Below, piece after piece: positions 1 through 38,089 of a stretch of 38,089 nucleotides of DNA (its first letter is position 1; each line of letters opens with the position of its first letter). The stretch is from Chloroflexota bacterium (GTDB lineage Bacteria > Chloroflexota > UBA6077 > FW602-bin22 > JAMCYS01). The notes below the pieces were generated by a model. That model was not told the origin of the DNA. It searched no databases and saw only the letters and a program-made list of their open reading frames with translations. The stretch spans positions 1-38,089 of the forward strand of contig JAMCYS010000046.1 in NCBI GenBank assembly GCA_023473795.1. Direction: 5' to 3'. The position numbers and the translations under genes were made by a program.

Positions 1-39
1 GGTCGCCACAACCCTGTCTTTCGCATCCTGGTTCGCCAT
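1..39 (-). CDS. possible 5' end of a gene leaving the window (leaderless start)
   Basis: An ATG on the minus strand opens a frame reading MANQDAKDRVVAT before the window ends. No ribosome binding site precedes it. A perfect TATAAT lies 5 nt upstream, with TTGCGT 18 nt further up, so the transcript would begin at or next to the ATG and be leaderless. Only 13 codons are visible, so no product can be named. Confidence 0.35.
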   Translation of the reverse strand, partial: MANQDAKDRVVAT

Positions 40-44
40 AGCAC

Positions 45-74
45 ATTATACAGGCCCGGGCTGGGCCCACGCAA
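45..74 (-). promoter_or_regulatory. sigma70-type promoter of the left-edge gene
   Basis: On the minus strand TTGCGT (69-74), an 18-nt spacer and TATAAT (45-50) are followed 5 nt later by an ATG (37-39). The -10 box is perfect and the -35 box matches the consensus at three of six bases. Confidence 0.45.
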
Positions 75-91
75 ACCGTGCCGGCTGCGCT

Positions 92-1318
92 TCACTTACC
101 GGCCAGTTGTCTCTCTGCCAGGTAAGAGAGGGCGCTCTGCAGCTGGGCGTCTTCGCCGTGGTTGAGCGGCGCTTGCGCCGGCGGCGCCACCGGCAGGTCT
201 GGTTCGAGGCCGCGTTTGTCGATTTGGCGCCCCTTGGGCGTCAGCCAGTGGGCATAGGTTACGCGCAGGCTTGAATTGTCGCTCAGCGCGTGCACTTTCT
301 GCACCGAGCCCTTCCCGGTTGTGACCTCGCCCACCAGAACGGCACGATGGTAATCCTGCAAAGCCCCGGCCACGATTTCGGAGGCGCTGGCGCTACCCTT
401 GTCCACCAGCACCGCCAGCGGCAAGTCCTTCATAAGGCCGCCACGCTTGACGTCGTAGGCCAGGCGCGTGCCGTCTCGCTCCTCCTGGTAGAGGACCGGA
501 CCGCTGTCCAGGAACTGGCTGGCGACGTCCACCGCCACTTCTAGGTAGCCACCGGGATTGCCACGCAGATCCAGCACCAGGGCGTCGGGCTTCCGGTCGC
601 GAATGTCCCGCACGGCCTTGATGAAATCGGCGCTGACGTCGCCGAAGTTCGTCAGCTGCAGGTAGGCGACCTGGTCGGGCAGCATCTCCCAGCGCACGTA
701 CTTCAGCTTGACCTCGGCGCGCACGATCGCCACATCGAAGGGCGCCGACAGCCCCTGGCGCACGATGGTCAGGACGACGATGCTGCCGCGCGGCCCGCGA
801 ATCAGGCCCACGGCGTCGCCCGCGGTCAGACCCACGGTCGACTTGCCATCGATCTGCGCGATCTGGTCTCCTGGCCGCAGCCCTGCCCGCTGCGCGGGGG
901 CATCCTCCTCGGGCTCCACCACCAACAACTGGCCCTCCCGCACTGCCAAGACCGCGCCAATGCCCTCCAGCTTGCCGGAGAGGTCCTCGTTCTGCACCGC
1001 TGCCTGCTTGGGATTGGCGAAATTAGTATAGGGATCGCCTAACGACTGCAGGAGGCCACGGATGGCGCCGTAGGCCAGGTCCTGGTTGCGCAAGGCGGCG
1101 GCGTCGTAGTACTCGGAATCCATTATCCTGGCTACCTCGCGCAGTACCGTCAGGCGTGACTCCAGACTGCCCTGCGAAGGGTCGGGAGAGGCGGGGACTG
1201 CCAGTGCAGGCGCGAGCGTGGGCGCGTAGGCGGCGGCGAACAGTCCGGCGGCAAACGAGCCCACTACCAGAAACAGCGCGGCAAAGACCAGAGCAGCAAC
1301 CTGCAAGCCCTTAGACAT
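92..1318 (-). CDS. S41 family C-terminal processing peptidase (CtpA/Prc-like)
   Basis: A 408-residue secreted or membrane-anchored serine protease of the tail-specific family, which clips C-termini of envelope proteins. Residues 4-35 form an N-terminal hydrophobic signal or anchor, followed by a low-complexity Ala/Pro stretch. A helical region leads to a PDZ domain at about 117-190 (carboxylate-binding loop near GIGAV, then RAGLRPGD). The peptidase core follows. The catalytic Ser is the middle serine of SASASE (Ser311), with Lys336 and Gln340 in GKGSVQ; the Ser-Lys spacing of 25 equals that of E. coli Prc and B. subtilis CtpB. The frame is open 83 codons further upstream, but this ATG is preferred because AAGGAG lies about 9 nt before it and the signal sequence begins there. 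The substrate is unknown. The gene is monocistronic, downstream of a repeat-rich gap. Confidence 0.93.
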   Translation of the reverse strand: MSKGLQVAALVFAALFLVVGSFAAGLFAAAYAPTLAPALAVPASPDPSQGSLESRLTVLREVARIMDSEYYDAAALRNQDLAYGAIRGLLQSLGDPYTNFANPKQAAVQNEDLSGKLEGIGAVLAVREGQLLVVEPEEDAPAQRAGLRPGDQIAQIDGKSTVGLTAGDAVGLIRGPRGSIVVLTIVRQGLSAPFDVAIVRAEVKLKYVRWEMLPDQVAYLQLTNFGDVSADFIKAVRDIRDRKPDALVLDLRGNPGGYLEVAVDVASQFLDSGPVLYQEERDGTRLAYDVKRGGLMKDLPLAVLVDKGSASASEIVAGALQDYHRAVLVGEVTTGKGSVQKVHALSDNSSLRVTYAHWLTPKGRQIDKRGLEPDLPVAPPAQAPLNHGEDAQLQSALSYLAERQLAGK

Positions 1319-1378
1319 GGGCAGCGCTCCTTGACCTGTCGAGTCTCGCCAGCCTGCGGGGGGATCGTGCGGCTGCGA

Positions 1379-1407
1379 ATTGTAGCACTGCCTGGCGGAG
1401 GCCACAA
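1379..1407 (-). promoter_or_regulatory. putative promoter of the S41 protease gene
   Basis: Minus strand TTGTGG (1402-1407), 17-nt spacer, TACAAT (1379-1384). Transcription would start near 1372 and give a leader of about 54 nt containing the AAGGAG ribosome binding site. The -10 box is good and the -35 box is partial. Confidence 0.5.
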
Positions 1408-1477
1408 GCCTAGCGGCACTTCCTACGGTTAGGCCATGAATCGGAGGATAGCTGGTTAGGCGATGTAGCTCCGTCCG

Positions 1478-1514
1478 TGTCATTCCGAATCCCCCCTCGG
1501 CGAGATGAGGAATC
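1478..1514. repeat. short intergenic repeat, TGTCATTC...GGAATC type, copy 1
   Basis: Begins TGTCATTCCGAATC and ends GAGGAATC, with a GC-rich middle. The ends match, in opposite orientation, the element at 1735-1773 (GATTCTTC...AGAATGACA). Both look like members of one small dispersed palindromic family. No coding potential. Confidence 0.5.
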
Positions 1515-1577
1515 GTGCATAGCCCCGCGGGCTGCCACTGGAAGTGAAAACGGCTTGAGCGGTCCAAGCGTGATCTC

Positions 1578-1628
1578 GTAGGGGCGACCGGCGACCGTAG
1601 GAAGTCCTTTAGGGCCGGTCGCCCCTAC
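1578..1628. repeat. 15-bp inverted repeat (MITE/REP-like)
   Basis: GTAGGGGCGACCGGC (1578-1592) is matched perfectly by its reverse complement at 1614-1628, with a 21-nt loop. It lies between genes with no open frame. The pattern fits a short non-autonomous palindromic element. No T-tract follows on either strand, so it does not look like a simple terminator. Confidence 0.65.
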
Positions 1629-1734
1629 CTATGCCAACCGGGTCTAGCGAACTTCATACGAATCAGACCACTAGTGGGACGGGCCTCTCCCGCCAGGCCG
1701 ACGGCAGTAGTAGGCTACCTACCCGGCAGCAAGC

Positions 1735-1773
1735 AGATTCTTCGCCCGCCTCGCGGCGGGCTTCAGAATGACA
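1735..1773. repeat. short intergenic repeat, TGTCATTC...GGAATC type, copy 2 (inverted)
   Basis: Runs from AGATTCTTC to AGAATGACA around a perfect 7-bp hairpin, GCCCGCC (1744-1750) and GGCGGGC (1755-1761) with loop TCGC. The outer ends pair with the sequence type at 1478-1514 in the opposite orientation. Confidence 0.5.
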
Positions 1774-1837
1774 AGGGCTCGTCTGACTAAATGGGTAAAA
1801 GCCAGGCAGATTGAAGCCGCGGGCACGTGAGGGTGAG

Positions 1838-1887
1838 TCTGGCCGCAAGCACCAATTCGGCGGGAGCGCCAAGTGCTTGCGGCCAGA
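1838..1887. repeat. 15-bp inverted repeat downstream of the DUF697 gene
   Basis: TCTGGCCGCAAGCAC (1838-1852) and its exact reverse complement (1873-1887) flank a 20-nt loop. It lies 20 bp beyond the stop codon of the minus-strand DUF697 gene and could end that transcript, although no T-run follows. Its size and perfection also fit a dispersed palindromic repeat. Confidence 0.55.
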
Positions 1888-1906
1888 AGCGGGGAGAAGA
1901 GAGTGT

Positions 1907-2911
1907 CTAGCCGGCAGTCTCGGACAGCGCCCGGCGCCAGTCCTGCGCGGCCGCCTCGGCAAACTGCTGGGTCTCACGCTGCGAGGGCCGGTGACCGTTC
2001 TCGTAGTAGAAACGCGCCATCTTGCCCACGACGTAGGTGCCCGCGTAGGCAATCGCCGTCTTGGGCAGCGCCGCCACCGGAGACGGCAGCATGCCGACCA
2101 GGAGGCGGGCAACGCTCCGCCAGGCAAAGGCCGCGCCCACCACCGGCACTACCTCACCGGCCAGGCGCCACTTGCGACCCAGGTCGCGCCCGTAGATGGC
2201 GGCCAACTTGAGGACCAGCATTGTCTGGTTCTTGGTCAGCACCACCAGATCCGCGCCCGTGCCCAGGACCGTGCCCAGGATCGGCACGTTAGCGGGCAGG
2301 TTGGACAGAAGGGCAAACTCGGCGTTGACGCGCGAGGTTTCGGCGATGAGAATGTCGACGACCTCGGCGCGAACGTTCTTAACGCTGCGGGCCAGAGCCA
2401 GGGCTCGCGTGGGGAGGGCCCGGACCAGCGCTGCCGTGACCACCCGGTCGACGTTGTCTTGGTCCGCGGGGTCTATGGCCAGCGTCTGGCTGACCAAACC
2501 GCCGAGGTCACGACTGACTTGCTCCATTTCTCCCGCTAGCGTCTCGCAGCCCTCACCGGCGAAGACCAGCGCGGTCGGGCGCGCCATCAGGTAGAGCTGC
2601 TCGAGGGCGCTAATGTCGGCACCGCTCAAACCGCAAGCGGCATCTACCACGTACAGATACAGGTCGGCTCGCGGGGGCAGCGCCCGCTCTGCCATCGTGC
2701 CAACCTCCGCCAGTTCGAGGAGGTATTCCCCGATCTCGTGTCCGTCCGCCGGTCGTAGGGCTCGCCGCACCGCCTCGCGTCCGCGCTCCTCGTTCCCAAG
2801 CAGAGCGAGGGTGAAGCCGCGCTCCATCTCCCGACGCACGCTGTCGGGGTTGACGTCCCGCAGTACACGCCAGAATTCGGCTACCTTTCCCACGGCCATT
2901 GAGTTAGACAA
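1907..2911 (-). CDS. DUF697 family protein with degenerate G domain
   Basis: A 334-residue protein. The C-terminal part (about 205-300) matches the DUF697/YcjF type: hydrophobic segments near 208-226, 252-275 and 280-298, with a TKNQTMLVLKLAAIYG stretch at 226-241 typical of the family. The N-terminal part resembles a small GTPase fold, with beta-strand-like TLALLGN (34-40) and DLYLYVVDA (83-91). The P-loop position reads GNEERGRE (39-46), lacking the Lys-Ser/Thr of a working Walker A, and no NKxD is visible. It is probably a membrane-associated protein that no longer hydrolyses GTP. Function is unknown. The TTG start is preferred because GGGGGT lies 6 nt upstream; an ATG four codons later (2899) is the alternative. 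A minus-strand TATAAT lies at 2938-2943. Confidence 0.75.
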   Translation of the reverse strand: MSNSMAVGKVAEFWRVLRDVNPDSVRREMERGFTLALLGNEERGREAVRRALRPADGHEIGEYLLELAEVGTMAERALPPRADLYLYVVDAACGLSGADISALEQLYLMARPTALVFAGEGCETLAGEMEQVSRDLGGLVSQTLAIDPADQDNVDRVVTAALVRALPTRALALARSVKNVRAEVVDILIAETSRVNAEFALLSNLPANVPILGTVLGTGADLVVLTKNQTMLVLKLAAIYGRDLGRKWRLAGEVVPVVGAAFAWRSVARLLVGMLPSPVAALPKTAIAYAGTYVVGKMARFYYENGHRPSQRETQQFAEAAAQDWRRALSETAG

Positions 2912-3042
2912 GAGTTTACCCCCGGGGTTGATGGCGGGATTATAACACGGCCTGGGAGGAAAGCCCAGCGAGACGGTGAGAGAAAACGGCAGTGTTTATG
3001 TTGAGTGCGGCGCATCGGGATAGTGTTCCAGCCGCGCGGGAT

Positions 3043-3771
3043 CTAGTGCATGGTCGGTTGGGTGGCGCGAGCGGTCTCAACTAGAGCGACGAAGACGCGC
3101 GCCATTTCCGGGGCCTCCCCCGACCGCTCCGGGTGGCACTGCACGCCCACGACAAACCTGTCCCCCGGCGCTTCGAGTGCCTCGACCACGCCGTCGTCGG
3201 CAACCGCGGCGGCCCGCAGACCGCCCGCCAACTGGTTCCTGCTCAGTCCTTGGTGGTGCCGACTATTGACCTGCAGCACGCCAGTGCGTCCGAGTATGGC
3301 GGCCAGTCTCGTACCGGCGTCGACGGTGACCATATGATATGAGGAGGAACGGTCAGCCAGCAAGGTGTGGCGAATGGGTTGCCGAGGCAGGTCCGGCAAC
3401 AGTCGGCCGGGCGACGCCGACGGCCAGGCAACGTTGAGGAACTGCATCCCCCGGCAGATGCCTAAGGTCGGCAGTCGCCGCCGATTCGCGGTCTCCAGGG
3501 CCAGCAACTCCAGGCGGTCACGCCGCGGGTCGACGGCCCGACAAGCCGCGCAGGCATCCAGGCCGTAGTAGGCAGCGCCGATATCGCCACCCCCGGTGAG
3601 CAGCAGCCCGTCCGCCCGCGCCAGTTCCGCTTGCCAGTCCGGCGCGTCGGCCAGCAGAGGCAAGGGGGTGCCACCAGCCGCGACTATGGCCGCGAGATAG
3701 CGCGCATCATCCTCGCTTGCCGGTCGCACGTAGGCGACCGCGATAAGGGGTCCTGCGTTGTCGGAGGTCAT
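3043..3771 (-). CDS. class I glutamine amidotransferase-like hydrolase, peptidase C26 (PuuD-like)
   Basis: A 242-residue cytoplasmic protein of the family that includes gamma-glutamyl-GABA hydrolase PuuD. The nucleophile elbow GICRGMQ places the catalytic Cys at 106. His213 and Glu215 in QCHPERSGE complete the triad. TGGGD near 60-64 forms the conserved turn of the fold. Family members hydrolyse gamma-glutamyl amide bonds; the substrate here is not determined by sequence, and no putrescine genes adjoin. The open frame extends to 3885, but the conserved fold begins right after this ATG, so the extra 38 codons are probably not translated. A weak purine-rich GGCGGG precedes the ATG. Confidence 0.82.
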   Translation of the reverse strand: MTSDNAGPLIAVAYVRPASEDDARYLAAIVAAGGTPLPLLADAPDWQAELARADGLLLTGGGDIGAAYYGLDACAACRAVDPRRDRLELLALETANRRRLPTLGICRGMQFLNVAWPSASPGRLLPDLPRQPIRHTLLADRSSSYHMVTVDAGTRLAAILGRTGVLQVNSRHHQGLSRNQLAGGLRAAAVADDGVVEALEAPGDRFVVGVQCHPERSGEAPEMARVFVALVETARATQPTMH

Positions 3772-3921
3772 GCGATTCCCGCCTTCAAGTTGCCGCCGCG
3801 GGCCAGTCAGCGCACGAAAAAGCGGCACGCCCAAGCGCACCGCACGCAGACCAGGCCTCTTCGTGAATGGCGAACGAATGTGCACCAGACCTCAAACAGC
3901 GGGGCGCAAACCAGGCAAAGC

Positions 3922-4314
3922 CTAGGCGAGCGACTCCTCGTCCTCCGGGTCTGACTGTAGTTCAGCCACCGTCTCCGGGCTAAGCAAAGCCAACTCCGCC
4001 GCTTGCTCCAGAAAAGTATCGCTCAGAGTCAGCAGACGCGCGCCCAGCTGTCCCTGAACGCTCAAACCCGGCTCTGGGCCAAGCAGTTCGATCAGCTGCT
4101 CGGCTTCCTTCAGGAGCGGCTGCAGGACCGGGTGAGCACGCGCCAAGAACCGTAAATCGCTCAGGCACGGGCCTGGCCGAAAGCCCGCCAAACAAGTGGC
4201 AACGCTCTCTGCCTGTTGACTAGCGGTGCTGGCAGTTACCATGTCACTCGCCATTCGGTCCTGTTCCCTCAGGTCGGCGCCAGACAGCGCATTTGCCCGA
4301 TTGCTTCGCCGCAT
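3922..4314 (-). CDS. hypothetical protein, 130 aa
   Basis: Not recognised. A small, largely helical and acidic protein (C-terminus DPEDEESLA) with two Cys near residues 41 and 50 and a leucine-rich middle (residues 58-100). There is no signal peptide or membrane segment. It lies downstream of iscU with a 101-bp gap and has its own extended -10 (TGG-TATCAT, 4320-4325) 5 nt before the ATG, implying a leaderless mRNA. A second in-frame ATG at 4254 is an alternative start. Codon use resembles its neighbours, supporting a real gene. Confidence 0.55.
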   Translation of the reverse strand: MRRSNRANALSGADLREQDRMASDMVTASTASQQAESVATCLAGFRPGPCLSDLRFLARAHPVLQPLLKEAEQLIELLGPEPGLSVQGQLGARLLTLSDTFLEQAAELALLSPETVAELQSDPEDEESLA

Positions 4315-4415
4315 GATTTATGATACCACAGGCCTCGCGATTTGGCGCCGAGCCGCGGTCCCAGCGCGAAAACTCGCCTCGCGGCTTTTCCGTTCTTCGC
4401 GCGGCAGCCACGCGC

Positions 4416-4808
4416 CTACTGCCCCGCTCCCTGGGGTGCCTGTTTCTTAGCCCGGTAGTCCTCGATCGCCTTGTGCAAGGCATCGGCAGCCAGGTTAGAG
4501 CAGTGCATCTTGTTGGCGGGCAGCCCGCCCAGGGCCTCAGCCACCTTCTTGTTGGAGACGTCCATCGCCTCTTCCAGCGTGAGGCCCTTCACCATTTCGG
4601 TGACCATGCTGCTCGTGGCGATGGCAGCGCCGCAACCGAACGTCTGGAACTTGATGTCCTCGATTCGCTCCTCGCCGTCCACCTTGATGTAGATCTTCAT
4701 CACATCGCCGCAGACCGGGTTCCCCTCCGTGCCGACGCCGTCCGCATCTGCCAGACTGCCGACGTTGCGAGGATTCATGAAGTGATCCATTACGGCTTCG
4801 CTGTACAT
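4416..4808 (-). CDS. iscU: Fe-S cluster assembly scaffold, IscU/NifU N-terminal type
   Basis: A 130-residue scaffold on which Fe-S clusters are built from sulfur delivered by cysteine desulfurase. The three cluster-ligand cysteines are in place: Cys33 (PVCGD), Cys59 (FGCGA) and Cys103 (MHCSN), with the modulating Asp35 two residues after the first. The LPANKMHC stretch resembles the HscA/chaperone-recognition region of IscU. It corresponds to the N-terminal scaffold domain of NifU only. It is the third gene of the iscR-iscS-iscU operon, 71 bp after iscS, with GGAGGGGAG about 12 nt before the ATG. No IscA, ferredoxin or chaperone gene adjoins. Confidence 0.93.
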   Translation of the reverse strand: MYSEAVMDHFMNPRNVGSLADADGVGTEGNPVCGDVMKIYIKVDGEERIEDIKFQTFGCGAAIATSSMVTEMVKGLTLEEAMDVSNKKVAEALGGLPANKMHCSNLAADALHKAIEDYRAKKQAPQGAGQ

Positions 4809-4879
4809 CGTCTGCCACTCCCCTCCGCGTGGCGCCAGTTGGCTCGCCCCCAGCTGACGGCACGGTCTGCAATCAGTTC

Positions 4880-6037
4880 TTAGTGTACCGTCAGCGGTGA
4901 CATAGCCCGCAGTTTAGTGATAATCCCAGGCAGCACGTCGACTACATACCGCATGTCCTCTTCTCGGTTTTCCAGGCCCGTCGTCAAGCGCAGACTGCCG
5001 TGAGCTAGTTCGATCGGAATCCCCATCGCCGTGAGAACGTGCGATGGCTCGATCGCAGCCGAAGTGCAAGCAGAGCCGCTGGAGCCCGCGATGCCCAACA
5101 TGTCCAGGCTGAGAAGTATCGACTCGCCCTCCACATACTTGAAGCAGAAACTGGCGTTGTTGGGCAGACGCCGCGTGGGATGCCCAGTCAATAGAGTATC
5201 AGGCACGCTGGCTAGAATTCCTTGCACGAGAATGTCTCGCAGCGCCTGCGCGTGCGCGCAATTGCTCGCCAGATTGGCGTAAGCCAGATCTAGAGCCGTC
5301 GCCAGGCCCACAATGCCGGCCACGTTCTCGGTCCCGGCCCGCCGGTTGCGCTCCTGCGAGCCGCCCTGCTGCTGCGGCCAGAAGGTCGTGCCCCGCCGCA
5401 CGTAAAGGGCGCCCACGCCTTTCGGGCCGTAGAACTTGTGGGCGGACAGGCTCAACATGTCCACGCCTAGCTTTTCGACGTCGAGGTCGACGCTGCCCCC
5501 CGCCTGCACCGCGTCGGTGTGCAGAATGATGTCCCTGCCCTTGAGAATTCGGGCAATCTCGGCGATCGGCTGCAGCGTGCCAACTTCGTTGTTGCCGGCC
5601 ATTACGGTCACCAGGATGGTCTGCTCGTCGAGCGCCGCCGTGAGAGCCTCGAGATCCACCACGCCGTACCTATCTACCGGCAGGTAGGTCACGCGGAAAC
5701 CGAACCACTTCTCCAGATACTCGCAGGCGTGGAGAATCGCGTGGTGCTCCACCCCGGACGTTATTATATGGTTGCCCTTGCTTCGCCGGGCAAACGCGAC
5801 ACCCTTGAGCGCGAGGTTGTCCGACTCACTGCCGCCACTGGTGAAGATGATCTCGTTCGGCCTCGCGCCCAGCACGCGGGCAACCGTCTCCCGCGCCCGG
5901 TCCAGTGCCTGGCGTGACTCGCGGCCAATAGCATAGATGCTGGAGGCGTTGCCAAACCTGTCTGAAAAGTAAGGCAGCATAGCCTGCAGAACTTGAGGGT
6001 GAACCGCCGTCGTCGCGGCGTGGTCGAGGTAGATCAT
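4880..6037 (-). CDS. iscS: cysteine desulfurase, NifS/IscS class
   Basis: A 385-residue PLP enzyme that removes sulfur from L-cysteine as a protein persulfide for Fe-S assembly. The PLP lysine is Lys201 in [11 protein letters not shown]. The persulfide-carrying Cys324 sits in GSACTS, the class I IscS/NifS arrangement. The N-terminal [10 protein letters not shown] is canonical. The frame opens 8 codons earlier, but this ATG is preceded by AGGGAG at about 9 nt and gives the family-typical start. It follows iscR by 13 bp and is followed by iscU, so sulfur donor and scaffold are co-transcribed. Confidence 0.95.
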
Positions 6038-6050
6038 CTTGCTGTGCTCC

Positions 6051-6506
6051 CTAGTCGACATCAGAGTGTCCGCCGGCCGCTTCCCGATCGGGTGCCCCCG
6101 CGAGGCAGAGGTCGGCGAGAGTGGTGGAATCTAGGACAGCCGCGATGCTGTCGTGCAGGCGCACCCACATCGTCTTGGTAGCGCAAACCGATTCGCGACC
6201 GCAGCTCCCCGCGACGTCGCCGTCGCCCACGCAAGCCGCCAGCAGTAACGGCCCCTCCAGGGCACGCACTATCTCGCCCGCGCTGATCAGCTCGGGCGAC
6301 CTGGACAGCTCGTAGCCGCCGTGCACGCCCCGGCTGCCTTCGACAAGGCCGGCCCGCCGCAGAGGGCTCATGATCTGCTCCAAGTAGGCCAGCGAGAGCC
6401 CCTCGGCGCGAGCGATGTCGCTCAAGGCCTGCGGGCCCGTGCCATAAGATAGAGCCAGCTGCGCCATCGCCCGTAACCCGTAGTGGCCCCGCGATGACAG
6501 CTTCAT
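6051..6506 (-). CDS. iscR: Rrf2 family transcriptional regulator (IscR-like)
   Basis: A 151-residue winged-helix regulator. The DNA-binding part (about 1-65) has [14 protein letters not shown] and the recognition segment [10 protein letters not shown]. Three cysteines that could bind a [2Fe-2S] cluster are Cys92, Cys102 and Cys108; E. coli IscR has Cys92-Cys98-Cys104, so the first gap is four residues longer here. The ATG is chosen because AGGGAG lies 7-8 nt upstream; the open frame continues to 6572. It is the first gene of an isc operon and by family precedent probably represses its own operon when Fe-S clusters are plentiful. Confidence 0.92.
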
Positions 6507-6543
6507 GCTCTGCTCCCTAAATCCAACCAAATCACTCGGAATT

Positions 6544-6572
6544 AGTATAGCAGCACGCCTAGATGCTGTCAA
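6544..6572 (-). promoter_or_regulatory. isc operon promoter
   Basis: Minus strand TTGACA (6567-6572), exactly 17 nt, TATACT (6544-6549): a perfect -35 and a five-of-six -10 box. The sequence between the -10 and the iscR ATG carries CCGAGTGATTTGGTTGG (6523-6539), an imperfect dyad where an Rrf2-type repressor could bind. The operator assignment is inference; the promoter is directly visible. Confidence 0.8.
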
Positions 6573-6785
6573 CGCTAGCTGCCCCGACCTGGCAAGCTTA
6601 CCTGCCGCGGCAGAAGGCCGCGGCCGTTGAGGCCAGTCTCGCGACCTGCGATGGAGCGTCTAGCCGACGTCATCCTACCCAGTCACGATTTCAAGGTCTT
6701 GCAGCGGCAAAGCTATCCCGACTGAGTTGGAGCGGGCAAGCGCGCGAATTTCGAGGATTCGTCAGGCAGGTTGGCGGGCAGAGTA

Positions 6786-6814
6786 TTGACTTGGCAGTGA
6801 GTCGCCCGTATAAT
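6786..6814 (+). promoter_or_regulatory. promoter of the DUF4388 gene
   Basis: TTGACT (6786-6791), 17-nt spacer, TATAAT (6809-6814). Transcription would begin near 6821, leaving a leader of about 69 nt that carries a 7-bp hairpin, GTCAGCC (6843-6849) with GGCTGAC (6856-6862). Confidence 0.75.
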
Positions 6815-6889
6815 CCCCGCCAGTGGGGGTTTACCTTGCCGTGTCAGCCTAAGAGGGCTGACTCCCTGTATTGGCAGCCGGGAGTTGTA

Positions 6890-7351
6890 ATGGCGCTAAG
6901 CGGCGACCTCAAGCAGGTGAGGCTACAGCGAGTTCTGCAGCTGTTGGCCTGCGGGCGCAAGTCCGGCCTGCTGAGGGTGAAATCAGGACGGTCTGCGCTC
7001 ACCGTCAACGTAGCCCACGGACGCCTGCAGAAAGCCTGGCTCGCCGGCTGGCCTCAGCCGGCGGCAGAGCTGGTAGCCCAGACGGCCCCGGCGGAACACC
7101 AAGACTCCGTCACGGCCCTTGCGCGTGGTAGCGAGCTGGGGGCCGCCCTTTGGCTGGACTTTCTTGATTTCGCCGACCACGCAACCGTGCTGTCTATGGC
7201 TCGCGAGAGGGGCCGTGAGGCTCTGCGTACCGCCGGCGCCTGGCAGAAAGGCGAGCTGCGCTTTGAAGATGGACCCGGCCTGGCGCCGGGTGAACTCGAT
7301 CTTGGGCTTTCCTTGACACCGCTGGTCGACCTGCCGGCCAAGAGCACCTAG
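6890..7351 (+). CDS. DUF4388 (PATAN-type) domain protein
   Basis: A 153-residue protein. The N-terminal part (about 1-60: LSGDLKQVRLQRVLQLL, then GRKSGLLRV and a GRLQKAW segment) matches the DUF4388 domain, found in many bacterial signalling and gliding-related proteins and usually thought to mediate protein interaction. The rest is a short helical and acidic tail ending in a Leu/Pro-rich stretch. No output domain is attached. The ATG is preferred over the longer open frame from 6563 because GGAG lies 5 nt upstream and a strong promoter sits just before it, inside the extended frame. Confidence 0.75.
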   Translation: MALSGDLKQVRLQRVLQLLACGRKSGLLRVKSGRSALTVNVAHGRLQKAWLAGWPQPAAELVAQTAPAEHQDSVTALARGSELGAALWLDFLDFADHATVLSMARERGREALRTAGAWQKGELRFEDGPGLAPGELDLGLSLTPLVDLPAKST

Positions 7352-7358
7352 GGTGTCG

Positions 7359-7395
7359 CCGGGCGGCGGCGAAAGGCTGGATAGCCACCGCCCGG
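7359..7395 (+). terminator. possible terminator after the DUF4388 gene
   Basis: CCGGGCGG (7359-7366) and CCGCCCGG (7388-7395) form an 8-bp GC-only stem just beyond the stop codon. No T-run follows, so it may act only as a 3'-end stabiliser or a leader element of the next gene. The rest of 7396-7523 holds no recognised riboswitch. Confidence 0.35.
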
Positions 7396-7523
7396 TCCAC
7401 TACGGGATGAGCAGCTAGGTCAGGCCAGCACCAGGGTCGCCGCGTACGGTGGCCCAGTCCCGGAGGCGCGCCGCCTGTTCGTGGGCGCACCCACGGGACG
7501 GTAAGGTAGGGAGGTGTGTGAAA

Positions 7524-9032
7524 GTGGGTAGGAAGCCGTTGCCCGGGCGACCGGCTATCGTTGGTTTGCTCGTTCTCGGCTCGCTCGTGCTCTCCAGTTG
7601 TGCTTCGTCTCCTGTCTCGGTCGTCGTTCCCCCCGTGGCATCCGCCAAGACACCCACCGCTACCATTAGCGTCGCGCCCGCAACCGCCACAGCCGAGCCT
7701 TCGACAATTTCGGCCGTGGCGGTTGCCACCGTTGCGCCGACTGCCGCCTCCGGGTCCTTCGACTCGTCGGCGGAGCCAACGACGGCGACTGACGTCGTCG
7801 AGGCCAGCCAGGTTGCGCCGGCCAATGCGGAGCGACGGGAGACTGTGCTGCACACCGTCGGCGGCGGGGAGACTCTAAGCACGATCGCCGAGAACTACGG
7901 CGTTTCACCGGAAACGATTGCCGCCGCCAACGGTCTGACCAACACGGACAAGCTCGCGGTCGGCCAGGAATTGCGGATTCTGCCGGTCTCTGGAGTCCTC
8001 CACAAGGTCCAGGCAGGCGACACCCTGGACGCGATAGCCGCGCTTTACGGAACCGACGTCATGGGCATCGTCGTCATGAACGGCCTGGACAATCCGGACT
8101 CACTCAAAGTGGGCCAGGAGCTGGTCGTGCCGGGTGGGACCCCGCCAACGCGGGCCCTACTGGCCTCGCGCGGCGGGCAGCGCTCGGGACCCTTGAAGCC
8201 GGGCACCTACGTCGTGCAGGAAGGCGAGAGTCTGGGCTCTATCGCCGACCGTTTTGACATTAGCGTAGAGACTTTGCTATGGGCGAATCAGGTCGATGAT
8301 CCCAATAGCATCCACGTTGGCGATGAGCTGGTGGTACTGCCCGTTTCCGGAGCCCTCTACACCGTGAAGAAAGGCGATAACATCAATACGATCGCCGAGG
8401 TGTCAGGTGTAAGCGCCGCCGAAATCCTGATGGCCAACGGCATCGACGATCCGCGGACTCTGCAGATCGGAGCCAAGCTCCTTCTGCCGGGCGGCAAGCC
8501 CATCCGCGACCCGGAGCCACCCAAGCCGACCCCCACGCCCAAGCCGGCTCCTAAGCCTGAGCCGCCGGCCGCGCCTGCCGCGGCGCCGGCTCAGGCCAAG
8601 CCAGAGGCGGCCCAGGCTAAGCCAGCGGCGACTCCGGCACCTGCGGCCCCGCCAGCGGCGCCGTTGGGTCAGACGACGATTGCGGTGGCCCAGGAGTACA
8701 TCGGGCACGCCTACGTCTGGGGCGGTATTGGGCCCAACAGCTTCGACTGTACTGGTTTCGTCTGGTACATCTTCAACAAGCGCCTGGGCATCTCGATGCC
8801 ACGCGATCTCTGGGGGCAGCTGGGCTCTGGCCAGCGAGTGGACCGGGCTAACGTTCAGGCCGGGGACCTGGTGTTCTTCCAGAACACTTACACTGCCGGC
8901 CTGTCGCACGTTGGCATCGCCCTGGACAACACCCGCTTCATCCACGCGGCCAGCGAGAGCTACGGCGTGATGGTTAGCCGCCTCAACGACGCCTACTGGT
9001 CCGCGCGCTGGTACGGCGCCACGCGACCTTAG
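7524..9032 (+). CDS. LysM-NlpC/P60 peptidoglycan hydrolase lipoprotein
   Basis: A 502-residue envelope protein. Its signal sequence ends in lipobox LSSC with Cys26 as the lipidation site. A Ser/Thr/Ala-rich linker follows. Four LysM repeats then bind peptidoglycan glycan, each with the GDT/GES-type start and a VGQEL- or VGDEL-like end (about 108-340). A long Pro/Ala/Lys linker leads to a C-terminal NlpC/P60 domain (about 390-500) with catalytic Cys409 (FDCTGF), His462 (SHVGI) and His474 (FIHAAS). It probably cleaves peptide stems of peptidoglycan. The GTG start is chosen because GGGAGG lies about 9 nt upstream; the frame is open from 7449, but that adds 25 charged residues before the signal peptide. 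Confidence 0.9.
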   Translation: MGRKPLPGRPAIVGLLVLGSLVLSSCASSPVSVVVPPVASAKTPTATISVAPATATAEPSTISAVAVATVAPTAASGSFDSSAEPTTATDVVEASQVAPANAERRETVLHTVGGGETLSTIAENYGVSPETIAAANGLTNTDKLAVGQELRILPVSGVLHKVQAGDTLDAIAALYGTDVMGIVVMNGLDNPDSLKVGQELVVPGGTPPTRALLASRGGQRSGPLKPGTYVVQEGESLGSIADRFDISVETLLWANQVDDPNSIHVGDELVVLPVSGALYTVKKGDNINTIAEVSGVSAAEILMANGIDDPRTLQIGAKLLLPGGKPIRDPEPPKPTPTPKPAPKPEPPAAPAAAPAQAKPEAAQAKPAATPAPAAPPAAPLGQTTIAVAQEYIGHAYVWGGIGPNSFDCTGFVWYIFNKRLGISMPRDLWGQLGSGQRVDRANVQAGDLVFFQNTYTAGLSHVGIALDNTRFIHAASESYGVMVSRLNDAYWSARWYGATRP

Positions 9033-9053
9033 CGATACCAGGAACTAGTTCAA

Positions 9054-9088
9054 AGCGCCGATGGGGGCCCATCGGCGCTCTCTGTTTC
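9054..9088. terminator. bidirectional terminator between convergent genes
   Basis: AGCGCCGATGGG (9054-9065) and its exact complement CCCATCGGCGCT (9068-9079) form a 12-bp palindrome, followed by CTCTGTTT on the plus strand. It lies in the 65-bp gap between the NlpC/P60 gene and the oppositely directed NFACT gene and can serve both. Confidence 0.8.
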
Positions 9089-9097
9089 CCGGCCGCT

Positions 9098-10822
9098 TCA
9101 CCTGGCCGGCGGCGCGTTAGGCTTCGCCTGCAGCGTTTTCTCGCCGCTGTAGATCGCCAGGCCAGGCGGGCCGCCCTTCACCTTCTTGACGTACCTCTGC
9201 AGCGTGTAATCCACCGGCACGGCTGTGGCCTGGCGGGAGGTACTGAAGTAAGCAGCATAGGCGGCCGCTTCACGCACGGTGCGCTCGGGGACCTGTTGGC
9301 CACGCGCTTTCACCAGCACATGCGCGCCCGGGACGCCGCGGGCGTGTAACCACAGGTCGCCACCGGACCCCATCTCGAAAGTGACCCGCTCGTTCTGCCG
9401 CGCGCTGCGGCCGATGAGGATCTCAAAGCCGTCGCTGGATACCACCGGACGGCCCAGAGGCAGGACGCGGTCCTTGGCTTTGCGCTTGCCGGGAAGGGCT
9501 TTCAGCAGCCCGGCCTGCGCCAGTTCCTGGCGCACTTCCTCCACCTCGGCGGGGGAAGACGCGAGGTCCAGGTCGTTCAGCACCTGGTCGAGAAAAGACA
9601 GCTCCGCCTCAGCCCTCTCGATCAACGGCGGCACCTCCTGCAGGCCGCTCTTCGCCCGCTGGTAGTCATGGAAGAGCCGTTGGGCGTTCTCTACAGGGGT
9701 CAGGGCAGAGTCAAGGTGCGCAACCTCCCCGGCTAGCTCGGCAGTGGCGCTGCCTGGAGCAACCTGGCTGCCGTAGGCCAGCAAGAGCTCCCCCTGGTGG
9801 CGCAGCCGCTCAATCTCCTCCTGGCGCGGCAGCGACTCCGCGAGGGCAACGCGGCGCCGCCGCGTTCTGTCAACTAGCAGCCGGATCGTGCCCCGCAGCG
9901 CTACCTTGCCGGTTTCGCCGGCGCGGGCAGGTGCCGGCACCGACGCCCGAGGCTGGGCGTAGAACTCGTCCAACGCCTCGCTGATTGACCCCACTTCCCG
10001 CCGCCCTGGGAACTGGCGCAGCTCGTAGGCAGCATACGCCGCTACCGCCCCATCGCTGAGCCCCAGGCAAGGTCGCCAGTTGCCGGCGACGACATCCTTA
10101 ACCAGAGCCAGGGTCTCCGTTTCCAGGTGCTCCAGGTCGGTCTCCGCCAGTCTCGCGTCCGCGTTCCCTGATGCTCGGTATGCCAGCTCGCGACCCACAA
10201 GGGGACTGAAGCCGGCGAGTGCCCCGACGAGCGCCTGCGACACAGGCGTCTCTGGCGTCGCCGCTGCCAGGAGACGGCGCAGATCGCCGGGCTGCAAAGA
10301 GTCTGGCCGGGCCTTGCTCTGCGGGGGCGGCGCCACGTATTCCTGTTGCGGCAATACCGTACGATAGCGATTGATCTCAGGCTTGACGCGTTTGATGGCG
10401 TCCAGCACTCTGCCCTCGGCGTTGACCAGCACGATGTTGCTGTAGCGCCCGATTACTTCTATAATGACTCTGCTGGCGACGGGGTGCCCCTCATCGTCAC
10501 GTTTGGCAAAGACCAGCGACAGAACCCGCTCCCAGGCAGGTTGCTCGACCTCCGTCAACCGGGCATCGCGCACGTACTTGCGGAGGAGCAGCAACAGCGG
10601 TGAGACATCCTCCGAGACCCGGGCGAGCTTCTCGCGGGCAAGATGCACGTGGGCTTGCTGGGGGTGGGCACTGGCCAGCAGCCAACGTTTGGGGCCGCCC
10701 GCGTAGATTTCGAACGCCACGGCTAAGTCGGCGGGATGGATGACTCGCTCGACCCGTCCACCAAGAAGGCTCGACCCGATTTCGTCGCGCACGGCAGCGA
10801 GAGTAAGGGCGTCAAAGTACAC
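9098..10822 (-). CDS. NFACT family protein, RqcH-like ribosome quality control factor
   Basis: A 574-residue protein. NFACT-N (about 1-180) has FDALTL at the start and the GRYSNIVL segment. Long charged helices follow (about 280-420, coiled-coil region). NFACT-R is C-terminal (about 430-560: GFEILIGRSARQNE, GDLWLHARGVPGAHV). Family members such as B. subtilis RqcH bind obstructed 50S subunits and add C-terminal alanine tails; some were earlier called fibronectin-binding proteins. The Asp-Arg pair needed in RqcH (Asp97-Arg98) reads Glu-Arg here (AWERV, near residues 97-98). The second GTG (10822) is chosen because GGAGGT lies 8 nt before it; a GTG two codons earlier is too close. An extended -10 TGC-TATACT lies at 10842-10847. 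Confidence 0.88.
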   Translation of the reverse strand: MYFDALTLAAVRDEIGSSLLGGRVERVIHPADLAVAFEIYAGGPKRWLLASAHPQQAHVHLAREKLARVSEDVSPLLLLLRKYVRDARLTEVEQPAWERVLSLVFAKRDDEGHPVASRVIIEVIGRYSNIVLVNAEGRVLDAIKRVKPEINRYRTVLPQQEYVAPPPQSKARPDSLQPGDLRRLLAAATPETPVSQALVGALAGFSPLVGRELAYRASGNADARLAETDLEHLETETLALVKDVVAGNWRPCLGLSDGAVAAYAAYELRQFPGRREVGSISEALDEFYAQPRASVPAPARAGETGKVALRGTIRLLVDRTRRRRVALAESLPRQEEIERLRHQGELLLAYGSQVAPGSATAELAGEVAHLDSALTPVENAQRLFHDYQRAKSGLQEVPPLIERAEAELSFLDQVLNDLDLASSPAEVEEVRQELAQAGLLKALPGKRKAKDRVLPLGRPVVSSDGFEILIGRSARQNERVTFEMGSGGDLWLHARGVPGAHVLVKARGQQVPERTVREAAAYAAYFSTSRQATAVPVDYTLQRYVKKVKGGPPGLAIYSGEKTLQAKPNAPPAR

Positions 10823-10891
10823 TAACACTTACCTCCGTGCCAGTATAGCACGCGGGACGCGCGTTTCTGGCCGCCATTAGGGGTTACTGAC

Positions 10892-11155
10892 TTGACCGTC
10901 GAACTGGTGCACATTGGTTTTGGCAATATCGTCGCGCTGAACCGTGCCCTGGCAATAATGAGCCCGGATTCGGCGCCCATTAAGCGCATCATCCAGGAAG
11001 CCCGCGAGAAGAACTCCCTTATCGACCTCACCTACGGCCGCAAGACTAAATCCGTCATCGTGTTAGACAGCGGACACCTGGTCTTGGCTGCGCTGCAGCC
11101 AGAGACCATCGCCGCCCGCTTTGGCACTCGGCAGGAGCAGCCGGCCAATGAGTGA
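10892..11155 (+). CDS. remA: RemA family regulator (DUF370)
   Basis: An 87-residue protein closely following the RemA/DUF370 pattern: VHIGFGNIV near the start, then [13 protein letters not shown] and LIDLTYGR, and a C-terminal [11 protein letters not shown]. In B. subtilis RemA is a DNA-binding oligomer that activates extracellular matrix and osmoprotection genes; in many other phyla it sits before gmk and its targets are unknown. It starts with TTG, with TAGGGG about 9 nt upstream. Its last 8 bp overlap gmk, indicating translational coupling. Confidence 0.88.
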
Positions 11156-11753
11156 AAAGGGGCGTAGCTCCCTCCTGATTGTCCTTTCCGGGCCCTCGGG
11201 CGTCGGCAAGGACGCGGTCATCCAGCGTCTCAAAGCCAGTGCTTTCCCCCTCCACTACACCGTGACAGTCACGACTCGCCCCAGACGCCCCAACGAGGTC
11301 CACGGCGTGGATTACTTTTTCACGGGCGAGGCCGATTTCGACGCTATGTTGGCGCGCGACGAGCTGCTTGAGTCAGCCTTGGTGCACGGTCACAAATACG
11401 GCACTCCCCGGCAGCAGGTGCGTGAGGCCCTCGCGGCACACAAGGACGTTCTGCTGAAGATCGACGTGCAGGGAGCGACTCAGGTGCGCCACAAGGTGCC
11501 GGAGGCCGTGTCGATCTTCTTGGCGCCGGCCAATCTTGACGAACTGGTCCGCCGCTTGCGCTCTCGCGGCAGCGAGTCCGCGGCCGAACTGGCGTTGCGC
11601 CTGCACAACGCGGAAGGCGAGCTGGAGGACCTGCCCAACTACGACTACGTTGTCTTGAACGAACAGGACCGGCTGCAAGAGACCGTCGACCAGGTGAAGG
11701 CCATCATCACCGCGGAACACTGCCGGGTCAGGCAGCGGCGCATCGTCGTCTAG
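11148..11753 (+). CDS. gmk: guanylate kinase
   Basis: A 201-residue enzyme converting GMP and ATP to GDP and ADP. The P-loop is GPSGVGKDA (14-22), with Asp where Ser, Thr or Gly usually follows the lysine. [17 protein letters not shown] is the GMP-binding signature, followed by the [12 protein letters not shown] core. Length is typical. The ATG inside the end of remA is preferred over the upstream open frame (from 11121) because GGAG precedes it by about 11 nt and the conserved fold begins just after it. It is part of the remA-gmk-priA-def run. Confidence 0.95.
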
Positions 11754-11761
11754 GCGCGCCG

Positions 11762-14218
11762 ATGCGTTTTGCGGAAGTGGCGGTTACCTGCCGAACCGGC
11801 AAGGGCAGTGGGACGTTCACCTATTCCATTCCCGATGACTTGGACCCACAAGCAGGCGACCTCGTGTGGGTTCCCTTCGGCCGGCGCCAGGTGCAGGGCG
11901 TGGTGTTCCAGGTCGGCGACGTGCCACCTCCGTTCGCCACCAAGACCGTCGTCTCGGTGACGGAGCGCGCAGTGTTCCTCCCCGCGCAGATTGCGCTGGC
12001 GCGCTGGCTGGCGGACAACTACTGCTGTCCTCTGAGCACCGTCGTGAGCCAGATGCTGCCCGCCGAGATTCGCCAGGCCGCGACGCCCGTGTACTCGCTG
12101 TCCGGCAAGGCGGCGGCGGAGCCAGTGGCGCCGTTGACGCTGGCGCTGTTGCACGCCCTAGCGGCGGGGAGCCAAGGGGCAGCCGAGCTGCGCAAGGTGA
12201 CCCCGGGCCCCGCGGGAAGGGCAGCGCTCCGCCGGCTGGTTGAGCAGGGCGTTGTCGGGGAGACCTGGGTGGCAGCCCCAGCCAAGGGACACGAGAAGCG
12301 GGAGCGGACGGTGCGCCTAGCATTGCCCCCTGGGGCGGTGCCCGCCGCCCTTTCTTCGCTCCACCGCTCCCCGGCCCAGGCCGCCGCCTTACGCTGGCTG
12401 GCCGGCGTGTCCGCCGACGGCTCGGAGGTATCGCTAACCGGCGCCTGTGCTGGCAGCGGCACGGCCCCCACGGCTTTCAGCGGCCTACACAGCCACGGCT
12501 ACGTCGAGGTCGGCTGGCGTGCCGTCAGGCGCAGTCCGCTGGCCGGCACGGAGTACCCGCCGATGCCCTTACCGACGCTTACCACCGATCAAGCGGCAGT
12601 CTTTGCGCGCTTGGCCGAGGCGCTCCGTTCCGGGAAAGCCGAAGCCTTCCTCTTGCACGGGGTCACAGGCAGCGGCAAAGGCGAGGTCTACCTACACGCG
12701 CTGGCGGAGACTATCAGGTTGGGCCGCACGGCGCTGGTCTTGGTGCCGGAAATCGCGCTCACCCCGCAGACTATCAGGCGTTTTGTCGCTCGTTTTGCCG
12801 GCAGGGTTGCCGTCTTGCATAGCCGCCTGTCGACGGGCGAGCACTACGACGAATGGCAACGGGCCCGCCACGGCAAGGTCGACGTCATCATCGGCTCGCG
12901 CTCGGCCCTCTTCGCGCCGCTCCCCAATCTGGGCCTCATCGTGGTCGACGAGGAACACGAGTGGGCATACAAGCAGACGGAGAAGGACCCGCGCTATCAC
13001 GCGCGGGACGCTGCTCTCGCCCTGGCTCGCCAGCTAGGGGCAGTAGCGGTGCTCGGCAGCGCCACCCCCGATGTCTGTACCTACTATCGCGCCGTAGCAA
13101 CGGGCGACCTCAGACTGCTGGAGTTGCGCCAGCGCGTGCAGGCCTCTGGCGCCAGGGCTGCCGCAGTTCCCTCGCCAGTCCCCGGGTCCGTGCCCTTACC
13201 GAAGGTGCAAGTGGTGGACATGCGTACTCGGCGGCGGACGCTTCGGGGCCTGTTCAGTCTGCCGCTGGCCAGGGGAATCGTCGCCGCTCTGCGAACGGGC
13301 AGTCAGGTCATTCTTTACGTCAACCGCCGCGGGACGTCTACCCTCGTCGCCTGCCGGACATGCGGCTGGGTAGCCCGCTGCCGGCGTTGTGACTTGCCCC
13401 TCGTTTACCACGCCGACCGCGGGCAGCTGCTCTGCCACCAGTGCAATCGCGTCTATCCCGTGCCGGTGATCTGCCCGGAGTGCTGGAACCGTAACCTCGA
13501 CTACCAGGGTACCGGCACCCAGCGAGTGGAAACGGAGACCAGACACCTGTTTCCCAAGGCGAGGGTAGTACGCTGGGACAGCGACAGCACCCGTGGCAAA
13601 GGCGCGCACCAGCGCATCCTGGAGCGCTTTCTCCGCCACGAGGCGGATATCCTGGTTGGCACGCAGATGGTGGCCAAGGGCCTTGATCTGCCGGAAGTCG
13701 CTCTGGTCGGGGTCGTGGCGGCAGACACCACGCTCCATCTACCCGACTTCCGCGCCGCCGAGCGCACCTTCCAACTGCTGACGCAAGTGAGCGGTCGTGC
13801 CGGCCGGGGGCTTCGTGCCGGCAAAGTAGTGGTGCAAACGCTGAGCCCTGAACACTACTGCTTGCGCGCCGCCACCGCGCACGACTATGCTTCTTTCTAT
13901 ACCGAGGAGTTGCGTTTTCGGCTGGCGCATCGCTACCCGCCGTTTGCCAGGCTCGCCAAGCTGGTGTACGCCACCAGCAACGAAGCGCACTGCCGGCGGG
14001 AAGCGGAGCGGGTAGCAGCGTTCTTGCGAGCCGAAATCGAGCGCAAGGGTCTGCCAGACCTGGAAGTGCTTGGGCCAGCGCCATCTTTTCGGCGGCGCCT
14101 GCGGGGGCGCTTTCGTTGGCAGATACTGGTTAGGGGCGACGATCCCCGCATCGTCCTAGCCGGCCTACCGCTGCGACTTGGCTGGGCGCTAGACATAGAT
14201 CCTGTAAGCATTCTGTGA
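11762..14218 (+). CDS. priA: primosomal protein N' (PriA) with altered Walker A
   Basis: An 818-residue 3'-5' superfamily 2 helicase that restarts stalled replication forks. Seen in order: the N-terminal DNA-binding domain (1-105), a winged-helix linker, and Walker A GVTGSGKGE (Lys306, Gly307). Next come Walker B DEEH (396-399), GSATPD, the NRRG motif, and a zinc-binding insert with eight Cys (531, 534, 540, 543, 558, 561, 571, 574). The GTQMVAKG and QVSGRAGR helicase motifs follow. The residue after the Walker lysine is normally Thr and contacts Mg2+; here the codon is GGC (Gly). All other motifs are intact, so the gene is not decayed. It starts 8 bp after gmk; def follows by 12 bp. Confidence 0.94.
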   Translation: MRFAEVAVTCRTGKGSGTFTYSIPDDLDPQAGDLVWVPFGRRQVQGVVFQVGDVPPPFATKTVVSVTERAVFLPAQIALARWLADNYCCPLSTVVSQMLPAEIRQAATPVYSLSGKAAAEPVAPLTLALLHALAAGSQGAAELRKVTPGPAGRAALRRLVEQGVVGETWVAAPAKGHEKRERTVRLALPPGAVPAALSSLHRSPAQAAALRWLAGVSADGSEVSLTGACAGSGTAPTAFSGLHSHGYVEVGWRAVRRSPLAGTEYPPMPLPTLTTDQAAVFARLAEALRSGKAEAFLLHGVTGSGKGEVYLHALAETIRLGRTALVLVPEIALTPQTIRRFVARFAGRVAVLHSRLSTGEHYDEWQRARHGKVDVIIGSRSALFAPLPNLGLIVVDEEHEWAYKQTEKDPRYHARDAALALARQLGAVAVLGSATPDVCTYYRAVATGDLRLLELRQRVQASGARAAAVPSPVPGSVPLPKVQVVDMRTRRRTLRGLFSLPLARGIVAALRTGSQVILYVNRRGTSTLVACRTCGWVARCRRCDLPLVYHADRGQLLCHQCNRVYPVPVICPECWNRNLDYQGTGTQRVETETRHLFPKARVVRWDSDSTRGKGAHQRILERFLRHEADILVGTQMVAKGLDLPEVALVGVVAADTTLHLPDFRAAERTFQLLTQVSGRAGRGLRAGKVVVQTLSPEHYCLRAATAHDYASFYTEELRFRLAHRYPPFARLAKLVYATSNEAHCRREAERVAAFLRAEIERKGLPDLEVLGPAPSFRRRLRGRFRWQILVRGDDPRIVLAGLPLRLGWALDIDPVSIL

Positions 14219-14230
14219 GAGGTTCCGCTG

Positions 14231-14764
14231 ATGGCCATACTGAACGTACTCAAGGCCGAGCATCCAACCCTGAGGGCCAAGGCTAAGCGCGTAGCGCGCG
14301 TGGACGCGTCGCTAGAGAGACTGATCGACGACATGGTGGAGACTATGCACGCCACCAACGGCGTCGGGCTGGCGGCACCGCAAGTCGGCGTGCCGCTGCG
14401 CCTCGCGGTGATCCAGGTGCCCGCCGACTACGAAGAACCACACGCCGGGGAACTGTTCGTCCTCATCAACCCTGAAATCGTCAAGACCACCGAACCGCAG
14501 GACATCGACGAGGGCTGCCTCTCGTTGCCAGGCTACGCTGGCACCATCCAAAGGGCCGCGAAGGTAACGGTGAAGGCGCGTGATCGCAACATGAAGGAAT
14601 ACCGATTGAGGGCCGAGGGTACTCTCGCCCAGGCCGTTCAGCACGAGCTCGACCACCTCAACGGCGTGCTGTTTTACGACCATTTGGCGGGCCCGGAGCT
14701 CCTACGACGTACCCAACCCGCTGCCAGCCAGGCAACGGAGCCGACTGGGGACGAGCCGGCGTAA
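14231..14764 (+). CDS. def: peptide deformylase
   Basis: A 177-residue metalloenzyme removing the formyl group from nascent N-terminal methionine. All three family motifs are present: GVGLAAPQVG (44-53, Gln51), EGCLSLPG (94-101, metal ligand Cys96) and QHELDH (137-142, metal ligands His138 and His142, catalytic Glu139). A short Ala/Pro/Glu tail is extra. It lies 12 bp after priA. A methionyl-tRNA formyltransferase gene, the usual next neighbour, is absent; the lysW promoter follows directly. Confidence 0.96.
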   Translation: MAILNVLKAEHPTLRAKAKRVARVDASLERLIDDMVETMHATNGVGLAAPQVGVPLRLAVIQVPADYEEPHAGELFVLINPEIVKTTEPQDIDEGCLSLPGYAGTIQRAAKVTVKARDRNMKEYRLRAEGTLAQAVQHELDHLNGVLFYDHLAGPELLRRTQPAASQATEPTGDEPA

Positions 14765-14785
14765 CACAAGGCCCAGCAAAAGTGA

Positions 14786-14791
14786 TATACT
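14786..14791 (+). promoter_or_regulatory. -10 box of the lysW operon promoter
   Basis: TATACT lies 26 bp before the lysW ATG, just past the def stop codon. No convincing -35 box is visible at 16-18 nt (closest TAACAC/AACACA), so the promoter may be activator-dependent or weak. The ribosome binding site GAGGAGG is at 14804-14810. Confidence 0.45.
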
Positions 14792-14817
14792 GCCCCCACC
14801 ACTGAGGAGGTTAGAGC

Positions 14818-14979
14818 ATGGCGGTCTGCCCGGAATGCGAGGCTGAAATCGAGCTGAAGGAAGCGATCAAGGGTGAGATCGTGCAATGCCCGGATTGCGG
14901 CGTAGAGCTCGAGGTGGTCAGCGTCAACCCGGTTGAATTGGCACCTGCCCCTGAGGAAGAAGAGGACTGGGGCGAGTAA
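14818..14979 (+). CDS. lysW: LysW amino-group carrier protein
   Basis: A 53-residue protein. Two CPxC pairs (Cys4/Cys7 and Cys24/Cys27) form a zinc-ribbon fold, followed by an acidic tail ending EEDWGE, the LysW signature. The gamma-carboxyl of the C-terminal Glu53 is the attachment site: LysX joins it to the amino group of alpha-aminoadipate (or glutamate), and LysZ, LysY, LysJ and LysK act on the bound substrate. An ideal GAGGAGG lies 7 nt upstream. It heads the lysWXYZJK operon. A hairpin between it and lysX may limit read-through so the carrier is made in excess. Confidence 0.94.
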
Positions 14980-15005
14980 ATACCGTTTCGTCTAGCGCGG
15001 CGACG

Positions 15006-15040
15006 ATGCCCTGTCTGGACTCACCGGCGGGGCATTATTT
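15006..15040 (+). terminator. attenuator-like hairpin between lysW and lysX
   Basis: ATGCCC (15006-15011) pairs with GGGCAT (15030-15035) across an 18-nt loop and is followed by TATTT. It lies in the 96-bp gap between the carrier gene and the rest of the pathway. The stem is short, so partial termination or RNA processing is more likely than a full stop. Confidence 0.45.
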
Positions 15041-15075
15041 CATGCGCACGAACGCCGTGTAAGGGGTAGCTCTGA

Positions 15076-15918
15076 ATGCGAATAGGTGTGCTTGTCTCCC
15101 GCGTGCGGGCCGAGGAAAAGCTCCTCTTTGAGGAGATGGAGCGCCGCGGGCTGGACTTTGATCTGATAGACGACCGTGAAATTATCTTCGACCTACAGCA
15201 GAAACCGCTCGCTCAATACGACCTCATCCTCGAGCGGTGCATCAACCACTCCCGCGCCCTCTACGCCCTCAAGGTGCTGGAGGAGTGGGGCATCAAGTGC
15301 GTGAATAGATACAAAGTGGCCGACAACTGCGGCAACAAGCTGTTGACGACAATGCGGCTCATCGCGGAGGGTCTCCCCACGCCGCAAAACAAGCTCGCCT
15401 TCACTCCCGAGTCCGCGCTGCGGGCCATAGAGGAAATGGGATACCCGGTGGTACTCAAGCCAGCTGTCGGCTCCTGGGGCAGACTGCTGTCGAAGGTCAA
15501 CGATCGCGAGGCGGCGGAGGCCATTCTGGAGCACAAGGAGACGCTCGGCTCCTACCACCACTCAATCTTCTATATCCAGGAGTTCGTCAAGAAGCCCGGG
15601 CGCGACATCCGTAGCTTCGTGGTAGGCGACGAGACTATCTGCGCCATCTACCGCTACTCGGAGCACTGGATCACCAACACCGCCCGCGGCGGCAGGGCTG
15701 ACAACTGCCCCATCACCCCTGAGATCAATGACCTATCGCTGCGTGCGGCCAAGGCCGTCGGCGGGGGCGTCGTCGCGGTCGACCTGCTGGAGAGCGAGCG
15801 CGGCATGCTGGTTAACGAGGTCAACTACACTATGGAGTTCCGCAACTCCATCGCTCCCACCGGGATCAACATCCCGGCGAAGGTCGTCGACTATCTAATC
15901 AAGGAGGCTCAGAGTTGA
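15076..15918 (+). CDS. lysX: LysX: ATP-grasp ligase attaching substrate to LysW
   Basis: A 280-residue RimK-type ATP-grasp enzyme that ligates the alpha-amino group of alpha-aminoadipate (lysine route) or glutamate (ornithine route) to the C-terminal Glu of LysW. Visible parts are the N-terminal pre-ATP-grasp Rossmann segment, [15 protein letters not shown] (ATP-binding lysine region), [19 protein letters not shown], and a C-terminal [13 protein letters not shown] stretch resembling Thermus LysX, where metal and substrate are bound. Which amino acid is used cannot be settled by eye. ATG start with AAGGGG upstream; the stop overlaps the TTG start of lysY (TTGA). Confidence 0.92.
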
Positions 15919-16955
15919 AGGTCTCCATAGTAGGCGGTTCCGGCTACGCCGGCGGCGAGTCGCTGCGGCTGCTTCTGGGCCATCCCAAAGTCACGCTGGG
16001 ACAGGTCACGTCCGAGAGCAACGCCGGCAAGTACGTGCACAGCGTGCATCCGAACTTGAGGAAGCGCACGGATCTCAAGTTCGTCAGCGCCCTCGACTTG
16101 GAGCCCTGCGAGGTGCTCTTTGTGGCGCTGCCCCACGGCAGCTCGATGAAACGCATGCCCGAGTTTCTGTCCGTGGCGGAGCGAGTGATCGACCTCGGCG
16201 CCGATTTCCGCCTGCGCGACCCGGCGGATTACCCGAAGTGGTATGGCGCCCCGCACGCGCGGCCCGACCTGCTGGGGCAGGCCGTCTACGGCATACCGGA
16301 GCTGCATCGCGAGGCGATCAAGAGCGCGCGCATCATCACCGGCGCCGGCTGCAACGCCACCACGACGATTCTTGGCCTGCTACCCCTGTTCAAGCATGGA
16401 CTGGCGGACCCGAGCCGCGTGGTCGTCGAGGTCAAGGTGGGCTCCTCGGAGGCGGGCGCCAAGGCTTCTGACTCGTCGCACCATCCCGAGCGCTCGCACG
16501 CCGTGCGTTCCTTCCAACCGACGATGCACCGGCACACGGCCGAGGTGATGCAGGAGCTGACCTTCGGCGGCCAGACGCCCAAGGTGTATTTCTCCGCCAC
16601 CGCCGTCGAGCTGGTGCGCGGCATCCTCGCCACCTGCCACGTCTTCTTGAAGGACAATCTGGCCGAGAAGGATATCTGGCGCGTCTACCGCCAGGAGTAC
16701 GGCCAAGAGCCGTTCTTGCGCATCGTCAAGGACCGCACAGGCATCTACCGCTACCCGGAGCCCAAGATCCTGGCCGGCTCCAATTTCTGCGACGTGGGCT
16801 TCGAGCGGGACGAGGGCAGCGACCGGCTAGTCGTGATGGCCGCGCTGGACAACCTGATGAAGGGTGCCGCCGGCAATGGCGTGCAGGCCATGAACGTGGC
16901 TTGCGGCTTCGAGGAGACTCTGGGCCTGGAGTTTCTGGGCCTGCACCCCATCTAA
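15915..16955 (+). CDS. lysY: LysY: LysW-linked semialdehyde dehydrogenase (ArgC family)
   Basis: A 346-residue NADPH-dependent reductase of the ArgC fold. It reduces the LysW-bound gamma-phosphate made by LysZ to a semialdehyde. The N-terminus [13 protein letters not shown] is the nucleotide-binding loop. Cys146 in GAGCNATTT is the catalytic thiol. The His-rich HRHTAEV segment carries the likely base. The TTG start overlaps the lysX stop by 4 nt, with AAGGAGG just upstream. Because it sits between lysX and lysZ it is called LysY rather than free-substrate ArgC. Confidence 0.93.
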
Positions 16956-16978
16956 CGACCACCGAGGAGGCGGCCGAG

Positions 16979-17778
16979 ATGATTGTCGTCAAAGTGGGCG
17001 GCAGCGAAGGCATCGACCTGGAGGCATTCTGCCGCGACCTGGCCAACTGCATCAAGTCCGGCGTGGACATTGTGTTGGTCCACGGCGGCTCGCACGACAC
17101 GAATGTACTGTCCGCCAAACTCGGCAAGCCGCCCCGGTTCGTAACCTCTCTCTCAGGCGTGGAGAGCCGCTACACCGACCGGGAAACGCTAGCCATCTTC
17201 ACGATGGTCTACGTTGGCAAAGTGAACAAGTACATAGTCGAGCAGCTGCAGAAGCAGGGCGTCAACGCGGTTGGCCTCTCCGGCATCGACGGCCGCCTGT
17301 TAGAGGGCTCGCGCAAGGAGTTCATCAAGGTCGTCGAGGACGGCAAGCGCAAGGTGCTGCGGGACGACTACACGGGCAAGGTGGAGAAGGTCAACGTTCA
17401 CCTGGTCAAGCTGCTGCGCGACAATGGCTACACACCCGTCATCACCCCGCCGGCCATCTCCTACGAGAGCGAGGCCATCAACGTTGACGGCGACCGCGCT
17501 GCCGCCGTGCTCGCCGCGGCCCTGGGCGCGGAGAAACTGATCATCCTCTCCAACGTGCCCGGTTTGCTGCGCGATGTCAACGACGCATCCTCACTGGTTA
17601 CGGAAATCCGCCGCGACCAGATCGAACGCTATGCCGATTTCGCCAAGGGACGCATGAAAAAGAAGGTGATGGGCGCCGCCGAGGCACTGGCGGAGGGCGT
17701 GCGCGAGGTCGTGTTTGCCGACGCGCGCGGCGAGAACGCGGTCTCCCGCGCGCTCGAAGGGAAGGGTACGGTGATCCG

Positions 17779-17782
<4 letters not shown>
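16979..17782 (+). CDS. lysZ: LysZ: LysW-linked aminoadipate/glutamate kinase
   Basis: A 267-residue amino acid kinase of the acetylglutamate kinase fold. It phosphorylates the side-chain carboxylate of the LysW-bound substrate. N-terminal VVKVGGSEG is the phosphate-binding loop. VHGGSHDTNVL fits the LysZ branch rather than the longer ArgB pattern HGGG. INVDGDRAAAVLAAALGAEKL is conserved nucleotide/substrate-site sequence. The ATG is fixed by GAGGAGG 8 nt upstream; the open frame continues back to 16901 inside lysY. It overlaps lysJ by ATGA. Confidence 0.93.
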
Positions 17783-18935
<1,153 letters not shown>

Positions 18936-18936
<1 letters not shown>

Positions 18937-19964
18937 TGGACGACGCTGCCTTTCTGGGCGAGCTGCTTTCGCTGTATAGCCCCTCGGGTTCGGAGCAGCA
19001 GGTCGCGAACTTGCTGTGCGAGCGCCTGGCCGATCTAGGCTTCCGCAGTTATGTCGATGCTGCCGGCAACCCAGTGGGCGAGATCGGCTCGGGCGAGCGC
19101 GAGATCGTGCTGCTGGGCCACATCGACACCGTGGAGGGCTTCATCGCCGTGCGCCGGGAGGGCGACCTCCTTTACGGGCGCGGAGCTGTGGACGCCAAGG
19201 GCCCGATGGCCGCTTTCATCCTGGCGGCCGCCAGAGCACGACCGCGCAACTTGCGCCTAACCGTAATTGGGGCGGTAGAGGAAGAGGCCGCCAGCTCGCG
19301 CGGCGCCCGCCAGGCCATGCAGCGCCCCCGACCCGAGTTCGCCATCGTCGGCGAGCCGAGCGGTTGGGCGGGGATCACCCTCGGCTACAAGGGCCGGCTT
19401 TGGATCCACTACTCGCTTGTGCGGCCGATGCGTCACTCCGCTGGGCCGGGCCGCTCCGCCCCCGAGGACGCGGTAGCCTTCTGGAACGCTCTTCAGGCAG
19501 CGGCGACGGAGTTCAACCAGGGCAAGCGTCCCTTCGACGCCCTCGACCTGTCGCTGCGGCGCATCAACTCCCGAGCCGATGGCTTCGCCGAGCGAGTGGA
19601 GCAGTTGATTGCCCTACGGGTACCGGTTGATTTCGAGGTCGCCTCGTTCAAGTCCCTCGTCGGCGAGTTGGCCGGGGAGGCCGTCTGTCAATTCAGTAAC
19701 GAGGACCCCGCCTTCCGCGCCAACAAGAACAACCCGCTGGTGCGAGCCTTCACCGCTGCCATCCGCGCGGCCGGTGGCGAGCCGCGCTTCAAGCTGAAGA
19801 CCGGCACCTCGGATATGAACGTGCTGGGCCCCGTCTGGGACTGCCCCATAGTCGCTTACGGCCCGGGCGACTCCAGCCTCGATCACACCCCCAACGAGCA
19901 CGTCTCCCTCGCCGAGTTCCGGCGCGCCGTGGACGTCCTCGCGGCAGTCCTAGAGTCACTATAG
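18936..19964 (+). CDS. lysK: LysK: LysW-lysine/ornithine hydrolase (M20 family)
   Basis: A 342-residue zinc peptidase of the M20 family that releases the finished lysine (or ornithine) from LysW, regenerating the carrier. Metal-site residues are visible: His62 and Asp64 in GHIDT, Asp86 in GAVDAKG, the catalytic Glu pair 115-116, Glu140 in VGEPS, and a C-terminal His in LDHTPNEHV. Length fits LysK and is shorter than typical ArgE/DapE. It is the last gene of the operon; the start overlaps the lysJ stop. No terminator is evident in the following 230 bp. Confidence 0.92.
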
Positions 19965-20130
19965 GCTCGACCGGCTACCGCGGGCGACCCGGAACACCAC
20001 GAGCGCAGTTCGGTTCCGCTTCTCTACTCGATTAAGCCAGGTCCGCTTGCTTCCCTGCTACTCTCCGGGCCAGCGGTCTTCGTCCGTCGCGCCCGGGCCA
20101 GGTCTGGCTTGTCTGATCTCCGCAGGCCGA

Positions 20131-20160
20131 TTGGCAGTGGCAGCGAGCCTCGCGTAGAAT
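20131..20160 (+). promoter_or_regulatory. putative promoter of the ROK kinase gene
   Basis: TTGGCA (20131-20136), 18-nt spacer, TAGAAT (20155-20160), 36 bp before the GTG start. Both boxes match five of six bases. Confidence 0.5.
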
Positions 20161-20196
20161 GGCGGCGAACGTAGTAGCCGGCCGGGGGTTGCAGGA

Positions 20197-21168
20197 GTGG
20201 AAAGAGACTTAGTCGTGGGCATCGACCTGGGCGGGACCCGCTTTCGCGTGGGCCTCTTCCGCACCGACGGCAAGATGATCCGTCGCCAGGGCTGGGCCAC
20301 AGAGGCGGCAGCCGGACCGCATGCGGTCATAGACCGCTTGGCGACTGCCGTGCGCGAGACTTGCGCCAGGGAAGGCCTGGCCAGAGTCGTGGGCGTCGGC
20401 TTGGGCTCGCCGGGCCCGCTCGACCCCTGGCGCGGTGTGGTCCTAGAGACCCCCAACATGCCGGGTTGGCACAATGTACCTCTCAAGGAAGAGATGGAGA
20501 CGCGGCTCGGCCTGCCCGTCCACGTGAACAACGATGCCAACCTGGCCGCTTTGGGCGAGTCCTCCTATGGCGCGGCGACCGGACTGCGGGACGTGGTCTA
20601 CTTCACAGTCAGCACGGGCATCGGCGGCGGCGTGCTTGTCGACGGCAAGCTGTTGCTGGGAGCGCACGGTTTGGCCGCCGAGCTCGGGCACACGATCATT
20701 CTGCCCGAGGGCCCGCTCTGCGGCTGCGGCCATCGAGGCTGCCTAGAATCCGTGGCCTCGGGCACTGCCATCGCGCGCGAGGCCCGACTCCGCCTGGCGC
20801 GCGGCGACCCTTCAAGTCTGTTGGGGATGAGTCAAGAGGACTTGGCGACGGTCGACGCCGAGATGGTGGCCCGAGCGGCAGCGGCGGGCGATCCACTGGC
20901 CGGCGAAGTCTTCGACACGGCGGCCGGTTTCCTCGGCCTCGGCGTGGTCAACGCTTTGCACACCTTCGACCCGGAGATAGTCGTAATCGGCGGTGGTGTC
21001 AGCCTCGCCGGTGATTTGTTGTTCCGGCCGGTGCGCCGGGTCGTGTCAGAGAGGGCAATGGTTCCGTATAGGGACAGGGCCCCCATCGTGCCGGCGGCCC
21101 TGGGCGACGACGCCGGTCTGTACGGCGCGGCAGCGCTGGTCTTGACGGAGGTATTCGGCGGGGCGTAG
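20197..21168 (+). CDS. ROK family sugar kinase (glucokinase-like)
   Basis: A 323-residue ATP-dependent sugar kinase. N-terminal GIDLGGTRFRVGL (8-20) is the phosphate-1 motif. NNDAN (111-115) carries the catalytic Asp113. STGIGGG is phosphate-2. The ROK zinc site is His165 with Cys175, Cys177 and Cys182 in the CGCGHRGCLES block. No N-terminal winged helix is present, so this is an enzyme, not a ROK repressor. Glucose is the likeliest substrate, but N-acetylmannosamine kinases share the motifs. GTG start with GGGGG and AGGA upstream. The gene stands alone, with its own promoter. Confidence 0.88.
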   Translation: MERDLVVGIDLGGTRFRVGLFRTDGKMIRRQGWATEAAAGPHAVIDRLATAVRETCAREGLARVVGVGLGSPGPLDPWRGVVLETPNMPGWHNVPLKEEMETRLGLPVHVNNDANLAALGESSYGAATGLRDVVYFTVSTGIGGGVLVDGKLLLGAHGLAAELGHTIILPEGPLCGCGHRGCLESVASGTAIAREARLRLARGDPSSLLGMSQEDLATVDAEMVARAAAAGDPLAGEVFDTAAGFLGLGVVNALHTFDPEIVVIGGGVSLAGDLLFRPVRRVVSERAMVPYRDRAPIVPAALGDDAGLYGAAALVLTEVFGGA

Positions 21169-21209
21169 GAAGCACAGGCGCGAGGGAGGTGCCCCCGACG
21201 TCGGGACCG

Positions 21210-21277
21210 GAGCGGACTGAAGTCCGCACTACTAACGACGAGGAGCCCGTGTTTGTAGTGCGGACTTTAGTCCGCTC
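21210..21277. repeat. nested palindromic element (MITE/REP-like)
   Basis: Two 23-bp arms (21210-21232 and 21255-21277) are inverted copies differing at one base. Each arm contains its own hairpin, GCGGACT then AGTCCGC. The 22-bp centre is unrelated. It lies in the 249-bp gap between convergent genes (ROK kinase and lipid kinase). No gene is seen in the rest of that gap. It could fold as a cruciform or end transcription from both sides, but it looks like a dispersed repeat. Confidence 0.7.
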
Positions 21278-21417
21278 CCCGCCTATCAGGGGCCGACCGG
21301 AGCCGGGGCAAGGCCCGGCGCTAATCCAGTTTCCCCAGGTACAGGCGTCAAACTGAAACCCTCTTTCGGACGCACGCCAGTCGCTCTGCCGTCCAGGGAC
21401 CGCCAATGGTCCAATTG

Positions 21418-22338
21418 CTACACCACAACCTGCAGAGCTGCAGGGTGCAGGCATAGTTTGACCGGTGTTTCCCCTAGCGGATCGCCGTCAACCTGGAAAT
21501 ACACCGGCTCCACCGAATGCACCTCCAACGTCCGCGCGCGAAAGACGTCGACTTTGGGGTGAGTCACGTGGGTGCCCTCGTAGATCTTGGGCAGATTGAC
21601 CACCAGTTCCGGCCGGCTGAGGTCTCCCAGGATCACCACGTCGAACTGGCCGTCGGTGAGACTCGCCTGGGGCGCAATCCGCATGCCGCCTCCGAAGTAC
21701 TGGCCGTTGGCGGCAATGATCGAGGCAACGCGACGGCGCGTCACTTCACCGTCAGCCACCATCTCGACTCGCTTGTTGCGAAATGAAAGAAGGCAGAGGA
21801 ACACGCTCGACAGGTAGGGGATCGTTCCGCCGCCCCGCGGGGCGATAGTGTTGGCGCGCCGTGATACCTCTACGTCGAATCCCATGCCCGCGAAATTGGC
21901 GAAATAGCAGTGCCTGGCGGCGCCGGCGGCCGTGTATTCCGCCTCTCCAATGTCAATCGCGACGGTGCGCGCGTCCACCAGGCGCCTGGTTGCCTCCAGG
22001 TAGTCCAGCGGTATGCCGAGGGTGCGGCAGAGGTCTACCCCTCGGCCGGTGGGAACGATGCCCAGACGAGGACCACCCCCGGCGACCCCGGTTTCGGTCA
22101 GAAGGCCGTTGACAATTTCGCTGACCGTGCCGTCGCCGCCCACGGCGACGACGCACTTGTAGCCGCGCGCCGCCGCTTGTGCCGCCAAGGCCTGGGCTTC
22201 GCCCTGTTTCCCGGTGACGGTTTGCTCGAAATCGTAACCTAGCTGGCGGAGTAGGGGCTCGGCTCTCTCCCAGCGCTTAGCCGAACTACCTCCGCCCGCT
22301 ACCGGATTGACAATTACCAGGTTCCGCACCACTGCCAT
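21418..22338 (-). CDS. diacylglycerol kinase family lipid kinase (YegS/DgkB-like)
   Basis: A 306-residue member of the DAGK catalytic family, phosphorylating a membrane lipid such as diacylglycerol. Early NPVAGGG is the nucleotide-binding segment. GGDGTVSEIVNGL is the family signature. GIVPTGRGVDLCRTLGIP corresponds to the usual GTxND block with Arg-Gly-Val in place of Thr-Ala-Asn. A beta-rich C-terminal domain ends in VDGDPLG. The start is uncertain: this ATG has GGGAGGG touching it, a GTG two codons later has better spacing, and a minus-strand TATAAT (22370-22375) overlaps an upstream ATG and rules that one out. Confidence 0.86.
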   Translation of the reverse strand: MAVVRNLVIVNPVAGGGSSAKRWERAEPLLRQLGYDFEQTVTGKQGEAQALAAQAAARGYKCVVAVGGDGTVSEIVNGLLTETGVAGGGPRLGIVPTGRGVDLCRTLGIPLDYLEATRRLVDARTVAIDIGEAEYTAAGAARHCYFANFAGMGFDVEVSRRANTIAPRGGGTIPYLSSVFLCLLSFRNKRVEMVADGEVTRRRVASIIAANGQYFGGGMRIAPQASLTDGQFDVVILGDLSRPELVVNLPKIYEGTHVTHPKVDVFRARTLEVHSVEPVYFQVDGDPLGETPVKLCLHPAALQVVV

Positions 22339-22430
22339 CCCTCCCGCGCCGGCAATCCACCGCACCGCCATTATAGAGCGGGACACGGCGGTCGTGTGGC
22401 TCGTCCGACTAGCCTGGCGAGCCGCCTGGC

Positions 22431-22459
22431 TTGCCGCCCTAGTATGGTTCGTGTAGAAT
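22431..22459 (+). promoter_or_regulatory. putative promoter of the AI-2E family permease gene
   Basis: TTGCCG (22431-22436), 17-nt spacer, TAGAAT (22454-22459). The -10 box overlaps the first possible ATG (22458), so transcription from here would begin near 22466 and translation would need a later start. Confidence 0.5.
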
Positions 22460-22487
22460 GACCCCGGCAGCGCGTTTGCCGGTGCTT

Positions 22488-23702
22488 ATGCTAAAAGACA
22501 ACCCCTGGCTCCGTGCCCTCATAGTACTGCTGGTTCTGGCGGCAGGCCTTCACGTGGCCGGTCTGCTGTGGGACCTCGCTATGCGCTACGGCGACATCAT
22601 CATCCTCTTTCTGCTGGCCTGGTTGATCGCCTTCGTCCTCCGCCCATTGGCGAAGACGCTATCCGCTCTGGGCCGCGTCCCTTGGCCCTTGAGCGTTGCT
22701 GCCGTGTACATCATTTTCTTCGCGATTGCGGTGGGGCTAGGCATTGTTTTGGTTCCGTTGTTGGTTGCCCAGCTGGCCGAACTGGCCGTCGCCATTCCCG
22801 GCTGGCTACAACAATTGGCGCTGTGGTACGGCGATGTTCAACGCAGCCTGCCGGAACAGCTGCAGGCCGCCAATATCGCCAACATCATTAGCCCCCGCGA
22901 CTTGGTGGCCCAAGGACAGCAACTAGCCACCAGCGCTCTGCAGAATGCCGTCAGCCTGGCCACGGGCGTCGCCTCGGCCTTGCTGGGCCTCACACTCGTG
23001 CTCGTGGTCTCTTTTTACCTCACCCTTGACGGCGAGCGCCTCACGCGTCAGACGATTCGCGCTATGCCCTCGGGCTATAGGGAACAGGTTAGATTCCTAT
23101 TGGACAGCGTTGAGCGCTCGTTCGGAGGCTTCTTGCGAGGGCAGCTCATCCAGGCGTTCGTCTACGCGACCGGCACCGCCGTCATCATGCAGGTGGCCGG
23201 CTTGGGTTTCATCGTCGTGTCAACGACCATTGCCGCTCTGGCAATGGTGATCCCTTTCTTCGGGCCGATCATCGCCATTGTGCCACCGCTGATCCTCGCG
23301 GCCGCCCAGGGTGGCGTTACTCTGACCCTGCAGGTGTTCATAGCCTTGTTCGTCCTCCAGCAGATCGTCTTCAACGTGCTAGCGCCGAAGGTGATGAGTG
23401 ACGCAGTAGGGCTGCATCCGCTCCTCGTCCTAATGGCGATACTGGTCGGCGGCAGAGCAGCCGGCCTGGCAGGCGCGATATTTGGCGTGCCGGTCATAGC
23501 GGTGCTGGTGGCGCTGTTAGGCTTCTTCTATCAGCGCCTGGTACCGGCAACCGATGAGGGCGCTGAGAAGGATGAGAGCACGGAGAGGAAAGACGCTGAC
23601 ATTCCCGCGTCCAGGGCACCCAGCGCTGCCACTCTGCGGGCGATTTGGGATAGTTACTCGCGACGCAACCGGCAAGGTAGCCACAAGGCACGAGGAGGTT
23701 AG
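22488..23702 (+). CDS. AI-2E family transporter (PerM/UPF0118)
   Basis: A membrane protein of about 404 residues with roughly eight hydrophobic segments. Two N-terminal helices are followed by a pair near residues 60-95, a soluble segment (about 95-160), and a C-terminal helical bundle with the family-typical PFFGPIIAIVPP and GLHPLLVLMAILVGG stretches. Members export varied small solutes; autoinducer-2 export is only one case, so the substrate is open. A charged 50-residue tail follows. The ATG at 22458 also opens the frame but is overlapped by the -10 box, so the ATG at 22488 is preferred; neither has a clear ribosome binding site. galU begins 6 bp downstream, suggesting one transcript. Confidence 0.85.
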   Translation: MLKDNPWLRALIVLLVLAAGLHVAGLLWDLAMRYGDIIILFLLAWLIAFVLRPLAKTLSALGRVPWPLSVAAVYIIFFAIAVGLGIVLVPLLVAQLAELAVAIPGWLQQLALWYGDVQRSLPEQLQAANIANIISPRDLVAQGQQLATSALQNAVSLATGVASALLGLTLVLVVSFYLTLDGERLTRQTIRAMPSGYREQVRFLLDSVERSFGGFLRGQLIQAFVYATGTAVIMQVAGLGFIVVSTTIAALAMVIPFFGPIIAIVPPLILAAAQGGVTLTLQVFIALFVLQQIVFNVLAPKVMSDAVGLHPLLVLMAILVGGRAAGLAGAIFGVPVIAVLVALLGFFYQRLVPATDEGAEKDESTERKDADIPASRAPSAATLRAIWDSYSRRNRQGSHKARGG

Positions 23703-23708
23703 AGCGCG

Positions 23709-24584
23709 ATGGGCATCCGAAAAGCGGTATTCCCGGCCGCCGGCTGGGGCACTAGGTTCCTGCCGGCGACCAAGGCGCAACCGAAAGAGATGCTGCCACT
23801 TGTCGATAAGCCTATCATTCAGTATGCGGTGGAGGAGGCAGTCAACTCCGGCGCGTGCGAGATCATCATCGTCACCGCTGTGGGCAAGCGAGCCATCGAG
23901 GATCACTTCGATAGTTCGTTCGAACTAGAACACGCGCTCGCCAAGAAAGGCGCCGAGACCCTTCTGGCAGAGGTGCGAGCGATTTCCGAGCTAGCCGAGA
24001 TCTCGTATATCCGCCAGAAGGAGCAACTGGGACTTGGGCACGCGGTCTGGGTGACTCGCAACCTGGTCGGCAACGAGCCGTTCGCCGTCATTCTCAGCGA
24101 CGACATCATCGATTCGGAGGTGCCTTGCCTGCGTCAGATGGTCGACGTATTCGAGCGCTATGGCGGCAGCGTCCTTGCCGTGGAGCGAGTGCCACGTTCC
24201 GAGATCGGCAGTTATGGCGTCATTGCCGCCACCAAGATCGCCGACCGGGTCTACCGGGTGGAAGACCTGGTGGAGAAACCGGACCCCGCCGATGCGCCGT
24301 CCAACCTGGGCATCGTCGGACGATACATCCTTACGCCTCGCATTTTCGCGTTATTGGGCGAGACCAGACCGGGCAAGGGCGGCGAGATCCAGCTCACCGA
24401 CGGCTTGCGAGCGCTCCTGCGGGAGGAGCCCATCTTCGCCTACGAGTTCGAGGGCCGGCGCTACGATGCCGGAGCCAAGATCGGCTTCCTCAAAGCGACC
24501 GTCGAGATGGCTCTGAAACGAGGCGACTTGGTCAAGGAGTTCGCCGCCTATCTTCGCCGGCTAGACCTGCCACCTGAGCAATAG
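23709..24584 (+). CDS. galU: UTP-glucose-1-phosphate uridylyltransferase
   Basis: A 291-residue cytoplasmic nucleotidyltransferase making UDP-glucose for glycans and glycolipids. The N-terminal AAGWGTRFLPATKAQPKEML is the nucleotide-binding signature with the P-K pair. ILSDDII carries the metal-binding Asp. VEKPDPADAPSNLGIVGRYI and a GGEIQLTDG segment are GalU hallmarks. Length matches bacterial GalU. AGGAGG lies 9 nt before the ATG, within the end of the permease gene, 6 bp apart. Confidence 0.94.
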   Translation: MGIRKAVFPAAGWGTRFLPATKAQPKEMLPLVDKPIIQYAVEEAVNSGACEIIIVTAVGKRAIEDHFDSSFELEHALAKKGAETLLAEVRAISELAEISYIRQKEQLGLGHAVWVTRNLVGNEPFAVILSDDIIDSEVPCLRQMVDVFERYGGSVLAVERVPRSEIGSYGVIAATKIADRVYRVEDLVEKPDPADAPSNLGIVGRYILTPRIFALLGETRPGKGGEIQLTDGLRALLREEPIFAYEFEGRRYDAGAKIGFLKATVEMALKRGDLVKEFAAYLRRLDLPPEQ

Positions 24585-24642
24585 CCTGATCAGTCTGGAC
24601 CTTCGACGCCCGAGATTCATCCACCTGAATTCGGTTCACGAC

Positions 24643-24852
24643 TCAATCTACGCCTTCGGCGTCCAGGGCTTGCTGCTCGGCGAACTGCCGCAAGTCGGCG
24701 GAAGGCAGTGCGCCGCGCAGCTCTACGGTGCCCTGGCGGGCCACTACTCCCACCGGATATTCCTGCGGCTCCATCACCTCAAACAGCACCTGCTGCACAC
24801 TCGCTTCAAGATTCTGGTCCTCTCGCCGCTGGGCCTCGGTGCATTCAGTCAT
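24643..24852 (-). CDS. small BON-domain-like protein
   Basis: A 69-residue protein on the strand opposite its neighbours. Residues 15-66 follow a BON-type pattern: a helix, a strand (YPVGVVARQ), then GTVELRGALPSADLRQFAEQQA and a final EGVD. BON domains usually bind membranes or lipids, but this copy has no signal peptide and stops right after the GV that normally leads the last strand, so the domain is short. AAGGG about 10 nt before the ATG supports translation. Real gene likely; function unknown. Confidence 0.5.
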   Translation of the reverse strand: MTECTEAQRREDQNLEASVQQVLFEVMEPQEYPVGVVARQGTVELRGALPSADLRQFAEQQALDAEGVD

Positions 24853-25019
24853 GTGTGGCAGCCCTTTCCCTGAAGTCTAATCAGCCGTGCTGAGCAGCCT
24901 GGCCGGGCAGGGTCAATGCCACGCTGACCGGTGCCGCCTCGGCACTGGCACGCTACCTGCGGCAGAGAGACGGCGGAAGCCCGACCGCACGCGCGGCGGC
25001 GAGTCCCGGAGGTTGCGGC

Positions 25020-26039
25020 GTGGAGCGACCTAGGATCTTGACTGGAGACAGGCCCACGGGCCGCTTGCACCTTGGCCACTACGTGGGCACGCTTGCCAAC
25101 CGCGTGCGTCTCCAGGACACCTACCAGTGCTTCTTCATCATCGCGGACCTGCACATGCTCACGACCAAGTATGAGTACTTAGCGGAGGTTGGGCGCGACG
25201 TGCGCGAGCTGGTGCTCGATTATCTGGCAGTGGGCATTGACCCCAACAAGAGCACCACATATCTCCAGTCGCAGGTGCCTGAGGTCACGGAACTGGCGAC
25301 CATCTTCTCGATGCTCGTCAGCGTTCCTCGTCTGCAGAGAGTGCCGACGCTCAAAGAAGTCATGCGTGACCTGCGGATCGGCACCGCGTCGCTCGGTCTG
25401 CTCTCCTACCCGGTTCTGCAGGCGGCGGACATCCTGATGGTGCGAGCCAGTCTAGTGCCCGTCGGTAAGGACCAGGCGTCGCACGTGGAGGTCACCCGTG
25501 AGATCGCCCAGCGCTTCAACGCCCTCTACGGCGACGTCTTTCCGGTCCCCGAGGCCTTGATCGGCGACGTACCGACCTTGCCGGGCACCAACGGCACTGC
25601 TAAGATGAGCAAGAGCCTGGACAATGCCATCTATCTTGCCGACGACCCGGGGACTGTCCAAAGACGGGTGATGGGGATGTACACCGACCCGACTCGGATA
25701 CACTCCACCGACCCCGGGCATTTGAAGGGCAATCCGGTCTTCATTTACCACGACGTTTTCAACCCGAACAAAGCCGAAGTGGCGGAGCTCAAAGCCCGCT
25801 ACCGGGCGGGAAAAGTCGGCGATGTCGAGGTCAAGCGCCGTTTGGTGGAGGCTCTGACCGCCTTCCTGGCGCCCATTCAGGAGCGTCGCCGCCAGTTCGC
25901 CGAGCAGCCCAGTCTCGTGGAGGCGATTCTACGGCAGGGCAGCGAATTGGCCCGACAGGAGGCACGACGCACCTTGGTAGACGCCAAACGGGCGATGGGT
26001 CTGGATTACTTCAGCGCCTCATTCGCAAGAGACGACTAG
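25020..26039 (+). CDS. trpS: tryptophanyl-tRNA synthetase
   Basis: A 339-residue class I synthetase charging tRNA-Trp. HLGH (17-20) is the HIGH motif following TGDRPTGRL, and KMSKS (195-199) is complete. QAADILMVRASLVPVGKDQ is the TrpRS substrate-site block. GTG start with GGAGG 8 nt upstream. The 167 bp before it has small hairpins (for example GTGCCG with CGGCAC) but no T-box motif and no Trp-rich leader peptide. Confidence 0.95.
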   Translation: MERPRILTGDRPTGRLHLGHYVGTLANRVRLQDTYQCFFIIADLHMLTTKYEYLAEVGRDVRELVLDYLAVGIDPNKSTTYLQSQVPEVTELATIFSMLVSVPRLQRVPTLKEVMRDLRIGTASLGLLSYPVLQAADILMVRASLVPVGKDQASHVEVTREIAQRFNALYGDVFPVPEALIGDVPTLPGTNGTAKMSKSLDNAIYLADDPGTVQRRVMGMYTDPTRIHSTDPGHLKGNPVFIYHDVFNPNKAEVAELKARYRAGKVGDVEVKRRLVEALTAFLAPIQERRRQFAEQPSLVEAILRQGSELARQEARRTLVDAKRAMGLDYFSASFARDD

Positions 26040-26058
26040 AAGTGGGAGAACCGCGACG

Positions 26059-26655
26059 ATGAAGAATGCTCTGCTGCTAGTGGACGTGCAAAACGACTTT
26101 ACCCCCGGCGGGGCCTTGGGAGTGCCGGGCGGAGACGAGATTGTCCCAATCATCGACGACTACATTGACCTTGCCCAGGCGGCGCGGATGATCATCATCG
26201 CCTCGCGCGATTGGCATCCACCTGAGACAAAACACTTCCGCCAGTGGGGCGGTACCTGGCCGCCACACTGCGTGCAGGGAACGAGGGGTGCCGAGTTTCG
26301 CCCAGACCTGCGACTGCCCAAGGACGCTTGGGTCGTGTCGAAGGGCATGGATCCCAATGAGGACGCCTACTCCGTATTTCAGGCCACAGCGCCCGACGGG
26401 GCGCCGTTCAAAGACCTGCTGCAGAGGCTCTGGGTGGGCAGGCTGTTCATCGGGGGGCTGGCGACCGACTATTGCGTGCTGAATTCCGTTATTGACGCCG
26501 CCGCCATAGGCGTGCAGACAACCGTGCTGGCCGACGCCGTGCGTGGCATCAATCTGGCTCCAGGCGACATCGAACGCGCGATAGCGCAGATGGTCGCCGC
26601 CGGAGCCAGTCTGACCGTTCTCAACCGCTTCTCCCACTGCTTGCACACGCCATGA
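26059..26655 (+). CDS. nicotinamidase-family cysteine hydrolase
   Basis: A 198-residue isochorismatase-fold enzyme. The catalytic triad is Asp9 (VDVQNDF), Lys95 (VSKGMD) and Cys139 (TDYCV). Metal-binding residues Asp51 and His53 (SRDWHP) and His70 (WPPHCV) point to nicotinamidase (PncA), which turns nicotinamide into nicotinate for NAD salvage, rather than to a plain isochorismatase. The gene begins 19 bp after trpS, so the two may be co-transcribed. No other NAD-salvage gene is present. Confidence 0.87.
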   Translation: MKNALLLVDVQNDFTPGGALGVPGGDEIVPIIDDYIDLAQAARMIIIASRDWHPPETKHFRQWGGTWPPHCVQGTRGAEFRPDLRLPKDAWVVSKGMDPNEDAYSVFQATAPDGAPFKDLLQRLWVGRLFIGGLATDYCVLNSVIDAAAIGVQTTVLADAVRGINLAPGDIERAIAQMVAAGASLTVLNRFSHCLHTP

Positions 26656-26766
26656 GAGGTTCCCCTTTAGTCTGGAACTTCGCCCGCACCGCGCTGGGGC
26701 GTGTGGCACAACCTCTGCCTCGACCTGGATGGTTGGCATAACCGCGCTTCAGGGGAGGTGGCTAAG

Positions 26767-27036
26767 TTGGCAGCTAATAGCAGTAGCTTCAGGCGCAGAG
26801 AGGCTATCAAGCGAGCGACGGACCTCTATCGTCAGAGAGTCCTGGAAGGGGTAGACATGAGCAGCGGGCCGTGCCTTTCAGATGAGGTGGTGCCCGACTG
26901 GTGCGTAGATGTCGCCCACAACCCACGGCAGCCCGTGGACGACCTGCCGGAGAACCAGTGCTCGACTTTTCGCGAGGGGCGTGTCCATCACTTCGTCGAG
27001 CTGGACACGCAGGGCAACCTGATCAGGGCGCGCTAG
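26767..27036 (+). CDS. small conserved-looking hypothetical protein, 89 aa
   Basis: Family not identified. The first 30 residues are a basic helix (RRREAIKRATDLYRQ). The rest has SDEVVPDWCVDVAHNPRQP, DLPENQC, and a His-His pair in GRVHHFVELD, with three Cys in all. There is no signal peptide or membrane segment. The Cys and His could bind a metal, but this is inference. The TTG start is chosen for GGGGAGG 7 nt upstream; an ATG at 26857 with GGAAGGGG upstream is a possible shorter start. A 6-bp hairpin (27036-27050) overlaps the stop codon. Confidence 0.65.
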   Translation: MAANSSSFRRREAIKRATDLYRQRVLEGVDMSSGPCLSDEVVPDWCVDVAHNPRQPVDDLPENQCSTFREGRVHHFVELDTQGNLIRAR

Positions 27037-27075
27037 CCCACGCGGTGGGCTGCGCCGACACTAGGCTGCCGCGGT

Positions 27076-27104
27076 GTGACAGCCCGCAGGCTGTGTGCTA
27101 GAAT
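27076..27104 (+). promoter_or_regulatory. promoter of the tautomerase gene with palindrome in the spacer
   Basis: GTGACA (27076-27081), 17-nt spacer, TAGAAT (27099-27104). A perfect dyad ACAGCC-CGCA-GGCTGT (27079-27094) lies over the -35 edge and spacer, where a repressor or activator dimer would normally bind. Confidence 0.55.
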
Positions 27105-27133
27105 AGCGCTAACGTCGTCTGGGAGGTTGCGCT

Positions 27134-27322
27134 ATGCCGGTTGTCAAGGTCACTTGGTACACAGGTAGAACCCACCAGCAGAAGGCGGAACTTGCCAGGG
27201 CGATCACCGAAGCCGTGGTGCGCATCGGCAAGACCACGGCGGAGCACACGCAGGTGGTTTTCGAGGATGTTGCCAAGGAGGACTGGGCCACGGCGGGCGT
27301 GCTTGAATCCGATAGGAAGTAG
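27134..27322 (+). CDS. 4-oxalocrotonate tautomerase family protein
   Basis: A 62-residue protein of the tautomerase superfamily. Pro follows the initiator Met and would be the catalytic N-terminal proline after processing. Arg12 matches Arg11 of 4-OT. Arg39 of 4-OT is not matched (Gln in HTQVVFE), so it is unlikely to be a true 4-oxalocrotonate tautomerase. The EDWATAG end resembles family paralogues of unknown substrate. GGGAGG upstream of the ATG. It is a single gene with its own promoter; no aromatic catabolism genes adjoin. Confidence 0.85.
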   Translation: MPVVKVTWYTGRTHQQKAELARAITEAVVRIGKTTAEHTQVVFEDVAKEDWATAGVLESDRK

Positions 27323-27376
27323 GTTGGGGGCGGTCGGCCTGTTCTGCTATGTAGGCCCAGGCCGCTTCTGTTTGCC

Positions 27377-27775
27377 ATGAGCGGTATCGTTCGCCAAGCC
27401 GGCTGCATAGTCCTCCGCGGTGACTGCGCCATTGTGCGGCGCACGGTGAATGGCGACTGGGTTTTCCCCAAGGGACACCTGGAACCAGGGGAATTGCCGG
27501 AACAGGCCGCCGGACGCGAGGTCGCCGAAGAAACTGGCCTGCACGTCGACATAGGGCCTGAAGTGGGCCAGGATACCTTCAATTATGGCGGCGAGGTCAG
27601 ACAGGTGGTCTATTTTCTGGGCCACGTACGGCGAGAGCTGCCGACTTGGCCGCAGCATTTGAACCGGGACGCTTTTCCGATCCCCCTGGAGCAGGTTCGC
27701 CGGACTCTCAGTTTCGAGGGCAGCCGTGCCCTGTGGGACCGGGCGCGCGAGTTGGAGAAGGAGCAGCAAGGATGA
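27377..27775 (+). CDS. Nudix hydrolase
   Basis: A 132-residue enzyme with a perfect Nudix box at residues 33-55: Gly, five residues, Glu, seven residues, then REVAEETGL. These enzymes hydrolyse nucleoside diphosphates linked to another group. The VFPKGHLEPGE lead-in resembles Ap4A and ADP-sugar hydrolases, but the substrate cannot be fixed. No clear ribosome binding site precedes the ATG. The stop overlaps the apgM start (ATGA), implying coupled translation. Confidence 0.88.
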   Translation: MSGIVRQAGCIVLRGDCAIVRRTVNGDWVFPKGHLEPGELPEQAAGREVAEETGLHVDIGPEVGQDTFNYGGEVRQVVYFLGHVRRELPTWPQHLNRDAFPIPLEQVRRTLSFEGSRALWDRARELEKEQQG

Positions 27776-28977
27776 TTCCCCTGGAGGTACTCCAAAACCT
27801 AGCCGAGAAGACACCGAGCAAGATCATATTGATGATTATTGACGGCTTGGGCGGGATGCCCAACCCAGAGACAGGGCTGACGGAACTGGAAACGGCCAAC
27901 CTTCCCAATCTGGACGCGATGGCCGGGCGATCGATTGCCGGCCTGAGCGATCCAGTGGGGCCCGGCATCTCTCCTGGCAGCGGCGCGGGCCATCTGGCGC
28001 TGTTTGGCTACGACCCCATCAAGTATGACATCGGCAGAGGAGCGCTCTCCGCTTTTGGCCTGGACTTCCACTTGGAGGCCAATGACCTCGCCGTCCGGGC
28101 CAACTTCGCCACTATCGACGACAACGGAATCGTCACCGATCGCCGGGCCGGTCGCATTCCGACCGAGTACAACCGCGAACTAGCGGAACTCCTCCGCCAG
28201 ATCAAGATTCCCGGCGTTGAGGTTTTCGTCGTTACCGAGAGCGGCCATCGCCTTCTGCTCGTCTTTAGGAGCGACAATCTGAGCGACGAACTCACGTCCA
28301 CCGACCCCCTCATTGTCAACCAGCCGATCCGTGAAGCTGAGCCCGTCGTACCGGCGGCAGCGCACGCGGCGGAAGTCATCAATGCCTTCTCCGGCGAAGC
28401 CAGACGGGTGCTTTCCGGCAAGCATCCAGCTAACGGCATCTTGATGCGCGGTTTCGCCAAACGGCCGAACATACCGTCGTTTCAGACGCTCTACAAGCTC
28501 ACACCCGCGGCCGTCGCCGCTTACCCCATGTACCGCGGGGTCGCGCGCTTGATCGGCATGGAAGCCCTGCCGACCGGCAACAGCATCGCCGCCGAGTTTC
28601 AGGTCGTGGCCGACAACTTCGAACGCTTTGACTTCTTTTTCGTGCACGTTAAATATGGAGACACGGCAGGAGAGGATGGCGACTTCTCACGCAAGGTTCG
28701 GGTGCTGGAGGAGGTCGACGAGAACATGCCGACCCTTCTCAACTTGAAACCCGACGTGTTCGTCGTGACGGGAGACCACAGCACGCCTGCCGTGCTGAAG
28801 AACCATTCTTGGCATCCGGTACCCTTCATGCTGCAATCCCCTCTCTGCATCCCGGACAAGCTGCCGTCGTTCGACGAACGGGCCGTACGGGGGGGCAGCC
28901 TCTTTCGCTTCCCCGCTAAGGAAGGAATGTCGCTGATGCTGGGCTACGCGCAGAAGCTGGGCCGCTTCGGCGCCTAG
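27772..28977 (+). CDS. apgM: 2,3-bisphosphoglycerate-independent phosphoglycerate mutase, archaeal type
   Basis: A 401-residue metalloenzyme of the alkaline phosphatase superfamily interconverting 3- and 2-phosphoglycerate. IIDGLGG (22-28, metal ligand Asp24) starts the core. The catalytic Ser70 with His74 lies in SPGSGAGHLALFGYDP. VTGDHSTP provides the distal metal-binding Asp and His. It is shorter than GpmI (about 510 residues), as expected of ApgM. The ATG overlaps the Nudix stop, with AAGGAG upstream; the frame is open back to 27646 but overlaps the Nudix gene. A terminator follows. Confidence 0.92.
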   Translation: MIPLEVLQNLAEKTPSKIILMIIDGLGGMPNPETGLTELETANLPNLDAMAGRSIAGLSDPVGPGISPGSGAGHLALFGYDPIKYDIGRGALSAFGLDFHLEANDLAVRANFATIDDNGIVTDRRAGRIPTEYNRELAELLRQIKIPGVEVFVVTESGHRLLLVFRSDNLSDELTSTDPLIVNQPIREAEPVVPAAAHAAEVINAFSGEARRVLSGKHPANGILMRGFAKRPNIPSFQTLYKLTPAAVAAYPMYRGVARLIGMEALPTGNSIAAEFQVVADNFERFDFFFVHVKYGDTAGEDGDFSRKVRVLEEVDENMPTLLNLKPDVFVVTGDHSTPAVLKNHSWHPVPFMLQSPLCIPDKLPSFDERAVRGGSLFRFPAKEGMSLMLGYAQKLGRFGA

Positions 28978-28997
28978 AACCGGGCCACTAGTCTTCA

Positions 28998-29029
28998 GGG
29001 GGCGCTGTCTGGGGACGCGCCCTTTCTTT
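28998..29029 (+). terminator. terminator after apgM
   Basis: GGGCGC (29000-29005) pairs with GCGCCC (29017-29022), extendable by G-U pairs, followed at once by TTTCTTT: a rho-independent pattern 20 bp past the apgM stop. Confidence 0.6.
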
Positions 29030-29048
29030 ATGTCCTGCGAAAGTGCAC

Positions 29049-29077
29049 TTGGCCCGAAGCGGGCCGGGTGCTACAAT
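29049..29077 (+). promoter_or_regulatory. proC promoter
   Basis: TTGGCC (29049-29054), 17-nt spacer, TACAAT (29072-29077). The start would be near 29084, giving a leader of about 48 nt with GAGGGGG before the proC ATG. Confidence 0.65.
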
Positions 29078-29131
29078 ACGCGTGCCCGCCGCCGGGGGCG
29101 CTGGGCGTTGCACACTGGTGAGGGGGACTCG

Positions 29132-29947
29132 ATGTTGGAGAGAGTGACGGTTGTAGGGTCGGGCACGATGGGCGAGGCCTTCGTCAAGGGGCTTCTCGGG
29201 CGAGAAATCCTGGACGCCGGGCAAATCGTGGCGACGGATGCTCTACCTGAGCGCCGCGCGGCCATGAAGGAAACCTACGGCGTTCTGGTTACCGAAGACA
29301 ACGGCGAGGCAGTGGCAGGGGCCGACGTCGTAGTATTGGCTGTAAAGCCGCAAGTCGTACGCCGAGTTCTCGACAGCATAAACGGCCGCATGGAACGGCA
29401 CCAGCTCGTCATCACGATCGTGGCCGGCATCCCCATCGCCACAGTGGTCGAGCGCATGCATCACCTAGCGGTCGTGCGCGCCATGCCCAATACGCCTGGT
29501 CAGATCGGCCAGGGGGCCACCGTCTGGACAGCCACAACCCAAGTCACCCCTCTGCAAAGGGAACAGACTGGCGCCATCCTCCGTGCCTTGGGCGTAGAGG
29601 TCTACGTCGACGATGAGCGGTACCTGGACGCGGCGACGGCGCTCTCCGGCAGCGGGCCGGCCTACGTGTACTTGTTCTACGAGGCATTGGTAGACGCGGG
29701 CGTGCACATCGGTTTTTCTCGCCACCAGGCGGAGGAGCTCGTGTATCACACAATCGTCGGCTCGCTCGCTTTTCTGAAGCAGTCCGGCAAGCATCCGGCC
29801 GAGTTGCGCAACGGGGTCACCTCGCCGGGTGGGACCACGACCGAGGCGCTGCTGGAAATGGAAGACTCGCGCCTTCGCGCCGGGATTATCAAGGGCGTGG
29901 CGGCCGCCTACCGGCGCTCCATCGCCCTCGGCAAAGGCGCCTTCTAA
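29132..29947 (+). CDS. proC: pyrroline-5-carboxylate reductase
   Basis: A 271-residue NAD(P)H enzyme performing the last step of proline synthesis. VTVVGSGTMGEAFVKGLL (5-22) is the Rossmann loop. VRAMPNTP and the GSGPAYV stretch form the substrate and dimer region. The C-terminal signature RNGVTSPGGTTTEAL is intact. The ATG is set by GAGGGGG 6 nt upstream; the frame is open from 29030, but a promoter lies inside that extension. Confidence 0.94.
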   Translation: MLERVTVVGSGTMGEAFVKGLLGREILDAGQIVATDALPERRAAMKETYGVLVTEDNGEAVAGADVVVLAVKPQVVRRVLDSINGRMERHQLVITIVAGIPIATVVERMHHLAVVRAMPNTPGQIGQGATVWTATTQVTPLQREQTGAILRALGVEVYVDDERYLDAATALSGSGPAYVYLFYEALVDAGVHIGFSRHQAEELVYHTIVGSLAFLKQSGKHPAELRNGVTSPGGTTTEALLEMEDSRLRAGIIKGVAAAYRRSIALGKGAF

Positions 29948-29975
29948 GGTAGTAGTCCGGCGGCCGGGAAACGCA

Positions 29976-29998
29976 GGTGCGCTCAGGTTGTGAGCACC
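29976..29998. terminator. weak hairpin between proC and the convergent ABC permease gene
   Basis: GGTGCGCTC (29976-29984) faces GAGCACC (29992-29998), pairing except for bulged bases. It lies in the 76-bp convergent gap. No T-run, so termination is only a possibility. Confidence 0.3.
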
Positions 29999-30023
29999 CG
30001 TTCTCTGCCCGAGGGCGCACAGC

Positions 30024-30944
30024 CTACTCGATAACCCGCCCTTTCATTTTCGGATCCAGGTAATCCCTGATGGCATCGCCGAACAGGTTGGCGCACAACA
30101 CGGTCATGGTCAACGCCAGCCCGGGGAAGACCACCAGCCACCAGGGCGGCCGGAAAGTCTCCGCCAGAATGCCACCCAGCATGTTTCCCCAAGACGGTGC
30201 GGGCGGCGGCACACCTACACCCAGGAAGCTGAGCGCCGCCTCCGTGACCATGGCCACGCCGATATTGGCAGTCGCCACTACCAAAAAAGGCGCGATGCAT
30301 TGAGGAGCGATGTGCCTCAACATGATTCGCGGCGTCGTTGCCCCTACGGTCTTGGCCGCTTCCACGTAGGCGTACTCCTTGACCGACAGCGCGACCGAAC
30401 GGATGACCCGGGTGGAAAGCGGGATGCGGGTAACGGCGATGGCTAGAATCACGGTCGAAAGGCCAGCGCCCACGCCAGAGAGAAGAAGCATCGCCAGGAT
30501 CAGCCCGGGGAAAGCCATCATCACGTCCAGAATACGCTGGCTAATCAGGTCAAAGCGGCCACCCAAATAACCACTGACCACGCCCCAGCAAAGGCCGATG
30601 CTATCCCCCACGAAGACCGACGTCAAAGCAACGACCAGAGAGATACGCGCGCCGAAGAACACGCGAGCCAGGGTATCGCGGCCCATGTGGTCGGTGCCGA
30701 AGAGGTGCTCGGCGTTTGGCGCCAAGCGCGCCGCGCCATAGTTGGCCTCGATGGGGTCGAACGGGACCAGCTGCCCGGCGAAAATGGCCACCAGGGCAAC
30801 CAAGATCAAGAAGCAGGCGGCCACCGTACCTGTTGGCGAGGACCTGACGAACCGGCGCAGGGAACGCCAGAAGCCGGCGTCGTCACGACGAACTAGCGCT
30901 TGTGCTTCACCCCGGCCGCCGGGCGCCGCCACTATCTCGCTCAT
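30024..30944 (-). CDS. ABC transporter permease, DppC/OppC type
   Basis: A 306-residue inner-membrane subunit of a peptide/nickel-class importer. It has a cytoplasmic N-terminus, a first helix near 40-60, a loop with HLFGTDHMGRDTLAR, five more hydrophobic segments, and the EAA loop EAAKTVGATTPRIMLRHI that docks the ATPase. It is the last gene of the importer operon, 51 bp after dppB. GAGGGA lies a few bases before the ATG. No ATPase gene follows; the convergent proC lies next. Confidence 0.9.
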   Translation of the reverse strand: MSEIVAAPGGRGEAQALVRRDDAGFWRSLRRFVRSSPTGTVAACFLILVALVAIFAGQLVPFDPIEANYGAARLAPNAEHLFGTDHMGRDTLARVFFGARISLVVALTSVFVGDSIGLCWGVVSGYLGGRFDLISQRILDVMMAFPGLILAMLLLSGVGAGLSTVILAIAVTRIPLSTRVIRSVALSVKEYAYVEAAKTVGATTPRIMLRHIAPQCIAPFLVVATANIGVAMVTEAALSFLGVGVPPPAPSWGNMLGGILAETFRPPWWLVVFPGLALTMTVLCANLFGDAIRDYLDPKMKGRVIE

Positions 30945-30995
30945 TTGTCCCTCACTGCCGACCGGCTGTAGGTAGGTACTACAGCAGCCATCGGC

Positions 30996-31955
30996 TCAGT
31001 TGTCGAACCGGATGCGGGGGTCGAGCCAGCCGTAGGTCATATCAATCAACAAGTTGATCGCGGCAAAGACGACACCGTACAGGAGGACTAGATTCTGGAT
31101 CATCATCCAGTCACGCTCCCCCACGGCCGTCACCAGAGAAGTGCCAAGTCCCGGCACCAGGAAGGCTCGCTCTACAGCCACCGAACCGCCCAGGAGTCCA
31201 CCCAGCGCTACGCCGGACACAGTGACCACGGGCAATAGGGCGTTACGCAGTACGTGCCGCCAGACCAAAGCAGATTCCGTGAGGCCCTTCGCTCTAGCCG
31301 TGCGTACGTAGTCCTCCTGCAACACCTCCATCGTAGCGGAGCGGGTCATGCGGGCAGTAAGCGCCGCGACCGTTATCCCCAACACGAAAGCCGGCCCGAG
31401 ACACATTTGCAGATTGGCCCAGGGATCATCCCATAAGTAGACGATCGTGATGGGCGGCCGGTAAGTGAAGCCCAGGATCATCACCAGTAGAATCAGCAGG
31501 GCAATCCAGAAAGAGGGAACGGCCACGAACAGAATGACGAAGAGGCGAGCCACTGTGTCGGGCCATTTGTTGCGCCAGATGGCGCTGACGATTCCCACGG
31601 GAATGCCGACGAGCCAGGAGATGATAATCGCCATAAGGGCGATTTCCGCCGTGATGGGTCCTCTTCTGGCGATGATCCCGCCAATCGGCTCGTTGCGCCA
31701 GAAAGAATGACCAAATTCCAGGTGGGCGATGTCGTTCATCCAGCTGAGGTACTGCTCAGGTAGCGACCTATCGAGCCCCAGGCTGTGGCGGGCCGCCTGT
31801 ATGTCCTCCTCACTCATGACCATGATGGCGCCTTCTCCCTGGAGGGCGCTGAGCGGATCACCCGGCAGCACCCGCATCGCCAGGAAGATGAGGAGCGTAA
31901 TGCCGAAAAGGGTAGGAACCGCCAGCACCAAACGGCGCATAAGATAACGCTGCAT
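30996..31955 (-). CDS. ABC transporter permease, DppB/OppB type
   Basis: A 319-residue inner-membrane subunit. The family-typical N-terminus YLMRRLVLAVPTLFGITLLIF is followed by RVLPGDP, a periplasmic segment, and five further membrane helices. The EAA loop reads DYVRTARAKGLTESALVWRHVLRNALLPV, and the C-terminus has YGWLDPRIRF. It forms the channel with the following DppC-type subunit. AAAGGAG precedes the ATG. It is separated from the upstream binding-protein gene by a 107-bp gap holding a strong hairpin. Confidence 0.91.
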   Translation of the reverse strand: MQRYLMRRLVLAVPTLFGITLLIFLAMRVLPGDPLSALQGEGAIMVMSEEDIQAARHSLGLDRSLPEQYLSWMNDIAHLEFGHSFWRNEPIGGIIARRGPITAEIALMAIIISWLVGIPVGIVSAIWRNKWPDTVARLFVILFVAVPSFWIALLILLVMILGFTYRPPITIVYLWDDPWANLQMCLGPAFVLGITVAALTARMTRSATMEVLQEDYVRTARAKGLTESALVWRHVLRNALLPVVTVSGVALGGLLGGSVAVERAFLVPGLGTSLVTAVGERDWMMIQNLVLLYGVVFAAINLLIDMTYGWLDPRIRFDN

Positions 31956-31997
31956 GTCTCTCCTTTCGAGAGCCAGCCGTTAGCATAGAAGGCGTGA

Positions 31998-32031
31998 CCC
32001 CGCCTCTCCCTTCGCGACCGGAGAGGCGGGG
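31998..32031 (-). terminator. intercistronic hairpin between binding-protein and permease genes
   Basis: CCCCGCCTCTCC (31998-32009) pairs perfectly with GGAGAGGCGGGG (32020-32031), 12 bp with a 10-nt loop. No T-run follows on the minus strand, so it more likely shields the upstream message from 3' decay or partly ends transcription, letting the binding protein exceed the permeases. Confidence 0.6.
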
Positions 32032-32062
32032 CGGCGTGAGACGGGCGGGAGACGGGTTCGCC

Positions 32063-33850
32063 CTACTTATCGAGCCAGACGGGATCCAACCGGCCCCAGT
32101 TGGAGTGCCGCCACTTCTCCACCGACAGTCCCTTGACGTACTTGGCCAGGACCTGGGAGTGCTGGGTGAAGCCGGTGATGATGAAGGGCGGGTTCTGGTC
32201 CAGCAGGTCCATGCCCTTGTTGAACAGATCCTTCAGTTTAGCCTTGTCGGTTTCCTTGTTGATCTGGTCGAGAACGGCGTCGAACTCGGGATTGGAGTAC
32301 TTGTCGACGTTCTGCGAGCCGCCCGTCTTAAGGTAGGCGTTCCACATGGGCGTCGGGTCCGCGATCGGGTTGTCAAACTTCGTCTCGACCAGAATGTCGT
32401 AGGTCCCCTTGACGTAGTTGTCGGCCAGCAGACTACGCTCGATCAAGGTGATCTTGCAGTTGATGCCCAGGTTCTTGCGGAACTCCTCCTGGTAAGCCGG
32501 AGCCATGATCTCCGCCGCCCAGGCCGCCGTGGCGGTCACGAGCTCGACGGTGGGGAATCCTTTGCCGTCAGGGAATCCGGCGTCCGCCAGCAGCTTCTTG
32601 GCATCGGCGACGTCCTGGGTCTTGTCCGGCCGGTAGCCGGGCATCTTGTCGAGTTCCGCCTGCGGGGTGGCATAGGGCGCGGCATCCGGCATCCAGCGGC
32701 CTTCGGTGATCGGCTCCTGATCCTGGTACGCCTTGAAGATGTTCTGCCGGCTGACGGCCAGGAACATCGCTCGCCGCACGCGCTTGTCGTCGAACGGCTT
32801 GCGGGTGTTGTTGATGTGGCAGGTGTGGGAAGCCAGGCTGGGAGTGCGCATGGTCAGGTACTTGTCTGGGCTCTTCTGGGCCTGCCGCCAGACGTCGACG
32901 GAGGAGTTGAACGTCATGTCTGCCTGGCCGGCGAGAACAGCCGTGCCACGATCGGTCATCTGTGGCACGTGGATCAGCTCCATGCCGTCCACGTAGGGGA
33001 TGTCCTTGTCGTAGTAGTCCGGATTGCGCTCCCAGATGATCTTCTCGTTAGCCCGCATCTCCTTCAGGCGGAAGGGACCGGTGCCCATCGGGTTGACCTT
33101 GCGCAGGTCGTAGTTGTTGGACTCGATTTGCTTCTTGCTCAAAATCGGGAAGCCGAAGTTCTGGCAGCTGCCGCCGGTCAGTACCTCCAGGAAGTAAGCG
33201 GTGGGTTGCTTCAAGGTGAACTTCACCGTCAGCTTGTCCACGGCCTCCACCTTGTCTACGGTGTTCAGGTAATCCTTCCACTGGGTAATGATACCCGCGG
33301 GAGGATCGAGCACCTTCTTAAAGGTTGTAACCACGTCATCCGAGCTGAGAACCGTGCCGTCCTGGAACTTGACGCCGTCCTTGAGTTTGAAGGTGTAGAC
33401 CTTGCCATCTCCTGAGATGTCCCACTTGTCCGCCAGGTCCGGGATGATCGTGTTCAGGCCGTCATTGAGATTGAGCCGCACGAGCCCGTTATAGGCCATC
33501 CACAGGTTCATCGGCCAGCCGACGCCTGCGTAGAAGTCATAGTGGGCCACGGTCGAGGGACCGGCTACGCGCAGCACTCCACCTTTCTTTATGTTAGCTT
33601 CAGGCGCGTGCAGCGATACCGGTTTCGCTCCTGCCGCGGCCGGAGTGGGCTGGGCGACTTGAGCGGGCGCAACGGTCGCCACCGGGGCAGGCGGAGCGGC
33701 AGGTTTGGACGTTTCGGCCGCCTTGGGTGCGGCAGTTGGGGAGGGGGTACTTGCGCTACATGCGGCGAGCACACCAGCGCCCAACGTGAGAGCGGCGGAG
33801 GTGAGGAGCTGTCTGCGAGTGATAGTGCGACCGAGGTTGAGTCTATTCAC
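32063..33850 (-). CDS. ABC transporter substrate-binding lipoprotein, family 5 (peptide/nickel class)
   Basis: A 595-residue extracytoplasmic binding protein. The signal sequence has a twin-arginine motif (TRRQLL, Arg12-Arg13) and lipobox LAAC with Cys31, so it is probably Tat-exported and lipid-anchored. A Pro/Ala/Thr linker (32-85) follows, then the SBP_bac_5 fold with FKLKDGVKFQDGTVLSSDDVV and a long C-terminal lobe. Family members bind oligopeptides, nickel or other solutes; specificity is not readable. It starts with GTG, with GGGAG about 9 nt upstream. It is the first gene of the importer operon, with its promoter nearly 300 bp upstream. Confidence 0.92.
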   Translation of the reverse strand: MNRLNLGRTITRRQLLTSAALTLGAGVLAACSASTPSPTAAPKAAETSKPAAPPAPVATVAPAQVAQPTPAAAGAKPVSLHAPEANIKKGGVLRVAGPSTVAHYDFYAGVGWPMNLWMAYNGLVRLNLNDGLNTIIPDLADKWDISGDGKVYTFKLKDGVKFQDGTVLSSDDVVTTFKKVLDPPAGIITQWKDYLNTVDKVEAVDKLTVKFTLKQPTAYFLEVLTGGSCQNFGFPILSKKQIESNNYDLRKVNPMGTGPFRLKEMRANEKIIWERNPDYYDKDIPYVDGMELIHVPQMTDRGTAVLAGQADMTFNSSVDVWRQAQKSPDKYLTMRTPSLASHTCHINNTRKPFDDKRVRRAMFLAVSRQNIFKAYQDQEPITEGRWMPDAAPYATPQAELDKMPGYRPDKTQDVADAKKLLADAGFPDGKGFPTVELVTATAAWAAEIMAPAYQEEFRKNLGINCKITLIERSLLADNYVKGTYDILVETKFDNPIADPTPMWNAYLKTGGSQNVDKYSNPEFDAVLDQINKETDKAKLKDLFNKGMDLLDQNPPFIITGFTQHSQVLAKYVKGLSVEKWRHSNWGRLDPVWLDK

Positions 33851-34149
33851 GCTCTGATTCTCCCTTCGGCCGAGGCCGTACTTCTTCCGCGCAATTTGGA
33901 CGCGGGTAAACGGAACGCCTCACTGGATGGCCTACGTCGCCGTCCAAAACAGGATTCGGGACCGGAGATCCGCGCAGTGTTCGCACCTTCCGCGTGCGCC
34001 GCTCTGAGGTCGCTGGCACGACCTCCATTCTCCTTGCGCCTGTGCAGGGGAAGATGGCGCCGCGACGCTAGCGCGGGCTGTGTCTTTGCCGCTTCACCTC
34101 CTTGAGATGCAATCAAGAACGCGCTTTGCCGCTCGTGCGGCATTGCGAA
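33851..34149 (-). promoter_or_regulatory. long 5' leader of the ABC importer operon
   Basis: Between the strong promoter (34150-34178) and the GTG of the binding-protein gene lies a leader of about 293 nt. It contains a 10-nt perfect Shine-Dalgarno core, AAGGAGGTGA (34094-34103, minus strand), with no ATG, GTG or TTG at normal distance. No known riboswitch is recognised. An Arg-rich open frame spans it (34143 down to 33847) but does not look coding. Confidence 0.45.
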
Positions 34150-34178
34150 GTTATATCAGCCGCAACCTGCCCTGTCAA
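34150..34178 (-). promoter_or_regulatory. promoter of the ABC importer operon
   Basis: Minus strand TTGACA (34173-34178), 17 nt, TATAAC (34150-34155): perfect -35 and five-of-six -10. Transcription would begin near 34143. Confidence 0.8.
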
Positions 34179-34227
34179 GCAAAAGGTCGGATAGGCTTTC
34201 GGGCAGGTACCAGCCGGGCAGGGCCGG

Positions 34228-34728
34228 TCAACGACCTTCCCCGGATGCTCGAGTCGCCATCTCAATCGCCAGGTGTACTGCTTCGGCGGGAGTGGCCGCC
34301 CTCACGATTCGTTGGTCCGCCTCGCCGTCTCGCGCCAGCTCCCAGGTATTGAGGCCGACCACCGGTCGACCCAGTTTGAGTGCCAGGGCGATTTCGGAGA
34401 GCGTGCCGTAGCGCCCTTCCACCGCTATGACCGCCTGGCTTGTTTTTGCGACCAGCACGTTGCGCGCTTCGCCCAACCCGGTGACGATGGGCACCGCGAC
34501 AAAAGGGTTGGCCGCAGCCGCGCTGTCGCCCGGCAGGATGCCGACGGTCTGCCCTCCCGCTGACAGCGCCCCCTGGCAAGCTGCCCGCATCACGCCCCCC
34601 AGCCCGCCGCAGACGAGGGCGCAGCCCGCCTCGGCTAGCAGGCGGCCCACTTCTTGAGCCACCGCCGCCGCGGCAGGCCCGCAGTCGCCGTCGCCAACCA
34701 CCCCTATGAACAGCCGATGCTTCATCAT
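34228..34728 (-). CDS. TIGR00725 / LOG-like Rossmann protein
   Basis: A 166-residue protein of the SLOG/LOG-like fold. CGGLGGVM (nucleotide-binding loop) and GRYGTLSEIALAL correspond to the PGGxGTxxE motif, with Gly-Arg-Tyr replacing the usual Pro-Gly-Gly-x core. LOG enzymes hydrolyse nucleoside monophosphates, but the TIGR00725 branch has no agreed role and resembles molybdenum-cofactor carrier proteins. AGGAGG lies 6 nt before the first of two adjacent ATGs. It reads away from the fchA operon and lies just upstream of the importer promoter. Confidence 0.8.
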   Translation of the reverse strand: MMKHRLFIGVVGDGDCGPAAAAVAQEVGRLLAEAGCALVCGGLGGVMRAACQGALSAGGQTVGILPGDSAAAANPFVAVPIVTGLGEARNVLVAKTSQAVIAVEGRYGTLSEIALALKLGRPVVGLNTWELARDGEADQRIVRAATPAEAVHLAIEMATRASGEGR

Positions 34729-34777
34729 CTCGCTCCTCCTTCGGCGCTGGCTGCACACCGCGGGCTCCCAAATGGGC

Positions 34778-34806
34778 TTGTCCGCCAGGTTCCGCCGTGG
34801 TATAAT
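34778..34806 (+). promoter_or_regulatory. promoter of the fchA-folD-fhs operon
   Basis: TTGTCC (34778-34783), 17-nt spacer, TATAAT (34801-34806). The start would be near 34813, leaving a leader of about 218 nt before fchA. Confidence 0.7.
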
Positions 34807-34826
34807 CCAGCCCTCAGCGCCACGCC

Positions 34827-34918
34827 AGGGGTGGGAGCGCCGCCTTGCAGAGTCAGTTGGTCCGCATCAACCCCCGGCCCGACGTCACATCGGGCCAGTC
34901 GCGCTATTCCCCACCCCT
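34827..34918 (+). ncRNA. structured 5' leader element of the one-carbon folate operon (class unknown)
   Basis: AGGGGTGGG (34827-34835) pairs with CCCACCCCT (34910-34918), and the next AGCGC (34836-34840) pairs with GCGCT (34901-34905), leaving a 4-nt bulge ATTC. This 14-bp helix encloses a 7-bp hairpin, GGCCCGA (34876-34882) with TCGGGCC (34890-34896). A second hairpin, TCCGGCT (34967-34973) with AGCCGGA (34990-34996), lies nearer fchA. The location suggests a cis-regulatory RNA. No consensus of a known riboswitch (ZTP, THF, glycine, TPP) fits the plus strand. Confidence 0.4.
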
Positions 34919-35031
34919 TAGCAACTGCTTCAACCGACGTCCAAGACCGCCAGCTGCGTCACGGGCTCCGGCTGCCGACCTTGTGTCTGAGCCGGACCTG
35001 CCCTTGAGCAATTAAGGCTAGAGAGGTGCGC

Positions 35032-35655
35032 ATGTACGCGAACAAGACCATCGGCGAATTCCTCCGGGAACTATCGTCTGGAGCGCCGACGCCAGGCGGG
35101 GGCAGTGCCGCGGCGCTGAGTGGCGCGACGGGCGCAGCACTCGTCTGCATGGTCTGCAATCTGACCATCGGTAGAGAGAAGTATAAGGCAGTCGAGAGCG
35201 AAATGCAGACGATCCTGGCGCAAGCCAGCAGTCTGCGCGATGAGCTGCTCGCCGCCATTGACGCCGACGTGGCCGCCTACGGTGTGGTGGCAGCCGCTAG
35301 CAAGATGCCTCGCGGCACCGACGAAGAGAAAGCGGCACGCACTCGCGCCCTGCAGGCGGCGCTCAAGGCGGCCACGCGGCCGCCGCTAGACACGGCTCGC
35401 CTTTGCGCCGAAGTGATGGGACTGTGCCGGCCGGTGGGTGAGCGAGGCAACGTCAATGCCGTCAGCGATGCCGGGGTTGGCATTGCCGAGGCGGAGGCAG
35501 GGCTGCGCTCGGCAGCCTTGAACGTGAAGATCAATCTGGGACTGATCAAGGACCCCGACTTTGTGGCCGAAGCCCAGCGAATGCTGAACGGGTACCTGGC
35601 AGGGAAGGCCGAACTGCGCGAGGCAGTGCTGCGTACCGTTGAAGCGAAACTATAG
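35032..35655 (+). CDS. fchA: FchA: methenyl-THF cyclohydrolase / cyclodeaminase family
   Basis: A 207-residue, mostly helical protein of the formiminotransferase-cyclodeaminase C-terminal family. The N-terminus TIGEFLRELSSGAPTPGGGS is the folate-binding signature of the family. MPRGTDEEKAAR and the GNVNAVSDAGVGI segment are also typical. Stand-alone members act as methenyl-THF cyclohydrolase (FchA of methylotrophs and acetogens) or deaminate formimino-THF. No formiminotransferase is adjacent; folD and fhs are, favouring cyclohydrolase. ATG with GAGAGG 5 nt upstream. First gene of the operon. Confidence 0.88.
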   Translation: MYANKTIGEFLRELSSGAPTPGGGSAAALSGATGAALVCMVCNLTIGREKYKAVESEMQTILAQASSLRDELLAAIDADVAAYGVVAAASKMPRGTDEEKAARTRALQAALKAATRPPLDTARLCAEVMGLCRPVGERGNVNAVSDAGVGIAEAEAGLRSAALNVKINLGLIKDPDFVAEAQRMLNGYLAGKAELREAVLRTVEAKL

Positions 35656-35681
35656 GTCGCATGACCTGCACTGGAGGGCAT

Positions 35682-36545
35682 ATGGTAGCGAGAGTCCTGG
35701 ATGGCAAAGCCCTGGCGGCGGCGATGAAGGAAGAACTCAAGGGCGCGGTCGCCGCCTTCAAGTCCGAACACGGCTTCGTCCCCGGCATCACCGTGGTGCA
35801 GGTAGGCCATGACCCGGCTTCAGAGCGCTACGTGAGGCAAATCGGGCGCAGCTTCGAGGACGTAGGGATGACGTTCTCGCTCCACCAGCCGGAGACTTCT
35901 ATCACCCAGGCGGAGATGGTCGGTCTAGTCGAGGATCTGAACGATGACCCGGCCGTCAGCGGCATCATCGTCCAGATGCCCCTGCCCAAACACCTGCCAC
36001 AGGAGGCGGTGGCCAACGGCATCGCCCCGCAAAAGGACGTGGACGGCATCAACCCAACCAACGCGGGTCGGTTGCTCGCCGGGAGCGGCCAGTTCTTCGC
36101 CCCGGCGACGCCAAGCGGCGGGATGGAGATTCTGCGGCGGGAGGGCGTCGAACTGAGCGGCAGGCGCGCCGTGGTAGTCGGGCGCAGCAACATCGTCGGC
36201 AAACCGATGGCGCTGCTGCTCCTGCACCAGAATGCCACCGTTACCATCTGTCACTCCCGCACGCGCGACCTGCCGGCGGTGTGTAGAGAGGCGGACATCC
36301 TCGTCGCCGCCATAGGCAAGCCGCGATTCATTACGCAGGACATGATCAAACCGGGCGCAATTGTGATAGACTTCGGCGTCAACGTGGTTAACGGCAAGGC
36401 CGTTGGCGACGTAGACTACGAGGCGGCGCTGGAGACCGCCTCTGCCATCACCCCGGTGCCCGGCGGCACGGGACCCATGACTAATGTGATGCTGCTGCGC
36501 AATACTCTGCGCGCCGCGGAACTGCTGCTTGCGGAGAAGGGTTGA
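35682..36545 (+). CDS. folD: FolD: methylene-THF dehydrogenase with cyclohydrolase lysine replaced
   Basis: A 287-residue enzyme of the FolD family, oxidising methylene-THF to methenyl-THF with NAD(P). Tyr50, Gln98 (VQMPLP) and Asp121 (KDVDG) of the active site are present at E. coli numbering, as are GRSNIVGKP (NADP loop) and TPVPGGTGPMT. The catalytic Lys54 of E. coli FolD (Lys56 in human) is Ile here (codon ATC in YVRQIG). This lysine is required for cyclohydrolase activity, so this FolD is predicted to be a dehydrogenase only. The ATG is chosen for GGAGG upstream. It lies 26 bp after fchA. Confidence 0.92.
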   Translation: MVARVLDGKALAAAMKEELKGAVAAFKSEHGFVPGITVVQVGHDPASERYVRQIGRSFEDVGMTFSLHQPETSITQAEMVGLVEDLNDDPAVSGIIVQMPLPKHLPQEAVANGIAPQKDVDGINPTNAGRLLAGSGQFFAPATPSGGMEILRREGVELSGRRAVVVGRSNIVGKPMALLLLHQNATVTICHSRTRDLPAVCREADILVAAIGKPRFITQDMIKPGAIVIDFGVNVVNGKAVGDVDYEAALETASAITPVPGGTGPMTNVMLLRNTLRAAELLLAEKG

Positions 36546-36617
36546 TTCTGGGGGCGCCGCCGGACTGTCGCCAGCGGGGCCCACGCGCCAAAAAACAACG
36601 ACGGAGGAAGAGCGATA

Positions 36618-38089
36618 GTGAGCGAAAGCAAACCGGTACCCAGCGACCTTGAAATTGCCCAGGCGGCACAGATGAAGCCGATCGCCGCCATTGCCGAGGA
36701 GCTCGGCCTTACGGACGACGAAATTGAGCTCTATGGCAAGTACAAGGCGAAGGTCTCTCTCGACGTCCGGGAGCGCCTGAAGGACAAGCCCAATGGCAAG
36801 TACATCGACGTGACGGCCATCACGCCAACGCCTTTGGGTGAGGGCAAGACCGTAACTACCATTGGCCTGTCCATGGCACTAAATCGCATCGGCAAGAAGA
36901 CGGTGACCTGCATTCGCCAGCCCTCACTCGGGCCCGTCTTCGGCATCAAGGGCGGCGCGGCCGGCGGCGGTTATTCCCAGGTCGTGCCCATGGAGGACTT
37001 CAACCTCCATCTCACCGGCGACACGCACGCCGTGTCCATGGCGCACAACCTTCTCGCCGCTTTCGTCGACAATCATATTATGCACGGCAACTCCCTGGAC
37101 ATCGACCCCTTCAGCATCACCTGGCCGCGTGTCTTGGACATCAGCGACCGCTCCCTGCGCCGGATCGTCATTGGCCTTGGGGGCAAGGACAATGGCGTAC
37201 CGCGGGAATCTGGCTTCGACATCGCCGTGGCCTCTGAAGTGATGGCGATCCTCGCCCTCACCACGGGCCTGCGGGACCTGCGCGAGCGACTGGGTCGAAT
37301 CGTCATCGGCTTCAGCAAGAGCGGCAAGCCAATTACCGCCGACGACCTGCACGCCGCGGGCGCGATGACGGTGTTGATGCGCGATGCGATCAAGCCCAAC
37401 CTGCTGCAAACACTGGAGCACACGCCGTGCTTTGTGCACGCGGGACCCTTCGCCAACATCGCGCACGGCAACAACTCAATCGTCGCCGACCAGATCGCCC
37501 TCAAGCTGGGCGACTACGTGGTTACCGAGAGCGGCTTCGGGGCAGACATGGGCGCCGAGAAATTCATGGATATCAAATGCCGCTATTCCGGCCTGACGCC
37601 GAACTGCGTAGTGATCGTGGCCACCGTGCGCGCCCTCAAGATGCACAGCGGCCGCTTCAAGGTAGTCGCGGGCAAGCCGCTCGACCCTGGTTTGGTGCAG
37701 GAGAACCTGCTGGCGGTCGCGGACGGCTGCGCCAACCTCGAGAAGCAGGTCGAGAACATGAAGCAGTTTGGCGTGCCCGTGGTCGTCGCCCTCAACCGCT
37801 TCACCGCCGACACCAGCAAGGAGATCGAGTTGGTGCAGAAGAGGGCGGTAGAGGCAGGGGCCGAGGGCGCCTACGTCAGCGAGGTCTGGGCGAAGGGCGG
37901 TGCCGGCGGCGAGGAATTGGCCCGGGCAGTGGCCAAAGCGGCCGATAAGCCGAGTAACTTCCAGTTCCTCTACCCGCTAGACGCTTCCATCAAGGAGAAG
38001 ATCGAGGCGATCGCCACGAAGATCTACGGCGCCGACGGCGTGGACTACCTGCCGGCCGCGGAGCAGAAGATCCGGCTGTACACCAAGAC
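36618..38089 (+). CDS. fhs: formate-tetrahydrofolate ligase (C-terminus beyond window)
   Basis: 490 codons are visible with no stop; the family length of about 555 means roughly 65 residues are missing. The enzyme joins formate to THF using ATP. The ATP loop [10 protein letters not shown] is at 69-78. [29 protein letters not shown] and [14 protein letters not shown] are strongly conserved FTHFS segments. GTG start with GGAGGAAG about 8 nt upstream, 72 bp after folD. With fchA and folD it completes the reversible formate to methylene-THF segment. Confidence 0.95.

Follow-up and report, generated by a model that had tools for sequence, protein, structure and literature searches.

A FolD without the catalytic lysine beside a stand-alone FchA-like protein in a Chloroflexota genome

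The fchA-folD-fhs locus

The window is the whole 38,089-nucleotide stretch of Chloroflexota DNA that was analyzed. It contains fchA, folD, and the 5' part of fhs on one strand (Table 1), with intergenic gaps of 26 and 72 bases. A GGAGG-type ribosome-binding site precedes folD, and another precedes fhs. A second in-frame ATG lies upstream of folD at 35661, and the GGAGG site matches the ATG at 35682. The fhs frame remains open at the window end and enters a scaffold gap (a run of Ns) within the contig of 45,424 bases.

Table 1. Genes and active-site codons of the fchA-folD-fhs locus, in window coordinates
Feature	Position	Strand	Description
fchA	35026..35655	+	Stand-alone FTCD_C-family protein of 209 aa with a GTG start; possible alternative ATG start at 35032
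folD	35682..36545	+	287 aa, complete; probable methylene-THF dehydrogenase with predicted loss of cyclohydrolase activity
Gln40 codon	35799..35801	+	Polar, typical of Lys-less FolDs; Leu/Ile in Lys54 FolDs
Ile54 codon (ATC)	35841..35843	+	Replaces catalytic Lys54 in the alignment with E. coli FolD
Asn268 codon	36483..36485	+	Polar, typical of Lys-less FolDs; mostly Ile/Val in Lys54 FolDs
fhs, 5' part	36618..38089	+	Formate-THF ligase; PF01268, 763 bits

The window FolD contains the Pfam domains PF00763 (118.3 bits) and PF02882 (221.6 bits), both far over their cut-offs. Its AlphaFold2 model (pLDDT 92.8) has the FolD fold, with TM scores of 0.87-0.96 to solved FolD/MTHFD structures. The reference was E. 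coli K-12 FolD (locus L192, NC_000913). The stretch around residue 54 aligns without gaps (ASERYVRQIGRSFEDV in the window and ASQIYVASKRKACEEV in E. coli). The two proteins share the fold, the cofactor domain, Tyr50, Gln98, and Asp121. They differ at residue 54, which is Lys in the bifunctional E. coli enzyme and Ile in the window, and at positions 40 and 268. The first-pass annotation had described the ungapped match, the ATC codon, and the three retained residues, and translation and alignment confirmed this. The YxxxK motif of bifunctional FolDs, with the catalytic Lys54, is absent. The cofactor loop GRSNIVGKP (GxSxxVG) is intact. The window FolD is a normal, well-kept FolD minus one catalytic residue and not a decayed gene, because its frame is complete, its fold match is good, and its cofactor loop and other site residues are kept.

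Ile54 is also present in the three nearest relatives (70%, 64%, and 64% identity), so a sequencing error was ruled out as its source. It is not due to chance either, since 78 of the 79 other FolD-like ORFs among the cross-phylum relatives fetched have Lys54. Lys-less FolDs with an adjacent fchA were found in the relatives Chloroflexi bacterium FW602_bin.16 and Dehalococcoidia fen_1078. Both of these FolDs fall in the same tree clade as the window FolD.

The gene directly upstream had been named a stand-alone fchA of the FTCD_C family, and this stands. PF04961 (224 bits) is its only domain, and no formiminotransferase domain is attached. The NF045657 FchA model covers the full length at 260.8 bits. 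This is narrowly under the 275-bit cut-off, so the strict wording is "FchA-like." The protein shares 50% identity with PDB 7vg4, which its depositors named "Methenyltetrahydrofolate cyclohydrolase," and keeps 14 of the 14 columns conserved across 146 FchA sequences. These matches point to a methenyl-THF cyclohydrolase.

The host genome is 4.44 Mb and 95.9% complete. It contains a single FolD, and fchA is its sole FTCD_C gene; no second copy of either was found at this completeness. Urocanase was not found in the genome (~96% complete), which leaves the window FTCD_C protein outside a histidine-degradation context. A formiminotransferase-domain protein is encoded on another contig (G000:C94:14921-15835, equivalent to L446 5922-6836), and no histidine genes were recognized near it. 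In a genome without urocanase, it may have another role in folate metabolism.

Elsewhere in the window, positions 15076-19964 contain, in a row, matches to a LysX-type ATP-grasp protein, a semialdehyde dehydrogenase, an amino acid kinase, a class III aminotransferase, and an M20 peptidase. This row looks like a LysW-dependent lysine/ornithine pathway. Just beyond the window, near the scaffold gap, two FhaA-like ORFs and a third FHA ORF lie in a row (L172 3440-5733). Their scores are near equal, and the first two are ~1.1 kb apart, which reflects either gene duplication or an assembly artefact.

Residue 54 and fchA in Chloroflexota and Clostridia

Residue 54 and the presence of FTCD_C were recorded for each of 164 Chloroflexota and 119 Clostridia genomes, a nonrandom sample picked partly on best FolD score and partly on FTCD_C match. 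Chloroflexota with a stand-alone FTCD_C comprised 74 genomes with Lys-less FolDs only and 1 with Lys54. Those with an FTCD-length ORF, located away from folD, comprised 18 with Lys54 and 0 Lys-less. Those without FTCD_C comprised 56 with Lys54 only, 2 with both kinds, and 13 Lys-less only. Clostridia with a stand-alone FTCD_C comprised 54 Lys-less only, 2 with both kinds, and 3 with Lys54; without FTCD_C, 58 had Lys54 and 2 were Lys-less. The FTCD_C gene was carried by 84 of 245 sampled Clostridia genomes (about one third). Across both classes, 131 genomes had no FTCD_C gene, and a Lys54 FolD was present in 116 of them.

Scoring residue 54 against adjacent fchA had been proposed from the window sequence. 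A stand-alone fchA in the same fetched locus was found with 108 FolDs of the two classes, and all 108 lack Lys54. Among 116 fchA-folD pairs, 113 have fchA upstream of folD and on its strand. Lys-less FolDs are not commonly found without the partner, as a stand-alone FTCD_C gene is present in 130 of the 147 genomes that have one. The link between lysine loss and fchA appears strong, having held across divergent genomes in two groups. It supports the earlier reading in which FolD would dehydrogenate, FchA would hydrolyze, and Fhs would ligate formate.

The survey counts are not independent, because the Lys-less FolDs trace to few changes on the tree. Explaining the Lys54 state on a tree built from 115 FolDs takes 3-4 changes (the Chloroflexota clade, the Clostridia clade, a Gln54 pair, and a tandem copy). 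Fisher tests gave p-values of 4e-25 and 1e-27. Given the tree, reading them as many independent events was rejected. There were 3 independent pairs, too few to reach significance. A single origin of the Chloroflexota and Clostridia Lys-less clades was not rejected (p 0.77), and the likelihood was better when they were held together. On this ground, Ala54/Phe98 (Clostridia) and Ile54/Gln98 (Chloroflexota) are no longer read as independent losses, nor are the changes that both classes share at positions 40 and 268 read as convergent. On this tree, the Lys-less FolDs make up one or two old clades and two small groups. The first-pass annotation had called Lys54 invariant. This proved wrong, as the residue is missing from one or two large FolD clades.

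In Chloroflexota, residue 54 is replaced by Ile, Leu, or Val; in Clostridia, the replacement is mostly Ala or Ile. Clostridia Lys-less FolDs usually have Gln98 changed as well, to Phe or Leu. Position 40 is Leu/Ile in Lys54 FolDs and becomes Arg/Gln (Chloroflexota) or Arg (Clostridia) in Lys-less FolDs. Position 268 is mostly Ile/Val in Lys54 FolDs and becomes Asn or Thr in Lys-less FolDs of both classes. In human numbering, the catalytic lysine is Lys56; it is caged by hydrophobic residues, and Val280 is among the residues that surround it (PMC3368264). Position 268 equals human Val280 by offset from E. coli, and position 40 is on the same strand as, and in phase with, two other lysine-surrounding residues; both mappings are by numbering and not by coordinates.

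The lysine had been described as necessary for cyclohydrolase and not for dehydrogenase activity, which agrees with published E. coli mutants (PMC5688156). K54N keeps ~19% of dehydrogenase activity, and its cyclohydrolase activity is undetectable. The latter is also undetectable in the K54-R55 deletion. Q98H keeps ~8% of dehydrogenase and ~1% of cyclohydrolase activity. These mutants argue against a FolD that is still bifunctional, in which another residue (e.g., Gln40 or Asn268) would replace Lys54 and FchA would merely add capacity. Positions 40 and 268 are polar in most Lys-less FolDs and hydrophobic in most Lys54 FolDs, which fits such a replacement. However, Gln98 is gone too in many Lys-less FolDs. 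Loss of function also fits better than extra capacity because 0 of the 108 fchA-linked FolDs keep Lys54. We consider continued bifunctionality very improbable.

In E. coli, K54N and Q98H emerged as mutations conferring resistance to carolacton, which binds directly to Lys54 (PMC5688156). Lys54 loss may have been selected as protection from such natural inhibitors, with FchA compensating. Such selection would explain why the lysine was lost and does not conflict with a division of labor between FolD and FchA. Position 98 is often changed too in Lys-less FolDs, in line with such selection; however, there is no evidence of exposure, and the clades span very different organisms. We regard selection by inhibitors as improbable. 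Tentatively, the fchA-linked FolDs could form a separate subfamily with a remodeled active site, in which Asn/Thr268 and the polar Arg/Gln40 of the adjacent strand replace Lys54 in the dehydrogenase reaction. Its members would be obligate FchA partners and would probably be blind to Lys54-binding inhibitors such as carolacton.

Exceptions and tandem FolD genes

Seventeen Lys-less genomes had no stand-alone FTCD_C. Four of these (G143, G135, G274, and G239; loci L167, L168, L169, and L170) encode a FolD-like protein whose C-terminal part weakly matches the FchA profile (hhalign probability 83, P 9e-6). These proteins are without Tyr50, Lys54, Gln98, and Asp121. They are likely FolD-FchA fusions, for which structure prediction gave a poor model (pLDDT 41.5). 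Two genomes (G114 and G057) have a second FolD with Lys54. Eight are incomplete (G212, G328, G313, G250, G032, G257, G285, and G161; 58-89% complete). In the remaining three (G301, G403, and G590), a lenient search for FchA gave chance-level matches only.

Two Chloroflexota genomes encode two FolDs side by side, G114:C13 (L204 1734-3593) and G057:C15 (L211 1311-3128; wider views, L452 and L453). No FTCD_C gene was found in either genome. The first tandem FolD combines Ile54 with the loop GRSNIVGKP. The second retains Lys54 and Gln98, and its cofactor loop is destroyed (SADNLVGKP or NVDNMVGKP). This loop is kept in 213 of 218 Lys54 FolDs. The G057 pair lies in a Wood-Ljungdahl cluster, where it separates the fhs, RACo, and CbiA-family genes from those of the CdhD and CODH families. 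The simplest reading of these sequences is that one copy would be a dehydrogenase and the other a cyclohydrolase. The reciprocal losses back the role of Lys54 independently of FchA. The pairs would illustrate a natural division of one enzyme into two.

Genomes G184 and G425 have a Lys54 FolD and a stand-alone FTCD_C located among unrelated genes. Genomes G437 and G537 also have Lys54 despite a stand-alone FTCD_C, which sits near a formiminotransferase-domain gene and not beside folD. This FTCD_C protein is probably a cyclodeaminase, because it is in an apparent histidine-degradation operon, as judged by the formiminotransferase match and by ORFs whose sizes fit the other histidine genes.

The same could apply to the window. 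Its FTCD_C protein could be the formimino-THF cyclodeaminase of histidine breakdown, with methenyl-THF converted to 10-formyl-THF spontaneously and Fhs supplying the rest. The family is the same, and the cyclohydrolase step can also proceed spontaneously (PMC5688156). The gene is near a formiminotransferase-domain gene, in an apparent histidine-degradation operon, in G466 and G581 as well as in G437 and G537. A cyclodeaminase role is still conceivable because the host encodes its own formiminotransferase-domain protein. However, urocanase was not found in the 96% complete host genome, the gene sits with folD and fhs, and its top match is a cyclohydrolase. G437 and G537 keep Lys54, and FTCD-length proteins are not tied to lysine loss. 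We consider this explanation unlikely, and the window FchA is unlikely to be purely a cyclodeaminase.

Some further FolDs were observed. In G581, a Lys54 FolD is broken by one in-frame TAA, and a Lys-less FolD is present elsewhere in the genome (L343 and L390). This is possibly a replacement caught midway or a sequencing error. Its stand-alone FTCD_C is near the formiminotransferase-domain gene (L456). The FolDs of G515 (L399) and G466 (L409) have Gln54, Gln98, and Leu40, and their genomes contain a nonadjacent stand-alone FTCD_C. These Gln54 FolDs are a third kind of Lys54 loss. In Mameliella alba (L064 4573-5772), a second FolD-like ORF with Gln54 and Glu121 overlaps and follows a Lys54 FolD.

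Probable division of labor and known systems

The window locus very probably encodes a monofunctional FolD dehydrogenase, an FchA cyclohydrolase, and Fhs in one folate one-carbon operon, as judged from sequence comparison. FolD without Lys54 would convert methylene-THF to methenyl-THF, or the reverse, with NAD(P). FchA would interconvert methenyl-THF and 10-formyl-THF. Fhs would form 10-formyl-THF from formate, THF, and ATP. The three genes are probably cotranscribed. FchA probably preceded the lysine loss or coincided with it. The loss of Lys54 beside fchA appears to be a genuine and ancient division of a bifunctional enzyme, because all 108 sampled genomes in which the genes are neighbors are without Lys54.

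The window locus is a further case of the FolD, FchA, and Fhs arrangement known from Clostridium perfringens and is not new in kind. Aluri and colleagues reportedly found in 2016 that the C. perfringens FolD is a dehydrogenase only and that FolD and FchA together replace E. coli FolD. The two systems are alike in that a separate FchA carries the cyclohydrolase step, and they differ in phylum. For this separate FchA, PMC7219735 cites the 2016 paper of Aluri and colleagues (doi 10.1099/mic.0.000209). Partner FolDs of the sampled Clostridia mostly have Ala54 and Phe98, whereas the window FolD has Ile54 and Gln98.

In methylotrophs (Methylobacterium), MtdA is a dehydrogenase without cyclohydrolase activity and is encoded beside FchA. 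The FchA of Methylobacterium bullatum is 51% identical to the window FchA. The ORF adjoining M. bullatum fchA matches the FolD profile weakly (25 bits). The dehydrogenase at this locus is presumably MtdA, unlike the window FolD. Yeast MTD1 (PDB 1edz) is a FolD-family dehydrogenase without cyclohydrolase activity, according to titles cited in PMC11064299. It is eukaryotic and very distant from the window FolD (E 4e-12). It is not known to have an FchA partner.

Databases tend to label every FolD bifunctional, and the NCBIfam models listed for the window FolD are all so named (25/25). For a large part of the Chloroflexota sampled, and for many sampled Clostridia that carry FTCD_C, the label is probably wrong. 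One residue (54) and the neighboring gene would tell which FolDs are mislabeled. Metabolic modeling of the Wood-Ljungdahl and reductive glycine pathways may be affected, as may efforts to target FolD with drugs.
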